From: Biomaibacter acetigenes
Lineage (GTDB): Bacteria; Bacillota; Thermosediminibacteria; Thermosediminibacterales; Tepidanaerobacteraceae
Assembly (NCBI RefSeq): GCF_003691585.1
Contig: NZ_CP033169.1
Coordinates: 2,852,001-2,916,000 of the forward strand
Direction of reading: 5' to 3'
DNA: 64,000 nucleotides
The notes beneath the pieces are model-generated. The model had not been told where the DNA came from. It searched no databases and saw only the letters and a program-made list of their open reading frames with translations. This document shows positions 1-64,000 of this stretch, one piece after another; the first letter of the stretch is position 1, and each line of letters starts with the position of its first letter. The position numbers were made by a program, and so were the translations under genes.

Positions 1-5
1 AGAAG

Positions 6-48
6 AAGCTTGGGAACCCTTAAAGATAGAGAGACCCAAGCTTTTGTT
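6..48 (+). terminator. Rho-independent terminator at the window edge
   Basis: A 9-bp perfect stem (AAGCTTGGG pairing with CCCAAGCTT) is followed by a T-rich tail, so it would end a plus-strand transcript entering from outside the window. It also faces the 3' end of the transposase on the minus strand. Confidence 0.6.
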
Positions 49-74
49 TTCTCATTAAAAAGTGAGTAATGTAT

Positions 75-1787
75 TTATGATTTTGTACATTTTAAAATTT
101 TTTTCATCTGGCTTGTACTGACAATCTGATAATCCGTATGGAAACCAAATGCTTCGTGTATATCATCTGTAAAGTCTGTTCTTGTGTAAGCAGGTATGTA
201 ACCCTCACCTTTTACTTCCAAGAAATTCATATCTCTTAATCCATTAATGATTTCATAACATGTATATTTTCCGTTCAGCTTCTTTTCAAGGAGTCTATAG
301 ATGACTAAGGAAATGAAGCAGGTCGTAAAATGAGCCATTATTCTATCATCCCGGCTTAAGTATACCGGTCTAGCTTTAAATTCGCTTTTCATAATCCGGA
401 AGCACTCTTCGATTTCCCATCGCCTTCTATTCACATTGATGATTGAAGAAGCATCATCTTCAAGATTTGTACACACAGCATAGAAACCGTCAAATAGCGC
501 TTCTTTAGAAATGAGTTCGGTGTTGATGCGGTATATTTCATGTTCGGCAACCTCTCCTTCAGCAGTGCAGTGGCTTTTTTCTATGAATCTTTTGTAATCA
601 TTGGGGTTGCATCTTTCTATTTTTCCAGGGTTGGAATCAATTGCTTTTTGTGCCCGTTCTATCTGGGAGTTTCGGATATTTCTCTGATAATCACGATATT
701 TAATAGAGTAGGTAACAATGAGTTTCTGTTCTAACCCGTTTTCCTTTATCCAGCGTTCTTTATAGAACACCTTGTCCCTATCTTTGTTTTCGTCTAGTTC
801 AGCAATGTTGTAGGTTCTACCGTTATCAGCCAGAGACCAGCCCTTTGGGTCAAGGGCCCATTCCCTCAGGTGTGCTTTCAGCTTTTTGATGGACTGTGTT
901 GTAATAAATGCCCGTTCGCCTTTATTATTGAATTTCCTGTTGCTATCAGATGCCAGGCCTGCATCAGTACATACAATAAACCTGGAAAGATTAAAGTCGG
1001 ATAGAATTTTTTCCTCCAGAGGCTTTAAAGTCAACTGCTCATTGATATTCCCTTTGTTAATGACAAAAGCAAGAGGGACACCATCTCCGTCCATAAACAA
1101 CCCCATCTGTACGATAGGATTTGGTCTATGTTCTTTTGAAACACCATATTGTTTCAATCCCTCTTCCTGTTCGATTTCAAAGAAGTAATTCGTGCAGTCG
1201 TAATACAGCACACCTGTATTCCTCTTGGAAATTCTCAGACTGTTTTTGTACAGGTAAGACTGTATCAAATCAGCCTCCTTGGCAATGACCTCAAGGGCCC
1301 TGTATATATGCTGGAGTTCAAAATCAGGTTGCTCGATAAATTTTGTGGAAAGTTGAAAGGTTGCAAGTTTTGAAGAGGGATAGATGATTCTTGCATAAAG
1401 AAGTCTTGAAAGTACCGAGTCCAGGTTGAACGTGAATTTGTATTTCAAAGATATTTCTTTGCAAAGCTTATTGAGTTTAAGTTCATGGTATATCTTTTGA
1501 AGAAAAAGATAACCGCCGTTGAAAGAGTGCTGCTCACCCTTTGCAATTACCTTGGATGGGGAGTACTTGACGATGATCTCCCGGTTTTCCTCCTTTTCTT
1601 TTTGGTTAAGCTCTTCTATATATTTTTTCGCCCATTCAATGGGATCCTGTCCACCAAGTTTCTCTTTAAGTTCAGCATAAGTACCGAGCTTTTCAACCAC
1701 CTTTGTAGAACGTCTTCCGTTTTCGTATATAGATTTTGTTATGTACAGGGATGCGGCATTCTTTGATCTTGATACGCATAATCTCAT
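75..1787 (-). CDS. IS1634-family DDE transposase
   Basis: This is a full-length transposase of about 570 residues of the IS1634 (IS4-superfamily) type. The catalytic triad can be placed: the first Asp in YYDCTNYFF, the second in FIVCTDAGLAS, and the Glu in WEIEECFRIMKSEF. The chosen start (MRLCVS) has a GGGAGG ribosome binding site a few bases upstream, whereas a longer reading from 1823 has none. No inverted repeats were resolved, so the exact element ends are not given. The gene reads intact and could be active. It lies at the left edge of a segment that also holds other mobile and decaying genes. Confidence 0.9.
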   Translation of the reverse strand: MRLCVSRSKNAASLYITKSIYENGRRSTKVVEKLGTYAELKEKLGGQDPIEWAKKYIEELNQKEKEENREIIVKYSPSKVIAKGEQHSFNGGYLFLQKIYHELKLNKLCKEISLKYKFTFNLDSVLSRLLYARIIYPSSKLATFQLSTKFIEQPDFELQHIYRALEVIAKEADLIQSYLYKNSLRISKRNTGVLYYDCTNYFFEIEQEEGLKQYGVSKEHRPNPIVQMGLFMDGDGVPLAFVINKGNINEQLTLKPLEEKILSDFNLSRFIVCTDAGLASDSNRKFNNKGERAFITTQSIKKLKAHLREWALDPKGWSLADNGRTYNIAELDENKDRDKVFYKERWIKENGLEQKLIVTYSIKYRDYQRNIRNSQIERAQKAIDSNPGKIERCNPNDYKRFIEKSHCTAEGEVAEHEIYRINTELISKEALFDGFYAVCTNLEDDASSIINVNRRRWEIEECFRIMKSEFKARPVYLSRDDRIMAHFTTCFISLVIYRLLEKKLNGKYTCYEIINGLRDMNFLEVKGEGYIPAYTRTDFTDDIHEAFGFHTDYQIVSTSQMKKILKCTKS

Positions 1788-1875
1788 AGTGAAATACCTC
1801 CCATCCCTTTTATTGTAACACATTTCGCAAAATTACGCAATATTTCCATGGCTAAATTTGACTTTTTTTAATAAA

Positions 1876-1899
1876 AAAAGCCCTGTTTTCAAGGCTTTT
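1876..1899. terminator. AT-flanked stem-loop upstream of the transposase
   Basis: AAAAGCC pairs with GGCTTTT around a 10-nt loop, with A- and T-tracts on either side, so it could terminate in either direction. It may shield the transposase from outside transcription, a common arrangement for insertion sequences. That role is inference. Confidence 0.4.
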
Positions 1900-1963
1900 A
1901 ACGATTTCGATACTTATTCAACTGTCAAAGACCCGAAACATAGAAATTAAACCAACGTAGATG

Positions 1964-1991
1964 TTTACTTTTATTGTTTTTGTGTTATAAT
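1964..1991 (+). promoter_or_regulatory. Sigma-A-type promoter for the antisense RNA
   Basis: TTTACT and a perfect TATAAT are separated by 16 bp. Transcription would begin near 1998 and run into the terminator at about 2052-2088, converging on the holin-like toxin gene. Confidence 0.6.
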
Positions 1992-1997
1992 AAAGAT

Positions 1998-2088
1998 AAG
2001 GAAATTGGAAACCGCAAGATGCGGTTGCCCAAAACGGTTAAACTTTAAAGTATAACCACTCTGGGGTCAGCAGGGTGGTTATTTTTTT
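1998..2088 (+). ncRNA. Candidate type I antitoxin RNA
   Basis: From a strong promoter, about 90 nt would be transcribed. It contains a small hairpin (ACCGCA / TGCGGT) near 2010-2025 and ends in a strong intrinsic terminator in which ATAACCAC pairs with GTGGTTAT, followed by seven T residues. The last part is complementary to the 3' end and downstream region of the 28-residue toxin gene on the other strand. That geometry matches the TxpA/RatA and BsrG/SR4 type I pairs of Bacillus. No conserved protein is encoded. The RNA's function is inferred from layout only. Confidence 0.6.
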
Positions 2089-2165
2089 GTCCCAAACTTC
2101 AGAACTGCTATCACGAACATCCCGAACATTATCATCAAAGATAATGCTTCGTATGTACTCATCAT
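2079..2165 (-). CDS. Putative holin-like toxin, type I TA (28 aa)
   Basis: A 28-codon gene encodes a peptide beginning MMSTYEALSLMIMFG and ending KFGTKK. It has a short negatively charged start, one hydrophobic membrane segment and a lysine-rich tail. This is the signature of the putative holin-like toxin family (Hol_Tox, related to TxpA/BsrG), whose members begin MSTYEAL. The start could be either of two adjacent ATG codons, preceded by GGGTGG. That weak ribosome binding site overlaps a stem (2175-2180 with 2189-2194), a common way for type I toxins to hide their translation start. Its 3' end overlaps the convergent RNA listed separately. Confidence 0.75.
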   Translation of the reverse strand: MMSTYEALSLMIMFGMFVIAVLKFGTKK

Positions 2166-2224
2166 AGCAACCACCCACTTTGCAAGGGAAGTGGCAACCA
2201 CACCCTGCTTTATCCAATTCCTTA

Positions 2225-2262
2225 GTGAGTCAGGGGACGGTTCTCTGACTCACTGACTCACC
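2225..2262. repeat. REP-like palindromic repeat, copy 1
   Basis: TGAGTCA flanks a GGGGACGGTTCTC core and is followed by a second TGACTCA. The same 27-bp unit is present in inverted orientation at 34163-34189. It is an intergenic, imperfectly palindromic repeat of the REP type often spread by IS200-like (TnpA-REP) enzymes; none is seen in this window. Confidence 0.7.
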
Positions 2263-2280
2263 TTTTGTCATACGGATATC

Positions 2281-2751
2281 TCAAGATGGTACCTGAAATT
2301 GCACCATCTTTTTTATCCGTAATGCAAAGTCTCTGGCATTGTTCAAATCTTCGTCATCCGGATGCCCTTTATTTATTCCTCCTACCAGTTTGAAGGGACC
2401 GAAAGTATCAAACCCCTTACAAGCAAAGCTGCCTACTACGTTAAATTCTTTTTTTGATAAGAGCTCTTTCGCAAATTCGTTGAACTTATCGCTACCCATC
2501 CCGCCAGTTGAAAATACAAAGACTTTCTTATTTTTGTCGGATGGTATTTTGTCAATTAAGGCCAGCATATCTCTATCAAATTTTCCCCAATATATTCCTG
2601 AACCAAAACCTATAATATCATAATTAGTTATTATACCAGGTCCTGATTCCTGGATATCCACAAGATCCGCTTCTAAGGCCTGTGCCATGACTTCAGCCAC
2701 TTTCAGAGTATTTTTGTGATGGTAGGATCTTACTAATATAAGGCTTTTCAT
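2281..2751 (-). CDS. Flavodoxin-domain protein
   Basis: This protein of about 156 residues belongs to the flavodoxin family and would bind FMN as a soluble electron carrier or small reductase. The N-terminal strand and loop LVRSYHHKNTLKVA fits the phosphate-binding position, although the usual T/S-rich loop is altered. The motif GFGSGIYWGKF near residue 55 and VFSTGGMGSD near residue 85 match the second and third FMN loops. The start is set at the third Met, which has GAGGG six bases upstream. It stands alone, with no recognisable redox partner next to it, so its role is unknown. Confidence 0.75.
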   Translation of the reverse strand: MKSLILVRSYHHKNTLKVAEVMAQALEADLVDIQESGPGIITNYDIIGFGSGIYWGKFDRDMLALIDKIPSDKNKKVFVFSTGGMGSDKFNEFAKELLSKKEFNVVGSFACKGFDTFGPFKLVGGINKGHPDDEDLNNARDFALRIKKMVQFQVPS

Positions 2752-2769
2752 AGACATCCCTCTTTCCAT

Positions 2770-3214
2770 TTGTGGGTATTGTCAAATTCATCACAAAATG
2801 GAAAAGTTTTTGATTTAACGTATAACAAATACACCCCACCTGCTGGAATTTTTACAGCTCAGTTAATAGATGGAAATGCAACCTTACTATTTGTTTGGTG
2901 CTTAAGTAGTCGGAGCATTTTCTCCGTAAATGGCGTATAGCCATAATAAGCGCTTAGCTTACAATATAATATTCAATAAATAATTGAAAAATCCTTTTTT
3001 GGTTCTGGCTATGCCAGGTTAGGTAATACGTATTATTTACTTGAAATATTAATATTAAGCCTTTTTTAAAAGTTTATACATGTTTTTCGTAAACTCGGGC
3101 TAAAGTTTTTCTTAGGGCTCTCGTTTTCCCAGATATGATACAGACGTTCAGCTTTTACTCACTTCAATATACTAATTACGGCTATTCTGAGAAGAATACT
3201 TTCAACTATAATGA
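2770..3214. other. Intergenic region, no gene recognised
   Basis: This is AT-rich sequence between the flavodoxin gene and the broken old-yellow-enzyme gene. It holds a few small stem-loops (for example GGAGCATTTTCTCC near 2919) but no coding frame or RNA that I can identify. Confidence 0.5.
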
Positions 3215-4630
3215 TTAAATATTCATCGCTATTTCATAGGCATCCCATATCACACCCATGAAATTAGAAACTTGTTTTGCATCTCCAATAAGATGTACAG
3301 GGATGCCGCAATCTTTTATCTGCTCATAAAGCTTGTTGTCACTATTGTACCCCACTGCAGTTATAACAGTATCTGCTTCTATATCTTTAAGTCCATCTGC
3401 AGTTTTCACAGTAACACTACTCTCTGTAACCGCTGAATATTCACCAGCATGCAGGCTGGCAATCGTTTCAGCTGTTACTTCTGTATCAGATGTATCCTGA
3501 TACCCAATTTTTCGAGCTGGAGCTTGTACCATTCAATCAGTTTCTTGTCACTCTCTTTGAAGTCTGGTGCTGCTGCCGCTATAAAACTCTCCACCAAGTT
3601 CCCCGCTTTTTTCGTACAGGCTAACATTATGTCCGCGCAGCGCACTCACACGAGCTGCCTCCATGCCCCCTATACCGCCGCCGATTACAACTACATTTTT
3701 CTTTTCTATTGCAGGTTTTATTTCATATGCTTTTTCACGGCACACAGCAGGATTTACTGCACAGCACATATCTTTGCCCTCAAAAATACATGCCAGGCAG
3801 CCGTTATGGCAGGCAATACACGGCGTATATTTTCAATGTCACCTTTTTCGACTTTAGCCGGCCAATCTGGATCTGCCAGTAATGGACGGGTAAGTCCAAC
3901 TGCATCTATCTCTCCTCTTGCCGCCGCATCTGCGGCTGTATACGGATCATCCATACGTCCTGCACAAATAACAGGTATACTGACAAATTTCTTGATGTAT
4001 TTATCGTCGTTAAGGTTACATGCTTTGGGCATATATACAGGGGGGAGCCCAGTACCATGAATCATAGGTCCCATTGTCTGCATCCAGTGCATCATAGCCT
4101 GCTTCTCCAAGGATTTCTCCAAGGATTTTAGCCACCTTCGCGCTCTCTTCAAGGTCCCGCCCAAATTCCTCAAATTCCTCGCCCGGAAGCACGCCTTTAT
4201 TGAAGCCTTTCATATAACTGCGCACGCTATAGCGCACCGTAACGGGAAAATCTTTGCCGCATTTTGCTTTAATGGCCTAGCCTGGACTATTTCGCAGGGG
4301 AAACGCAGACGGTTTTCAAGACTGCCGCCATATTTGTCCGTACGTTTATTCGTACAGCTCATGGTGAACTGGTCGAGCAGATAACCTTCGTGCACAGCAT
4401 GTATCTCGACACCGTCAAATCCCGCTTCCTTAGCAATTGCTGCACCACTGGCAAAACAATCTATATAGTGTTGTATTTCAGATATAGTCAGCGCACGGTG
4501 GCGAACGGCAGGATTCCAAACATTCGGCAAGTCATCCGAAGGCGCAATCGCTTCACCTTCGCATAGCCATTGAGGTGCAGTACGACCCGAGCCGGCAGTC
4601 AGCTGGATAAGTATTTTTGTATCGCATTGA
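3215..4630 (-). pseudogene. Decayed old-yellow-enzyme / 2,4-dienoyl-CoA reductase-like gene
   Basis: Fragments in at least four frame segments line up in order with a two-domain NADH:flavin oxidoreductase of the FadH/BaiCD type. First comes the TIM barrel (EAGFDGVEIHAVHEGYLLDQF at about 4390-4450, then KYGGSLENR). Next are the [4Fe-4S] cysteines, readable only in a shifted frame as CIACHNGCLAC near 3780-3820. Last is the FAD/NAD domain (VVVIGGGIGGMEAA near 3680) and the C-terminal VITAVGYNSDN. The first roughly 95 residues are absent, and several frameshifts break the rest. It is divergent from the TetR gene to the right, which is also inactivated. The pair was probably a regulated oxidoreductase module that is now dead. 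Confidence 0.85.
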
Positions 4631-4654
4631 AAATTGCACTAGTTATGCTATATT
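4627..4654 (+). promoter_or_regulatory. Promoter of the tetR-like gene
   Basis: TTGAAA and TATATT are spaced by 16 bp, about 30 bases before the tetR start codon and its GGAGG site. It sits in the short divergent region where a TetR operator would be expected, but I did not find a clear palindrome. Confidence 0.5.
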
Positions 4655-4683
4655 GGTTACAGAACAGTAATGGAGGAACTTAG

Positions 4684-5316
4684 ATGAATATGAATGAAGC
4701 TACAACATCCGAAAGGATTATCGACTGCGCCCTTGAACTATTCAAGCAGAAGGGCTTCGATAATGTAACCGTAAACGATATTTGCGATGCAGCAAACATA
4801 ACAAAGGGGACCTTTTATTATCATTTTAAATCAAAAGATGATTTGCTGGGAAAATTCTACACAAAGGTATATGATTTAAACAAGCAGAGCATTTCACGCC
4901 TGCTGTCTACAACCAATTTCTGGGAGCAAGTATGGATCATAGTAGGCGACTATGTGGATTATACTATCCAATACGGTCATGGAATCTTAAAGCAGGTGTT
5001 CAAGGCAAATTTAAATGAAAACAGAGGGACTTTTTCTTTATAAGATAGCTTCGTGCCGCAGCTGTTGCTTACTATAATCAAAAAAGCTCAAGAAGCCGGC
5101 CATGTCCATAATCAGTCCTCTCCTGAAAGCCTATATGAAGCCGCTTGCCATATTGTAATTGGAATTGCAGTGTTGTGGTGCATACATAATGGCGGTTTTG
5201 ATGAGAAGTCTATTATACTAAGTAATTTAGAGGCACTCTTTGATGTGCCGCCCGAATTCAGTCTGATTAATACAGGGAAAAGTAAAAGCACAGGACCTTC
5301 AAGTCAAATCGAATAA
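4684..5316 (+). pseudogene. TetR/AcrR regulator with in-frame stop
   Basis: The N-terminal helix-turn-helix is typical of TetR: ERIIDCALELFKQKGFDNVTV, then DICDAANITKGTFYYHFKSKDDLL. Translation from ATG 4684 (GGAGG upstream) meets a TAA at 5041-5043. The same frame then continues without further stops to 5316, and the downstream part (QLLLTIIKKAQEAG) reads as the rest of a TetR ligand domain, giving about 210 codons in all. A single nonsense change therefore splits it. It faces the decayed oxidoreductase gene, which it probably controlled. A truncated DNA-binding domain could still be made. Confidence 0.85.
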
Positions 5317-5589
5317 TCCGAGTCAAAAAGCTCCTTCTGCATTCGACGTGGGAGTATTAGCGCTCGTATCACAGTTTTACTGTGTTGGTTCGATACGGCA
5401 GAAGTATTTCTGATTTCGGCAGCATAGTTCTCCATCCTTTTCAGGATGTGATGGATTTTGGCTGAAGCCTTGTTCCACAACGTTTCGCACTATCCGTGCC
5501 CCAAATATGATTTGAGCGGCTCGCCGTAACGTTACGTAGTAAATAAGAATATATTTTGTGTTCATGGTTGCGGCGGCTGAACGCAGGCT

Positions 5590-5890
5590 TTTACAACATT
5601 TAGACCTTTGCCGACTACATATTCGATGAAAGCAAGTTCACGCAGGGACTTACACCGCAGGATCTGAAAGATTGCAAATATTTCTCGAAGAAAAGGAAAA
5701 CCTGATCCTTTACGGCAACGTGGGAATCGGCAAAACCCATCTTGCCATAGCAATCGGGGTTGAGGCCTGCAAAAAAGGCTACAACGTAAAGTTTTTCCGT
5801 ACTGCAGCACTGGTAAACCGGCTGGTAGAAGCCAGGAAAGGAGGTGAACTTTCTGGGGTACTGAAATGGCCCTCCAAACTGGATTTTTAA
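5590..5890 (+). pseudogene. IstB (IS21 helper ATPase) relic
   Basis: An N-terminal stretch (TFADYIFDESKFTQGLTPQDL) in one frame is followed after a frameshift by LEEKENLILYGNVGIGKTHLA, an IstB/DnaC-like Walker A region. The similarity stops after about 70 further residues, where an intact IstB would run to about 250. It is a frameshifted, truncated insertion-sequence remnant, unrelated in position to the more complete IS21 element at 15.2-18.0 kb. Confidence 0.75.
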
Positions 5891-5901
5891 GTAATTTTCC
5901 A

Positions 5902-7560
5902 TTAAAAATAGGCATTTCTTAAATCGTTCGCATATTTTTTACCCATCTTCTCTACTTTACTCACCAATAGGTCAAATGGGGTAAATGATTTTGTCAGGCA
6001 TTTAATATCAGCCATATCAAAAGGAATTATATATTTACCACCAAAGTATTGGTATTCAATTTCTTTTAATGCAGTTTTTGTAAAACCAGAAGAACTAAAA
6101 ACTACTGCTGATTTTATCCCCTTTGAATCCATAATTGGTATTAAGTTTCTTATTTCTGACACTTTAACTTTTCTTTTTTTATTTTTACATTCAACTAAAA
6201 TTAATGGCCCCAATTCCCAAAGAATGCTCTCGTATGAAACATTGCTACAGTAAAGATCAACTTCTTCCCTTTCCTTTCTTGCCCTTCTTCCTGTAATAAT
6301 TAAACCTGGTATTGTTCTAAAAAAATAATCTGCCAGCTCCTCCAATTTAATTCCTTTATTGTAAGTATCTGATGAACTCATTACTCCATTTAGTAATTTT
6401 CTAAACTTCTTCTCTTTAAAATGAACTGTATTAAGTCTTTCTTTAACTTTTTTTTGATAGTATTTCGATAATAATCTGTATATTGAAGGTAAATACGCAT
6501 ACCTACTCCTCAGTAGAAAAATAACATTCTTAGAAATACCTGTTTCCTCTTCACCAGCCAGGTAGCTTCTAATCTGAAAAATACTCTTCATAAAAACAGT
6601 TAATTGTTTTTCTTTTTCAATTATCCTATCTTTTACTTCAACGCATGGACTTATATACATAGCAATAAATTCACAAAAGTCAACATACAACTTTTCAATT
6701 ATCGGATACTCAAATTCTGTGATCGGCAATGTAGCCAATGCGTATAACAATACATATTGCCACTCAACAAAAAGTTCTTGTTGCTCAAATAAATAGCCAT
6801 ATGAATAAACTGGATTATTTATTATGTCTTCCACTTCTCCAATACTCCATTGTCCTAGATAACTACTGTCGACCTTTCTAATAAACTTTTCAAATGAGTT
6901 ATCAATAGGTAGAATCCATCCGCCTTCCAGTAACAATGTCCAATACCCCATCTCATTATCAGGTAATGCAGATAAAATTTTTCGTCCTATGAAGCTTTTT
7001 AAAATAAACGAACGGGTAAAACATTGATAACCCTTTAAGTGCGGTTGTTCACGATCAATCCAAAGATTTATAATGCTTTCTATTAAGCTCTCTTCTTTAG
7101 AATGGTAGCTTTTTGAACCATAAAGAACCAGAATTACCGCATCGTCTTTTTCAAACATTAATCGTTGCGGGCATTTTATCTTTTTATCTTTAACTAAGTG
7201 ATGAATAAACAAATTTAAGAATACTTCTGAACTCACATATTGATATCTTTGAGTTTCATTAATAAAATTTTCAAGTGAGTGGTCTTGTTCACAAATATTA
7301 TTAAAAAATGACTTGATTTTTTCTTCCCATATTTCTTTCAATAAATGGACACGTTTGCTATCTCCTGCAATTATAAAAATCTTTGGACATGGATCAAAAT
7401 CGGGTAAATCTAATTTGAAATTAAATGCTTCTGCCGAAAAATCAGTAAATGGATACCGCAAATTATCAGTAACTTTAAACACACATTTATTCGTTTTCTT
7501 ATTAATGTAGCTATTAATAACAGCAAATATAAGTCCAGTATCTTCAAAATGCTTAAACAT
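5902..7560 (-). CDS. PD-(D/E)XK nuclease-domain protein (552 aa)
   Basis: The last 150 residues contain a restriction-endonuclease-like fold: an acidic helix (LEELADYFFRTIPG), then EEVDLYCS and LILVECKNKKRKV, which supply the D...ExK metal site of Mrr-type PD-(D/E)XK enzymes. The first 400 residues are not recognised. The start is the ATG with GGAGGGG directly upstream, and the longer 567-residue reading lacks one. Codon use is AT-rich, and the gene sits 158 bp from a HEPN-type gene on the same strand. Nuclease plus HEPN is a frequent anti-phage pairing, so a defence role is plausible but unproven. Confidence 0.7.
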   Translation of the reverse strand: MFKHFEDTGLIFAVINSYINKKTNKCVFKVTDNLRYPFTDFSAEAFNFKLDLPDFDPCPKIFIIAGDSKRVHLLKEIWEEKIKSFFNNICEQDHSLENFINETQRYQYVSSEVFLNLFIHHLVKDKKIKCPQRLMFEKDDAVILVLYGSKSYHSKEESLIESIINLWIDREQPHLKGYQCFTRSFILKSFIGRKILSALPDNEMGYWTLLLEGGWILPIDNSFEKFIRKVDSSYLGQWSIGEVEDIINNPVYSYGYLFEQQELFVEWQYVLLYALATLPITEFEYPIIEKLYVDFCEFIAMYISPCVEVKDRIIEKEKQLTVFMKSIFQIRSYLAGEEETGISKNVIFLLRSRYAYLPSIYRLLSKYYQKKVKERLNTVHFKEKKFRKLLNGVMSSSDTYNKGIKLEELADYFFRTIPGLIITGRRARKEREEVDLYCSNVSYESILWELGPLILVECKNKKRKVKVSEIRNLIPIMDSKGIKSAVVFSSSGFTKTALKEIEYQYFGGKYIIPFDMADIKCLTKSFTPFDLLVSKVEKMGKKYANDLRNAYF

Positions 7561-7717
7561 GCTCCCCTCCGTAAAAGAAATTATTTCGCACAACCACATC
7601 CTCAAGCTTACAGGCTAAGTCTAAATGTGTCTGCCTGAATCTCCCTCTTGTCCGAATGCAATTCGTATAATCATTGTTTGTTATTTATATTTTTTCTAAT
7701 TGATGTTGTCTATTAGA

Positions 7718-8399
7718 CTAAAAACTTAAGTTATTCATATTTCGTTTTATGAGCTGTTGTATTGTAGCTAATAAGACTGACTGAGCCATTAAGATAGTAT
7801 AGTAATAATCATTCTCATATTGCTCAAATTCTTCCATCGCATCAAATATGTGATACTTACCGGGAAAGTTCAGTCCTCCATGTATAATTTTTGATCTATA
7901 ATTATACATGTTTTTTAATAATCTCTTATATTTAATTGGAGTTCCTAGGAAAATCTGTGTTTTCTCAATTAACTGTTTTTTTATTTTATGCTTACTAGAG
8001 CAATACAGAGCTTCTAAACCAATCATGGAAAAAAACAAATCCATTCCCTGGTTTGATTCACTACTTGAACTTAAAAAATTCAATTGAGGAAATACCCCAA
8101 TCTTTTATTTCATATATGGGTCTGTCAATAACCTCTAGATCAGCATTAGCTACTAAATAAATATGGTTTCTTAACCCTGTTCTGCATAATTTTAATCTTC
8201 CATCATCTTTAATAAGCCGTTGAAAGTTAACGAGAACCTCTTGATTAAGTAAATCTTCTGTGTGGAGCGGAAAAATTATTGGTGTAAATACTATTTCTTC
8301 AACCACTTCTTCTATAATTCCATTGAAAAGATAGTCATCATTAGGTAATGGTAATAAAATTGGAAGTATGATTTCGACTTGACGGGTTATTGTTTGCAC
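7718..8399 (-). pseudogene. Apea-type HEPN gene with a frameshift
   Basis: Two overlapping frames read as one protein of about 225 residues. The first starts at a GTG with an excellent TAGGAGGTG site and gives 112 residues ending IEFFKFK. The second, shifted by one base at a T-run in the coding strand near 8072-8077, continues as LSSSSESNQGMD. It contains YNYRSKIIHGG near 7885-7915, the R-x4-H ribonuclease motif of Apea-like HEPN domains. Removing one T restores a single reading frame. A sequencing error, phase-variable tract or real inactivation are all possible. HEPN proteins are typically RNA-cutting toxins or abortive-infection effectors. It lies upstream of the PD-(D/E)XK protein on the same strand. 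Confidence 0.6.
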
Positions 8400-8810
8400 A
8401 GTTTCACCTCCTAAATATTTTCAAGCTTGCACAACTTTTCAATATCGGTTCTATCTCGAAAATAAATACCAGCAAAAAAGGCAAAAAACAACAACCACCT
8501 AAACCCAGAAAAGTCGTTTTTAAAAAGAGTATCCCCGCTTTGAATCAGGGCTTTGCTATCTGGGTTCATAGAAAAACTTGCTTTTTGATACATCAGAAAT
8601 TTTGAGCAGAAAATCGAGATTGCAACCCTTAGAATATAAATGCTTTATTATGTCTATCTTATCTGCTATAGACGGTTGGTTTTTTTAGAAGTTCTTTCAG
8701 ATAAGCAATTTCGAAGTCTTTATCGACAATGATAGAACAAAGCTAATATTTTTCCTTTTTGAGATTTACTTTTTCGTCATTATCGTTACCATCGTTACGG
8801 TTTAAAAGTT

Positions 8811-8918
8811 TTTTCTCCAGTAATCGATTGTACTTTTTGAGATGCCGTATTTCCTACAGACAGCAATCTTAGTGGTGCATGAGCTCTGAGCTTCGGATAA
8901 GATAGCGAGCTTTTCTTC
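8811..8918 (-). pseudogene. Transposase OrfA (helix-turn-helix) relic
   Basis: The minus strand reads EEKLAILSEAQSSCTTKIAVC, then RKYGISKSTIDYWRKNF, a helix-turn-helix like the first open reading frame of IS3-type transposases, in a frame closed on both sides. The neighbouring 8400-8810 and 8919-9047 sequence shows further broken fragments but nothing intact. Confidence 0.55.
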
Positions 8919-9047
8919 ATTATTTTATCATGTTTGCGTTTTGGTCCAATTCTCTTGAGGGGCCAGCAAGCCTTACATGCGTTGATAATTAAGGTTTTCA
9001 GCCATGTTTATGTCCCCAAAAACCCATCTCTTTTTTCTTCTTCCTTG

Positions 9048-9602
9048 TTATTTTTTGCCTTTTTGCCGCATGGATTCGAAAAATTTTTTAAGATTTTCAG
9101 GGAGCTCATATTTCTGCTCATTTTTATTTTCATCATTATCTGATGAACCATTTTTGCCATATATTTCTCTAAGTATCGCATCAATTATCATTGCTTTAGG
9201 TGGAACATTATATTCTTTGCCATTATATATCCATACTCGGCAGTCAACTTCATCTCCACATAAATCACCACATGATTCACAAAGGGATTCTTTCGTTTCC
9301 AATTGTATATCTTTTCCATTAATTCGGATAGTAGGTGAACTTTCAAATCGATACTGTATGGCCTTTTCTTCGCTATCAATATGAATATTATTTACAATAA
9401 CTTCAGTTCCTGTAAGTTCAAGCACTTTTGCAACATCAGAAATGGCTTCTTTAAGGCTCCCCTCTGTGCCCTGGCATCTTTCACATACGCTTAAATCCAA
9501 ATACATAAAGTCGATTACAATTTTTTTCTTTTTAGCATTATTATTTTGCTCTCCACATCCGCAAAATTGCATTGCAACAATTGTTATTTGTCTGAGTTTC
9601 AC
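9048..9602 (-). CDS. DUF2703-like cysteine-rich protein
   Basis: The protein has a thioredoxin-like DUF2703 pattern: YLDLSVCERCQGTEGSLKEAI gives a CxxC near residue 40, then SPTIRINGKDIQLE, then a second cluster CESCGDLCGDEVDC near residue 108. The frame opens only at a GTG without a ribosome binding site. The adjacent ATG at 9612 has an ideal GGAGG but reads MTCCETQTNNNCCN before running out of frame. One base deleted near 9550-9560 would join them as a cysteine-rich N-terminus (CCN...FCGCGEQ). The 3' neighbour of sigZ on the same strand, it is probably co-transcribed with it. Its molecular function is unknown; metal or thiol chemistry is likely. Confidence 0.7.
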   Translation of the reverse strand: MKLRQITIVAMQFCGCGEQNNNAKKKKIVIDFMYLDLSVCERCQGTEGSLKEAISDVAKVLELTGTEVIVNNIHIDSEEKAIQYRFESSPTIRINGKDIQLETKESLCESCGDLCGDEVDCRVWIYNGKEYNVPPKAMIIDAILREIYGKNGSSDNDENKNEQKYELPENLKKFFESMRQKGKK

Positions 9603-9694
9603 AACACGTCATAATAAAAACCTCCATCCATAAAAATTAGCTTCACTTTTACAGACGGAGATTTTTTAAAAAGGACGCAAAATACTTATGTGAT

Positions 9695-10249
9695 TCAGCA
9701 ATATTTGCAGCTATTTTCTTTATGCTGGTATTCAATAATATTCCCATATGCATCGAATTGAAACTTGCAGCACTCAAAAAACTTTTCTTTTAATATGGTC
9801 TTTCCGCGCTGAACTCTCGACTTAGCCCCTGATATTGACATGCCCAGTTTTTGAGCTAATTCTCTTTGCGTCAAACCGCCTAATTCTGTTAGCATGATAG
9901 CCTGCTTATATTTATCTGGAAGGCTCTGGATCATATTTTTAAGGCACAAGACTAATTCATTTATTATTCCATCTTCATCATTACTGGTTACACCTTTTTC
10001 AGGTAAATCCGAAATTTCAGCCCTAATTCTTCTCATTCTATAATAATCATTAATCGTGTTTCGTGTTATCTGATAAATCCATGCATATATTCTATTGTTG
10101 TCCTTTAGCTGGTCTAAATTTGTAAATATTTTTAAAAATATATCTTGTAATATATCTTCCGCATCATGCTCATTCCCCACTTTTTTCAAGATAAAAGTTT
10201 TTAGGTTTGAGCTAAGTTCTTTCCATAAAGCACCGATATCATCCTTCAT
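9695..10249 (-). CDS. sigZ: RNA polymerase sigma factor SigZ
   Basis: This ECF-type sigma factor has about 184 residues. Region 2 includes DAEDILQDIFLKIF and YAWIYQITRNTINDYYR. Region 4 is LPDKYKQAIMLTELGGLTQ, then AQKLGMSISGAKSRVQRG. After region 4 there is a cysteine-bearing tail (ECCKFQFDAYGNII, ending CKYC) that is characteristic of SigZ and may bind metal or sense thiols. The start is the ATG preceded by GAGGGGGG. No anti-sigma gene is adjacent. Instead the next gene is the cysteine-rich DUF2703 protein, which suggests a shared redox or metal theme. Confidence 0.85.
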   Translation of the reverse strand: MKDDIGALWKELSSNLKTFILKKVGNEHDAEDILQDIFLKIFTNLDQLKDNNRIYAWIYQITRNTINDYYRMRRIRAEISDLPEKGVTSNDEDGIINELVLCLKNMIQSLPDKYKQAIMLTELGGLTQRELAQKLGMSISGAKSRVQRGKTILKEKFFECCKFQFDAYGNIIEYQHKENSCKYC

Positions 10250-10393
10250 GGCCTTACCCCCCTCAAGATGCAATTGAAGCCTCTCCGTGCTAACTTAAAT
10301 CTCTACTTATTGCCCTAATCTAAATATAACAAACCGTTATTCTTCATAAAAGATCTTATTTCCTTATAAGATTATTCCCTTTTTCACTTAATT

Positions 10394-10744
10394 AATGGAA
10401 AAACTTTTTTCCCCTTACGGAACGACTTTATTTTTCATGGAAAAACTTCAGCAAAAAACAATTCCCAAACTTGATCCTTTTCCCTTTTTTCCTTGCCCCT
10501 AACTATGTTAATTTAAAAAAAACCTTTCTATTTCTGTTCCCGCAAACCCGCATAAAATAAGCATGGGATTTTCTGGGAGGTAATATAGTTTTTCCGTAAG
10601 GCAGTATTAAAATACCTATAATTTTCCAAATACTGCTCAAATTTGTGTGAAAAAAGTTGTTCCAAAAGGGAAGGATCATGGTTCAAGGAAAAAAGGGATA
10701 AGTGATGTCAGGCTTCTAATTTCAAGGCCTTTCACTTATCCCTT
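10394..10744. repeat. Tn7-like end unit E0a (incomplete)
   Basis: Three packed direct sites (GGAAAAACTTTTTT, GGAACGACTTTATT, GGAAAAACTTCAGC) lie at 10394-10456. They are followed by a pyrimidine tract, CCCTAACTA, and a TGTTAAT terminus at 10506. Inverted copies of the site are then spaced out near 10579 and 10646. A 14-bp perfect stem (AAAGGGATAAGTGA with its complement) spans 10693-10745. No right-hand packed array follows before the next gene, so this copy may be truncated. Positions 10490-10745 are a direct repeat of 11050-11300. Confidence 0.6.
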
Positions 10745-10821
10745 TCCTTATTCCTTTACCCTTTATCCTTATCCCTCCATCTATCCTTTCCCTTTATTCC
10801 TCCCCAAAACGCTTAGTGTTT

Positions 10822-10998
10822 TCATAACTTTGCTAACTCCTTAAGAGCCTCTTTATTTTCACTGATAACAGAATCCATAAGCGTTTCAATCTCTTTCTGC
10901 TCTTTTGCTTTTACAAATTCAACAAAGTCAATAACTTCCTTTTTCCTTTCTTCAGTCAACTGCTCAAATTCTTTGATTAATTTTTCTGCCAGTGTCAT
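10822..10998 (-). CDS. DUF2281-like small protein (58 aa)
   Basis: A 58-residue charged helical protein (MTLAEKLIKEFEQLTEERKKE, then VIDFVEFVKAKEQ) resembles DUF2281 proteins, which often accompany PIN-domain toxins as antitoxins. The start has GAGGTG eight bases upstream. No PIN or other toxin gene is adjacent, so it is an orphan here. It lies between two copies of the non-coding end unit (E0a and E0b), as if carried as cargo. The function is uncertain. Confidence 0.6.
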   Translation of the reverse strand: MTLAEKLIKEFEQLTEERKKEVIDFVEFVKAKEQKEIETLMDSVISENKEALKELAKL

Positions 10999-11059
10999 AT
11001 AATACACCTCGCTAACGATTATTTCAATAAAATTATACCACAAATAAAACATATATTAT

Positions 11060-11401
11060 TGTTAATTTAAAAAAACCCTTTCCCTTCCCCATCCCTCCAC
11101 CCCGCATAAAATCTACATGGGATTTTATGGGAGGTAATAAAGTTTTTCTGGGAAGCAGTATTATTTTTTCTATTCTTTTCCAAATACTGATCTAATTTGT
11201 GTGAAAAAAGTTGTTCCAAAGGAACAGGATCATAGTTTAAGGAAAAAAGGGATAAGTGGCTTCAGTCCTGAATTTCTCAAGACCTTTCACTTATCCCTTT
11301 TCTATTCTTGGGGCAATTATTCCTTCATCATTTTCCAATTTCTCCACTCATACGGAATCTCTTTTTTCGCTTGGGGAAGAGGTTTTTTTCATAGATACAC
11401 A
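11060..11401. repeat. Tn7-like end unit E0b
   Basis: A left terminus TGTTAATTTAAAAAAACCC begins at 11060. Spaced inverted sites follow near 11134 (GGTAATAAAGTTTTTCTGGG) and 11206 (GAAAAAAGTTGTTCCAAAGG). A 14-bp stem formed by AAAAGGGATAAGTG and its complement spans about 11246-11300. Packed sites end in a TAGATACACA terminus at 11401. It is 342 bp long and non-coding. It repeats most of E0a. Confidence 0.6.
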
Positions 11402-11831
11402 GTTTGGAAATAGATGGAAAAAGGGTTAAGGTATCAGTCTAAAGTTCAGGCTTTTGAGGCCGAGCTGGCAGTTATTTTGCTTTGGTTCCATAATCAAATT
11501 CATTTTATAGTTATCCTGATTTATGAGATATCTATATTAATTGAAAATGAGTTTGCGGCATTGTATGATTTTCCATCTATTGGTGCAAGGGTAATTCCCT
11601 TTCCCCTTCGGGAGGTATTTTCAAGGTTCAGTTTATGGCCAAATAAAGTGAGTTGTGTTTGGACAGTCAATTTGAGCAGACATGGTCAGAAAGTGTGAGC
11701 GGCTATATCCAATTCGTTTAGGTTTATCCAGCTTTCGAACAGTTTCTTTGAATGGTATCTCTTTCATAAAAGTTTAAAAACTATATGGTGCATTTAGGAT
11801 TGACTAATAATCGGCTCTTAAAATACAATTT

Positions 11832-12761
11832 TTAAAGTCTTAACGGCACTGTTGAACCATCAATAATTACGTCATTGAAACCAAATTTTTTTATTATTAA
11901 ATCAAGTGATTGTTTCGTTAAATCTGGATTCAGAGTTGGGCCATGTATTATTTTGGTAATAGGAAGTTTTTTAATAATATTTCCGTTTGAACCAGATGCT
12001 TTTAATGTCATGTACGGTACCACTCGTCCTGTAATGATTTTAAATTCCAAACTGCTATAATCTACACTATCCCATAAATAAGAATGATGAAAGCGTATTG
12101 CTCTCCATTCCTTTTCTTCAGAAAACGTTGGGTGTTTAAACCATAGCATATAATCTGCAAATTGGTAAGCAAGGGATATAACAAATTGTTCGATAAGGTC
12201 ATTTTTCTCAACAGTTTCATCTGAATCTTTTATATTTATAAAAAGTGAATACATGCCATCTAAAGTCTCTGTAATTATATTTATCTGTTTATCTAAATCA
12301 TACTCTACTTTACGGAGTAAAACATCGAAATATGATCCGATTTCTTTTCCTTTAAAGCCTATACTATATCCCATCCCTCCTGCAGCATAACCCCTCCATT
12401 GACTCAACAAATCGCCATTCTCACTAAAACACGCAATATATGGATCAAAGATTCCATCATAAAAGTTGAATACCCTATTTAAGATATCTACAAATAATTC
12501 ATCCTTATAATCATTCTTTTTTTTGTTTATTATATATGAGATAATTTGACGAGCATGAACCAGTTCCGACTCATCATTTAAAAATTTCACATTCGAAAAC
12601 CTAATCGAATCTGAGGAAAGAATCCCTAATAATCCTTCAGGCGTCGTATAATGGTATAGAGTATCAGGTACTTCACTGTGCAAACTCATTACCTTTTTAT
12701 TTAATTGATCTTCAAAAGCTTTGATAGAAGCTTCTAATCTATCATTATTTTTTTGATTCAT
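11832..12761 (-). CDS. DUF2971 domain protein
   Basis: This protein of about 309 residues opens its conserved part with LYHYTTPEGLLGILSSDSIRF and NVKFLNDESELVHA. It continues with IACFSENGDLLSQWRGYAAG and ends with a KEWRAIRFHH segment; these are the hallmarks of DUF2971. The family is frequent in defence islands and is thought to resemble ADP-ribosyltransferase-like folds, but no activity is assigned here. The start is one of two ATGs following GTGGGG. It is AT-rich and on the minus strand, within the island of small cargo-like genes. Confidence 0.75.
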   Translation of the reverse strand: MNQKNNDRLEASIKAFEDQLNKKVMSLHSEVPDTLYHYTTPEGLLGILSSDSIRFSNVKFLNDESELVHARQIISYIINKKKNDYKDELFVDILNRVFNFYDGIFDPYIACFSENGDLLSQWRGYAAGGMGYSIGFKGKEIGSYFDVLLRKVEYDLDKQINIITETLDGMYSLFINIKDSDETVEKNDLIEQFVISLAYQFADYMLWFKHPTFSEEKEWRAIRFHHSYLWDSVDYSSLEFKIITGRVVPYMTLKASGSNGNIIKKLPITKIIHGPTLNPDLTKQSLDLIIKKFGFNDVIIDGSTVPLRL

Positions 12762-12835
12762 CCTCATCCCCACTTCAATTTAATAGCGAAAAATATAAAA
12801 TTCCCATCTTTGTATCACAAAGTCTGTTATGTCTG

Positions 12836-13285
12836 TTATATACATGTTGTTACAAAATATTTTACTATGCTATATATTACTTTATCAAATTTATATTTCC
12901 AATTTTCATTCGTATCCTTTTTGCTGTTAAATTCAATTCCCTCTATCCCTTTTTCAAAAAACAAGGTCAGTTTATGCTCACCATAATCATCTAAAGGGCA
13001 TTCATAAGCAAAATTCTTTATTTCGTTTGTATTAAAACATTCTATTACTATCTGTTTATCATCATTAATCCACACTTTAATGAATTTATTATTTTTTAAA
13101 AATAAATATAACTGTAAAGTTTGTTCATCAACAAATAAATATTTTGGATAAAAATATAATATATCGTTCTCATTAACTATTTGGGAAACTTTTTCAAACA
13201 TACCTGCATATTGACGGCTGGTTTCATCGCTAAAAAGATTGCTTCTGTAATATTCCTTAACTTCTCTAAAATCTATATTCATCAT
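12836..13285 (-). CDS. Hypothetical protein, possibly DUF3908-like
   Basis: This soluble protein has 149 residues with no signal or membrane segment. Phrases such as ENDILYFYPKYLFVDEQTLQL and FEKGIEGIEFNSKKDTNENW recall small Bacillus proteins of the DUF3908 type, but I am not certain. Translation begins at either of two adjacent ATGs after AAAGGG. It is 62 bp from the DUF2971 gene start, on the same strand, so the two may be co-transcribed. Immediately upstream (13320-13480) is a short coding-like tail ending IVEYLNTNY that may be a gene remnant. Confidence 0.45.
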   Translation of the reverse strand: MMNIDFREVKEYYRSNLFSDETSRQYAGMFEKVSQIVNENDILYFYPKYLFVDEQTLQLYLFLKNNKFIKVWINDDKQIVIECFNTNEIKNFAYECPLDDYGEHKLTLFFEKGIEGIEFNSKKDTNENWKYKFDKVIYSIVKYFVTTCI

Positions 13286-13489
13286 AATAATTTTCCCTTT
13301 CCCCGTATTATTTTAATAATTAGTATTGAGATATTCCACAATCTGCTTCCAAATCTCAGTAGCAATTCTCCGTTCGTCGTTAAGATTGTTGTCCCTCAAA
13401 ATATTCTTTGTCATTTTAAGTTTTAATTCTTTGGTTTTAGTTACCTCACATAAAAGATTTCATAACTGCTAACTAAATATAATATAGAT

Positions 13490-14119
13490 TTATTTATTTC
13501 TAATTGTTAATACTCCAGCACAATGAGATAATTTTGTATACACACATAAATATTGATTTTCCAAAATTTCTAACATTTCTTCTGCAATAAAATAAATCTC
13601 TTCATCATCCCAATATTTGTTGTATTTTACTTTACACTCTTCTAATGCGCCTCTACTTTCAAAAGAAACATCACCAAAAAGAATCATTCCTTTTTCTGTT
13701 AACATACAAGAAAGTAAGTTAACGAAATTAATTTTTTCTTTATCTGTTAAATGATGAATAGCATAAGTACTAATTATGTAATCAAATTTATGGTTTTTAA
13801 TTTCATCTGGTATTCCTTTTGTAAAATCCCAATTTATCAGTGTCGCATGTGGCATTTTCTGTCTTGCTATATCTATCATCTTACTTGAAAAATCAATACC
13901 CGTAATATGATAACCATCATTATAAAGCCTAGAAGTTAAAATTCCCGTTCCAAAACCTATATCTAAAATACTTGCATTGTTTGTTTCTCTAACTTGTTTA
14001 TAAATATAGTTGAGTACATCTTTATATCCAGCGAAGGGATATTCATTGCTCTCTTCACTCATATTTACACTTTTGTCATACCCATCTGCCCATAAATCAA
14101 AACCTTTACTGTTTAACAC
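13490..14119 (-). CDS. Class I SAM-dependent methyltransferase
   Basis: This is a 209-residue Rossmann-fold methyltransferase. Motif I is ILDIGFGTGILTSRL near residue 50, the acidic end of strand 2 is ITGIDFSSKMID, motif II is INWDFTKGIP, and the post-II helix contains YAIHHLTDKEK. The GTG start is preceded by GGGAGGG. The N-terminal FDLWADGYDKSVNMSEES segment is typical of small-molecule methyltransferases of the UbiE/YrrT type. The substrate cannot be told from sequence, and no partner enzyme is adjacent. Confidence 0.8.
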   Translation of the reverse strand: MLNSKGFDLWADGYDKSVNMSEESNEYPFAGYKDVLNYIYKQVRETNNASILDIGFGTGILTSRLYNDGYHITGIDFSSKMIDIARQKMPHATLINWDFTKGIPDEIKNHKFDYIISTYAIHHLTDKEKINFVNLLSCMLTEKGMILFGDVSFESRGALEECKVKYNKYWDDEEIYFIAEEMLEILENQYLCVYTKLSHCAGVLTIRNK

Positions 14120-14386
14120 TGCAATTTACCCTCCCAAAATAGATATATACAATTTGTAATTTATTTTATCTTATCTTTAATCTTACAAAAATATAAGTAA
14201 CAAAAATCCCCTATCATCTTGGTTTTCAATATATTTAAATAAATCAAATGAGATTTATAATTAAAACCAGGATAATATTCTTCATCTTATCATTCAATCA
14301 AAACAATTGTTTTCCCAAAATATATTTTCTGCTTGAGCCTCTTTTTTTGAGCAATATACTACGAATCCTGGTGTGTTTTTGATATT

Positions 14387-14959
14387 CTATAGTAGTAGTT
14401 CAATAGATTTGGGATTCTTAGAAATATTAAGTATTTCTGCAATCTCACGCTGGCAAGCAAAATATTCTGAACTGTTCTCTGTTTGTTTTCTCTCCATGGC
14501 ATTTATATCATATGGTATACCCATTTGCTCATATTTAATAATATCTCTCCAATAAGGATAAAAAGTAACAAGTTCCAAAAATTCTTTTAAACTGTTTAAT
14601 ACTTTGCCATACATTCCATCACTATTAACATATCCAACTGAGTAATCATCACCTGCCATGTCCCCTATGCCACCAATTGTACCAAAGCAATTCCCTTGAT
14701 TATCAAATGCAAATATAGAAAATATCGGCACAGGATAAAACGGGAAATCATTCAGTGTCTGAGTTGTGCAAAAAATCAAATCACAATTCTCTTTTAGTAG
14801 TTTATAGATTTTAAGACTTCGTTCCCTTTTTGGAACTGGAGCAATCTGTTTTCCTGCTAAAACTGCTTCAATCTTTTTGCCATCTTCTGACCTGAAGAAA
14901 TAACCTATTGTCTTATCTTCTTTTTCTACATCTATCAATATTTTATGGGATATATTCAT
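14387..14959 (-). CDS. SMI1/KNR4 (SUKH)-like protein
   Basis: This protein of about 190 residues contains the mid-domain FAFDNQGNCFGTIGGIGD followed by YSVGYVNSDGMYGKVLNSLKE and FLELVTFYPYW. That pattern matches the SMI1/KNR4 (SUKH) fold, used by many bacteria as immunity proteins against toxins. The start at 14959 follows AGAGG, and an earlier in-frame ATG lacks one. No toxin gene of the polymorphic type is seen nearby, so it may be an orphan immunity protein or serve another role. It is AT-rich, like the rest of the island. Confidence 0.55.
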   Translation of the reverse strand: MNISHKILIDVEKEDKTIGYFFRSEDGKKIEAVLAGKQIAPVPKRERSLKIYKLLKENCDLIFCTTQTLNDFPFYPVPIFSIFAFDNQGNCFGTIGGIGDMAGDDYSVGYVNSDGMYGKVLNSLKEFLELVTFYPYWRDIIKYEQMGIPYDINAMERKQTENSSEYFACQREIAEILNISKNPKSIELLL

Positions 14960-15025
14960 ATCTATCAATCCTCTTGAATATTTATAACAAGGCAAGGGAA
15001 AGACAGTTAAAACGGCCGCTGTCTT

Positions 15026-15215
15026 TTATAATGGTCTTTCTGGTCTATTCCGACAAAATTGACAACTAGGGTCACTGCACTTTCCTTCTGTCCATATATT
15101 GCAAAAAGCACAAAAGAATGCATCATATCTATCATAGTGAATCAAAAATTTATTACATCTTTTACACCTTTCATCACTTATAAAACCTTCAATCTTTTTA
15201 TCATCAATAAAAACT
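15026..15215 (-). pseudogene. Zinc-ribbon protein tail cut by IS21
   Basis: A frame reading VFIDDKKIEGFISDERCKRC and on to SCQFCRNRPERPL, with paired CxxC motifs (CKRC, CAFC, CSDPSC, CQFC), ends at TAA 15026-15028. Its 5' side stops at the IS21 left end (15217), so the gene start was probably lost or displaced by the insertion. A stem-loop (AAAGACAG/CTGTCTTT) at about 14999-15026 lies just past the stop. Confidence 0.55.
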
Positions 15216-15408
15216 GTGTATTCCGGTCAATTTGGACATCGATTCCGGTTCAAACTGGACAGTGATTCCGATTTAAACTGGACACCCGTTCCGGTTTAAA
15301 CTGGACGGTAATTCCGGTACAAACTGGACAGTGTCGGAGCGAAGCGACGAGGACTTTTCGATTTTAAGTCTAACACATTTTACACAATATTCAATAGTTG
15401 TTTTTTTG

Positions 15409-16158
15409 TCAAATACTTTGATCAGGTGTTTGAGCTTTTAGTTTTCTCATTGACTCACCTTTTATGGATATTTTGTATGCATTGTGTACCAGGCGATCCA
15501 GTATAGCATCAGCCAGTGTAGGGTCGGTAAGGATCTGGTTCCAATGGTCTACCGGAAGTTGACTGGCGATGATGGTGGACCGCTGCTGGTTGCGGTCCTC
15601 CACCACTTCGAGTAACTCCCTGCTTTCAGCAGATGTAAAAGAATTTAACCCCCAGTCATCCAAAATCAGCAGTTGTATTTTCTTTAAGTCACTGAGGAAT
15701 TTGGAGTATGTGCCATCCCCTTTAGCTATGACCAGCTCTTCCAGTAACCGTGACACCCGATAGTATCTAGTGCTGTAGCCTATTCTGCAGGCAATATTCC
15801 CTAATGCACAGGATAGATAGGTCTTTCCAACGCCGGTGGGTCCGGAAATTAAAACATTCTGGTGCTGCTGGAGCCATTCTCCTGTTGAAAGGCGGGCAAT
15901 GAGCTTGCGATCCAGGTTCCGGGGACAGTTGTAATCGATATCTTCTATGCAGGCAGGAATACGAAGATGAGCCTGCTTGAGTAAACGCTGCAAGTGACGG
16001 TTTCTTCTGGCTCTCCATTCGTATTCCACCAGGAGACTGAATCTTTCTTCAAAGGACAGCTCCAGGATAGATGGCTGCTCCTGCTGTCTGCGGTAGGCTT
16101 CCAGCATGTCCTTTAACCTCATATCAGCAAGCTGGTCCAGGGTTTGCTGCTTTAACAT
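15409..16158 (-). CDS. istB: IS21 helper ATPase IstB
   Basis: A full-length (249-residue) DnaC-like AAA+ ATPase that assists IS21 transposition. It shows Walker A in ISGPTGVGKTYLS near residue 100, Walker B in LLILDDWGLNSF near residue 165, and an arginine-finger region (DAILDRLVHNA) near the C-terminus. It begins one base past the istA stop, the usual translationally linked arrangement. This gene appears intact although its partner istA is not, so the element can move only if IstA is supplied in trans or the stop is read through. Confidence 0.9.
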   Translation of the reverse strand: MLKQQTLDQLADMRLKDMLEAYRRQQEQPSILELSFEERFSLLVEYEWRARRNRHLQRLLKQAHLRIPACIEDIDYNCPRNLDRKLIARLSTGEWLQQHQNVLISGPTGVGKTYLSCALGNIACRIGYSTRYYRVSRLLEELVIAKGDGTYSKFLSDLKKIQLLILDDWGLNSFTSAESRELLEVVEDRNQQRSTIIASQLPVDHWNQILTDPTLADAILDRLVHNAYKISIKGESMRKLKAQTPDQSI

Positions 16159-16159
16159 A

Positions 16160-17707
16160 TCAGTTCACCCCCTTGCTGTAGTACTCTATTCCACGGATAT
16201 TGTCATGGACCATAGGGGGAGGTGAGGATTCTGTTTCCAGGGGCAGTTGATCAAGGCCTTTTTCCAGGATGGACAGTATGCTCCTGTAGGAGATGGCTCC
16301 ACAGGATAGAGCACGGGAAGCGGCTTTCTCCACGCTTTCTTTGGTGTATTTCTCAGAAAGCCGGATAATACCCATACAGGCCCGGTATGCCTGCTCCGGA
16401 TGTTCTTTCCTCTCCATAAGGGCCTCCACCAGGAGGGCGGTATTCTTCCCTACAGCTTTAGACCAGTTTATGATCCGCGCCGGTGTCCATTCCCAAACCT
16501 TTTGATGACTCGGTGGCATGTGCTCCTGTAATGTAGTGTATGCGTGCTTTTTCCCGAATTGTCGGATATGGGTGGCTACTCGTTTGTTCTTGTAGAAAAT
16601 CTCAACAGTCTTTGCAGTAATCCTTACATCCACCTGCTGTCTTACCAGTTGATAGGGTACACTATAGTAATTGCCATCTACCTCAATATGATAATCGATG
16701 TTCACTCGCGCGTACTTCCATACGGCATACTCATAAGGCTGTAGCGGTAAGGGTTTTAGGGCGGGCTTTTCCAGGGTTTCATAAAGGGAGCGCCTGGAGC
16801 CTTCCATCTTCTCGAAGGGTTTATTGTTGATAACCTCCAGTTCCTTCCGTATGGCCTTGTTTAAATCATAGAGGCAGAAGAAGGTTTGATTTCGTAATTT
16901 AGCCATAATCCAGCGCTCTACAATCAGTACTCCGTTTTCTGCCAGGGGTTTGTCCTTAGGTTTTCTTACCCGAGCCGGAATGATTACAGTACCATAGTGG
17001 GTAGCCATGTCCAGATAGGTGGGGTGGATCTCCGGTTCATAGTAACAAGGCTTCTTGACACCGGTCTTTAGGTTATCAGGCACAATAATCTCCGTGACTC
17101 CTTGAAACTATTCAAACATATGGATATGGACATTGATCCAGGATTCGAGTTCCTGGGAGCACGCAGCTTCGGCGTAGAGTAGGTCACTGGCCCCCAAAGC
17201 ACCAACAAAGATATATGCATCCTTACACTCACCAGTGGTTCTATCAACAACTTTCATAGTGGGGCCTGCCCAATCTACAAAGGTCTTTTCTCCTACCCGG
17301 TGAATCTGGTGCATGGAGATATTTCTGGATTTACGCCAGCGAAGATAATAGTCACAAAATTGACTATACATGAGGCCATCGGGATATTGCTCCTTATACT
17401 CCTGCCACAGAAGCTGCAGGGTTACTCCCTTGCGTTTCAGTTCCCGGTGGATAAAATCCATATCGGGCAGGGGCTTTTTACTGCTTGTAATCTCTTGGGG
17501 ATACAATCGGGATTCTAACTCGGCATCATCTATGGTCTTTATCTCTGGCCAGGGTGGCAGGTCTGTATTCTTGTACCGTTCGATGATAGCAGTTACTGTT
17601 GTAGGGGAGCAGTTGCAGCTTTTGGCAATCTGGCGGTTACTTAGATTGCCTTCGTGGACTAGTCTTAGAATTTCTCGTACATTACGCATATTCATCCTCC
17701 TATTCAT
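16160..17707 (-). pseudogene. istA: IS21 transposase IstA with amber stop
   Basis: The N-terminal helix-turn-helix (LSNRQIAKSCNCSPTTVTAI) and the first catalytic Asp (FVDWAGPTMKV) are in the first segment. Translation stops at TAG 17108-17110 inside HMFE*FQGVTEIIVPDNLKTG. The same frame continues to 16160 and carries the second Asp (PDNLKTG) and the Glu (KPLAENGVLIVERWI). The stop most likely replaces a Tyr codon. Joined, the protein is about 515 residues, normal for IstA. A single substitution is therefore the only visible lesion, and it is probably recent. Confidence 0.9.
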
Positions 17708-17980
17708 GTTCGTATTCCCTCCTCGCTAAAGGTTTCCAGATAAAGATTAGCGAGGTTAATCGAAAATTCCTTTTGCGCTTGCTACGAACATGAAAGGGAA
17801 TGTTCTTTTTCCCAAACCTGTGTTCAGTTTGGGCCGGAATCAGTGTCCACTTTCAGCCGGAATGCCTGTCCATTTTGGACCGGAATTGGTGTTCACTTTC
17901 CACCGGAATGAGTGTCCATTTTGGACCGGAACCGGTGTCCAGTTTGCTCCGGAATATACATCTTGTATCAAGAAATATAA

Positions 17981-18042
17981 AATTTCAGAACTTTATTTTC
18001 TTTTTAATACTACTTTACCCTTTATAAAAGGACTTTTCTGTT
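17981..18042. repeat. Packed 20-bp site array P1
   Basis: Three sites (CAGAACTTTATTTTCTT, ATACTACTTTACCC, AAAGGACTTTTCTG) follow each other every 20 bp just outside the IS21 right end. The array ends CTTTTCTGTTTCT, as does the array at 19518-19580. It is a relative of the packed arrays in the E units, without the rest of a unit. Confidence 0.5.
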
Positions 18043-18077
18043 TCTTAAATTTTTAATTATTATGTATTGAACTGTTC

Positions 18078-18637
18078 AACACAACTTTATTATCTATTTG
18101 ACACGACTTTATTATTTCTAACACGAGTTTTTTATCTCTGACACAACTTTTTTATTTTTCCCATTATCCCTTAACCCTTTTTAGAATAAAACTTAGTCCT
18201 AACTATGTATACACATAAAAAACTCATGTCAAAACCCAACACCCCTCAAACCCTTGTCCCTTCTTGCCTTAACCCTATTTTTCTAATTCTTTCTATATAA
18301 AAAAGTCATGTCAAAAATCACCCATTTCCCTTATCCCTATCTCCTTTTTTCTTCCTATTTTCAGCCTCATTTTAGATAAAAAAGTCGTGTCAAAAGTAAG
18401 GATAAATAGGGATAAGTTTCAAGGGAAAAGGGGAAAGTTTAATCAATATCTTTCATCAATACACCATTCAAATCCAATAAAATCAATACTTTTACCCTTA
18501 TTCCTTTCTCCTTGAGCCTAAAAAAGCCATGCAGCAATTCAGGATTTCTCCTGCATTTACAGCATGACTTTTAACATGACTTTTTTATTTTTGATACGAC
18601 TTTATTATTCGTGACACGAGTTTTTTAGGGTTATACA
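18078..18637. repeat. Tn7-like end unit E1
   Basis: Four packed sites, 20-22 bp apart with core ACACGACTTTATTATT, lie at 18078-18160. Next are a pyrimidine tract, CCTAACTA, and a TGTATAC terminus at 18206. Three inverted sites follow, spaced 70-90 bp apart (AAAAAACTCATGTC 18217-18230, AAAAGTCATGTC 18301-18312, AAAAAGTCGTGTC 18379-18391), then a purine-rich stretch. A hairpin (CATGC/GCATG with inner CAGGA/TCCTG) lies near 18528-18566. Three more packed sites end at a TTATACA terminus at 18637. All sites in this unit share the TGACAC/GTGTCA half, unlike the other units. It is non-coding. Confidence 0.65.
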
Positions 18638-18726
18638 ACTATAATTATCAAGACTTATGGATATGAAGCAATTAAAAACCATTAAATAACTCCATTCGCA
18701 CTGCCATATGAAATCCACTCAATTCA

Positions 18727-19386
18727 TCAGATGTCTTTTTGCAAAATTTTAAATAAATCTACTATTTTATCAGGCTTATGATTAGAGTATATTTTTTTAG
18801 CATCTCCATTACTATCTTCAACATTTAGTGTAATTGTTTTTTTGCCCTGTTCTATTTCTTTTTGAATTCCCTGCATTGTATTTTCTCTAAAAAAATTCTT
18901 ATTTTTATCCTTATTTTTGTCTTTGCTAATGGGATATCGAAAATAATCACTTACACTATCATACCCATTTATTTTGTTTATCCATTTTTCAAATTCATCA
19001 TTAAATTTCCATATTGTTGTAGTATTTTTACTCAAATAATCCTTATTACTTTTAATAAGAAAATTAAGATAAATATATAAATCCTTTATGTTATGCGTAG
19101 TCTTCAATAATATCCAAGTTCCATTATTAAGTTTTATTTTCGGTTCTCCATTATATTTGTCATTATCAAAATTTAGTTTGAATTTTTTATGAAACAGAAT
19201 GATACCTGATTTTAAAAATAGTTCTATGCAGTGTCTTCTTAAAAAATTAACTGGTAGAACTGAATACCAATCTTCTCTAAAATTCTCTGAACTACACAAA
19301 TCATTGGCTGCTGCATAATATATAGAACCAATCATTTCATACCCATAGTCAGGGTGTTCCTCCAAAGGCATAAAATAATAGTTCAT
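18727..19386 (-). CDS. Hypothetical protein, possibly HEPN-like
   Basis: This 219-residue soluble protein is lysine-rich. The phrases LPVNFLRRHCIELFLKSGI and KTTHNIKDLYIYLNFL resemble the paired helices of HEPN-type proteins (R-x4-E-L-x-L-K followed by a TH-x-x-LY helix), but the match is weak and no R-x4-H motif is present. The start is the ATG with GGAGG seven bases upstream. It is flanked by the non-coding units E1 and P2/E3 and has no gene partner, looking like single-gene cargo. Confidence 0.45.
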   Translation of the reverse strand: MNYYFMPLEEHPDYGYEMIGSIYYAAANDLCSSENFREDWYSVLPVNFLRRHCIELFLKSGIILFHKKFKLNFDNDKYNGEPKIKLNNGTWILLKTTHNIKDLYIYLNFLIKSNKDYLSKNTTTIWKFNDEFEKWINKINGYDSVSDYFRYPISKDKNKDKNKNFFRENTMQGIQKEIEQGKKTITLNVEDSNGDAKKIYSNHKPDKIVDLFKILQKDI

Positions 19387-19517
19387 ATTCATTCCTCCAA
19401 CATTAAATACTTACAGTTAATTTATCATCCTATATACATCATACATTAAATTCCATTTACAAAATATCTTATAGGCTTTTGTCTTCAATTCTTATGCTAG
19501 AAGCATAATTATTTTTA

Positions 19518-19580
19518 CTTACAACTTTATTTCCATTTTAATAGAACTTTCCTTGTAATGAAAGTACTTTTCTGTTTCTA
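19518..19580. repeat. Packed 20-bp site array P2
   Basis: Three sites at 20-bp spacing (TTACAACTTTATTTCC, ATAGAACTTTCCTTG, GAAAGTACTTTTCTG) end with CTTTTCTGTTTCT, matching array P1 at 17981. About 30 bp beyond, an inverted copy (GAAACAGAAAAAATGG) occurs. It looks like a degraded partial unit. Confidence 0.45.
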
Positions 19581-19750
19581 AAATTTTTCGTCCATATCAT
19601 TTTTGGAAACAGAAAAAATGGGCAATGTTATATATAAAAAGTAAATAATGTTCTTTCATAAATTTCCTTTAATCTCCATATGCCTTTAATCCTAAAATTG
19701 AACTAAACCCTGTATTCTCAATACTTTCCCTTGTTCCTTATACCTTTCAA

Positions 19751-20301
19751 TATCACAACTTTATTTTATTTTTGAAACGACTAATTAAACCCTATTTTCT
19801 TCTCAAATCATTTCCTATTTCCCTTACCCCTTTTTCCTTAATCCCAACTATGTATAATCAAAATAAAATCACAACAAAATTCAAATAAAGTCCTTTCACT
19901 AACAGCCCTCAAACCCTTGAAAACATTGGCTTGTTATTATCTTCCGATTTCCCATTTAATTCCTATTTCCTTATTCCTCACTTCCTAAAGTCCTTGCATT
20001 TGCGCGATTTTAGGGTAAAAAATGAAAATAAAGTTCTTTTAGGTAAAAGAGTTAAGGGGAAAGGATTAAGGGAAGTTTTTATCCATTTCCCCTTCCATTT
20101 TCTTTTCCATTTAATCTTCTAATCCGTTGATTTTTCTGGGGTTAAGGCTTGTCTCTCTTTTCTATTTTAATGAGAATTTCTGATAAAAAAACATGGCTTA
20201 ACCGAGATTCCTTATCCCTTTTAAACCATGTTTCCTCCAAGAACTTTATTTTCTTCATAGAAATAATTTGCAAAATGAAAGGAGTTTATTTGGGTTATAC
20301 A
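19751..20301. repeat. Tn7-like end unit E3
   Basis: A packed site (ATCACAACTTTATTTT, 19752-19767) and a degenerate second copy are followed by a pyrimidine tract, CCCAACTA and a TGTATAATC terminus at 19851. Inverted sites follow at about 19880 (CAAATAAAGTCCTTTC) and 20021 (GAAAATAAAGTTCTTTT). A strong stem (AAGGGGAAA with its complement) spans about 20052-20095. Packed sites from 20237 end in GGGTTATACA at 20301. It shares GCCCTCAAACCCTTGA with E1 and E2. It is non-coding. Confidence 0.6.
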
Positions 20302-20403
20302 TATATACAGGGATAAGGGCTATGGGCTAAGGTACAAATAAAAACTACTTAATATATGAATTTTCTAGAGATTTTCTGAAATATAATATGTAGTTTGAAA
20401 AAT

Positions 20404-21147
20404 TTATTTATATAGGTTCTTATACCAACTGTCTTTTCTCTCTCGTTTTATTTCAACACTGTCATTTTCAATGGAGTCACCAACTTGATATGCCCATACC
20501 TCAACATCATCAAGTAAACCTTCATATCTTTTTATAAACGTTTCTACCAGGCTTTCGCCTTTTTTATTAAAATCATCTTGGAAAACAATAATTTTTCTAT
20601 CAGCAATTATTCTGGATAAATAAAAAATTGCCTCAATTGCCGTTGATATTTTCGCAGAAGGAAAATTATCATCTTTTGTCCATGTATAACTTTTACATTC
20701 TACCACAATAGAATTATCTGATGATACTAAATCAAACTTGTGAACTTTATTAATACCTACAATTAATGGCTTTTCACGGAAACTATCACTAAAAATACGA
20801 TTTAAATATAAACCCACTCTATTTTCGAAAGCATCATAGAGAAGTCTTGTAAAAGCACGATTGTTATTATTATATAAATCTAAATAGTTATTTTTTAAAG
20901 TTGTTTCTGAATCTAATACACTCTTATTACTATATGTATCAGTAATACGATTTATTAATTTATCCTTCTTGCAATATGAACATTCATCTTTATACCGATT
21001 TATTGTGCCTTGCTTATATAATTTATTACATATGACATAAATAGTTTGACGTGGCTCAATCCCTAGTAATTTTGATAAGCAATCATCACAAAAGGACTTA
21101 TTTCTACTATATAGAAAATCTATAATTTTTTCACTATGCTTACTCAT
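20404..21147 (-). CDS. Predicted PD-(D/E)XK nuclease-like protein
   Basis: The 247-residue protein has two parts. The N-terminal 90 residues look like a winged helix, with paired cysteines (CDDC near residue 20 and CSYCKKDK near residue 60) that could bind zinc. The C-terminal part has KVHKFDLVSSDNSIVVECKSY, a D...ExK arrangement typical of the restriction-endonuclease-like fold. The start follows GGGGG. It lies on the right of E3, with two more minus-strand genes upstream. A cargo defence nuclease is the likeliest reading; no partner methylase is present. Confidence 0.6.
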   Translation of the reverse strand: MSKHSEKIIDFLYSRNKSFCDDCLSKLLGIEPRQTIYVICNKLYKQGTINRYKDECSYCKKDKLINRITDTYSNKSVLDSETTLKNNYLDLYNNNNRAFTRLLYDAFENRVGLYLNRIFSDSFREKPLIVGINKVHKFDLVSSDNSIVVECKSYTWTKDDNFPSAKISTAIEAIFYLSRIIADRKIIVFQDDFNKKGESLVETFIKRYEGLLDDVEVWAYQVGDSIENDSVEIKRERKDSWYKNLYK

Positions 21148-21301
21148 TTTATACCCCCTTAGCATGTTGTTGCTACTCCATATACCATATCTCTATTTCC
21201 TTTTATTACTGTAAAAGTTTCTATAATAATCTTTAAATTCTTTTAAAACTTTAGTCCATTTAATGAGCCTTTCACCTAAATAATTAGGCTTTATACTCCA
21301 T

Positions 21302-21781
21302 TCAATCTAATAATACATACTCTTTACCCTCTTCATCAATACAAATCTCATCATTATATCCATTTTCTTTTAGATAATCAAAAAAATACTGTCTCTTTAA
21401 CCCTCTTCTTCCTATAGTAAACTTTCCGTAATTTCTTATCTCAATAAGATTGTTGTCTTCATATACTCTTGTATTAAAAGACTTTGAGAAGTAATATGGC
21501 AGATTTACCTCCAGAATCTGTCCTAAAGTGTTGTTACTATCCCCTGGTAATGTAGTTAAAATACCACATCTATTGATTTCACCTGTTGATGCATTACACC
21601 ATTCTACTGTTGAAGCCCAAATAATATCCTCTTTATCTTTAATTTCATAGACATCAAGTTCTTCCAGGGAGCCAGATGGGTTTCCCCACTTTCTTTGCCC
21701 TATCCTTTTAAAGTTTGCTAACCCAATTTCTAAAACATGAAATATCTCTCTTGTTCTTTCTTCATTATCAACCTTATTCAT
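21302..21781 (-). CDS. Hypothetical protein (159 aa)
   Basis: The sequence is soluble, with no membrane segment, and is not recognised. It has an acidic C-terminus (ENGYNDEICIDEEGKEYVLLD). The start has AAAGGAG upstream, and its first eight bases overlap the end of the TnsD-like fragment, so the two are translationally linked. Genes coupled to TnsD-like genes are often transposon cargo or accessory factors, but nothing in this protein points to a function. Confidence 0.5.
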   Translation of the reverse strand: MNKVDNEERTREIFHVLEIGLANFKRIGQRKWGNPSGSLEELDVYEIKDKEDIIWASTVEWCNASTGEINRCGILTTLPGDSNNTLGQILEVNLPYYFSKSFNTRVYEDNNLIEIRNYGKFTIGRRGLKRQYFFDYLKENGYNDEICIDEEGKEYVLLD

Positions 21782-22349
21782 TTATATCTCCTTTCACATT
21801 TAGTATTTCCTGTAAAAAGTTGTAACCATATCCTTTTCCATTCAAGAATCCTTTTATATCCTTTGAAATAAATTTCATATACCTTGGCTTAACTCCTGCT
21901 GTTTCTGCCAAATTCCATAATGTCATCGGTTTCCCTTGCTTCTCTAGTTCATCTATAGCCCATTTGATTTTTCTAATGTGAAATTCTTCCATACTTTCAA
22001 TTGTAGACTCTATATATGCCTTAGTCAACGGTAGTTTTTCTCTCTTTTTAGAAAGCCACCCACTAATCCCTAATTTGCTCCCTATAGTTGTCCAAGTTAT
22101 CCGCTCAGGCTTGCCTTCTTTCATTTCTCTTACTACTTCTTTTACTTGTGAAAGCAATTCAGCATCTCTTTTAGCCCAATCAACACTATTAACTTTTGTT
22201 TTTATCCTGCGATAGTTTTGTTTCAGCCATTCACTATCATATCTTTTCAGCCATGTATATAGTCCATCATTTTTTCTTCTTATCTGGTTGCTGCTTATAT
22301 CGGCATATTGAACATGAAGTTTAAGCCATTTTTTATAACATATCATCAT
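21774..22349 (-). pseudogene. tnsD: TnsD (Tn7 target selector) C-terminal fragment
   Basis: The 191 residues match the C-terminal region of TnsD-type proteins. They read GLYTWLKRYDSEWLKQN, then VDWAKRDAELLSQVKE, then PERITWTTIGSKLG, then KLPLTKAYIESTIES and EFHIRKIKWAI. Full TnsD proteins run to about 500 residues and begin with a TniQ zinc domain, which is absent. The sequence immediately upstream enters the E2 unit, and no good ribosome binding site is present. TnsD directs Tn7 to the end of glmS, and this fragment lies 0.7 kb from the glmS 3' end. I call it a remnant, though a short protein could still be expressed. Confidence 0.75.
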
Positions 22350-22394
22350 TGCACTTATTGTTCTGTTCCTTATCCCACCTTGTTTCCCCTTCTT

Positions 22395-23055
22395 AGAACT
22401 AACTTTATTCCAATAGAGCCAACTTTATTATTATAGAACTGACTTTATTTTCACAGAATCACCTTTATTATTTTATTGCCTCTCCCTTATTCCTTATCCC
22501 AAAAATCCTTACCCCTAACTATGTATATTTAAAATAAACTCCACTCCACCCACACCCCTCAAACCCTTGATTTTCCTATATCCTAATTTCTACCAGATAA
22601 TAAAGTCCACTCTAAAATTCCTTAATTTCATCCCACTTATTAACACTTTTTCCTTAATCCTTGTAGTAATTTTTAAAATAAAGTCGGTTCTTTTTAGCAG
22701 CAAATTAAAAGGAAAATAGGGATAAGTTTCATGGGTTAAGAGTTAAGGTGTACATATTTTCAATCCATCTTTTCAATCGATATATCAATATTTTAATCAA
22801 TATAATAATCAATGCTTCTCTCAATCCTTTTAAAATCAATACTTTCAAGACTGTAATCAGCACAATATTCTAATCAAAATTCTAATGAAAAATCAAATTC
22901 CTTAACCCTTACACCTTACCCCTCTCCCCCTACCAAAAAGCAAACCCCGCAGCAAATCAGGAGTCAGCCTGCATCTACTGCGAGGTTTTGGAACGAACTT
23001 TATTTTTACAGAGCGAAGTTTATTATTATGGAGTGGAGTTTATTTTGTATATACA
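22395..23055. repeat. Tn7-like end unit E2, abutting attTn7
   Basis: Four packed sites, exactly 20 bp apart (AGAACTAACTTTATT, AGAGCCAACTTTATT, AGAACTGACTTTATT, AGAATCACCTTTATT), fill 22395-22474. A pyrimidine tract and CCTAACTA lead to a TGTATATTT terminus at 22522. Inverted sites lie at 22531-22546 (AAATAAACTCCACTCC), 22593-22613 (ATAATAAAGTCCACTCT) and 22671-22691 (AAAATAAAGTCGGTTCT). A hairpin (CGCAG/CTGCG with inner CAGG/CCTG) spans about 22948-22982. Three packed sites, again 20 bp apart, fill 22990-23049 and end in TGTATATACA at 23055. It is non-coding apart from repeated AATCAAT-type stretches at 22780-22900. Confidence 0.7.
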
Positions 23056-23082
23056 ATCCCCTTTTTATTTCTTATGCCTTTA
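23056..23082 (-). other. attTn7-type insertion position after glmS
   Basis: The outer terminus of E2 ends 24 bp beyond the glmS stop codon (TAA, 23080-23082). Tn7 inserts at about this distance from glmS, with a 5-bp duplication. The flanking pentamer here is ATCCC on the plus strand; I did not find its partner copy. Confidence 0.65.
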
Positions 23083-24909
23083 CTCCACCGTCACGCTTTT
23101 TGCAAGGTTCCGTGGCTTGTCGACGTCGCAACCGCGGGCGACGGCGGCGTAGTATGCCAGAAGCTGCATGGGTATTACCGCCAGGATAGGGGTGAGGATG
23201 GGATGGGTCTTGGGGATGTAGATGACGTCATCCACAGATTTTTTGATCTCCTCATTTCCTTCATTAGCTAGAGCCACCACAAATCCTTCTCGAGCCTTTA
23301 CTTCTTTGATGTTGCTCAGAGTTTTTTCAAAGAGGTGTTCCTGGGTGACCGGTGCGATCACAGGGACACCTTCTTCTATAAGGGCCAGAGTGCCGTGCTT
23401 TAGCTCTCCGGCGGCATAGGCTTCGGCATGGATGTAGGATATCTCTTTGAGCTTCAGGGCCCCTTCCAGAGAAAGGGGATAGTCGAGACCCCTGCCGATA
23501 TAGAATACATCTTCCCTATCGAAGAACTTTTGAGCGAGAGATTTTATTTTATCCTCATGGCCCAGTATGATTTTTGCCTGGTCAGGTAAGTTTTTCATGG
23601 CAGAGGTTATTTCCTGAAAATCCTTTTCGCAAATGCGGCCAAGGGTCCTGGCTATATATAATGCTATGAAATCCAGCGCAATGAGCTGGGTGCTGTAAGC
23701 TTTGGTAGAAGCTACGGCTATCTCGGGGCCGGCCCAGGTGTAGATGATATCGTCGGCTTCTCTGGAAACGGAGCTTCCCACCACGTTGGTGATGGCCAGC
23801 ACCCTTGCCCCCAGTTTTTTGGACTCCCGGAGAGCCGCCAGGGTATCGGCAGTTTCTCCGGACTGGCTTATGATGATGACCAGTGTATTTTTATCTATCA
23901 TTGGATCCCGGTAACGAAACTCCGATGCGATATCCACCTCTACGGGGACCCTGGTGAGCTTTTCTATTACATATTTTCCGACCATCCCCGCGTGGTAGGC
24001 GGTACCGCAGGCCACAATGAAAATCTTCTTGATGCCTTGAAGATATTCTTTGCTAAGATGCACATCATCCAGCTTTATCTCGCCTTTTTCCGGTAAAATT
24101 CTTCCTGCCATGGTATCTTTAAAGGCTTTAGGCTGTTCGTGGATTTCCTTGAGCATGAAGTGGGGGTATCCGCCCTTTTCAGCTGCCACCGCATCCCACT
24201 TTACTTCAAATATGGACTTTGCTACAGGATTTCCTTCGAAGTCGGTCACTTCCACTTTGTCTTTCGTGATCTTCACCATCTCGCCGTCTTCCAGAATATA
24301 TACTTTGCGGGTATGCTGCAGTATGGCCGGAATATCCGATGCAATGAAGTTTTCCCCTTCGCCGAGGCCGGCGATGAGGGGGCTGGATTTACGGGCGGCC
24401 ACTATGGTTCCGGGCTCCCGCCTGGAGATGACACCCAGTGCAAAAGAGCCTTCCAGCTTGCTTATGGTCTTTTTCATCGTCTCAAAGAGGTCTCCGTCAT
24501 AGAAATGCTCAATCATATGGGGCACCACTTCGGTATCGGTTTCCGATTTGAAAACATGGCCTTCCGACTGCAGCCATTCCTTCAACTCCTGATAATTCTC
24601 GATGATGCCGTTGTGTACAACGATGAAATCCCCGGTGCAATCAGTATGGGGATGGGCATTCACATTCGAAGGCCTGCCGTGGGTTGCCCAGCGAGTGTGG
24701 CCGATGCCCACATGCCCTTCAGGGTATGCGCCGCCGAGCTTTTCCTCCAGCACTTTTATCTTACCTTCAGTTTTTATGAGATTGGTGCAGCAACAATTGT
24801 GTATGGCAATACCCGCCGAATCGTAACCTCTATATTCAAGCCTTTTCAGGCCGTCCAGCAAAATAGGAGCTGCCTGTTTATCTCCAACGTAACCAACTAT
24901 TCCACACAT
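23080..24909 (-). CDS. glmS: Glutamine-fructose-6-phosphate aminotransferase
   Basis: GlmS converts fructose-6-phosphate and glutamine into glucosamine-6-phosphate, the first step to UDP-GlcNAc for cell wall. The 609-residue protein begins MCGIVGYVGDKQA, whose Cys2 is the catalytic nucleophile once the Met is removed. The N-terminal glutaminase has GHTRWATHGRPS and VVHNGIIENY. Two SIS domains follow (VACGTAYHAG, ISQSGETADT, and the C-terminal AVARGCDVDKPRNLAKSVTVE). Longer in-frame readings run into the ribozyme and are rejected. It is the last gene of the cdaA-cdaR-glmM-glmS block. The end of the gene is the probable docking site for Tn7-like elements. Confidence 0.97.
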   Translation of the reverse strand: MCGIVGYVGDKQAAPILLDGLKRLEYRGYDSAGIAIHNCCCTNLIKTEGKIKVLEEKLGGAYPEGHVGIGHTRWATHGRPSNVNAHPHTDCTGDFIVVHNGIIENYQELKEWLQSEGHVFKSETDTEVVPHMIEHFYDGDLFETMKKTISKLEGSFALGVISRREPGTIVAARKSSPLIAGLGEGENFIASDIPAILQHTRKVYILEDGEMVKITKDKVEVTDFEGNPVAKSIFEVKWDAVAAEKGGYPHFMLKEIHEQPKAFKDTMAGRILPEKGEIKLDDVHLSKEYLQGIKKIFIVACGTAYHAGMVGKYVIEKLTRVPVEVDIASEFRYRDPMIDKNTLVIIISQSGETADTLAALRESKKLGARVLAITNVVGSSVSREADDIIYTWAGPEIAVASTKAYSTQLIALDFIALYIARTLGRICEKDFQEITSAMKNLPDQAKIILGHEDKIKSLAQKFFDREDVFYIGRGLDYPLSLEGALKLKEISYIHAEAYAAGELKHGTLALIEEGVPVIAPVTQEHLFEKTLSNIKEVKAREGFVVALANEGNEEIKKSVDDVIYIPKTHPILTPILAVIPMQLLAYYAAVARGCDVDKPRNLAKSVTVE

Positions 24910-25059
24910 AATCTTTTCCTGCCTTTCTTGTGATGTTGTCAAGGTTCGCGGCATTTTTGGCAAAAATCCATTACGGGGCATAAAACCGCATAATAGGATT
25001 TTGCAGCAAAATGCCCATGTATATACAATATCCACAATAATACAACCTGTTATTCCTGC

Positions 25060-25207
25060 CGAAATCCCTTTGTGCCGGCGATCACTCGCCGGTTTTGTGG
25101 ACCTCTGTCGGTGGCAGGCCACCGTGGGGCATCCGCCGAATTCTTCGATAAACCCCAACCTCGTCAGCTTACCATCCATTCTCCGGGCGATGGCAAGCTC
25201 TGGCGCT
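25060..25207 (-). ncRNA. glmS ribozyme/riboswitch
   Basis: The minus strand carries the conserved core in order: GCGCCAGAGC at the 5' end, then GACGAGGTTGGGGTTTATCG, then TTCGGCGGATGCCCCACGG, and a downstream GGCGAGTGATCGCCGG hairpin followed by GCACAAAGGGA. Self-cleavage, stimulated by glucosamine-6-phosphate, should occur 5' of the first G (between 25207 and 25206). It lies about 150 nt before the glmS start and gives feedback control by destabilising the message. Confidence 0.97.
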
Positions 25208-25212
25208 TTTCT

Positions 25213-25247
25213 CGAAGTTCGATGTTCGAAATTCGATGTTCGAACAT
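25213..25247. repeat. TTCGA-rich tandem palindromic repeat
   Basis: GTTCGATGTTCGAA is repeated almost perfectly (ATTCGATGTTCGAAC) just upstream of the ribozyme cleavage site. A related sequence (TTCGAGGTTCGAAGTTAG) overlaps the 3' end of aspA near 32817. It is probably a dispersed short repeat. Confidence 0.55.
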
Positions 25248-25449
25248 TACCTTCAAACATGGTAAAATAACTATTCGTTGTCTAAACTATCAAGCCTCCT
25301 TTATCATTTGTTTTATGCTTTGCTATCTTTTTCCATCACCCCCTTCAAAGATACTCTTAATCTAAAACGAAGGTAAAAGCCTTTTTTAATCAAATACGCA
25401 GCCGATAGATTTTTAATGCCGAGCGCATTGTGGAGCCTATTAGAAGCTC

Positions 25450-26787
25450 TTACCGCAGCTCTTCTTTTATCACTGCCGCTATATCCTCCGCTGTGCGGTT
25501 TATCTCGGCCTCATCTTCACCTTCCACCATTACCCTTATGAGGGGTTCGGTGCCCGATGGGCGTACCACTATGCGGCCCCGTTCACCCATGGCTTCTTCG
25601 GCTTTCTTTATGGCTTCTTCTATTCTTGCATTGCCGGCGTATTTGGATTTATCCTCCACTTTTACGTTCAGCAGCACCTGGGGATATACTTTCATGATTT
25701 TCGCCAGCTCCGACAGGGGTTTTTTCTCCTCCACCATGGCCTTTAGCAGGTTGACCGCGGTTATGAGTCCATCACCGGTGGTGTTGTAATCCAGGAATAT
25801 GATATGGCCCGACTGTTCGCCGCCGAAGTTGTGGCCTCCCTTTAAGATCTCCTCCAGCACATATCTATCGCCCACTTTTGTCCTGACCATCCTGATAGCG
25901 GCCTTTTTCAGGGCCGCTCCAAGCCCCATATTGCTCATGACGGTGGTCACCACAGTGCTGTTTTTTAAAAGACCGCGGCGGTGGAGGTATGTGCCGCAGA
26001 TGGCCATGACATGGTCGCCATCCACCACATCGCCCTTCTCGTCCACCGCTATCAATCGATCTGCATCACCGTCAAAGGAAAGGCCTACATCGGCACCGAT
26101 TTGTTTCACAAAACTCGAGATGGTTTCGGGATGGGTAGAGCCGCACTTCACATTGATATTGCAGCCATCGGGCCTGTCATTTATCACATAGACCTCGGCA
26201 CCCAGAGCTTTCAGGGCAGACGGGGCTACCCTGCAGGATGCTCCATTGGCACAGTCCACGGCTATCTTTAGCCCCGAAAAATCCATACCTGCCACGGTCT
26301 TGACAAAATTTACATATGGTTCAAGGCCGTTTTCCTCCAGGACTCTCCCCACCTCAATCCCCGTGGGATTTGGTATTTGCCCGTCGGGATTTTGAACCAG
26401 GGCTTCGATTTCGTCTTCCATGGCATCGGGAAGTTTGTAGCCATCTTTGTCAAAAAATTTTATACCGTTATATTCCACAGGGTTGTGGGAAGCGGATATG
26501 ACCACTCCCGCATCGGCATTAAAATGGCGTGTAAGATATGCTATAGATGGTGTGGGCATGATACCTACTTTTAACACATCGGCTCCGGCAGAACAAATAC
26601 CCGCTATCAGGGCTGATTCCAGCATATCCCCGGATATGCGGGTATCTTTGCCCACCACTATGACAGGTTTTTTATGAGTTTCTGAAAGCACAAAAGCTCC
26701 TGCTCTTCCAAGATAATAAGCCAAAAGGGGGGTTAAATCCTTGTTGGCAACTCCCCTCACTCCATCGGTTCCAAAAAGCCGTGACAT
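25450..26787 (-). CDS. glmM: Phosphoglucosamine mutase
   Basis: GlmM interconverts glucosamine-6-phosphate and glucosamine-1-phosphate, the step after GlmS. All family marks are present: FGTDGVRG at the N-terminus, the phosphoserine loop ISASHNPVEYNG near residue 100, the metal-binding DGDADR near residue 240, the sugar-binding GGEQSGHIIF near residue 325, and RPSGTEPLIRVMVE near the C-terminus. At 445 residues it is the normal length. It lies between cdaR and glmS, as in Bacillus, where CdaA/CdaR and GlmM interact physically. It sits 34 bp downstream of cdaR. Confidence 0.97.
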   Translation of the reverse strand: MSRLFGTDGVRGVANKDLTPLLAYYLGRAGAFVLSETHKKPVIVVGKDTRISGDMLESALIAGICSAGADVLKVGIMPTPSIAYLTRHFNADAGVVISASHNPVEYNGIKFFDKDGYKLPDAMEDEIEALVQNPDGQIPNPTGIEVGRVLEENGLEPYVNFVKTVAGMDFSGLKIAVDCANGASCRVAPSALKALGAEVYVINDRPDGCNINVKCGSTHPETISSFVKQIGADVGLSFDGDADRLIAVDEKGDVVDGDHVMAICGTYLHRRGLLKNSTVVTTVMSNMGLGAALKKAAIRMVRTKVGDRYVLEEILKGGHNFGGEQSGHIIFLDYNTTGDGLITAVNLLKAMVEEKKPLSELAKIMKVYPQVLLNVKVEDKSKYAGNARIEEAIKKAEEAMGERGRIVVRPSGTEPLIRVMVEGEDEAEINRTAEDIAAVIKEELR

Positions 26788-26821
26788 TAAATTTCTCCTC
26801 TCCGTAATATCATCATATGCA

Positions 26822-28048
26822 CTATATGCGCCGGATGGTAACCTTTATTACATCTGGCTCAATTTTCTGTATGATGTAGGGCATTGGAGCCTCCGCATGG
26901 ATTTTAAGGGTATGTTCACCCTCGGAAAGCCCCGCTGCATCCACATAAACTTTTATTATATTATTGTTTACTCTATCAATAATACTCTCAGGACCATTCA
27001 CTGTCAATATTATGGCTTTATTTTCCATTTCCGCCTGCAAGTCTAAAGGAAGATCTTTTATGCTGATATCGTTGGGTCCCAGGTTTAAAGACCTGGAAGA
27101 TAGTTTTTCTATCTCCACCGTTACTCTAACAGTATTGCTGTTTTCGCCAAAGGTCTTAAGGGTCTGATTAAAAGTCTTCACTCCTCTGGGCAAAGCTAGT
27201 TTTACTTCTTTCGTAATAGTCTGGGCATATCCCTGAATACTCAAGGGTTCCGTGCTTACAGTCTGAAGCTGATTCAAGATTTCCCGCGGTGCTGTTACCG
27301 ATATCATCGGCGGTTCTACTCGCACATCCTTTATAATATATCCTTCGAGAGGGGCTCCCTTTATGTTGGGGGTAATAGATACACTGCTCACAGGCACTAT
27401 GGGCACAGTTACCTCTACCATATCGGGCCTGAATGAAATATCTTTCTGTTCTTTCCCCTGGGAATCCAGTACTCTTAAAGGCAATGTAGTCACAACGGTA
27501 GCATCTTTACCGGATATATCTACCTGGGCAGATACAGTCTTAATGGCATTTACACGGCTTCTAGGACCTTTTACCACCACTGCCTGCGGTTTGGCCGTGG
27601 CTTGTGCCCAGTCAAACCCTTCGACGGGCACCCCCTTCACATCTACCGAAACCGGCATCTGTTCTTCGATGATGCCATCCAGTGACACCATGATTTCTTT
27701 TGGGGAAAAGTCCAGCAGTTCTATGTTCCCCGGCACGCTTACGCTCACCGGAAGCAGATTTTCTCCTTCCATGCGGCCCCTCAAGTTTACCTCTGCATCT
27801 ATATCCTGGGGTTTTAAGTCCGCTATCAAGCTGCGGCGGCCCTTGACTTTTACATTTACAAAGAATTTCTGAGAATCATCAAGCAGTACGAACTTATTCT
27901 GGTCAAGGTTTGTGAGTTTAACCGGCACATCTCTCACCACATAGGTAACCTGGGGATTTTGCTCGTTCATCACGTACATCCACATGACAAGGGCTGCTAC
28001 TACGGATATTATCTTTATCGCAAGGTCGCTTGAAAAAAACTTACCCAT
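26822..28048 (-). CDS. cdaR: YbbR-domain regulator CdaR
   Basis: This is a 408-residue secreted-side protein with one N-terminal membrane anchor (LAIKIISVVAALVMWMYV), followed by about four YbbR repeats; NEQNPQVTYVVRDVPV is a typical YbbR opening. CdaR binds and tunes the diadenylate cyclase CdaA across the membrane. The start codon overlaps the end of cdaA by eight bases, so the two are translationally coupled. It precedes glmM, tying c-di-AMP level to cell-wall precursor supply as in other Firmicutes. Confidence 0.92.
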   Translation of the reverse strand: MGKFFSSDLAIKIISVVAALVMWMYVMNEQNPQVTYVVRDVPVKLTNLDQNKFVLLDDSQKFFVNVKVKGRRSLIADLKPQDIDAEVNLRGRMEGENLLPVSVSVPGNIELLDFSPKEIMVSLDGIIEEQMPVSVDVKGVPVEGFDWAQATAKPQAVVVKGPRSRVNAIKTVSAQVDISGKDATVVTTLPLRVLDSQGKEQKDISFRPDMVEVTVPIVPVSSVSITPNIKGAPLEGYIIKDVRVEPPMISVTAPREILNQLQTVSTEPLSIQGYAQTITKEVKLALPRGVKTFNQTLKTFGENSNTVRVTVEIEKLSSRSLNLGPNDISIKDLPLDLQAEMENKAIILTVNGPESIIDRVNNNIIKVYVDAAGLSEGEHTLKIHAEAPMPYIIQKIEPDVIKVTIRRI

Positions 28049-28865
28049 TGGACCTCCTCCAGTACCACAGGGATGATTTCTTTTCCTTTATCTGGTAAAT
28101 ATCTTTCAGCATATTCTTCAGGGTCTTAACATCCAGGTAGCGGCTCAGCTTGCCTTCCCTGGCCACGGAAATGACACCGGTTTCCTCCGATACAATGATG
28201 GCCACCGCATCGGACTGCTCAGTAACACCAAGGGCTGCCCGGTGCCTGGTGCCCAGTTCCTTGCTGAGGTTGGGGTTTTCGGTGAGGGGAAGATAGCAGC
28301 CTGCAGCCATGATCTTATCGTTTCTGATGATTACTGCTCCATCGTGCAGCGGAGTATTGGGAATAAATATGTTTATCAAAAGCTCGGCAGTAACATTGCC
28401 GCCTATCTTTATACCGGTTTCGATGTACTCATTTAGGCCTGTCTGCTTTTCCAGAACCATAAGGGCGCCTATCTTATCCTTAGATAGTTCCTCGGCGGCT
28501 CCGGCAATATGGTCTATGAGCCGGTTTAACTCCTCTTCCCCCAGGCCCAAAAGCGGTGTGGAGAAAAACCTTCCTCTGCCCATCTGCTCCAGCGCCCTGC
28601 GGAGTTCAGGCTGAAATACTATGAGAAGGGCTATGGCTCCCACCGTCATAGCATTTTTAAGTATCCAGTTTATGGTATAAAGCCCAAGCCATTCGCTGAG
28701 TTTTGTGGAAACCACCAGCACCACAAGGCCTTTTAAAAGCTGTACGGCCCTGGTTCCGCGGATAAGCTGAATGGCCTTAAAAGAAACATATGCCACAATG
28801 GCAATATCTAAAAGGTCCATCAGGCGAAAACCCTTGAAAAGTTCAAAAAGCTGGAGAGACATCAT
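28041..28865 (-). CDS. cdaA: Diadenylate cyclase CdaA
   Basis: CdaA makes c-di-AMP from two ATP at the membrane. Three membrane segments occupy residues about 10-90. The DAC catalytic domain follows, with the metal and ATP motif PLHDGAVIIRNDK and the second motif GTRHRAALGVTEQSD. The 274-residue length fits the family. It starts the cdaA-cdaR-glmM-glmS block. The start is one of two adjacent ATGs after GGGGTGA. c-di-AMP controls potassium and osmotic homeostasis in Firmicutes. Confidence 0.96.
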   Translation of the reverse strand: MMSLQLFELFKGFRLMDLLDIAIVAYVSFKAIQLIRGTRAVQLLKGLVVLVVSTKLSEWLGLYTINWILKNAMTVGAIALLIVFQPELRRALEQMGRGRFFSTPLLGLGEEELNRLIDHIAGAAEELSKDKIGALMVLEKQTGLNEYIETGIKIGGNVTAELLINIFIPNTPLHDGAVIIRNDKIMAAGCYLPLTENPNLSKELGTRHRAALGVTEQSDAVAIIVSEETGVISVAREGKLSRYLDVKTLKNMLKDIYQIKEKKSSLWYWRRSNG

Positions 28866-28969
28866 TTCACCCCGAACAAAAATACTACATTATAATTATA
28901 ACATTTTATTACGAATAAAGTATATTTAAGAAAAGATTTTATTAAAAAATTTTAACTGATTATAAAGAA

Positions 28970-28993
28970 AGGGTGGAACTTCATATCCACCCT
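28970..28993 (-). terminator. Terminator after the bactofilin-like gene
   Basis: An 8-bp stem (AGGGTGGA with TCCACCCT) is followed on the minus strand by TTTCTTT, directly after the stop codon of the gene at 29010. It separates the sigma-factor operon from cdaA. Confidence 0.75.
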
Positions 28994-29009
28994 GATTTAG
29001 TTTATGTTT

Positions 29010-29876
29010 TCAAGCTATGATTTTTGTGCCGAAGCGGGTATCGGCGGTGATTCCCAGGGCCAGCATCAAAACCGCCAGCCCGGATATGGCCCCCACGAAG
29101 GGCACCATTTGCACGAGCCAGAGCAGCACGGCCCCCAGGATGTACTCCACAAAAATGCCGGGTTTCAGGTGAAGCTGTTCATTGAGCTTTCTTCCAAGGA
29201 ATATGCTTATCCCCAGGTAGCCGTAGAACCCGGCGGCGGCCACCAGCAGTAGGGCCAGGGGTATGAGCGGAATACCGATAATGGTTATGGCCATCAGAAA
29301 GAGCGCCATGGGCAGGAGCAGTATGGCAAGTATCCCTATGAGAAATCTCCTCCCCAATTCCTTATCGACTACATCGGCAGCGGCTTTTATGCTGTTGGGG
29401 AAAAGTATTATGGCAAGGGCACCGAGAGAGATAAGCCCCAGGAAATGCATTATTTTAAAAACATACGGAAAGCCCATGTTAAATATGGTTATGCCGCGTC
29501 TCCCGGAACCCCAGTGTATACCGTATTTTGTCACATTTTTTATTATGTCCTTTAACCCTTCCCCGACTCCCACCTGGGTGACCTTACCGTAGATTTTTGC
29601 GCTGTCGCTTCTGGTGATGCGGCCCCCCACGGCGGTTACATCCCCCATAACCTCTCCGTTTATGGTGACATTACCCATGATGGAAACTACATCGCCCATC
29701 ACCTTGCCGTCAACGGTCACATTGCCCATGATGGCCACCGCATCGCCGAAAACAACCTCGTCTGTTCCCACTACCACATCTCCCTGAATCTGCACCCGGT
29801 CGCTACCTTCATCGGCCAGAGCTGCACCCGGGAGCATCAACACCATTATTATCAAAATCGCCAAAAACCTCTTCAT
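29010..29876 (-). CDS. Bactofilin-like polymer-forming membrane protein
   Basis: A cleavable signal peptide (LAILIIMVLMLPGAALA) is followed by about 90 residues of short hydrophobic beta-helix repeats (VQIQGDVVVGTDEVVFGDAV, then AIMGNVTVDGKVMGDVV). This is the polymer-forming bactofilin pattern. The C-terminal half has about four membrane segments between residues 140 and 285. The 5' start uses the ATG after GGAGGG. It is the third gene of the sigma/anti-sigma operon and lies 20 bp from the anti-sigma gene, so it may be an effector of the envelope response. The function of this combined architecture is unknown. Confidence 0.75.
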   Translation of the reverse strand: MKRFLAILIIMVLMLPGAALADEGSDRVQIQGDVVVGTDEVVFGDAVAIMGNVTVDGKVMGDVVSIMGNVTINGEVMGDVTAVGGRITRSDSAKIYGKVTQVGVGEGLKDIIKNVTKYGIHWGSGRRGITIFNMGFPYVFKIMHFLGLISLGALAIILFPNSIKAAADVVDKELGRRFLIGILAILLLPMALFLMAITIIGIPLIPLALLLVAAAGFYGYLGISIFLGRKLNEQLHLKPGIFVEYILGAVLLWLVQMVPFVGAISGLAVLMLALGITADTRFGTKIIA

Positions 29877-29895
29877 GCAAATTCCCTCCATATTT

Positions 29896-30489
29896 TTACG
29901 TATTTTTACTACCTGTAGCTTCTGTGGGGGCCAGCAACCTCACCCATAGCGAAAATCCCACTATAAACACCCCAATGACCAGGACTGCGCTCATTGGATA
30001 CTGCCTCCAGATCTCCGCCAGGATTCTCGCAGGAAAAGTAAGGGCTGATTGAAGGTCCATTATGACTTTTACTGTAAACCCCGCCATCCACAGAGCGGTA
30101 TTTAAGATGCCGCTTACGCTTTTTACAACCATGACAAACCAGCCTACGGCGCCGATAAAGGCCGGGATGATATCTGCCGGATTGTAGGGCGCAAGCAGAA
30201 TCGTCACTGCTAGTATAGCCAGCAGTAATGCGGGGATAGCCATCACAATTGGAATGTTTCTTTCGGCTTTTTCATTATAAATCTTTGTCATGACCTTTTG
30301 TGTGAAATTCTGCCCCGGTGACAGAAGAGGAAGGTCTGAAAGCATCACATACTGCCTCTGCATGGCCTCAAGAAACTCGGAGCAGTGTACGCATTTACTC
30401 AGATGTTGCTCAAGGTCCCGCTTTCCCCGAGCATCAAGGGCCCCATCCAGATATTCCATTATTCTTTCTTCATAAAAATCACATCCCAC
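29896..30489 (-). CDS. Zinc-binding anti-sigma factor
   Basis: This protein of about 197 residues has an N-terminal anti-sigma zinc motif (LEQHLSKCVHCSEFL, giving H-x3-C-x2-C). It is followed by membrane segments around residues 85-105 and 115-140 and a last one near residue 170-190 (SAVLVIGVFIVGFSLWV). It would hold the adjacent ECF sigma factor at the membrane until released by an envelope signal. The start is a GTG spaced seven bases from GGAGGTG. It overlaps the sigma gene's stop by 11 bases, so the two are translationally coupled. Confidence 0.88.
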   Translation of the reverse strand: MGCDFYEERIMEYLDGALDARGKRDLEQHLSKCVHCSEFLEAMQRQYVMLSDLPLLSPGQNFTQKVMTKIYNEKAERNIPIVMAIPALLLAILAVTILLAPYNPADIIPAFIGAVGWFVMVVKSVSGILNTALWMAGFTVKVIMDLQSALTFPARILAEIWRQYPMSAVLVIGVFIVGFSLWVRLLAPTEATGSKNT

Positions 30490-31078
30490 TGCCTTCACCT
30501 CCGTCAAGTTTTTCCCTCAGCAGTTTCCTGGCCCTGAAGAGCCGGTTTTTTACAATAGACATGGGCACGTTCAGCACCCGACATATCTCCTGGTAGGAAA
30601 GCCCCTGAAAGTGAAATAACATTAGAGGAACTCTATATTCTTCCGGAAGGTTTTGCACTGCCTGGTGAAGCCTTACAGCACTGTCGCGGGCTTCAGTGAT
30701 TTCCTCCGGGGTCCCGGAAGATGCCGCCAGTATATCCTCTTCCAGCGGCGCCGCCTCTTTCCTTTTTCGCAGATAATCAATGCAGAGGTTGTATGTTATC
30801 CTGTAGACCCATGTGGAGAATTTGGTGCGGCCGGCATCGTATGTTTTCAGGCTCCTGTAGATCTTTATAAAGGTTTCCTGGGATACATCTTCGGCCTCCT
30901 CTCGAGAAGAAAGCATCCTGTAGGCCATGGTAAAAACCCTGTTCTTGTAGCGGTCTACTATAATGGCAAAAGCGCCGGTATCGCCTGAAAGCACCTGTTT
31001 TATTATCTTTTCATCAAGTTTTTCATCATTGGGCATTTTACCGACATAGTTTTCATCTGTCGCCTGCTGTGGGCACAT
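30479..31078 (-). CDS. ECF sigma factor (SigW-like)
   Basis: This 199-residue ECF sigma has region 2 (YRMLSSREEAEDVSQETFIKI, then FSTWVYRITYNLCIDYLRKR) and region 4 (LPEEYRVPLMLFHFQGLSY, then QEICRVLNVPMSIVKNRLFRA). The start has AGGTG upstream. Gene order sigma, anti-sigma, membrane effector points to envelope stress. It resembles the RpoE/SigW branch; the exact group is not assigned. The upstream region is listed separately. Confidence 0.9.
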   Translation of the reverse strand: MCPQQATDENYVGKMPNDEKLDEKIIKQVLSGDTGAFAIIVDRYKNRVFTMAYRMLSSREEAEDVSQETFIKIYRSLKTYDAGRTKFSTWVYRITYNLCIDYLRKRKEAAPLEEDILAASSGTPEEITEARDSAVRLHQAVQNLPEEYRVPLMLFHFQGLSYQEICRVLNVPMSIVKNRLFRARKLLREKLDGGEGSGM

Positions 31079-31429
31079 GCAATCACCTGACTTTTAAAGC
31101 CTGTTTTTCCGGCTTCATATATATATACGGATGAATTTTGTTTTGGTCTGAAAGACCTTTGAAATTTTTCAGGAAAAGATAAGCAGGAGATGAGCCTCCT
31201 TCCTGCGCCTGATGAAACCCAAAAAAATTATACTATAAGCCGGTATAAACTAAAATAACTGGTTGATTAATTTTCATCAAACAATACTCCTAACATTATT
31301 TGCCGAAAAATGAAATGCTTCACTGTTTTCCAAGTGTGATATAATTAACATATGGAAGTCAAGTTTTGTGTTATGATCTGAATACATACAATATGCGGAG
31401 TATAAAATCTATGGAAAGGGTGAACATGA
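31079..31429. other. Divergent region between the sigma operon and aspA
   Basis: It contains a stem-loop (AAGCC...GGCTT, 31098-31116). There is also a TATAAT-like box on the minus strand near 31236-31241 that could serve the sigma operon, and a GGAAAGGGTG ribosome binding site for aspA near 31411-31420. No gene is seen. Confidence 0.45.
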
Positions 31430-32833
31430 TTGGGTTTTCGTGTGGAGCACGATCTTCTGGGGGAAAGGCAGGTGCCCGAAGAGGCATACTACGGGATCCA
31501 CACCCTGCGGGCGATAGAGAATTTTCCCCTGACCGGGCGACCCATACATAAAAAGCTGGTAATGGCCCTGGTGACGGTGAAAAAAGCCGCCGCCCTGGCC
31601 AATACGGAACTTGGGTTTTTGCCCGAAAGCATCGGCAAGGCCATTACAGCCGCCTGTGATGAAATACTGGCGGGAAACCTGCTGGAACAATTTGTGGTAG
31701 ACTCCATCCAGGGAGGTGCCGGTACCTCCTCCAATATGAACGCCAATGAGGTTATCGCCAACAGGGCCATCGAGATACTGGGCGGCAAAAAAGGCGATTA
31801 TTCCATGGTCCATCCCATAAATCATGTTAACCTTTTCCAATCCACCAATGATGTGTACCCCACCGCCCTGAGGATCGCAGCCATATGGTTGTTGAAGCCC
31901 CTGAGTGAGAGCATGGCCCGGCTGCAGGAAGCATTGCAGCAAAAGGAAAATGAGTTTTGCGATTGTTTAAAAGTGGGAAGGACCCAGCTTCAGGACGCGG
32001 TACCCATCATGCTGGGGCAGGAGTTTGGCGCCTACGCCCAGGCCATCGCCCGGGACCGCTGGAGACTCTATAAGGTGGAGGAACGCCTGCGTCAGGTCAA
32101 TATCGGAGGCACTGCCGTAGGGACGGGCCTTAATGCGGATAAAAGATATATCTACCTTGTCACGGAGAAGCTCCAGGACCTTACGGGCTTAGGCCTTGCC
32201 CGGGCGGAATACCTCATGGACCCCACTCAGAACGCCGATGTGTTCGTGGAGGTTTCGGGGCTCCTCAAGTCTGCCGCAGTGAACCTTTCCAAGATCGCCA
32301 GCGATTTGCGGTTGCTTTCCTCAGGCCCTCGGGCGGGGCTCATGGAAATAAACCTGCCATCCATGCAGGCAGGTTCTTCCATCATGCCGGGCAAGGTGAA
32401 CCCCATCATCCCTGAAGCGGTAAACCAGGTGGCCTTTCAGGTCATGGCCAATGATATGGCTATAACGCTGGCGGCCCAGGCCGGGCAGCTGGAACTGAAT
32501 GCCATGCTGCCGCTGATAGCCCACAATCTGCTGGAATCGCTGGAAATCATGGATAATGCGGTGAAAATATTCATAAAACGCTGTATATCGGGAATAACAG
32601 CCAACCGGGAACGCTGCGGTAAGCTCCTGGAAGAAAGCTTTTCCACTCTCGCAGCCCTAACGCCTCACATAGGTTATGATGCGGCGACGGTGGTGGCCCA
32701 AAAGGCGTTGGCCGAAAAAAAGTCCGTGCGGCAGGTGGTGCTGGAAATGGGGCTTATAGAGGAGGAAAAGCTTAACAGGTTGCTTTGTCCCTACGAGCTT
32801 ACAAAACCCGGCAATTTCGAGGTTCGAAGTTAG
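31430..32833 (+). CDS. aspA: Aspartate ammonia-lyase
   Basis: Aspartase reversibly converts aspartate to fumarate and ammonia. The 467-residue protein shows the family order: EHDLLGERQVPEEAYYGIHTL at the start, GGAGTSSNMNANEVIANRA near residue 100, and the signature GSSIMPGKVNPIIPEAVNQV near residue 320. The start is TTG with GGAAAGGGTG upstream. Its last residues (NFEVRS) are encoded by a TTCGA-rich dispersed repeat, so the C-terminus may be unusual. It is followed directly by hydF; aspA is often found inside hydrogenase-maturation clusters, perhaps reflecting radical-SAM maturation chemistry and its by-product ammonia. Confidence 0.93.
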   Translation: MGFRVEHDLLGERQVPEEAYYGIHTLRAIENFPLTGRPIHKKLVMALVTVKKAAALANTELGFLPESIGKAITAACDEILAGNLLEQFVVDSIQGGAGTSSNMNANEVIANRAIEILGGKKGDYSMVHPINHVNLFQSTNDVYPTALRIAAIWLLKPLSESMARLQEALQQKENEFCDCLKVGRTQLQDAVPIMLGQEFGAYAQAIARDRWRLYKVEERLRQVNIGGTAVGTGLNADKRYIYLVTEKLQDLTGLGLARAEYLMDPTQNADVFVEVSGLLKSAAVNLSKIASDLRLLSSGPRAGLMEINLPSMQAGSSIMPGKVNPIIPEAVNQVAFQVMANDMAITLAAQAGQLELNAMLPLIAHNLLESLEIMDNAVKIFIKRCISGITANRERCGKLLEESFSTLAALTPHIGYDAATVVAQKALAEKKSVRQVVLEMGLIEEEKLNRLLCPYELTKPGNFEVRS

Positions 32834-32924
32834 AGTTCGATTTAAGACAAGGTGACGGTTGTCTTGTCTGATAAAATCTAGAAGCACTAGAACCGTACCC
32901 ATGCTTCCAGAAAGGATGAGTATT

Positions 32925-34157
32925 ATGGAAAATACATTGAATTCTACTCCTACAGCAAGTAGATTGCACATTGCCATCTTCGGCAGGAGGAATGCTGGAA
33001 AATCAAGCCTCATAAACGCCATCACCAATCAGGACATCGCCCTGGTATCTTCGGTGGCTGGGACTACTACGGATCCGGTTTTTAAAGCCATGGAACTTTT
33101 ACCTATAGGTCCTGTGGTCATCATAGACACTGCGGGAATCGACGATGTGGGGGAACTGGGAGAGCTCCGGGTAAAAAAGACGTACCAGGTTTTAAACAAA
33201 ACCGATCTGGCGGTGCTTATCATCGACGGTGAAACGGGAGTTACCGATTATGACATGGAGGTTTTAGCCAGGATAAAGGAGAAAAAACTTCCGGTAGTGG
33301 GAATTATAAATAAAAAAGATATCGCCGGCTATACCCCGGGCGATAAAAAAAAGTGGGAACAGCAGCTGGGGATAAGCCTTCTGGAAGTTTCGGCTTTGAA
33401 TAGAGAAGGCATCGACGATTTAAAGCGCGAGATAATAAATAAAGCCCCCGTGGATTTTTCCGAGATCCCCATCATCAGCGACCTTTTAAATCCAGGTGAT
33501 TTTGCGGTGCTGGTGATACCCATTGATAAAGCTGCTCCCAAAGGGAGGCTGATCCTCCCCCAGCAGCAGACCATAAGGGACATCCTGGACCATGATGCCA
33601 TAGCCATCGTCACAAAAGAATATGAGCTTAAGGAAACCCTGGACAACCTCTCTAAAAAGCCCAGGATTGTGGTCACCGATTCCCAGGCCTTCCTGAAGGT
33701 GGCCGCCGATACCCCGAAGGATGTGTGGATGACATCTTTCTCCATCCTTTTTGCCCGCCACAAAGGGGAGCTGGCCCAGCTCGTGGCCGGAGTAAAGGCA
33801 ATAGAAGACCTGAAGCCGGGGGACAGGGTGCTCATATCCGAAGCCTGCACCCACCACCGCCAGGCCGATGACATAGGCAAGGTAAAGATACCCCGATGGC
33901 TTCGGCAGATGGTGGGAGGAGATCTCCACTTCGAGTGGTCCAGCGGATTCACCTTTCCGGAAAACCTGTTGGAGTTCAAGCTTGTGGTGCACTGCGGGGC
34001 GTGCATGCTCAACAGGAGGGAAATGCTGTACCGCCTCTCCATTTTGAAACAAAAAAATATACCCGTAGTAAACTACGGGGTCCTCATAGCCTATGTGCAC
34101 GGCATCCTGCCCAGGGCTCTGGAACCTTTTCCTTATGCACGGATGATGCTAAAATAA
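32925..34157 (+). CDS. hydF: [FeFe]-hydrogenase maturation GTPase HydF
   Basis: HydF is the scaffold on which the 2Fe subcluster of [FeFe]-hydrogenase is assembled and then delivered to HydA. The GTPase domain has G1 (GRRNAGKSSLINA), G3 (IDTAGIDDVG) and G4 (INKKD). The C-terminal cluster-binding ligands are C-x-H in SEACTHHRQAD and HCGACM near the end, the classical Cys/His set. The start is the ATG after AAAGGATG. HydE, HydG and HydA are not in this window, so the enzyme must be encoded elsewhere. It indicates an anaerobic, hydrogen-metabolising host. Confidence 0.95.
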   Translation: MENTLNSTPTASRLHIAIFGRRNAGKSSLINAITNQDIALVSSVAGTTTDPVFKAMELLPIGPVVIIDTAGIDDVGELGELRVKKTYQVLNKTDLAVLIIDGETGVTDYDMEVLARIKEKKLPVVGIINKKDIAGYTPGDKKKWEQQLGISLLEVSALNREGIDDLKREIINKAPVDFSEIPIISDLLNPGDFAVLVIPIDKAAPKGRLILPQQQTIRDILDHDAIAIVTKEYELKETLDNLSKKPRIVVTDSQAFLKVAADTPKDVWMTSFSILFARHKGELAQLVAGVKAIEDLKPGDRVLISEACTHHRQADDIGKVKIPRWLRQMVGGDLHFEWSSGFTFPENLLEFKLVVHCGACMLNRREMLYRLSILKQKNIPVVNYGVLIAYVHGILPRALEPFPYARMMLK

Positions 34158-34205
34158 GTCAGTGAGTCAGAGAACCGTCCCCTGACTCATCTTCCCCTGA
34201 CTCAT
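34158..34205. repeat. REP-like palindromic repeat, copy 2
   Basis: The 27-bp unit TGAGTCAGAGAACCGTCCCC...TGACTCA (34163-34189) is the reverse complement of the copy at 2226-2252, followed by a partial second CCCCTGACTCAT. It fills the gap between the convergent hydF and ntpD genes and runs into the ntpD stop. Confidence 0.75.
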
Positions 34206-34825
34206 GCCCGGCGGAGTTTTTTCTTTTTCAGTACTTTGAGGCGGAAGAAATCTTCCCTTTCCTTTTCCTCCAGCACCTCGGAGATCATTTTCACCAGAGC
34301 TTCGTATTTTGGTATCTGGATATTCTGGAGGGCGTTGGCCCTCTTCTGGGTCCTCTTAATCTCCATGGCCAGCTTATATACCGAATCTTCCACTTCCGCC
34401 AGCTCATAAAGCAGGTATTTTACCTGGTGAAATTTCTGCAGGGCCACATCCAGGGCGGTATTGGTGTGATAAAAGCTGTAGTAATGTTCAAGGTCATGCT
34501 TTTCATATTTTATCTTCGGTATCTCCACCCCCATGACACTGTGGGTAAGCACTGTAAATTCGGTAGCCCGGGGTATGGACTTGGCCACCTCATGGACCTC
34601 ATTTATTCCCAGGGTGATGTTGGCCATGGTCAGGGCTTCATAGGCATCTTTGAAAATCTCCCGCATCTTCTGCTGCATCTCTTTGGCCCTATCCATAAGC
34701 CCCATCATTTCTCTTATCAGCACGTTTCTTTTTTTATCCAGCAGTTCATACCCTTTTTTGGAGAAGTCCAGGGCTGCCTGGGCTGCCATTAAATTGGCCT
34801 TGGTGGGAGCAATGTTTTCCTGCAT
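34202..34825 (-). CDS. ntpD: V-type ATPase subunit D
   Basis: This is the central-shaft subunit D of a V/A-type ATPase. The 207-residue protein is almost wholly helical, with the family opening IAPTKANLMAAQAALDFSKKG and RRTRERANALQ-like KRTQKRANALQNIQIPKYEAL near residue 165. It would form the coiled-coil rotor inside the A3B3 head, coupled to subunit F. It is the last gene of the operon, and its stop overlaps a REP-like repeat. The start is the ATG after GAGGAAGTG. Confidence 0.93.
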   Translation of the reverse strand: MQENIAPTKANLMAAQAALDFSKKGYELLDKKRNVLIREMMGLMDRAKEMQQKMREIFKDAYEALTMANITLGINEVHEVAKSIPRATEFTVLTHSVMGVEIPKIKYEKHDLEHYYSFYHTNTALDVALQKFHQVKYLLYELAEVEDSVYKLAMEIKRTQKRANALQNIQIPKYEALVKMISEVLEEKEREDFFRLKVLKKKKLRRA

Positions 34826-34831
34826 CAAAAA

Positions 34832-36205
34832 TCACTTCCTCAAGTATTTTTTCACAAGGGAAGGATCTATTCTGGTGAGTTCCTGTTCGGGCAAGATTGT
34901 AAGCAGTTCCCACATCAGGTCCAGAGTGGTGTTTATATCCCGGTTTTCTTCGAAGTCCTGTTTTGCAAAACGCTCCTCAAACTGCCGCCCGAATTCCATA
35001 TATTTTTTATCTGTCTCCGAAAGCTCATCTTCCCCTATGACCTGAGCCAGAGCTCTGATCTCCTGGACCCTGGAGTAGGCCGAGAAAACCTGGTTTGCCA
35101 CGTCGGGATGGTCTTCCCTGGTGTATTCTTTGCCTATGCCGTCTTTCATCAATCGCGACAGGGATGGGAGAACGTTGATAGGAGGATATATTCCCATCTG
35201 GTATAAAGACCTGTTTAAAACTATCTGTCCTTCAGTTATATATCCGGTAAGATCCGGCACCGGATGGGTGATATCATCATTTGGCATGGTGAGTATGGGT
35301 ATCTGGGTGATGCTTCCTTTGGAACCCTTCAACATGCCCGCCCTCTCATATAGGCTGGCGAGATCCGAGTAGAGGTATCCCGGATATCCCTTCCTGGAGG
35401 GCACTTCTTCCCGGGCGGAGGAAATCTCTCTCAATGCCTCGCAGTAGCTGGTTATGTCAGTCATTATCACCAGCACTTGCATATCGCATTCAAAAGCCAG
35501 ATACTCTGCCGCCGTCAGAGCACACCTGGGTGTTATAATCCTCTCCACCACCGGGTCATCGGCAAGGTTTAAAAACATTACTACTCTATCCATGACTCCT
35601 GCTTCTTCAAAGACTTTCCTAAAAAAGTCGGCCTCATCGTGCTTTATACCCATGGCTGCAAAAACCACCGCAAATTTTCCGGCTTCTTCATCGGAAATCC
35701 TGGCCTGCCTCACGATCTGGGCTGCCAGCTGGTTGTGGGGAAGGCCGTCTCCAGAGAATATGGGAAGTTTCTGGCCTCTTATCAGGGTTATAAGGCCATC
35801 TATAGAAGAAATTCCGGTTTGAATGTAGTTTCTGGGATAAAGCCTTGCCACAGGATTCATGGGCCTGCCGTTTATGTTATAGGTATTGTTGGAATATATC
35901 TCTCCGGCGCCGTCGATAGGCATGGCAGTACCGTTAAAAACCCTACCGAGAATCTCTCTGGAAAGGGGGATCTCCATGGGCTTGCCGGTAAAGCTCACGC
36001 TCACATCATTTAAAGAAATGCCCGATGTCCCTTGAAACACCTGGATTATGACCCTGTCCCTGTCAATCTGGACCACTTTCCCCATCCTGTACTCCCCGCC
36101 GGTCATCTCTATGTCCACTATTTCGTCGTAGACCGCATCCTTGACTTCATTCATGACTACAAGGGGACCTTCAGCCTTATCCAGTTTCAGATATTTAACC
36201 TTCAT
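34832..36205 (-). CDS. ntpB: V-type ATPase subunit B
   Basis: This is the non-catalytic nucleotide-binding subunit of the head. The 457-residue protein has [21 protein letters not shown], the degenerate P-loop region typical of B subunits, and [21 protein letters not shown] and [17 protein letters not shown]. It begins at the ATG after AAGAAGGTG, which overlaps the ntpA stop by 11 bases. Six copies of A and B form the hexamer. Confidence 0.95.
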
Positions 36206-37979
36206 CTGCCGCACCTTCTTTGTACATGCTCTCCAGGCTGTCATAGTATCGATCTATCCTGTCGCAAAGCTCCTGGAAGAGCTCGGGTTTTTCATCGGAA
36301 GCGTTGTATTTCATCATTATTATATCGGAAAAGAGGGCTTCATCCTTGATTTTTGAGAGGGGGATACCCCTTCTCACGCAGGAATATGCTCTGTCGTAAA
36401 GCCTATCGATGACCTTAAGCATGCTGTACTGGCGGGAAAGAGGCACATAGGAGTCCTGCGGATGGTAGGCGTTTTGCTGTAGATATCCCATCTTTATGAT
36501 GCGGGCTATTTCCAGTATGACCCTCTGGTCGTCGGGTAGCACATCCTCGCCCACCAGTTTTACTATGTCCATGAGCTTGTTTTCTTCCTGCAGTATCTTC
36601 AGCATTTTGGATCTCAGCGCCATAATGTCGGAGGCAATATTTTGCCTGAACCAGTCTCCCAGCATGGGAACATAGCCGCTGTAAGATGAAAGCCAGTTTA
36701 TGGAAGGGAAGTGCCTGGCATGAGCCAGCTCCCTGTCCAGGGCCAGAAAAGCTCCTACAATCCTTTTTGTGGACTGGGTTACAGGTTCCGAGAAGTCCCC
36801 GCCTGCAGGGGAAACAGCACCAATTACAGTGATGGAACCCTCGGTGCCGTTCAGGTTCCTGACATAGCCGGCCCTCTCGTAAAATGCCGCCAGTCTTGAC
36901 GCCAGGTATGCGGGATAGCCTTCTTCGGCGGGCATCTCCTCCAGCCTGCCGGCAATTTCTCTGAGGGCTTCGGCCCATCTCGAGGTAGAGTCGGCCATGA
37001 TGGCTACATTGTACCCCATGTCTCTGAAGTATTCGGCTATGGTGATGCCGGTATATATGGAGGCCTCCCTGGCCGCCACCGGCATGTTGGAGGTGTTGGC
37101 TATGAGTACCGTCCTGTCCATCAGGGGGTTGCCGGTCCTGGGGTCTTTCAGCTTGGGAAAGTCCTCCAGAACTTCGGTCATCTCATTGCCTCGCTCACCG
37201 CAGCCTATATACACAATAATGTCGGCATCGCTCCACTTGGCCAGCTGGTGCTGGGTTATAGTCTTTCCGGTGCCAAAGCCGCCGGGAATGGCAGCGGTGC
37301 CGCCCTTGGCCAGGGGAAAAAAGGTATCGATGACCCTCTGCCCGGTCACCAGCAGTTTTTCTATGGGCATCCTCTGAGCCACCGGTCTTGGCTGCCTTAC
37401 GGGCCATTCCTGGTACATCTTAAGCTCATGTTGTATTCCATCCTTTTCCAATACTGCAAGGGTATCATGAATAGTATAAGAACCGCTTTTTACAACACTT
37501 ACTACTCTGCCTTTTATCCCTGGAGGAACCATGACTTTGTGTACCACCATGGAGGTCTCCTGCACTTTTGCAAAAACATCGCCAGGATTAAGAATATCCC
37601 CCTGTTTTGCCAGAATCTCCACATCCCATAGCTTCCTGTCGTCTATGGAAATCAGGCCGATGCCTTCGGGAATGTATTTGAATCCTGAATCATATATTTT
37701 TGAAAGCGGCCTTTCAATGCCGTCAAAGATATTGCCTATAATTCCGGGACCCAGCTTGACCGAAAGGGGCCTTCCGGTGCCGATGACCTTTTCCCCCATC
37801 CTGAGGCCCGATGTTTCTTCGTATACCTGGATAGTGCCCCGGTCCTTTTCCAGGGAAATAACCTCGCCTATAAGCTTTTTTTCCCCTACCATCACCATTT
37901 CCCGCACCATGAAATCTTCCATCTTATCAGCTTTTACCACAGGACCGTTGATATATATGATATTACCCTGACTTGCCAT
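36195..37979 (-). CDS. ntpA: V-type ATPase catalytic subunit A
   Basis: This is the catalytic head subunit, 594 residues. Walker A is [14 protein letters not shown] near residue 235. The non-homologous A-subunit insert follows the N-terminal barrel ([19 protein letters not shown]). The catalytic and binding stretch [20 protein letters not shown] is intact. It starts one base after the ntpE stop. In an anaerobe with this operon the enzyme can either make ATP or pump ions. Confidence 0.97.
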
Positions 37980-37980
37980 T

Positions 37981-38607
37981 CTAACACCCCTCGCTAAGCC
38001 TTGAAGATAGGATTTCTCCCACCAGCTTGCGGCTTTCTTCTATGGTGGTGTTCACGGTGAAATCTATCTCCAGCCTGCCGTCGCCGCTTTTTGCAAAAAC
38101 CCCACCTATCATGCTGTCATTGCTCTCTATTTTAAAGGTATTTTCATCCCTGAAAGACTTTATGGTGCTTGAAATAATTTCCCGGTGGTTCTCAAAATCA
38201 TTCCTGCTGAAGATGTAATTCACAAAACTATCACCTGAAAACCTGACACTAACTTTTTTTATGGCTTCCTTTAAAAATTCTACGTATTCTGCCGTGTTCG
38301 TAAAAGCCCTGGCCCTTTCCTTGACTTCATCCATGATCCTTTCGGTAAATTCATGCCTCTTTTTCAGTACCGCCAGGTGCATGGTAGATTTTGCCTTGGA
38401 AATCATCTGCTGTTTTTTTATCTCGGCATCTTTTGCAGCATCATTCACCGCAGCCCTTTTTCTTTCTTCGTAATCCTTAATAATATCGGACTTCCGGGCT
38501 TCATAATAGTCCACAAGCTTTTTTTGTTTTTCCTGGAAATCATGTTCTATTCTCTCTATGAGCACCTTCGTGAAAAGGGAAATCTTGTCTTCAATAGTGG
38601 TGGACAT
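37981..38607 (-). CDS. ntpE: V-type ATPase subunit E
   Basis: This is a peripheral stalk subunit. The 208-residue protein is a long helix rich in K, E and R up to about residue 90 (FQEKQKKLVDYYEARKSDII), followed by a mixed alpha/beta C-terminal head (NDSMIGGVFAKSGDGRLEID). It pairs with the G/H subunit to form the stator linking head and membrane. The start after GAGGTGAATAGC was chosen over an upstream GTG. Confidence 0.92.
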   Translation of the reverse strand: MSTTIEDKISLFTKVLIERIEHDFQEKQKKLVDYYEARKSDIIKDYEERKRAAVNDAAKDAEIKKQQMISKAKSTMHLAVLKKRHEFTERIMDEVKERARAFTNTAEYVEFLKEAIKKVSVRFSGDSFVNYIFSRNDFENHREIISSTIKSFRDENTFKIESNDSMIGGVFAKSGDGRLEIDFTVNTTIEESRKLVGEILSSRLSEGC

Positions 38608-38617
38608 GCTATTCACC

Positions 38618-38926
38618 TCAAATCTTAAGTCCTATGGATTCCCTTATATACCGGGTTAAAAAGTCGGGGGGCCGCCTTGAACCGTGCCTGTCAGGAATCT
38701 CGATTATTATAGGAAGGCTGCTGGAAAGTTTCATCTCATCCAGTTCCTGCTGCACCTTTTCCGCCAGCAGTTCGGTTATGAGCAAAATGCCTATATCCCG
38801 GCTTTCCTTTACTTTTTTTAATTCATTTAATACCTCTTCCCTGGTATGGACCACGACACCTTCCACCCCCGTCAGCCTCATGCCGGTCAGGGTATGGGTA
38901 TTGTCGCTTATAAGAAAGACGTTCAT
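38618..38926 (-). CDS. ntpG: V-type ATPase subunit F
   Basis: The 102-residue F subunit of the central shaft (called NtpG in Enterococcus) has a CheY-like fold: NVFLISDNTHTLTGMRLTGV at the start, LLITELLAEKVQQELDEMK in the middle and PIIIEIPDRHGS near the end. It binds subunit D. A good GAGGGA site precedes the ATG. Confidence 0.9.
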   Translation of the reverse strand: MNVFLISDNTHTLTGMRLTGVEGVVVHTREEVLNELKKVKESRDIGILLITELLAEKVQQELDEMKLSSSLPIIIEIPDRHGSRRPPDFLTRYIRESIGLKI

Positions 38927-38936
38927 ACAAATCCCT

Positions 38937-39356
38937 CTACAGTCTGCCCAGGATCATTATGGAAACAATCAGCCCATAGATGGCTATACCTTCGGCCAGT
39001 CCCACGAATATAAGGGTTTTGCCAAGGATATTCGGGTCTTCGGACACCGCTCCCAATGCCGAAGAACCTACGGCGCCCACTGCGTAACCGGCGCCGATGG
39101 TGGCCAGACCCGTGGCAAGAGCTGCCGCAATAAATCCCATTCCTGACGCTGGATTTGCCGAAGATGCAGCGCTGGCAATGCCCGGCACCAGGAAGAACAG
39201 GAAAGCTGCCACCAGCACAGCATAAGATATTACACTGAACCTGACAAGTTTTTTAACCTTTCTGGCTTTTGCCTCATCTTTCATCAAGTATATATACAAT
39301 CCTGCTGCCACGGTCAATCCCGATATGGCCATGGCTATAAACAATACTGCATACAT
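38937..39356 (-). CDS. ntpK: V-type ATPase subunit K (c-ring)
   Basis: This is the membrane rotor subunit, 139 residues. An extra N-terminal membrane helix is followed by the helix pair of a single c-type hairpin (ATGLATIGAGYAVGAVGSSA, then LIFVGLAEGIAIYGLIVSIM). The ion-carrying Glu lies in LAEGIAIYG. The side chains next to it do not clearly match the usual sodium pattern (Q...E-S/T), so proton versus sodium use is open. The start is the ATG after GGGGG. Confidence 0.93.
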   Translation of the reverse strand: MYAVLFIAMAISGLTVAAGLYIYLMKDEAKARKVKKLVRFSVISYAVLVAAFLFFLVPGIASAASSANPASGMGFIAAALATGLATIGAGYAVGAVGSSALGAVSEDPNILGKTLIFVGLAEGIAIYGLIVSIMILGRL

Positions 39357-39381
39357 GTTTATGACCCCCATTCAAAATTAA

Positions 39382-41427
39382 TTATAAAGTGGCGAAAATA
39401 TGCATCCCGATTTCCCGGGAAATTCTCCTGTTATGAAAGAAGCCAGGCCTCCCGGTGGCGGGTGTAATGCCCTTCAACTTTGCCGGCAGGTATTCCACGC
39501 CATCTCCCCGGAAATACTTGGTGAAGAGCTCGTAATATTCAAGCCTCAAGGCCTGGATGAACACTATCAGGCCTTCCAGACCGATAATTATAACGTTTCC
39601 TATCACCAGTACGGCTATATCTTCCCATGCGGCTCCCATCATGTCTCCCATGGTGGCGAAGGCTATATAGAGCCCTACATGGTTTAGAGCAAAAGCTCCC
39701 ACCCTTATGAAGGATATGGTGTTGGACATCATGGAAAGTAGAGTCTCTATCACCCCAAAGCCCTCTTCGATATAGTAATCGGCGGGAGATTCCCTGTAAA
39801 GCTTATCCGCGTGGGTGAGTCTGCTCGCCAGGGGCTGTTTGAACACCATTAAGAGCAGAAGGCCTGCCATGGCGTAAACCAGTGCCGGCGAAATGCCGCT
39901 GTTAGTAAGGGCGGTATGTGAAACAGCGTACAGCAGTATCAGGTAAAAGGCAAGCCCCGCCGCACCATTTCTACCGAAAAGTCCTTCTTCCACATTCCTT
40001 TCCATACCGGAATTCATTATGTTGTATATATAACCGCCGATGATAAGGACAATACCGAAAACGACTGCTGCCACCAGCATGTAATTGATATTGGCCATGG
40101 GTCTTATGATGAGCGGCGGTATGATTTCCTCGGAACCGAAAACACTGCCGTAAATAAAACCGAAAATAGTGGAGGAGAGACCTATCCTGCTCAGCACGCC
40201 CCCCATGCTGGTCCTTTTCATGAAAAATTCCAGGACCAGGCCGGACAAAAGCAGTATAAGCCCCTGACCCACATCGCCAAACATAGCGCCGAAGAGCAGC
40301 ATGTATGTCAGGCCGAAAAAGACCGTGGGGTCTTTCTCATTGTAAGCCGGGGTACCGTACATTTTCACCAGAGTTTCAAAAGGCCTGAAAAGTTTCGCGT
40401 TGCTGAGCTTTGTGGGCGGAGTTATACCCGGTCCGCTGTTGTTTATATCATCTACCAGAACAATTACATCTTCCTTAAATTGACTCTCCAGCTCACCTTT
40501 AAGATCTGACACACTGCTCACAGGCACAAAGCCAAACATGAAAAACAGCTTGTCACCCACGGCAAGATCAGATTTAAGTTCCTCGACCTTTTTCTCCATC
40601 TCAAGCCTGGAAAAGCCCTTTTCGAATTCCTTGGCGTATTTTATCCTGTAGTCTTCCAGGGATCTTTTGAGGGAGTCAATGACTTTCTGGTCTTCGTCTA
40701 TGCTGTTTGTCAGGTCTTCCATCACCTTTGCGGCAGTCCCCGAATACCCGGTGGGCATTGCAAGAAGGGTGTGGTTTAATGAGCTAAAAATCTTTTCTAC
40801 GGTTTCCTCCAGGCTTACCGGAGTTATGGAAGCCACTACGACATATTTGCCTTCCACCGCCACCTTTATAACCACCGCAGGTATGTTTTCGTAGTTCTTC
40901 TTGAGCTTGTCGTAATTTTCCCTGGATATCTTCAAAAGTCTGAAAGCCAGGTATTTCATATCGGTGAGGCGGCCTATGTCAAAACTATACTTCGTCAGGT
41001 ATTTGAGGCTGTCGATGTACTCTCTTTTTTTCTCGATAGAACGCATTCTTTCATTTATTTCATCGTCAGTGGAATGCACTTTTTCATAGATATCTAAAAG
41101 CTGCTTCATAAAATCATCATAATCATAGTCCTGCCCGAGGTGTTCCAACCTTACCTGGGGCTTCAAGCCGAAAAGCTTTAGTAATGATGTTACCACCTCC
41201 TCATCATGCGAAAAATCCCTCTTTGAAGAATAGGGTTTGAGGAAAGGCAGTTCTTCCAGGGCCTCAATGTTTTTTTCGCTGGGGGGCAGGAAAAAATCGC
41301 TGGAATTCACCCTCACCAGGGCATTTATCATGTGCATGCTCCCGTTCAAAACCACCAGGCGGAGTACCCGGCTTAAAAGAGCATTTTTGCCTATAACCCC
41401 CACGATTTTCATCTTTTCTACTCCCAT
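39382..41427 (-). CDS. ntpI: V-type ATPase subunit I (a subunit)
   Basis: This is the large membrane stator subunit, about 681 residues. The first half is a soluble, coiled-coil arm (MRSIEKKREYIDSLKYLTKY near residue 120). The second half has about seven to eight membrane helices from residue 370, starting FFGLTYMLLFGAMFGDVGQG, which is highly conserved, and including FIRVGAFALNHVGLY that holds the essential Arg facing the c-ring. The start after GAGGAGGTG was chosen. Confidence 0.95.
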   Translation of the reverse strand: MGVEKMKIVGVIGKNALLSRVLRLVVLNGSMHMINALVRVNSSDFFLPPSEKNIEALEELPFLKPYSSKRDFSHDEEVVTSLLKLFGLKPQVRLEHLGQDYDYDDFMKQLLDIYEKVHSTDDEINERMRSIEKKREYIDSLKYLTKYSFDIGRLTDMKYLAFRLLKISRENYDKLKKNYENIPAVVIKVAVEGKYVVVASITPVSLEETVEKIFSSLNHTLLAMPTGYSGTAAKVMEDLTNSIDEDQKVIDSLKRSLEDYRIKYAKEFEKGFSRLEMEKKVEELKSDLAVGDKLFFMFGFVPVSSVSDLKGELESQFKEDVIVLVDDINNSGPGITPPTKLSNAKLFRPFETLVKMYGTPAYNEKDPTVFFGLTYMLLFGAMFGDVGQGLILLLSGLVLEFFMKRTSMGGVLSRIGLSSTIFGFIYGSVFGSEEIIPPLIIRPMANINYMLVAAVVFGIVLIIGGYIYNIMNSGMERNVEEGLFGRNGAAGLAFYLILLYAVSHTALTNSGISPALVYAMAGLLLLMVFKQPLASRLTHADKLYRESPADYYIEEGFGVIETLLSMMSNTISFIRVGAFALNHVGLYIAFATMGDMMGAAWEDIAVLVIGNVIIIGLEGLIVFIQALRLEYYELFTKYFRGDGVEYLPAKLKGITPATGRPGFFHNRRISREIGMHIFATL

Positions 41428-41446
41428 GAAAATCACCTCCTCGAAC

Positions 41447-42493
41447 TTATGAAGCTTTTACAAGAAATTTCCTGGTCTCCTCCGGCGGCAATTCATACCT
41501 TATGCTTTCTATAATTGAAATGATATCTCTTATTTCAAATTCAAGAGACCACACATATCCGATGGTCTGTATGATACTCATGGGATATTTACGGGTCAGA
41601 GCCTTTAGTTTATAATATATATACCTGTTTATGCGCCTTTCCATGTATATATCCCTTGATATTTCTTCCTTTTTAAATAAAAAACCGTACCCGGAATCCA
41701 TTGTCATCCGGTAGAGCTCATCAAGGTTTTTTGCATAGCACATGGCCTTTCTATCGGTAAAAGTCAGTTTGTCCCCGAAATTCATGGTATAGTTTAAAAG
41801 CTCTTCAGGTGACAGTCTGTAGAATTTCTTTCCCCGGTATATCCATTGAATATTGTAAAGATCGGCCACCATGCCTTCCCATTTTTTGAGCACTTCTCTG
41901 TCTTTTGCGGATATCTTTTGCCTCCTGTTTTGAATGATACTGAAATACCCCATGTCTAAAGCCATCTCGAATCTGAAGAGGTTTTCCCTTTTGCCGTCCA
42001 GCAGAGGTTTTAAAACTTCAAAGAACTCGGAGCCGTCCAGGGAATATATCAAGTTCTTGATGGTCGTAGATTTAAAAAGTTTTTCGGCCTCTGCTCGGCT
42101 GTACTTGCCTAAAAAAGTGAGGGGCTTTTCCATAGTTTCAGGTTTTTTACCGTTAAATATGGCCCGGGCTAAACTTTTCAAATCCTCTATCTCATACTTT
42201 ATATAAAGGGAACGGACAAAGTCCCTGTAATCATCCCGGAAATAGTGCATCAATCTATCCATGTTTTTTATCATGTTGCGTTTCAGGATGTCTTCCAGGT
42301 CTCTTCTGCTGATATTATCGATGCGGATATCTCCAAGCAGCTTGCCGTAAGAAGTGTAATCTTTTAGATAGCGGGTCACATCGGCCACAGACTTCTTCTG
42401 CAGCATGTTCATGTAGTCTTCACGCTTTAAAAAATCTCCTTCCATTGCCCTTATCTTGGTATTTACGGCAGCATAAACGGTTACCTTATCCAT
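41447..42493 (-). CDS. ntpC: V-type ATPase subunit C (d subunit)
   Basis: This is the subunit joining the central shaft to the c-ring. The 348-residue protein is wholly helical, with the family opening YAAVNTKIRAMEGDFLKREDY and the repeated conserved RYLKDYTSYGKLL and LKALTRKYPMSIIQTIGYVW. It begins eight bases inside the end of the preceding stalk gene after AGAGGG. Confidence 0.93.
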   Translation of the reverse strand: MDKVTVYAAVNTKIRAMEGDFLKREDYMNMLQKKSVADVTRYLKDYTSYGKLLGDIRIDNISRRDLEDILKRNMIKNMDRLMHYFRDDYRDFVRSLYIKYEIEDLKSLARAIFNGKKPETMEKPLTFLGKYSRAEAEKLFKSTTIKNLIYSLDGSEFFEVLKPLLDGKRENLFRFEMALDMGYFSIIQNRRQKISAKDREVLKKWEGMVADLYNIQWIYRGKKFYRLSPEELLNYTMNFGDKLTFTDRKAMCYAKNLDELYRMTMDSGYGFLFKKEEISRDIYMERRINRYIYYKLKALTRKYPMSIIQTIGYVWSLEFEIRDIISIIESIRYELPPEETRKFLVKAS

Positions 42494-42818
42494 GATTCTC
42501 CCTCTTGACATCAAAAATACGCTTTAGTATTTCATCGGTCATGTCTTTCCGGGACTTTTCAAACTCCCGCTCCATGTTCTCCAGGATTTCCCCGGTCTTT
42601 AAGTTTAGTTTCTCAACTTCCTGCTGCCCTTCCTGCAGTATTTTTTGTGCAATTTCTCTGGTTTCATCTTCTATCCTGCGTGTAAAATCCCTGATCATTT
42701 TCTGCTCTTCTTCTTTATACCGGCGCTCGATGTCTGCCAGTTGCTTTTCCCTTCCGGTACTTATCTCCGCAGCCCTGGCGTCAAGTTCCATGAGCCTTGC
42801 TATGGCCTGCTCTTCCAA
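42486..42818 (-). CDS. V-type ATPase subunit G/H (peripheral stalk)
   Basis: A 110-residue, highly charged single coiled coil (ERRYKEEEQKMIRDFTRRIE) is the partner of subunit E in the outer stalk. The start is TTG with GAAGGTG eight bases upstream. It is the first gene of the nine-gene operon; the order G/H-C-I-K-F-E-A-B-D differs from that of Enterococcus. Confidence 0.85.
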   Translation of the reverse strand: MEEQAIARLMELDARAAEISTGREKQLADIERRYKEEEQKMIRDFTRRIEDETREIAQKILQEGQQEVEKLNLKTGEILENMEREFEKSRKDMTDEILKRIFDVKRENHG

Positions 42819-43199
42819 AATATCACCTTCTTTGAGGTTTTGACGGCCGCTTCAACGGCCTTATGAGGCTTCGGGGTTTTAATTCCCCCTAAAGAGTTAA
42901 AAACCTGCCCGCAGGGGGACAGGCTGAAAAAATGAAATTTAATTCGCTTTTTCGAACTTATTCTTAAGTATATTACTGTTATGTTACAAAGGCAATTTTT
43001 ATAAAAGTATAAATACAATAAAATAATGGCAAATAGCAGTAATATGGCATTTTGGCATACATATTCTTGAAAATCATTTCAATTGCTGTTAAATCCTAAA
43101 TGGCATACAATATACATTATTTTTTAAAAAATTCTTTATAAAAATAAGCTGTTGAATAAAATTCAACAGCCCTGTCAACTACTCATTATGCGATTTTTT
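42819..43199. other. Leader and promoter region of the V-ATPase operon
   Basis: It has two GC-rich hairpins (GGCCG...CGGCC near 42842-42860, CCTGCCC...GGGGGACAGG near 42903-42924) on the first 110 bases, then AT-rich sequence where the operon promoter should lie. I did not identify a riboswitch. The terminator of dhaM is at its right end. Confidence 0.5.
43148..43170 (-). terminator. Terminator of the dhaKLM operon
   Basis: A 10-bp perfect stem (GCTGTTGAAT with ATTCAACAGC) is followed on the minus strand by TTATTTTTAT. It lies 30 bp past the dhaM stop. Confidence 0.8.
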
Positions 43200-43580
43200 T
43201 CATACCCCGCGTGTTTTCGGCGGCATTTTAACATCCTGCAGACCCTTCCCGAAGCTGGCTTCCATTGCAGCGGCTATGGCTCCCTCCACAAAAGGCGCAT
43301 CCGCGATAGCCGCCCTGGATCTCGTTGGCTCTTCAAGAGATTCTATGGCAACTTCGGTGCTCATGATCGAGCTTCCTAAATCCACTATCACAATCACTCC
43401 ATCGCCCGTATCCGCTTTTCTTATCTTTTCTCCGATCAACACCGGATCGGTGCCCAGGCGGTTGTCACAGGTTCCGGCAGCAATTTCCATGATAACTTTT
43501 TCACCGGTCATTTGCTTTATCAATTCCAGAGTCCCTTCAGCAATTTTCGGGGTGTGGGATACCAGGACAATTCCGACCAT
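43200..43580 (-). CDS. dhaM: PTS phosphotransferase subunit DhaM (IIA only)
   Basis: DhaM passes phosphate from the PTS to ADP bound on DhaL. The 126-residue protein is just the mannose-type IIA domain, with the active-site His in VLVSHTPKIAEG (residue 9). It lacks the HPr and EI extensions of the Escherichia coli version, as is usual in Firmicutes. The motif GSSIMSTEVAIESL is conserved. It is the last of dhaK-dhaL-dhaM. The last residues are basic. It makes kinase activity dependent on PTS phosphorylation. Confidence 0.9.
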   Translation of the reverse strand: MVGIVLVSHTPKIAEGTLELIKQMTGEKVIMEIAAGTCDNRLGTDPVLIGEKIRKADTGDGVIVIVDLGSSIMSTEVAIESLEEPTRSRAAIADAPFVEGAIAAAMEASFGKGLQDVKMPPKTRGV

Positions 43581-43601
43581 TTAAACGCCTCCCTCTTAAA
43601 T

Positions 43602-44249
43602 CTAACACCCTTTACCGGACATCTCTTTGATCTTTTCAATCGCCGCCTGTAACATCAAATAGCACGATGTGGCTCCGGGGTCCTGATGCCCTATACTCCT
43701 TTCTCCCAGGTAACTGGCCCTCCCCTTTTTTGCTATTATGCTTCGGGTGTACTCCACTCCCTCTTTTGCCGCATTAAGCGCTTTGTCCATAGCTGCTTTC
43801 TTATCGGTACAATCCTTTTCCTTCCTTAAAATTTCTACAGCGGGTTCCAGTGCGTCAATGATGGTTTTATCCCCCCGCTGCGCCTTTCCCCGATATTTTA
43901 TGCCTTCCAGGGCCTGGTCCAGGATGGTTACAAAATCTTCAAAATCAAGACTCGACTTGCCCGCCACTGCCTGGCCTGCTTTCATAAAAGCGGTGCCGTA
44001 TAGCGGCCCCGACGCTCCTCCCACTGTCGATACGAGTGTCATACCAACGGTTTTCAAAATCGTTCCGCAATCATCGATTTTCTGCGAATGTAGCTTTTCA
44101 AGAACCGCCGAAAATCCCTTCGACATGTTTATGCCGTGGTCCGCGTCCCCGATGGCCGAATCCAGTTCGGTCAAAAATTCGCGGTTTTCGCTGATTTTCC
44201 CCGCCACTGCTTCAAGTATTTTCACAAGTCCCGCTGTGTCTGTTGCCAT
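43602..44249 (-). CDS. dhaL: Dihydroxyacetone kinase subunit DhaL
   Basis: DhaL is the ADP-carrying subunit. The 215-residue helical protein has the metal-binding SAIGDADHGINMSKGF near residue 35, and GGASGPLYGTAFMKAG and GHQDPGATSCYLML further on. It starts at the ATG after GGAGAC and lies 45 bp from dhaK. It works with DhaK to phosphorylate dihydroxyacetone. Confidence 0.93.
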   Translation of the reverse strand: MATDTAGLVKILEAVAGKISENREFLTELDSAIGDADHGINMSKGFSAVLEKLHSQKIDDCGTILKTVGMTLVSTVGGASGPLYGTAFMKAGQAVAGKSSLDFEDFVTILDQALEGIKYRGKAQRGDKTIIDALEPAVEILRKEKDCTDKKAAMDKALNAAKEGVEYTRSIIAKKGRASYLGERSIGHQDPGATSCYLMLQAAIEKIKEMSGKGC

Positions 44250-44294
44250 TTGACAGGTCTCCTTTCGCAATATTGGTTGTGGTGTAAAAAGTCT

Positions 44295-45293
44295 TTAAAA
44301 CTGTCTGAAAGCGGGGGTATCCGCCGGTGCATCCAGCAGGTTTTTCAATTCCTCGTCCAGTTTGAGCAGTGTTATCGAGGCGCCCGCCATTTCCAGTGAA
44401 GTCATGTATTCGCCGATGTATGTCCTGTGGACTTTAATCCCCTTTTCTTTTAAGATTTTGTTCACTTTATTGTTCATTATGAATTGTTCCATGATGGGAG
44501 TGGCTCCAAGGCCGTTTATCATGACCGCCACTTCGTCTCCGGGTTTGTATGGAAGATCTGTCAGTATTTTTGACATCAGGTGTTCCACTATTTCGTCGGC
44601 TTTCATGATCTTTGTCCGCATGGTGCCAGGTTCTCCGTGGATTCCCATGCCTATTTCCATTTCGTCTTCAGCTAAAGTAAAGGTGGGCTTTCCCGCAGCG
44701 GGCACCACGCACGGGGTCAGGGCCATTCCCATGCTTCTCACATTGGCGATGACCTTTTCTGCCACGGTTTTTACTTCCTCAAGGGTGCCGCCGGCCTGGG
44801 CCTTGGCTCCGGCGATCTTGTGCACGAACACGGTGCCCGCTATGCCTCTTCTGCCTGTGGTGTAAGTGCTGTTTTCCACCGCCACGTCGTCATTTACTAC
44901 AACCTTGGCCACTTTGATGCCTTCCATCTCCGCCATTTCACCGGCCATTTCAAAGTTCATCACATCGCCGGTGTAATTTTTGATTATGAGCAGCACTCCG
45001 GCGCCGCCGTCCACCGCCTTAACAGCCTCGAATATCTGGTCCGGAGTAGGAGAGGTGAATACGGCTCCGGCAACGCCGGCATCCAGCATACCTTTGCCCA
45101 CGAAACCGGCATGGGAAGGTTCATGGCCGCTTCCGCCGCCGGACACAAGGCCGACCTTGCCTTTGATTGGCGCGTCGGCTCTCACAATGACATTAAAACC
45201 TTCCAGCTTCCTCACGTATCCGGGAAACGCCGCCACCATCCCCTCAAGCATTTCTTCTACCACATGTTCGGGATTGTTGATGAGTTTTTTCAT
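44295..45293 (-). CDS. dhaK: Dihydroxyacetone kinase subunit DhaK
   Basis: DhaK binds dihydroxyacetone covalently through a His and receives phosphate from DhaL. The 332-residue protein has the substrate loop SGGGSGHEPSHAGFVGKGML near residue 45 and the catalytic His in MGIHGEPGTMR near residue 215. A strong AAAGGAGGG precedes the ATG. It is first in the operon and directly behind a sigma-54 promoter, so it is probably controlled by the activator encoded at 47145-48875. Confidence 0.95.
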   Translation of the reverse strand: MKKLINNPEHVVEEMLEGMVAAFPGYVRKLEGFNVIVRADAPIKGKVGLVSGGGSGHEPSHAGFVGKGMLDAGVAGAVFTSPTPDQIFEAVKAVDGGAGVLLIIKNYTGDVMNFEMAGEMAEMEGIKVAKVVVNDDVAVENSTYTTGRRGIAGTVFVHKIAGAKAQAGGTLEEVKTVAEKVIANVRSMGMALTPCVVPAAGKPTFTLAEDEMEIGMGIHGEPGTMRTKIMKADEIVEHLMSKILTDLPYKPGDEVAVMINGLGATPIMEQFIMNNKVNKILKEKGIKVHRTYIGEYMTSLEMAGASITLLKLDEELKNLLDAPADTPAFRQF

Positions 45294-45333
45294 TTCAAGC
45301 CCTCCTTTAAAATAATAGATGTAAAATATATCA

Positions 45334-45349
45334 AGCAAGAATCGTGCCA
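45334..45349 (-). promoter_or_regulatory. Sigma-54 (-24/-12) promoter of dhaKLM
   Basis: On the minus strand TGGCACG, four bases, then TTGCT matches the sigma-54 consensus (TGGCACG-N4-TTGCW), with GG and GC correctly spaced. It lies about 40 bp before the dhaK start. The regulator with a sigma-54 interaction domain is encoded two genes upstream. Confidence 0.85.
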
Positions 45350-45355
45350 GTTAAA

Positions 45356-45377
45356 AAAGGGCATTATAATGCCCTTT
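45356..45377 (-). terminator. Terminator before the dhaK promoter
   Basis: AAAGGGCATT pairs perfectly with AATGCCCTTT, with a T-run on the minus strand. It lies just beyond the end of the chemoreceptor gene and isolates it from dhaKLM. Confidence 0.8.
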
Positions 45378-45403
45378 ATTATCTATCGGCCTGGTAATTT
45401 TTA

Positions 45404-47123
45404 TCAACCTGCGTCATTTGCCACTGCTCTGACTATGTCATAATTCTCATCCATGGCCGGAATAAAGCCGTTTATGATAGATCCGCCCCCGTTCATCTTT
45501 TCTTTTTTTGCTCTGTAAGCCATAAATCCGCTCTTCAGGCTGTCCACCACGCTTTTTTTCGATGTCTGGCCTTGCAGCTATACAGTCTTTCGGGATCGGA
45601 TCGGTTTCGGCAAGAATTTTAAGTTTTTCTACCGCAAGCCCCCGCTTTTTTGCGTCGTCAAGGGCTTCGGAATAAGTAGCTCCCGCATCCACGGTCCCCT
45701 GCAGCACCGCTTCCACCACTCTGCTGTGAGTGCCCAGAAAAACTTTCTCCGAAAGGTCTCTATCCGGATCGATCCCCGCCTTTTTTAAAAGCATTCTCGG
45801 ATACGCGTATCCCGAAGCCGACTTCGGGTCTACGAAGGCCAATTTCTTTCCCTTCAAATCTTTTATGGAAGAAATACCGGAACCCGGAACCGTTATTATA
45901 TAACCCCTGTAGCTGGCGGCACCGTTCACCACGGGCGTCGCAATGGGAGTTATGTCGGCTTTATATCTGGCGTTGACGTATGCCAGGGGAGAAAACCAGC
46001 CCACATCCACTATTCCTTCTATAAGGCAATCGGCCAGAGCATTGTAATCCGCCGCAATCATAACCCTGAAGTTGAATCCAGCCGTCTCCCCCACGGCATT
46101 GATGGCCGGCAGGTACATGGCTTTTATTACATCGGGACTTAAAGCGGGATTTATTCCTATAATCAATTCATCCTTTTTTTTGAACTTCAGCGTGGTTTTC
46201 TGAAGAGCGTACACATTTTTTACGAGTTTTTCTGCTATGTCGAGCAGCATCCTGTTGTTCTGTTCCTGTTCTTTTATCAATTCCGTTACCTTACGGGTGG
46301 AGTCTGAAGTAGCCGCAGTCTCCCGGGCAAGAGAAGAAAAAATCTCGCTCAGGGAGCCCGCCGTCTTAGCCTGTCGGGATATGGATTCGAACAATTTTTC
46401 GTTTACACCGGCTATATCTTCGAACACCTTCACCGATTCATCCATGACGTTCCCGCTGAGCTGAGTCTTTTCTCTGACACCTTTCAATCTGGCGGCGCTT
46501 TCTCTGGAAATTGAGTGTGCCCGACTAATCCCTTCGTTGATTACGCCTGCGGTCTCCTGAATCTCGTGGGCTCTTGTACTGCTCATTTCCGCCAGCTTCC
46601 TTATCTCCGACGCCACTACGCCGAATCCCCTGCCGACCTCTCCCGCTCTTGCCGCCTCAATAGTCGCATTTATCGCCAGAAGATGTGTCTGACGGGCGAT
46701 GCTCCTCACAAAGGTCACAAATCCTGCAACCTTATCTGTAAGCTCCAGGAGGCCGGCCACATCATTCGAAGATTTGTCCATTTCCTCCGAGACCCTGTCA
46801 ATCAGGTTCTGAACTTCGGCGATAGCCTGACTTCCCTCCCTTATTTTCCCAAGGCTTTCTCTGGACTTATTCAATACCTCGAGAGCGCTCTCCTTTAGTC
46901 CTGAAGCAAATTTGGAAAGTTCCTCCAGGTCCGATGTGCCGGCAGTTAAACTATTACTGTTTTTCTGCGAATTGACGTTTATGCCTTCTATTATCTCTAC
47001 CAATCTCCTGGATTTTTCAGAGTTCCTGTCGACTATCCAGTTTATTTCATGGGCGTCGTAACCCAGTTTCTCCCCAATAGGAAGTATGTCCTCAATCCCC
47101 GATATCCCCAAATCGACCGGCAT
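45404..47123 (-). CDS. Soluble chemoreceptor fused to a PhnD-type binding domain
   Basis: The N-terminal half is a methyl-accepting chemoreceptor signalling domain with the hallmark [21 protein letters not shown] near residue 150. No membrane segment is seen. Residues about 310-520 match periplasmic-type phosphate/phosphonate (PhnD/SsuA-like) binding proteins: [53 protein letters not shown]. Here the binding domain would be cytoplasmic. The straight reading ends at 45447 in a basic, low-complexity tail. Removing one A at the A7 tract (45553-45559 on the plus strand) gives a normal C-terminus ending ...VRAVANDAG at 45404. It lies 22 bp downstream of the sigma-54 activator. Sensing of a phosphorylated metabolite such as G3P or DHAP is a guess. 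Confidence 0.8.
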
Positions 47124-47144
47124 GATACTACTCCTTTCTCCGTT

Positions 47145-48875
47145 TTACACCAAAAGGCCGTACTTTCTGGCTTTGGCCGCCACCGTCTTGTGAGTGAGCC
47201 CCAGGGCTTTTCCGGCGGCGTTAAAACTTTTATATTTCTTCAGGGCTAATTTTATAATTTCCTTCTCATATTCCTCAAAAGGAGCTATCTCTCCGTCGGA
47301 GTCGGGATTGACCAGGAATTGTTTGTCTTCTATGCTGATTCCTGTGACGTACGTCGGAAGATCGTCTATGTCTATTACGTTATCGTCGGTGAGATTTATG
47401 GCTCGTTCAATGACGTTCTCCAGTTCCCTCACATTTCCCGGCCAATCATAACCCAGCAAATATTTCATGGCCCGGCGGGTTATGGCTGTAACGTCCTTTT
47501 CCAGCTCACGGCTCAGCTTGTTTAAAAAATGTTCGGCCAGGTCCGGTATGTCTTCTTTTCTTTTTCTCAGCGGCGGAAGCACAATCGGCACCACGTTCAG
47601 CCTGTAGTAAAGGTCCTCTCTGAATGCTCCGCTTTTGACCATTTCTTCCAGGTTTCTGTTTGTGGCGGCTATGACCCTTACATCCACTTTTATCGTCTGG
47701 GTGCCCCCGACTCTCTCGAATTCCCTTTCCTGTAATATCCTCAAAAGCTTTGCCTGCATTTCCACGTTCATTTCTCCGATTTCATCAAGAAAAACAGTGC
47801 CGCCGTTGGCCAGTTCAAATCTCCCCAGCTTCTGATAGATGGCTCCCGTGAATGAACCCTTCTCATGGCCGAAAAGTTCGCTTTCCAGGAGAGGCGAAGG
47901 TATGGCGGGGCAGTTCACCCGAACAAAAGGTTTATCCTTCCTTCGACTGGCATAATGAATGGCTCTAGCGATGAGTTCCTTTCCGGTGCCGCTTTCCCCG
48001 CGGATCAAAACTGTGGAATGGGTCTCGGCAGCCTTGGACGCGATGGCCAGCGCATCCTGCAGACGCCCGCTTCTACCAACTATGGGCTCAAAAGCACTGT
48101 CAAGCTTCTGGGTCCGTTTTAATTCCTCTTCAAGGTATTCGGCTTTTGCCACCGCTTCGTTTATCAAATCGATCCTGGCTTTTAATTCTTTAAATTCATC
48201 CAGTTTGTCTATAAGCCTTTCAATCTGAAGGATATCCTGAAATACTATAACGGCTCCCAGTATTTCATTGTTGATGATTATCGGAGTGATATCGGTAACC
48301 ACTGCGGATTTCCCTATGACCTTTTTGCTGCCCAGCTCGTCCCTTCCATCCCGCAGTATGTTTTGCATTTTTATTCCGGGAATGATATTTTCTATTTTTT
48401 CACCGATTACCTCATGGCTCTTGAATCCGGTAATCTCTTCAGCCGCACGGTTAAACATCGTAATGCAGCCCTTTTTATTTACCACTATAAGGCCGTCGGC
48501 AATACTCTGAAAGATTGTGTCCGAAGTTAAAGCATTTTCCTCCAGGATGTTATCCATTTTTTCAATCTCTTCACTGTTTTTTGGCGAAAAATCGCTTTGC
48601 AGCAGCCTGTCAAAACAATCTACAGCTTCAACCACCCTGCTGCCCTTTGCCACTATCGTTACTTTTTCTCCGAATTTTAAATTGAGGGAATGGAGGGCCA
48701 TGAGAGCGGTAGCCGGAACTTCCCTTCCGTACCGGTTGCGTATATATATATTGGTGCCCCAGTTGTGTTCTATCTCATGCGCCTTCTGGACCATCATAGC
48801 CGCCGCCCTTATGTGCAGACCTTTTGGATGACAGAATACCACTTCTCTTTGAAGCAAGCTCCTCACCCCTAACAT
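47145..48875 (-). CDS. Sigma-54 activator with HPr, PAS, AAA+ and Fis domains
   Basis: Four modules are seen in 576 residues. Residues about 10-80 are an HPr-like domain ([21 protein letters not shown]), with the phospho-His in GLHIRAA. Residues about 110-220 are a PAS domain ([20 protein letters not shown]). Residues about 270-500 are the AAA+ domain, with Walker A GESGTGKE, the sigma-54 contact loop GSFTGA and Walker [13 protein letters not shown]. The C-terminus is a Fis-type helix-turn-helix ([20 protein letters not shown]). It lies between the glycerol oxidoreductase genes and the dhaKLM operon, whose promoter is sigma-54 type. It may read PTS phosphorylation state directly through the HPr domain. 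The ligand of the PAS domain is unknown. Confidence 0.9.
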
Positions 48876-48890
48876 GAGATGGCCTTGAAA

Positions 48891-49256
48891 TTATTCAGTC
48901 CAGCTTCTCGAGGCTACTACATCCACTCCGGTACCCGCCACATCTTTTAAAACTACGTCGCCCATCTTCACAGGTATGGCAACTGATACGCTTTTAAGTT
49001 CTTTCATGGCTTCTTTCAACAGAGACTTCGGAATCGGAGCCCGTGTGCGGACAGGCAAAACATGAGCGCCCTTTGCCTTTAACCTGACCGTTGTTGTCAG
49101 AATTCTCTTCGGCGACGTCACTTCGTCTTTTACATATTGAAGGCTCCGCCTGCAGCGATAACCGCTCAGGTTCAGAATATTTCCATTTTCAATCTCCACC
49201 TCTATTCGGCATCCTACTGGACATATTATGCATGTCACATTTTTTTTATCGCTCAT
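48891..49256 (-). CDS. DUF1667 protein (glycerol oxidoreductase partner)
   Basis: A protein of about 121 residues begins with a cysteine cluster, VTCIICPVGCRIEVEIENGN (C-x2-C-x3-C), and has a further Cys in SGYRCRRSLQYV. This is the family DUF1667, found next to GlpA- and GlpB-like oxidoreductases and probably carrying an iron-sulfur cluster or acting in electron transfer. The start overlaps the end of the upstream gene by 11 bases, after GAAGGTG, so synthesis is coupled. Confidence 0.85.
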   Translation of the reverse strand: MSDKKNVTCIICPVGCRIEVEIENGNILNLSGYRCRRSLQYVKDEVTSPKRILTTTVRLKAKGAHVLPVRTRAPIPKSLLKEAMKELKSVSVAIPVKMGDVVLKDVAGTGVDVVASRSWTE

Positions 49257-50520
49257 CGGAAGCACCTTCTTCCTGAAGGATAAATTTCAGATGGCCGGCA
49301 GCTTTTGATATTTCAGATTTGTTAAGTTCAATATTTATCATTTCGCTGGGTTTCACATATGAAAGCATCCTGGTTTTTATAGTTCCGTTTTCGGATTGAA
49401 TTGAAAGTCTGGCTTTTTTCATGGGTTTTATGCTTCTCATGAAAAAGTTCTGTTTTTCATCGAGCATTTTTTCTACGCCGACAGCGTGCGGAAGAACATA
49501 TCTCAGGCCTTCGCCCGCTATGACGGACATCTTCCGGCACGGCCCATCTTTTTCTTTCAGGTACTGGGCGGCTCCTCTGGCCGCAAATTTTGCTTCCATC
49601 GTTACAAAGTCCACCAAATCATGAACGTGCAACACATTGCCGCAGGCAAAAATCCCCTCGCAGGAGGTTTCCATCCTTTGATTCACCATCGGCCCCTGGG
49701 TGTTAGCATCAAAATCGGCGCCGGTCATCTTTGTGAGTTCATTTTCGGGTATCAATCCCACCGATAGCAGCAGGGTGTCGCAGGATATGAATTCCGCAGT
49801 CGACAGGATCGGTTTCAGGTTTTCATCGACCTTCGCTACGGTAACTCCCTCCACTCTTTTTTTGCCATGGATATCTATTACAGTATGGCTCAGCCTGAGT
49901 GGTATTCCATAATCTTCCAGGCACTGTACCACGTTTCTGGTCAGGCCGTTGGAATAGGGCATTATTTCAAGGACGCATTTTACTCTGGCTCCTTCCAGCG
50001 TAAACCTTCTCGCCATGATGAGGCCGATGTCTCCCGAACCCAGAATTACTACCTCTTTTCCCGGCATGTAACCTTCAATGTTCACATATCTCTGGGCCGT
50101 CCCGGCGGTGAAGATTCCCGCGGGCCTGAATCCCGGGATGTTAAGGGCTCCCCGGGTGCGTTCACGGCAACCCATGGCCAGGATCACCGCTTTTGCCTGA
50201 ATCTCCAGAACGCCTTTTTCGCTATTTACGGCAAATATTCTTTTGTCCGGCGTGATTTCAATCACCATTGTATCCAGCAAAACTTCAATTCCGGCGTTAT
50301 CCAGCCTATCGATGAATCTCTGGGCGTACTCCGGCCCCGTGAGTTCTTCTTTGAATACGTGCAGCCCGAAACCGTTGTGTATGCACTGCTGCAGTATGCC
50401 CCCGAGGCCTGAATCCCTTTCGACTATCATAACATCCTTTACGCCCTGTTCAGCGGCCTCCAGAGCCGCGGCAAGCCCCGCCGGACCGCCGCCGATTATT
50501 ACCAAATCCTTATAAAGCAT
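49246..50520 (-). CDS. FAD/NAD-dependent oxidoreductase (GlpB-like)
   Basis: This 424-residue flavoprotein has an N-terminal FAD motif (DLVIIGGGPAGLAAALEA), the CIHNGFGLHVFKEELTGPEYA loop, and a second nucleotide fold (KEVVILGSGDIGLIMARRFT). It ends in the FAD-stabilising SCEGIFACGNVLHVHDLVDF. It belongs to the family that accompanies GlpA-like dehydrogenases and may pass electrons from glycerol-3-phosphate to NAD or another acceptor. Its ATG overlaps the stop of the GlpA-like gene by 11 bases, so the three genes form a coupled set with DUF1667. Confidence 0.88.
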   Translation of the reverse strand: MLYKDLVIIGGGPAGLAAALEAAEQGVKDVMIVERDSGLGGILQQCIHNGFGLHVFKEELTGPEYAQRFIDRLDNAGIEVLLDTMVIEITPDKRIFAVNSEKGVLEIQAKAVILAMGCRERTRGALNIPGFRPAGIFTAGTAQRYVNIEGYMPGKEVVILGSGDIGLIMARRFTLEGARVKCVLEIMPYSNGLTRNVVQCLEDYGIPLRLSHTVIDIHGKKRVEGVTVAKVDENLKPILSTAEFISCDTLLLSVGLIPENELTKMTGADFDANTQGPMVNQRMETSCEGIFACGNVLHVHDLVDFVTMEAKFAARGAAQYLKEKDGPCRKMSVIAGEGLRYVLPHAVGVEKMLDEKQNFFMRSIKPMKKARLSIQSENGTIKTRMLSYVKPSEMINIELNKSEISKAAGHLKFILQEEGASDER

Positions 50521-52030
50521 TTGTCGCACCGCCTTTCCAGCTGAGGCTTTCAACTTCTACAGTGTTTAAATATTCATCCATGTCCTTTTCTGCAATAAAT
50601 TCTTTATAGCCACCTTTTAAAATCTCCGAGCCCGGGCCGCACTTGGTCACCTGCAGGGGATCTATCTTAAGCTCCCTCGCCAGGATAGACAGCACTCTGG
50701 ATGAGCAGAAGCCTCCCTGACACCTTCCCATGCCGGCTCTGGTCCGCCGCTTGATTCCATCCAGACTTTTCGCCCCCAGCGGCCTTCTTATGGCATCCAC
50801 TATTTCCGCTTCCGTCACGGTTTCACAGCGGCATATCACATGACCGAAGGCGGGGTTTTCTTCTATCAGCTTCTGCCGCGTCAAATTGTCCATTTCCCGG
50901 AAGCGATACTTTCTGGGTCGTGTCGGTACAAAACCCGGTTTTTCTCTTAAATCCATACCTTCTTCCTTCAGAATCTCGATTACGGTTTCCGCTATAGCCG
51001 GAGCCGAAGTGAATCCCGGCGACTGGATCCCGCCCACATTGACAAAGCCCTTTACCTTTCTGGACGCTTCAATAATAAAGTCGTTGGTATTGGAAACGGC
51101 CCGAAGTCCCGCAAAAGAAGTTATCACTCCCGACAGAGGCAGCTCGGGGACAAGCTTTTTCCCTCCCTCGATAATCTCTTCGATGCCTTCCCGGGTCACG
51201 CCAACATCGGTTTTGTCTCTGATATCGTTGGAATTGGGGCCTATGAAAATGTTTCCGTCCACCGTGGGACATACCAGAATGCCCTTGGATATTTCCGAAG
51301 GGGTGGGGAATATGACTTTCTTTATGAGGGAACCGAATTTTTTATCAAATATGAGATATTCTCCTTTTCGGGGAGTAATTGTATATTCTTCCGCTCCGGC
51401 CATTTTTGAAATTTCATCGGAGAAAAGGCCCGCGGCATTTATTACAAACCGTGTTTTTACAAAATCATGCGGGGTTTTTACAATAAAGCCGCCGTCTTCC
51501 GCCGCAATTTCGATCACGGGAGAATTGAACCTGAATTCCACGCCGTTTATAGCGGCATTTTCCGCCAGAGCTATAGTAAATTCGTAGGGGCATACAATTC
51601 CCGCCGTGGGGGCATAAAGCGCCGCTTTTACTTTTGTGTTCAGATTGGGCTCCATTTTCATCAACTCGTCATGCCCTATGATCTCAAGGCCCGGAACGCC
51701 ATTTACCCTGCCCTGATTCAGCAATTTCTCAAGGATCTTGATTTCACCGTCTTCAACGGCCACCACCAGTGAACCATTGTTTATATACGGCACATCCAGC
51801 TCGTCGCAAATTCCGGGGAATAAGACATTTCCCCTCACATTCATCTTCGCCTTCCAGGTGCCCGGCTTGGCGTCAAATCCCGCATGGATGACAGCACTGT
51901 TGGCCTTGCTGGTACCGCAGGCTACGTCCTCCTCTTTTTCCAGCAGTATAACCTTTATATCATACCTTGACAGTTCTCTTGCTATCATGCAGCCCGTCAC
52001 GCCGCCGCCGATAATTACCGCATCATACAT
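50510..52030 (-). CDS. GlpA-like glycerol-3-phosphate dehydrogenase
   Basis: This 506-residue flavoprotein of the GlpA/L-2-hydroxyglutarate oxidase type has an FAD site at the start (DAVIIGGGVTGCMIARELSR) and the DAO core (SKANSAVIHAGFDAKPGTWK). The C-terminal BFD-like [2Fe-2S] domain begins HVICRCETVTEAEIVDAIRR and includes RCQGGFCSSR, giving the C-x-C...C-x4-C ligands. With the next two genes it should oxidise G3P made by GlpK to dihydroxyacetone phosphate. A terminator-like hairpin stands immediately before its ribosome binding site (AGGAGGG). Confidence 0.88.
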   Translation of the reverse strand: MYDAVIIGGGVTGCMIARELSRYDIKVILLEKEEDVACGTSKANSAVIHAGFDAKPGTWKAKMNVRGNVLFPGICDELDVPYINNGSLVVAVEDGEIKILEKLLNQGRVNGVPGLEIIGHDELMKMEPNLNTKVKAALYAPTAGIVCPYEFTIALAENAAINGVEFRFNSPVIEIAAEDGGFIVKTPHDFVKTRFVINAAGLFSDEISKMAGAEEYTITPRKGEYLIFDKKFGSLIKKVIFPTPSEISKGILVCPTVDGNIFIGPNSNDIRDKTDVGVTREGIEEIIEGGKKLVPELPLSGVITSFAGLRAVSNTNDFIIEASRKVKGFVNVGGIQSPGFTSAPAIAETVIEILKEEGMDLREKPGFVPTRPRKYRFREMDNLTRQKLIEENPAFGHVICRCETVTEAEIVDAIRRPLGAKSLDGIKRRTRAGMGRCQGGFCSSRVLSILARELKIDPLQVTKCGPGSEILKGGYKEFIAEKDMDEYLNTVEVESLSWKGGATNAL

Positions 52031-52054
52031 TAAAATCCCTCCTAAAAAAAGGAA

Positions 52055-52081
52055 AACCACACCCCTTCAAAGAGTGTGGTT
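52055..52081 (-). promoter_or_regulatory. Leader terminator before the GlpA-like gene
   Basis: AACCACAC pairs with GTGTGGTT and is followed on the minus strand by TTCCTTTTTTT, ending only a few bases before the AGGAGGG of the next gene. Such a placement is typical of an antitermination site. In Bacillus, GlpP relieves a similar hairpin in the glpD leader, and glpP is encoded upstream here. Confidence 0.65.
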
Positions 52082-52140
52082 CTCCTCATCTCCTCCACGC
52101 ATCTTTCTTCAATACTTTGATATAAAAACTTTCAGCAGGT

Positions 52141-52397
52141 TGGTGCTGTGGTTTTTTAGCAAGCGACTTGTGCAGCACCGCAAACAGCACCCGGCGCTGC
52201 GAGGGTAACCGGACAGCAGCATGAAACCAGCGGCAGATTAAAGTGACATATAACAGTATAAACACACTTTTAAATATAAAGAGTTTCTTATAACATTTTT
52301 AGTTCCGTGCCGCATTTGCAATGCTGCTAGTCCGGTCCGAAGCAAGCCGCGGTGCTGTCGGTGCGAACTTTGGAGCGAGCAAAAAACCACAGCACCA
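52141..52397. repeat. MITE-like element with long inverted repeats
   Basis: A perfect 17-bp inverted repeat (TGGTGCTGTGGTTTTTT) marks the two ends of 257 bp. Inside, GGACAGCAGCAT on the left matches GGACtAGCAGCAT on the right (reverse complement), so the arms are imperfectly complementary for about 100 bp, with an AT-rich centre (52245-52300). It is non-coding, with no clear target duplication. It lies between glpK and the leader hairpin of the GlpA-like gene, and its RNA would fold into one long hairpin. Confidence 0.65.
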
Positions 52398-52425
52398 GCA
52401 AAAGATAATTAAAGTTTTTAGCCGC

Positions 52426-53946
<1,521 letters not shown>

Positions 53947-54012
53947 TTAAGATTTTTATTTATTGCAATCCACGAGGGCAAGAACAATTCTTAGAAACCG
54001 GAGCCAGGGAAA

Positions 54013-54822
54013 TTAAGCCTTCATGGATTTGTCGGCCTTAAGGCTCTCCTCCATCTTCTTCGGCAGGAAGGGCGAAACAAGGTAGTCGTAAGCATAAGCG
54101 CCGAGCGGACCGCCTATCAATGGGCCTACTATTGGTACCAGCAGCCAGTAGCTGCCCGAGAATGCTCCCTGATCGCCAATCATGGCCGCAAACAATCTGG
54201 GACCGAAGTCACGGGCCGGATTTATGGCATATCCGGTAGGTCCGCCCAGAGAAAGGCCTATGGAATATACCGCAAAACCCACCAGCAGCGGCCACAGATT
54301 GGCACCGGGGCCCAGATTGTATACGCTGTCAACAATAGCGTATATGAAGAGTACCAGGAAAAATGTGCCAGCGATTTCAGCAAAGATGCTGTTTCCAATA
54401 CTGTATGCATCGTTGGCGGCACCGGTATAAAATATGTTCATATATCCGTCTTTTATGAAGTTTCCAAGATATATTTTGTGGATAATAAAAGCTCCGACAA
54501 AAGCTCCCAGCACCTGGGCAATCCAGTATCCTATAGCTTTACCGAAATTCATTCCACGGCGCAACACAGCCGCCAGAGTCACTGCGGGATTAAGATGGGC
54601 GCCGGTTATTCCGCCCGCCACGTAAACCGCCATGGTCACCGCAAAAGCCCAGCCCACATTTATGGTATTCCAGTCATAGCCTGCACCGGTCTTGAAAATA
54701 CCGAAGCCGTTAAGTCGCGGAGCAAAAATGACGTTTGCAACAACACCGCAGCCGAAAATGATAAGGATTGCAGTTCCGAAGAACTCTGCCCAGAGTTCCT
54801 GCATTAAAGTGTCCCTTTTCAT
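54013..54822 (-). CDS. glpF: Glycerol uptake facilitator (aquaglyceroporin)
   Basis: This 269-residue aquaporin has six membrane helices and two pore half-helices with their NPA boxes, AHLNPAVTLAAVLRRG and YAINPARDFGPRLFAA. The Asp after the second NPA (NPARD) marks a glycerol-conducting channel rather than a water channel. A good GGGGGA site precedes the ATG. It is positioned between glpP and glpK. Confidence 0.96.
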   Translation of the reverse strand: MKRDTLMQELWAEFFGTAILIIFGCGVVANVIFAPRLNGFGIFKTGAGYDWNTINVGWAFAVTMAVYVAGGITGAHLNPAVTLAAVLRRGMNFGKAIGYWIAQVLGAFVGAFIIHKIYLGNFIKDGYMNIFYTGAANDAYSIGNSIFAEIAGTFFLVLFIYAIVDSVYNLGPGANLWPLLVGFAVYSIGLSLGGPTGYAINPARDFGPRLFAAMIGDQGAFSGSYWLLVPIVGPLIGGPLGAYAYDYLVSPFLPKKMEESLKADKSMKA

Positions 54823-54988
54823 TTATAAATCCCCCTTTTGCTTTTAATTGATTTTCCATAATAACGTAAGATATCAATCCTTTTCAAAAATCCGATAAAT
54901 TATTCTGCAGGTTTGGCCGATCCCTCCCCTTCCAGTTTATTTGTGTAGACAACAGTATAAACTCACCTCCTTTTGCCCAAATTAAAAA

Positions 54989-55032
54989 TCCTCCCCACGC
55001 AAATAGTAAATACACTATCTGCCCGAGGAGGA
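54989..55032 (-). promoter_or_regulatory. Terminator hairpin between glpP and glpF
   Basis: A long imperfect stem (TCCTCC...GCAGATAGT pairing with ACTATTTGC...GGAGGA) is followed on the minus strand by TTTTTAATTT. It starts inside the last codons of glpP. It may end the glpP message or act as a GlpP-controlled terminator before glpF. Confidence 0.65.
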
Positions 55033-55626
55033 CTTTCTCCTTTTCTCCAAGTCCTCGTATGGGATCTCATCCCACAATCCCTCTTTGCTGACCGACACCG
55101 CCAGAGCTCCTTCCTTCAGCGCCGCCTTCACTTCATCCAGAGTTTCAATAAGGCCGCCCGCTATTACCGGATAATGCACTTCGCTATGAATCTTGTTAAT
55201 TATTTTTGGTATAACACCAGGCAGTATCTCAACAGCATCGGGGTCCACCTGGTTTATGGATTTTTCGGCGGTATCCTTTGCCAGACTGTCGAGGATGAAC
55301 ACTCTTTGAATTGTAAATATCCCTTCGCTTTTGGCGCTGCTTATAAGATTTCCCCTGGTAGTAATGATTCCGTCGGGTTTGACTTCCTCCGCAATGTACT
55401 TGATTCCCATGCCGTCCTTACTTATGCCTTCGAGGAGGTCAAGATGGACGAAAGCACGTTTTCCGGCCTTTTTAATGTGTGTCACCGCATATTTAATGTT
55501 CAATATGTTGCCCGTCAGAAGAAAGAGACAGCGAAGAGGCTTTTCTAAGGCTGCATCGACCTTTTCTATATCCCTTATTGCAGCTATAATGGGACATTTT
55601 TTTATATCCGATAAAACATCCCCCAA
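55015..55626 (-). CDS. glpP: Glycerol-3-phosphate responsive antiterminator
   Basis: GlpP is an RNA-binding antiterminator that, with glycerol-3-phosphate, lets RNA polymerase through leader terminators of glp genes. The 203-residue TIM-barrel-like protein has CPIIAAIRDIEKVDAALEKP, FVHLDLLEGISKDGMGI, VEILPGVIPKIINKI and VIAGGLIETLDEVKAAL, all conserved in the family. The start is TTG after AGAAGGTG. It is the first of the glp genes. Confidence 0.93.
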   Translation of the reverse strand: MGDVLSDIKKCPIIAAIRDIEKVDAALEKPLRCLFLLTGNILNIKYAVTHIKKAGKRAFVHLDLLEGISKDGMGIKYIAEEVKPDGIITTRGNLISSAKSEGIFTIQRVFILDSLAKDTAEKSINQVDPDAVEILPGVIPKIINKIHSEVHYPVIAGGLIETLDEVKAALKEGALAVSVSKEGLWDEIPYEDLEKRRKSSSGR

Positions 55627-55857
55627 ACAATCACCTTCTGATACGAATTTTCAAATTATGAATCTGATATATATTTTTATAATGAGTGTGTAATTGGATA
55701 TTTCTTAAATTTTTATATTGCAAGATACATGCCATGATAAGAAGCCTGTATTTATTTGAGATTTCCATGCCTGCCTGGTAAAAAATATCAATAGTCATAA
55801 ATTCGACATTGATATTTTGATATATTTTACCCGGTATGCAGCATCCTTTCACAAGAA

Positions 55858-56457
55858 TTAACCTGTCTTGCTTTTCCGGCCAATCTTATTCTCAGTCCCC
55901 GAAATGAGCCTTTTTATATTGCTTCTGTGCCGCCAGACGCCCATAGCGGCGAGTGCCAATCCAAAATATAAAAATTTTGCTGGATAATTAAATATGATAA
56001 GTAATATAGGAAATAAAACCGCACCTGTAATAGATCCGAGGGATACAAACCTGAAAAGAATGATTACAACAACACCGGCAATAAGAACCCACAATGCGAC
56101 AGCAGGAGAAATTCCCAGCACCACTCCCAAACTGGTGGCTATCCCCTTTCCACCGTTGAACTTTAAAAAGACAGACCAATCGTGCCCCACAACCACCGCC
56201 AGCCCGCACAAAAGAGCCAGATTCTCACCGCCGATATAGCGGGCCAGCAGCACCACAAGAAGGCCTTTCAATAGGTCCATGATAAAAACAACTGCGGCCG
56301 GTTTTGCTCCGAGCACCCGGAGAACATTGGTGGAACCGGGATTTTTGCTGCCGTACTGGCGTATGTCAACTTTGTAAATATTTTTAGAGACCAAATAAGC
56401 CGTTGATATTGACCCGATAAAGTAACTTGCTATGAGGGATATAATATACTTTGCCAT
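55858..56457 (-). CDS. plsY: Acyl-phosphate:glycerol-3-phosphate acyltransferase
   Basis: PlsY acylates glycerol-3-phosphate, the first step of phospholipid synthesis in most Firmicutes. The 199-residue membrane protein has about five to six helices and the three conserved loops: GSKNPGSTNVLRVLG, VVGHDWSVFLKFNGGKGIAT and GVWRHRSNIKRLISGTENKI. The start follows AAAAGGTGAG. It borders the glycerol-3-phosphate genes, but whether it shares their regulation is not clear. Confidence 0.95.
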   Translation of the reverse strand: MAKYIISLIASYFIGSISTAYLVSKNIYKVDIRQYGSKNPGSTNVLRVLGAKPAAVVFIMDLLKGLLVVLLARYIGGENLALLCGLAVVVGHDWSVFLKFNGGKGIATSLGVVLGISPAVALWVLIAGVVVIILFRFVSLGSITGAVLFPILLIIFNYPAKFLYFGLALAAMGVWRHRSNIKRLISGTENKIGRKSKTG

Positions 56458-56544
56458 CGCCCTCACCTTTTGTAATATTAATTTATTTTTAGAATTCTGG
56501 TAATATTATATCCCTTTTGCCGTCGACAGTCAACCGAAAAAATG

Positions 56545-56733
56545 TCAGGACAAAACTTCCACCTGCATTGCTTCATTTACCAATATATTATAAGCATCAT
56601 CACCGCTAAGGTTTGCTATAATTTTTTCTTCAAGACCTAATGAATCTCTCAACCACTTGAATGGCCCATCTGCAGCAAGGGTACATCCGATAATATTCCA
56701 TTCTCCCGGTACGCCTCCTCTGAACAGTTGTAA
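56545..56733 (-). pseudogene. FGGY carbohydrate-kinase C-terminal relic
   Basis: A short frame reads LQLFRGGVPGEWNIIGCTLA, then ADGPFKWLRDSLGL, and ends NILVNEAMQVEVLS. That resembles the central part of a xylulokinase-type FGGY protein (the PG.W...GT.AA...WFRD region). It has no start and ends at TGA 56545. It is a leftover of a second kinase, perhaps related to the split one at 59.5-61.0 kb. Confidence 0.55.
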
Positions 56734-56762
56734 TGAACCTCCGGGATTCCTGCCAGAACGGT

Positions 56763-56792
56763 AACAACCCCGTAAAATAATACGGGGTTGTT
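56763..56792. terminator. 12-bp stem-loop after the small membrane protein genes
   Basis: AACAACCCCGTA pairs perfectly with TACGGGGTTGTT around a 6-nt loop. It lies 35 bp beyond the stop at 56827. The T-run on the minus side is poor, so it may act as a processing or stability element. Confidence 0.6.
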
Positions 56793-56826
56793 ATCATTAT
56801 ATATTCTTCCTTATATGTTTTTAAAT

Positions 56827-57177
56827 TTAGACTGTTGCAAACAATAATATTCCTCCCAGGATGCCGCCAAGAATTCCGGTGAGTATGACTTCCCAGTTAA
56901 ACTTCTTGCCCGCAAATAAATCCGCCACGAACAATCCCCAGAAGCAGGTTAAAGCCTGGTCGCTCCATGGCCCCGGCAGGTTACCGCTCATCTGGGGCTC
57001 ATAAAGCAACCCAATTCCGTGGTTTAAAAGCCACACTGTACCTACCACAAACAAACCTGCCAATAATCCGCCGAGAGTCTTGTATTCTTCCGCCAGTTTG
57101 CCCCATATTATTCCAACAGCAATCGGAAATATAGCGGCTCCAAAAATGGTAGTTATTGCATGCTGCCAGGTCCACAT
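56827..57177 (-). CDS. Small membrane protein, Lin0367/Lin0368-type (subunit 2)
   Basis: This 116-residue protein has three to four membrane helices (HAITTIFGAAIFPIAVGIIWG near residue 6, GGLLAGLFVVGTVWLLNH near residue 36, and a Gly-rich GILGGILGGILLFATV at the C-terminus). It abuts the stop of the next gene on its right and shares its style, so the pair is likely one complex. I relate it to small membrane proteins found in Listeria polyol/dihydroxyacetone operons (Lin0367/Lin0368), proposed as glycerol transporter subunits. This is a tentative recall. Confidence 0.5.
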   Translation of the reverse strand: MWTWQHAITTIFGAAIFPIAVGIIWGKLAEEYKTLGGLLAGLFVVGTVWLLNHGIGLLYEPQMSGNLPGPWSDQALTCFWGLFVADLFAGKKFNWEVILTGILGGILGGILLFATV

Positions 57178-57576
57178 CTATACATCACTCCTTCTGTATT
57201 TGTAGAGCAAGAATCCACCGATGGTGGCCCCTACAAGTTCCAGTATTATAGTGGGGAAGGCACCAGCTATGTTTGCCCCATGAAATACACCGTATGCCAC
57301 TCTCACCAGACCTTTGTCAACAGTAAGCTGGACATTGCCACCTAAAAAAGATGAAAGCCATATGGGCAACGCCATATCCACCCATGCTCCGTCATTTTTA
57401 TTTGGCATGGCGTTGAGATAATGGTTTACCCACCATCCTGTTGTAATGATGATACCTGCTGCCAGCCAGCCTCCAAGCCAGCTCCAGCGCGCCAGGGATG
57501 ACGGCCAGATGGTGAAAACACCGTATCCGGCAAAGGCTCCTGTGCATGCGCCCAAAAATATACGGTTCCAGTTCAT
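57178..57576 (-). CDS. Small membrane protein, Lin0367/Lin0368-type (subunit 1)
   Basis: This 132-residue protein has about four hydrophobic segments, with loops FTIWPSSLARWSWLGGW and ANIAGAFPTIILELVGATIGG. It begins 19 bases after an AAAAGGAGG and is directly followed by a second small membrane protein. The pair sits between glp genes and DeoC-like aldolase genes, consistent with uptake of glycerol, dihydroxyacetone or a related sugar. The function is not established from the sequence. Confidence 0.5.
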   Translation of the reverse strand: MNWNRIFLGACTGAFAGYGVFTIWPSSLARWSWLGGWLAAGIIITTGWWVNHYLNAMPNKNDGAWVDMALPIWLSSFLGGNVQLTVDKGLVRVAYGVFHGANIAGAFPTIILELVGATIGGFLLYKYRRSDV

Positions 57577-57605
57577 ATGTTTTTTAACCTCCTTTTTATG
57601 ATCTA

Positions 57606-57642
57606 CCGGCCGTTTCGTAAATTTTATATGCGGAACGGCCGG
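57606..57642. promoter_or_regulatory. GC-rich stem-loop upstream of the membrane pair
   Basis: CCGGCCGTT pairs perfectly with AACGGCCGG around a 19-nt AT-rich loop, between the DeoC-like remnant and the membrane pair. It could be a processing site, attenuator or operator palindrome. Confidence 0.5.
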
Positions 57643-57686
57643 ATTTGATATATTTTTAAATATATTTAAATTTTTATATACAAAAT

Positions 57687-58082
57687 TTATTCAATTATTA
57701 GTTCTTTAAAATAAGCCTCAATTTCGTCTATGATTTCTGGAGCCCTTCTCGTACCTAACCGAGTTGCACCTGCAGCTAAAGCCATAATGGTCAACTGCGC
57801 CGAGTTATAGCTGCCATAACCAGAAAACTTTACACCTACGTTGTAAGGTACAGAAGATCGCATGATTTTTACATGCTTGATAGAAGGATTGCCACCGCGG
57901 CCTGTAGATGTTTTGACAAAATCAACACCAGCATTTACAGCACACTCACAGGCTGCTTTAACCTCATCATCGGTAAGCATGGCAACTTCTAAAATAGCCT
58001 TTACCTCGATACCCGCCTCATGACCTACTTTTACCACTTCTGCTATATCACTGGTGTATAAGTCGTAGTCTGTATCCTTCAA
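57687..58082 (-). pseudogene. DeoC-like aldolase, N-terminal half missing
   Basis: The 131 residues are the C-terminal half of a deoxyribose-phosphate aldolase-like protein, including the Schiff-base Lys in VDFVKTSTGRGGNP and a C-terminal GATRLGTRRAPEIIDEI. They align to residues from about 95 onward of the copy at 61944. In front is TFIGRLKDTDYDLYTSD, in place of the missing first strands and the catalytic Asp region. A GGAGG lies just upstream, so a short product might be made, but it is unlikely to be an active aldolase. Confidence 0.7.
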
Positions 58083-58116
58083 CCTGCCGATGAAAGTAAG
58101 GACCTCCTTAAGATTC

Positions 58117-58839
58117 TTATTGAACTAATAACTTTGGTATGACACCGATCTCTCTCATCTTATCCAGGGAGTCGACTATTTCCGGTGCCGCACGGGTTCC
58201 GATACGGTCAGCGCCTGCCATGATAAACACATAGGCATTCTGCGGCCGGGGGAATTTGACGCCGGCCACTTTCAGTTTTACACCAGTGCCCGCAAGGGTG
58301 TCTCGCATAAGCAAGAACTGTTCAAGACTGGGGCCTTCAAACTGGCCAGAAGACGTTTTGGCAAACTGAATACCGCATTCGGCTATGAGTTTACATGCTG
58401 CCACTATATCTTCATCTTTCAGGAAATTGACCTCCAAAATGCACTTGGTAACCGCACTGCCTGCAGCATTTTTAAAATCTTTTAGTTCCTGTCTTATAAC
58501 ATCATATCTTTTATCCATTAAAGCACCGATGTTCATGACCATATCTACCGCTGTGCATCCCCGGCGTACTGCATCTTCTGTCTCGAAAGCTTTGACAGTT
58601 GATGGTGCACTTCCAAAAGGAAAGGCTATGCCTGTACCTATTTCCACATCAGTTACTGCCAATTCCTCTTTTATTATGGGTGTCCAGTAAGCACTGGAAC
58701 TATAGAAGGCCGCAAAACCATACTGGCGGGTCAACGCACACCCCCTGCGGATATCTTCTTCCCTAGTATTTTTCGGAAGTACAGAAAAGTCAAAAAGCTT
58801 TGCCACTGCTTTTTTATCCATTTTGGAAAGATCAACCAT
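58117..58839 (-). CDS. DeoC-like class I aldolase
   Basis: This 240-residue TIM-barrel aldolase of the DeoC/LacD-like class cleaves or forms a 2-deoxy or keto sugar phosphate. The Schiff-base lysine is in IQFAKTSSGQFEGPS. The preceding catalytic region VDMVMNIGALMDKR and ILEVNFLKDEDI, and the last barrel strand AGADRIGTRAAPEIVDSL, are intact. The start is the ATG after AAAGGAG. It is close but not identical to the copy at 61944, so the two probably have different substrates. It could belong to a pathway with the FGGY kinase and SDR next door. Confidence 0.82.
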   Translation of the reverse strand: MVDLSKMDKKAVAKLFDFSVLPKNTREEDIRRGCALTRQYGFAAFYSSSAYWTPIIKEELAVTDVEIGTGIAFPFGSAPSTVKAFETEDAVRRGCTAVDMVMNIGALMDKRYDVIRQELKDFKNAAGSAVTKCILEVNFLKDEDIVAACKLIAECGIQFAKTSSGQFEGPSLEQFLLMRDTLAGTGVKLKVAGVKFPRPQNAYVFIMAGADRIGTRAAPEIVDSLDKMREIGVIPKLLVQ

Positions 58840-58884
58840 GATTCGCATCTCCTTTCTTTGTAGCTTATCTTTAATTTAATTTAT

Positions 58885-59480
58885 GGGTATTTACCTTCTT
58901 CCATTATTCCAGCTATTAAGAATCTCTTTATTAGTCGGACGAAGTTTTTGTTTCCTGTTGGATAGCACAGGAATTTCATCATCCATTAATGGTCGACGTT
59001 GTCAAAGAATCCTCTGATGTCTGTATCTACTACGAAGTTGGTTTTGTCGGCCATATTCCTTCTGATAGAGCCAACAGAGTCTCCCGGGTTACCTTGTTAG
59101 GGCAATATCCAGCGTGTCAAGGTCTCCGACCACGGGAAAGCTAAGACAGTCTTATCATCCCGATTGTTCTAGTATTACACTTTCTAGCAGCATCGACCTT
59201 CACGTTTGGTGATTTCGTGGACCACTCTCTTCAAATTTCGCTTTCGGTCCGCTGTATCGCTGTCCTACGCTTATATCCCAGCAGTTGCCTGGCACACTCC
59301 AAAGACTAGTTGTTAGCTGTTGGTTAGACATTACTAGATGAATATTTCACTCACTATCTATACACTGCCTTGCCCGGTAGCAGCAACGGCCCGGCACCAA
59401 ACCGTTCAACTTACCGCTATAAAGTCAACCTGCATTTCGCATGGTACCTTTAGCCGTTGCATGCTACTTTTATGACTTTC
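58885..59480 (-). mobile_element. Group II intron relic (LtrA fragment and RNA part)
   Basis: On the minus strand 58890-59075 reads as pieces of a group II intron reverse transcriptase, KTNFVVDTDIRGFFDNVDH, then a stop, then FVRLIKRFLIAGIMEEGKY. The 400 bases upstream of it (59080-59480) have the structured, GC-balanced look of the ribozyme part that lies before the ORF in such introns. Most of the coding sequence and any domain V/VI are missing. It separates the DeoC-like gene from the FGGY kinase. Confidence 0.65.
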
Positions 59481-59492
59481 TACATCAAAATG

Positions 59493-61045
59493 TCAAATAT
59501 TATTTTGTAAATTAACTATTTTATTATATGCGCCTTTTTCTGTTATTCCCTGATATACAGAATCATATATCTCATAAAGCTCATCATATACTTTTTTATT
59601 CTCGCTATTTGGTTGATATTCCCCTGTTACATGTATCATATTTTCTGCAGCTTCATATATATCTTTGAATATACCAACTCCTATACCTGCTAACATAGCA
59701 ACACCTAAAGAAGCATTTTCAGAAGTCTGTACAGTTTGAACCGGCCTACCATAAACATCAGCTTGAATCTGATTCCATATTTTAGATTTTGTACCACCAC
59801 CAGCTATCCTCAATTGTTCTATTTTTATTCCTGCCTTTTCTTCTGCTTTAATCATATCTTTAATTTCTAGGCAAATTCCTTCCATTACCGCTCTGGCTAT
59901 GTCCGCTTTTGTGTGGTTAAAAGATAATCCAAAGAGAACTCCTCTTGCATTTTCATTATTTCGTGGGCTTCCTGCTGATGCCAGATGTGGTATAAATAAT
60001 AACCCCTTTGAGCCGCATTTACTCAAATCTACTTCTTTATCGATAATTTGATATGCATTTTCCTTTGTTAATCTTCCAATCGCTATCTCTAAATCACAAA
60101 ATGTATCTCTAAACCATTGAGACTGCTTGCTGCAGCCAAAGATGCGCCTTCCATTGTCCATTTATTAGTACCTACATTTCCCATAACTACCATTTTCCCA
60201 TCAGGATCTCTAACAGGTTTCGGCGAAAAGGCGATACAAGTTCCATATGTCCCCAAAATGGTACCCGCCATTCCTTCTTTAATAACACCTAAACCTAAAA
60301 CCGAAGCGTTTACATCCATAGCTCCAACACAAATGGGTGTACCTTCTGCTATTCCAGTTAATTCCGATAATTTTTTACTTACTTTACCAACAATGGTACC
60401 GCCAGCCACTATCTTAGGCAATTTTTCTTTTGTTATTTCAAATATATTCATTATTTTTTCACTATATTTTCCATTATCCACATCAAAAAAGCCATATCTA
60501 GAAGCTGATGAAATGTCAGCATAATGATCTTCGACTCCAAATGCTGTTAAAAAATAATCCTGATGTACAGCAAAGCATGCAGTCTTTTCATAATTTTCTT
60601 TTTCATATTCTTTGATCCATAATATTTTTGAAATAGAATAAGTTGGCGTACAGAAAGGTATACCTGTAATTTTATAATATTCTTCGGCAGATATTTTTCC
60701 TCTCATTTTATCAAACATCAATTTTCCTCTTTCATCCTGCCACCCGATACATGGTCTTACAATTTTATTGTCTTTATCTACTGGAACAAAGGCTGCACCC
60801 TGTGTTGATAAGCCTATTCCCGCAATTTCCTCCGGTTTAATCCCCGATTTGCTTATTGTTTCTTTGCATGAATTATATAAAACTTTTGCCATTTCTTCAC
60901 AATTCTGTTCGTACCAGCCGGGTTTTGGTGAATAAACTGGGTATTCAGAACCGCTGCTTGCAATTAAATTTCCTTTTAAATCAAAAATACATGCGCGTCC
61001 GCTGGTGGTTCCAGCATCAATCGCTAGTAAATACTTATTTGCCAT
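59493..61045 (-). pseudogene. FGGY carbohydrate kinase split by a frameshift
   Basis: The first part (from ATG 61045, GAAAGGTGA upstream) reads as a FGGY kinase: YLLAIDAGTTSGRACIFDLK, ISTQGAAFVPV-type GIGLSTQGAAFVPVDKDN, and EGMAGTILGTYGTC. It runs off-frame near 60110 after EGASLAAASS. The rest is in another frame (QWFRDTFCD, HLASAGSPRNNENARGVLFG, RIAGGGTKSKIWNQIQADVYG, VAMLAGIGVGIFKD). One-base change restores about 505 residues, normal for xylulokinase-like enzymes. The substrate is unclear; with DeoC-like and SDR partners a polyol or deoxy sugar is plausible. Confidence 0.8.
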
Positions 61046-61079
61046 AAAAATCACCTTTCTTTTATTTAATTATATTTAT

Positions 61080-61829
61080 TTATTGACTTATTACCCATCC
61101 ACCGTCAATTATTAAATTTTGACCTGTTATTCCATTAGATTTTTCCGAAGCCAAAAATAATGCTATATTAGCTACTTCCTGCATTTCTATAAATCTTCCC
61201 AATGGGACTCTATTTTTTAACCATTCCATCCATAAAGGATTTTCAAGGTTATGCGAAGTCATTGGAGTTAAAACATAACCAGGAGAAATAGCATTAACAT
61301 ATATTGGTATTTTTGCAAGACTTACAGCAAAACTTTTTGTCATTGCTACTAATCCCGCTTTTGTTACACTATATCCTAAGTGCGTTTCATCAGCAATTAC
61401 ACTTCTGGCTGAAGCAATATTTATTATCCTTCCATAATTTTGTTTTTTCATTAATTTACAAACTTCTTTAGAAAAAAAGTAAGCGGCTTTTAAATTGATT
61501 GAATTGATCAAATCCCATTGTTCTTCTGTTAGTGCATCCACATCAGCTCGAATAGATATTCCGGCATTATTCACTAAAATATCTATCTGACCATAATATT
61601 TAATAATTTTATTTACTGCCATTTCTATATTATTTACGATAGAAATATCTGCCTGAATAAAAATGCTATCTGAATATTTTTTTAATTCTTCAATTGTTTT
61701 ATTTCCTTCTTCTTTTTTTATATCAATAATTGCTACTTTACTTCCTTCATTTGCATATGTTAGTGCTATTTGTTTTCCTATTCCACTAGCGCCACCTGTA
61801 ACAATACTTACTTTATCTTTTAATTCCAT
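61080..61829 (-). CDS. Short-chain dehydrogenase/reductase (SDR)
   Basis: This protein of about 249 residues with a Rossmann fold begins VSIVTGGASGIGKQIALTYA, with the NAD motif TGGxxGxG. It has NNAG (DILVNNAGISIRADV) and the catalytic YxxxK in LGYSVTKAGLVAMTKS, with the supporting Ser in IASARS. The C-terminal NGITGQNLIIDGGWVIS is typical of polyol and sugar dehydrogenases. The start is taken at MELKDK; upstream codons lack a good ribosome binding site. It lies 34 bp past the kinase start, between it and a DeoC-like gene, in a shared operon. Confidence 0.85.
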   Translation of the reverse strand: MELKDKVSIVTGGASGIGKQIALTYANEGSKVAIIDIKKEEGNKTIEELKKYSDSIFIQADISIVNNIEMAVNKIIKYYGQIDILVNNAGISIRADVDALTEEQWDLINSINLKAAYFFSKEVCKLMKKQNYGRIINIASARSVIADETHLGYSVTKAGLVAMTKSFAVSLAKIPIYVNAISPGYVLTPMTSHNLENPLWMEWLKNRVPLGRFIEMQEVANIALFLASEKSNGITGQNLIIDGGWVISQ

Positions 61830-61943
61830 TTCCCTAAAAACTACTCCCTTCTTTTTTAACTGGTATCCCACTCAACTCACATTTGCTAAACCTAAATGGG
61901 TTGAGTTTGATACTTCTTTTGAAAATTATTTTTAATTCGCATA

Positions 61944-62654
61944 TCAAAGTTTAAATAATTGCGATAATTCATCTACTATCCATGGTGCGTTTCTTGTGCC
62001 TATCCTTTCAGCCCCAGCTAAAATGCAACCTAATGCTACCATAGGTGTCCAGAAGTTGCCTGTGCCAGCAACTTTTACTTTTATATGGGGAGGCGAGCTT
62101 TCACGCATTAGTTTAACCTGCTTCAGGGTAGGTCCTCCATGTCTGCCAGTGGAAGATTTTACCCAATCGGCTCCTGCTTCTGCCGCTAATTGACAGGCAA
62201 TTTTAATTTCTTCATCCGTCAATAATTGCACTTCCAATATTGCTTTACATTCCACTCCAGCATCATGTGCAACTTTTGCAACTTCCGCAATGTCATTTTT
62301 GTAATATTTATAATCCTTGCTTTTTAATTTTCCTACACTGGTCACCATATCGATAACCCATGGTTTATCTTTAAGAATACTTGCTGCATATTCAGCTTCG
62401 GCAACTTTTAAGTTGGTAGGGTTAGTTCCAAAAGGAAAACTTACGACATATCCCGTTTCTATACCAGTTCCTTCTAGTTCTCTAGCCACTACTGGTACCC
62501 AGATCGGGTTGACATGAAACCCTTTAAAATTATATTTTTTCGAGATTTCGCAGCATTTTAAAATTTCTTCCTCTGATACATCTGGATTCAAGGAAGAAAA
62601 GTCCATCATCTGCGCCAGTTTTTCTCTTGTAAGTTCAACATTGCCAATTTTCAT
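61944..62654 (-). CDS. DeoC-like class I aldolase
   Basis: This 236-residue aldolase of the DeoC class has the Schiff-base Lys in ADWVKSSTGRHGGPT, VECKAILEVQLLTDEEIK upstream of it, and WTPMVALGCILAGAERIGTR near the end. The GGAGG spacing is ideal. The shared DIAEV-x3-HDAG-x-CKAILEV shows close kinship with the truncated copy at 57687, and it is a more distant relative of that at 58117. It heads the operon with the SDR and kinase genes. Confidence 0.85.
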   Translation of the reverse strand: MKIGNVELTREKLAQMMDFSSLNPDVSEEEILKCCEISKKYNFKGFHVNPIWVPVVARELEGTGIETGYVVSFPFGTNPTNLKVAEAEYAASILKDKPWVIDMVTSVGKLKSKDYKYYKNDIAEVAKVAHDAGVECKAILEVQLLTDEEIKIACQLAAEAGADWVKSSTGRHGGPTLKQVKLMRESSPPHIKVKVAGTGNFWTPMVALGCILAGAERIGTRNAPWIVDELSQLFKL

Positions 62655-62907
62655 GCAAAAGATTCCTCCTTTCTTAACTTTTAATAAAAAATTGTTTCGA
62701 TTATGCCCTATCTTATAAAAGATTTAATTTTAATATCACCTCCTCTGCTTTTTGATGTTGCAAATTTTGTACCAAAACTAAAAATAAATTAAGTAATAGT
62801 TTTAGCAGGCGACTTACGTTATGAACAAAATTCTGCCAATGCATTTTTGCAAATCTATCTTGAACTAATGATGCATAATTGCAGACGACTTCAATAAATT
62901 TCATAAA

Positions 62908-63505
62908 TTATAACAACTTAACGACAGGAGCATTTATCGGAACTTCTAATCTATTTGCTATAACTGGGCATTTTGCCAATAAAATTTCTATGACAGGAAT
63001 ATTTACGTCATATGTTGAAAAACATTCATAATTTGCCATTCCTTTTGAGATGATAATAGAGTCTTCAGCAAATTTTGTCTTAAAAATTTATCAAGCTTAC
63101 AAATATCATTAATAAAAAATCTGTTATTAAAAATCTCTATAATTCTTGATTTACAATCATCCAGTGAATCACAAAATCTATTAAATTGCCGGCGGCAGAT
63201 AAAAGGCATAGATCTTCTATGGAAAAGGCCGTTCTTTCTTTCTTAATTTCGCTTAAAAGATTATTTGCTATAATATTGCTTTTTTCTCTTATGTGATAGT
63301 AAGGGTCTTTACATTTTAACCTTTTACAAATATATTTTTGCATATATGTGCTAACTGCAGCTGGTACATTTTTCTGTTTTGCAAATTCTGATAATAGATT
63401 CAATGCATCCGACATAATTTCCATCCGTCCGGATTCTTCGGCTATTTTTATAGTTCTAATAATTTGTTGCAATTGGCAGTTAATACAGTCTATTTCCATA
63501 TTCAT
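62908..63505 (-). pseudogene. Decayed DUF89 (damage-control phosphatase-like) gene
   Basis: The N-terminal segment (IDCINCQLQQIIRTIKIAEES, then KYICKRLKCKDPYYHIREKSN and LCLLSAAGNLIDF) matches the opening of DUF89/ARMT1-like metal phosphatases. After frame changes near 63150 and 63090 the C-terminal segment is readable (KFAEDSIIISKGMANYECFS, then IPVIEILLAKCPVIANRLEV). The middle part, including the metal-site DN pair region, is missing, so the gene is a degraded remnant. It ends at TAA 62908. Confidence 0.65.
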
Positions 63506-63532
63506 GTGATATCTCCCCCTCTTTATATTAAA

Positions 63533-63552
63533 GACCCTTCGAAAGAAGGGTC
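63533..63552 (-). terminator. Terminator after the class II aldolase
   Basis: GACCCTTC pairs with GAAGGGTC and is followed on the minus strand by TTTAAT. It stands 10 bp beyond the aldolase stop. Confidence 0.7.
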
Positions 63553-63562
63553 ACGGCTCCAG

Positions 63563-64000
63563 TTATTCTACAATTTTTGATTTATCATTTTTATCTTCAA
63601 TAAGTTTTTTATCCTGGATAAACTTTAATACCTCTTCAGCTTTATTTGTCGAATCAAGCAACCATATTTTCTCTTTTACTACTTTTTTCACATTCTCTTT
63701 GCCAAAAGAACCGTATTTTCTTACATCCACCAGGCCCGGATCGTCAGACAGTTTTTGTTTTATTCCGGCGGTAAAGGCTTTATTGAGCTCTGTGGCGAAG
63801 TTTATCTTGGCTATTCCAGCCCTTATAGCCTTGACAACAGAGTCATCTTTTACTCCCGACGCTCCATGGAGGACGAGAGGCGCTTTACCTTTTCCCGAAT
63901 CCGGGCTATTCTTTCAATATCCAGCTCTGCCGACTGGACTTTCATTCTATGGGCGCTCCCCACGGAAACCGCCAGTGAGTCCACTCCGGTCCTTTCAAAG
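63563..64000 (-). pseudogene. Class II fructose-bisphosphate aldolase-like, C-terminal part
   Basis: The C-terminal half of a class II (zinc) aldolase of the fba/gatY/kbaY type enters from the right edge. It reads VDSLAVSVGSAHRMKVQ, then after one shifted base near 63880 PLVLHGASGVKDDSVVKAIR and AGIAKINFATELNKAFTAG, and ends KNDKSKIVE. The HGASG loop carries a zinc-ligand His, and NFATEL holds a substrate-binding Asn. The frame is broken by one base between IREKVK and APLVLHG. The 5' end is outside the window. Confidence 0.75.

Follow-up and report, generated by a model that had tools for sequence, protein, structure and literature searches.

Stacked arrays of type-specific TnsB-like sites beside glmS in Biomaibacter acetigenes: probable relics of Tn7-like transposons

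The window analysed here is a 64,000-nucleotide stretch of the Biomaibacter acetigenes genome (contig NZ_CP033169.1, positions 2,852,001 to 2,916,000 of the forward strand). Three units of short repeated sites lie beside the 3′ end of glmS, and a fourth site type (type 0, GGAAC/GGAAAA) occurs at 10390-11399, outside the range of the original prediction (Table 1). Each unit is organised around a module that opens with a TGT terminus, closes with an ACA terminus and holds in between three spaced inverted sites, then a hairpin, then a tight right array. The sequence to the left of each module has a pyrimidine tract that ends in AACTA and, further left, another tight array. The middle module lies between CAACTA (left) and TATATACAGGGATAAGGG (right), which are both of the inner flanks of the intact elements described below. 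The TnsD fragment shares 72-78% identity with TnsD of two other genomes (G003 and G010). At 15210-17958 lies an element of the IS21 family whose ends carry multiple inverted 23-bp repeats; its IstB is intact and its IstA is apparently split (ORFs 16160-17083 and 17108-17707). An RNA feature was ruled out for the units, as the Rfam matches were limited to the glmS ribozyme and a group II intron, the latter a minus-strand match to the D1D4-6 family at 59120-59345.

Table 1. Features of the window bearing on the repeat units; positions count from the first nucleotide of the window.
Feature	Position	Strand	Details
Type-0 left array	10396..10455	+	GGAAAA/GGAACG
Type-0 module	10506..10810	+	truncated
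Second type-0 module	11060..11399	+	no left array
Inner D array left of unit 1	17987..18054	+	3 TnsB-like sites, 20 bp apart, with the middle unit's half (AAAGGACTTT)
Unit 1 left array	18078..18156	+	4 tight sites 20-22 bp apart, AACACA/GACACG/AACACG/GACACA
Unit 1 end module, type 1	18206..18637	+	left terminus TGTATACACA, hairpin, right terminus TTATACA
Unit 1 module, 3 spaced inverted sites	18214-18230, 18296-18312, 18375-18391
Unit 1 module, tight right array	18573-18629
Inner D array of middle unit, type 2	19521..19590	+
Middle unit left array	19752..19791	+	2 sites, as in intact type-2 elements
Middle unit end module, type 2	19851..20301	+
ORF like the cargo gene beside the left module of the C. 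homopropionicum type-2 element	20404..21165	-	translations inspected
TnsD C-terminal fragment	21774..22349	-	PF15978, E=1.7e-28
Unit 3 left array	22396..22472	+	4 tight sites, GAACTA/GAGCCA/GAACTG/GAATCA
Unit 3 end module, type 3	22522..23055	+	right terminus TATACA
glmS	23080..25260	-	3′ end is the attTn7 target
glmS ribozyme	25052-25218		Rfam

Sites were picked on the shared 11-bp half alone, with at most one mismatch to A[CG]TTT[AT]TT[AT]TT, and the adjoining 6 bp upstream were compared. Units 1 and 3 each hold nine such sites, against 1.0-1.2 in dinucleotide shuffles; the count is weaker for the middle unit (4 against 1.6), which has few clean sites. The adjoining 6-mers are GACACG/AACACA/GACATG in unit 1 (18078-18637), GAAAGG/AAAAGA/CCAAGA in the middle unit (19752-20301) and GAACxx/GAGCxx/GAGTGG in unit 3 (22396-23055). 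The motifs named in the original prediction thus exist, but from left to right its second set (AGAAC/GAGTG) belongs to the third unit and its third (GAAAG) to the middle one. Its central claims, that one half of the site is private to the unit and the other common to all, were borne out. Identity of the private half is 0.667 within units and 0.374 between them, a difference reached by 0 of 20,000 label permutations, and the gap for the common half is far smaller (0.836 vs 0.789). As had also been proposed, all three site groups of a unit (left array, spaced inverted sites, right array) carry the same kind of private half. The spacers between sites are likewise more similar within units (0.509 vs 0.322), as might be expected if the private half reflected local homogenisation by tandem duplication, unconnected to transposase specificity. 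That explanation has little probability, since the half recurs in all three site groups of a unit and also in other genera, where same-type units match as well as the sites of a single unit do.

This recurrence was measured over 19 units from the B. acetigenes genome and other genomes. Same-type units in other genera score 0.660, compared to 0.658 inside one unit and 0.355 for other types (0 of 5,000 unit-label permutations); because types had been assigned beforehand from terminus and site sequence, these values show that the types are coherent and are not an independent discovery of them. The private half thus marks the type and not the single unit. As the same code is found in other genera, it belongs to the element lineage, and homogenisation within units fails as its sole cause. 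Intact elements with different TnsB lineages bear different private halves: GGAAC/GGAAAA for the element of G301, GAAAGG/GATAGG for those of Herbinix and C. homopropionicum, GAACAA for G088 and CGAGCAA for G012. In the G012 code (CGAGCAAACTTTGTC), part of the common half is altered too. Coherence within a unit does not always hold, given two hybrid modules: one of G116 joins type-1 left sites to a type-3 right array (L162, 7914-8347), and one of G019 joins a type-0 left half to a type-3 right half (L058, C45, 3266-3740). These modules show that types can exchange the left or right half of a module by recombination.

The units have the anatomy of Tn7-like ends. Their arrays of about 20-bp TnsB-type sites are few and spaced at the left end and tight at the right end. 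The termini are of the TGT...ACA kind (TGTATATTT...TATATACA). The last base of the unit 3 right terminus is 23055; this is 25 bp from the stop of glmS and corresponds to the attTn7 position. Five intact relatives have outer 5-bp target duplications (CTTAT, GCAAA, CAAGT, ATAAC and TCTCT); the elements of the window are fused. The full tnsABCD set is found in intact relatives and is represented in the window by the TnsD fragment alone. Since, in addition, no TnsB was detected in the B. acetigenes genome, the units are relics. The three units and the fourth type are probably worn remains of different Tn7-like transposons, stacked serially at attTn7 beside glmS. A search of the genome with the TnsA and TniQ Pfam families gave no match, but its controls were equally empty and it is not counted as evidence. 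No match to units 1 and 3 was found on plasmids. We also considered whether the left array might be what is left of an older element, namely its right end, with a newer element directly beside it; this was ruled out, because the pyrimidine tract and CTAACTA that separate the array from the left terminus are conserved in four types.

Co-evolution of the private half with the transposase, as originally suggested, agrees with a half that tracks the lineage and with the TnsB-site anatomy; the TnsB paralogues that it called for are absent, no TnsB having been detected in the genome, and hybrids occur. In intact relatives the TnsB N-termini diverge. Between TnsB of different types (Herbinix, G301, G116), the catalytic core is 67-83% identical and the first 120 residues 33-54%; for G301 and G116 against Herbinix the values are 67-70% and 33-47%. 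This comparison is suggestive and agrees with divergent DNA-binding domains; it is a soft test and not proof, because the first 120 residues are also the fastest-drifting and least conserved part within type 2. We infer that TnsB may recognise the private half as a lineage-specific contact.

The same types are found at glmS in other members of the family and order: G007 has type 1, in a module like that of unit 1 adjoining the gene, G001 has type 3, and G013-G017 and others have type 0. In G008, left ends of three types are present, one nested in another. In G010 and G019, type 2 is located at the 3′ end of recR, and type-2 elements with tnsABCD in C. homopropionicum, Lutispora, Haloimpatiens and Herbinix have their right ends at recR. 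An intact element at the rpsI 3′ end was found in G012 (contig 6, 17133-41827; L062, L181), with Asp114 of its TnsA altered. Solo modules without a left array occur at or near glmS in G001, G007, G013 and G016; that of G007 is flanked by ACAAT or CAAT, with a one-base ambiguity. In G001 (C48, 32376-59782; L012/L013/L029), cargo including GajA/GajB and a BREX set (BrxL, PglZ, PglX, BrxC) lies between type-0 left modules and the type-3 module on the glmS side, in a region that also holds a full TnsD and a truncated TnsB.

In intact relatives a noncoding module of about 340-530 bp, in which the left end and right end stand together, is present as a direct repeat at both boundaries. The original view of each unit as one coherent element does not stand, as a unit is an end module with neighbouring inner arrays and intact elements extend over tens of kb. 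The two modules of an element are 98.6-100% identical in seven of nine elements and 86-90% in the other two (Lutispora, 90%; Haloimpatiens, 86%; each pair on separate contigs). They match at 461/461 positions in C. homopropionicum (about 54.6 kb between CTTAT duplications), 450/450 in Herbinix (GCAAA), 462/462 in G012 (TCTCT) and 431/431 in Mobilitalea. Near-identical repeats can be collapsed in short-read assemblies, from which some of the modules come; three genomes are single-contig, namely G301 (type 0, 31.7 kb, 341/342, ATAAC), G116 (434/434) and G088 (a 1179-bp repeat, 100%). In G116 the repeat continues for about 1 kb outside the module and reaches into a gene, suggesting that homologous recombination brought about the integration there. 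The termini have a short inverted extension in the inner flanks, which read AACTA to the left of the right module and TAGTT/TAGAT to the right of the left module. The modules might instead be independent non-autonomous mini-elements landed by full transposons with other ends, and solo modules at glmS and elsewhere would be natural products of this. We regard it as very improbable: the two modules of an element are identical or almost identical and lie within a single target duplication, which is a strong counterargument, and the stretch from module to tns genes showed no further ends.

Inside the right end, intact elements carry the left array and up to three further D arrays; in type-2 elements these D arrays are comparable to those of the window. 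The left and D arrays may be operators or target-immunity sites and not parts of transposon ends, to which we give somewhat less than even odds. They stand just upstream of leftward genes, in up to three copies, and a TnsB-like site by a promoter-like sequence upstream of tnsA (L091, about 4880-4915; same place in L089 and L092) suggests autoregulation. This possibility covers the left and D arrays only and is compatible with the reading of the modules as transposon ends.

The TnsA proteins of these elements were numbered by alignment to the solved Tn7 TnsA (1f1z), whose Glu63, Asp114 and Lys132 we take to be the catalytic residues. Asp114 is replaced by Ser or Thr in 9/9 elements of one clade (support 82/90) and Glu63 by Gln in seven of these; Lys132 is retained. 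All eight outgroup TnsAs retain Glu, Asp and Lys. The nine relatives thus lack the complete catalytic triad that characterises the cut-and-paste Tn7 subgroup; no TnsA is encoded in the window. We infer that TnsA is probably inactive in the clade. Identical repeats were predicted from TnsA alone and then found in G012 and Mobilitalea, G012 being the cleaner test because two equal Mobilitalea matches 39 kb apart had already been listed. Provided that the other element end lies within the fetched stretch, TnsA-intact controls differ: no comparable repeats occur in 65-80 kb for G128, G084, G261, G180 and G332, and for G154 the 100 kb covered contain just one pair, 262 bp long and 85% identical, on either side of the tns genes. 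As the altered elements form one clade, the match between TnsA alteration and identical repeats is a single evolutionary contrast. The outer target duplications are those of a simple insertion, and we considered that the whole element, from module to module, moves by cut-and-paste with TnsA rescued or active, the modules having been duplicated otherwise and kept alike by gene conversion. Gene conversion could indeed maintain module identity, and the modules of Lutispora and Haloimpatiens, 10-14% apart, show that identity is not obligatory. This scheme nevertheless appears unlikely given the loss of Asp114 in every element of the clade and modules 100% identical over 431-462 bp in four elements of species about 20% apart.

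The explanation that we prefer, at a probability of roughly 0.6, combines stacked relics, lineage-specific TnsB sites, integration of a circle by cointegration and solo modules arising through recombination. In this model, the 20-bp repeat would be a TnsB-binding site, its shared half a conserved contact and its private half the lineage's own specificity, so that the arrays of one element carry one code. With TnsA inactive, TnsB would nick and join 3′ ends only; a circle of one module with tns and cargo genes would then integrate whole by replicative cointegration, at a site picked by TnsD (glmS or recR, or rpsI in one element). A circular donor and cointegration are conjectured from the arrangement of the modules. 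This would place the body between two identical modules, with a 5-bp target duplication around the whole. Through homologous recombination of the modules the body would be lost and a solo module left, and the middle unit, with both inner flanks, fits such a junction. Later elements would insert beside the target gene, displacing older ones outward. The more specific joint reading, of a clade with dead TnsA that uses cointegration as an integrase, with modules acting like attL and attR, exit as a circle plus solo module and a diversification of TnsB specificity through one half-site that allows several such elements to stack at one target, stands at about even odds.

The relatives share with E. 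coli Tn7 the glmS target 25 bp from the stop, TGT...ACA termini, the 5-bp duplication, tnsABCD order, three spaced left sites and tight right sites. However, Tn7 has one left and one right end, here joined in a module at both boundaries, and its TnsA is active in cut-and-paste, unlike that of the relatives without Asp114. The intact relatives look like an unusual Tn7 branch without the second DNA-cutting activity. For Tn5053/Tn402 and type V-K CAST, which lack tnsA, replicative cointegrates are expected or shown; they duplicate the whole element, some with a resolvase, whereas the relatives keep an altered tnsA and hold their tns genes outside the duplicated left-right pair. In Benler et al. 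2021 (PMC8649781), replicative transposition is inferred only for branches without tnsA. The TnsA D90A mutant of a V. cholerae element gives >95% cointegrates, with the order mini-transposon, backbone, mini-transposon (PMC8188705), a similar product from a laboratory mutation, whereas the change in the relatives is natural and common to the clade. LTR retroelements and solo LTRs offer an analogy only: they have identical direct terminal repeats and solo-repeat remnants, but the relatives are DNA transposons, without reverse transcription. The arrangement was not found in the literature searched, which consisted of open-licence papers.

A natural series of TnsB-site specificities, with one half variable and the other constant, would be useful for understanding how TnsB reads transposon ends and for orthogonal transposases. 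If the model is true, the calling of element boundaries changes, each intact element having two left and two right ends. The relatives suggest that a Tn7-like lineage gave up cut-and-paste, kept the TnsA protein and made the usually harmful cointegrate its normal integrated state.
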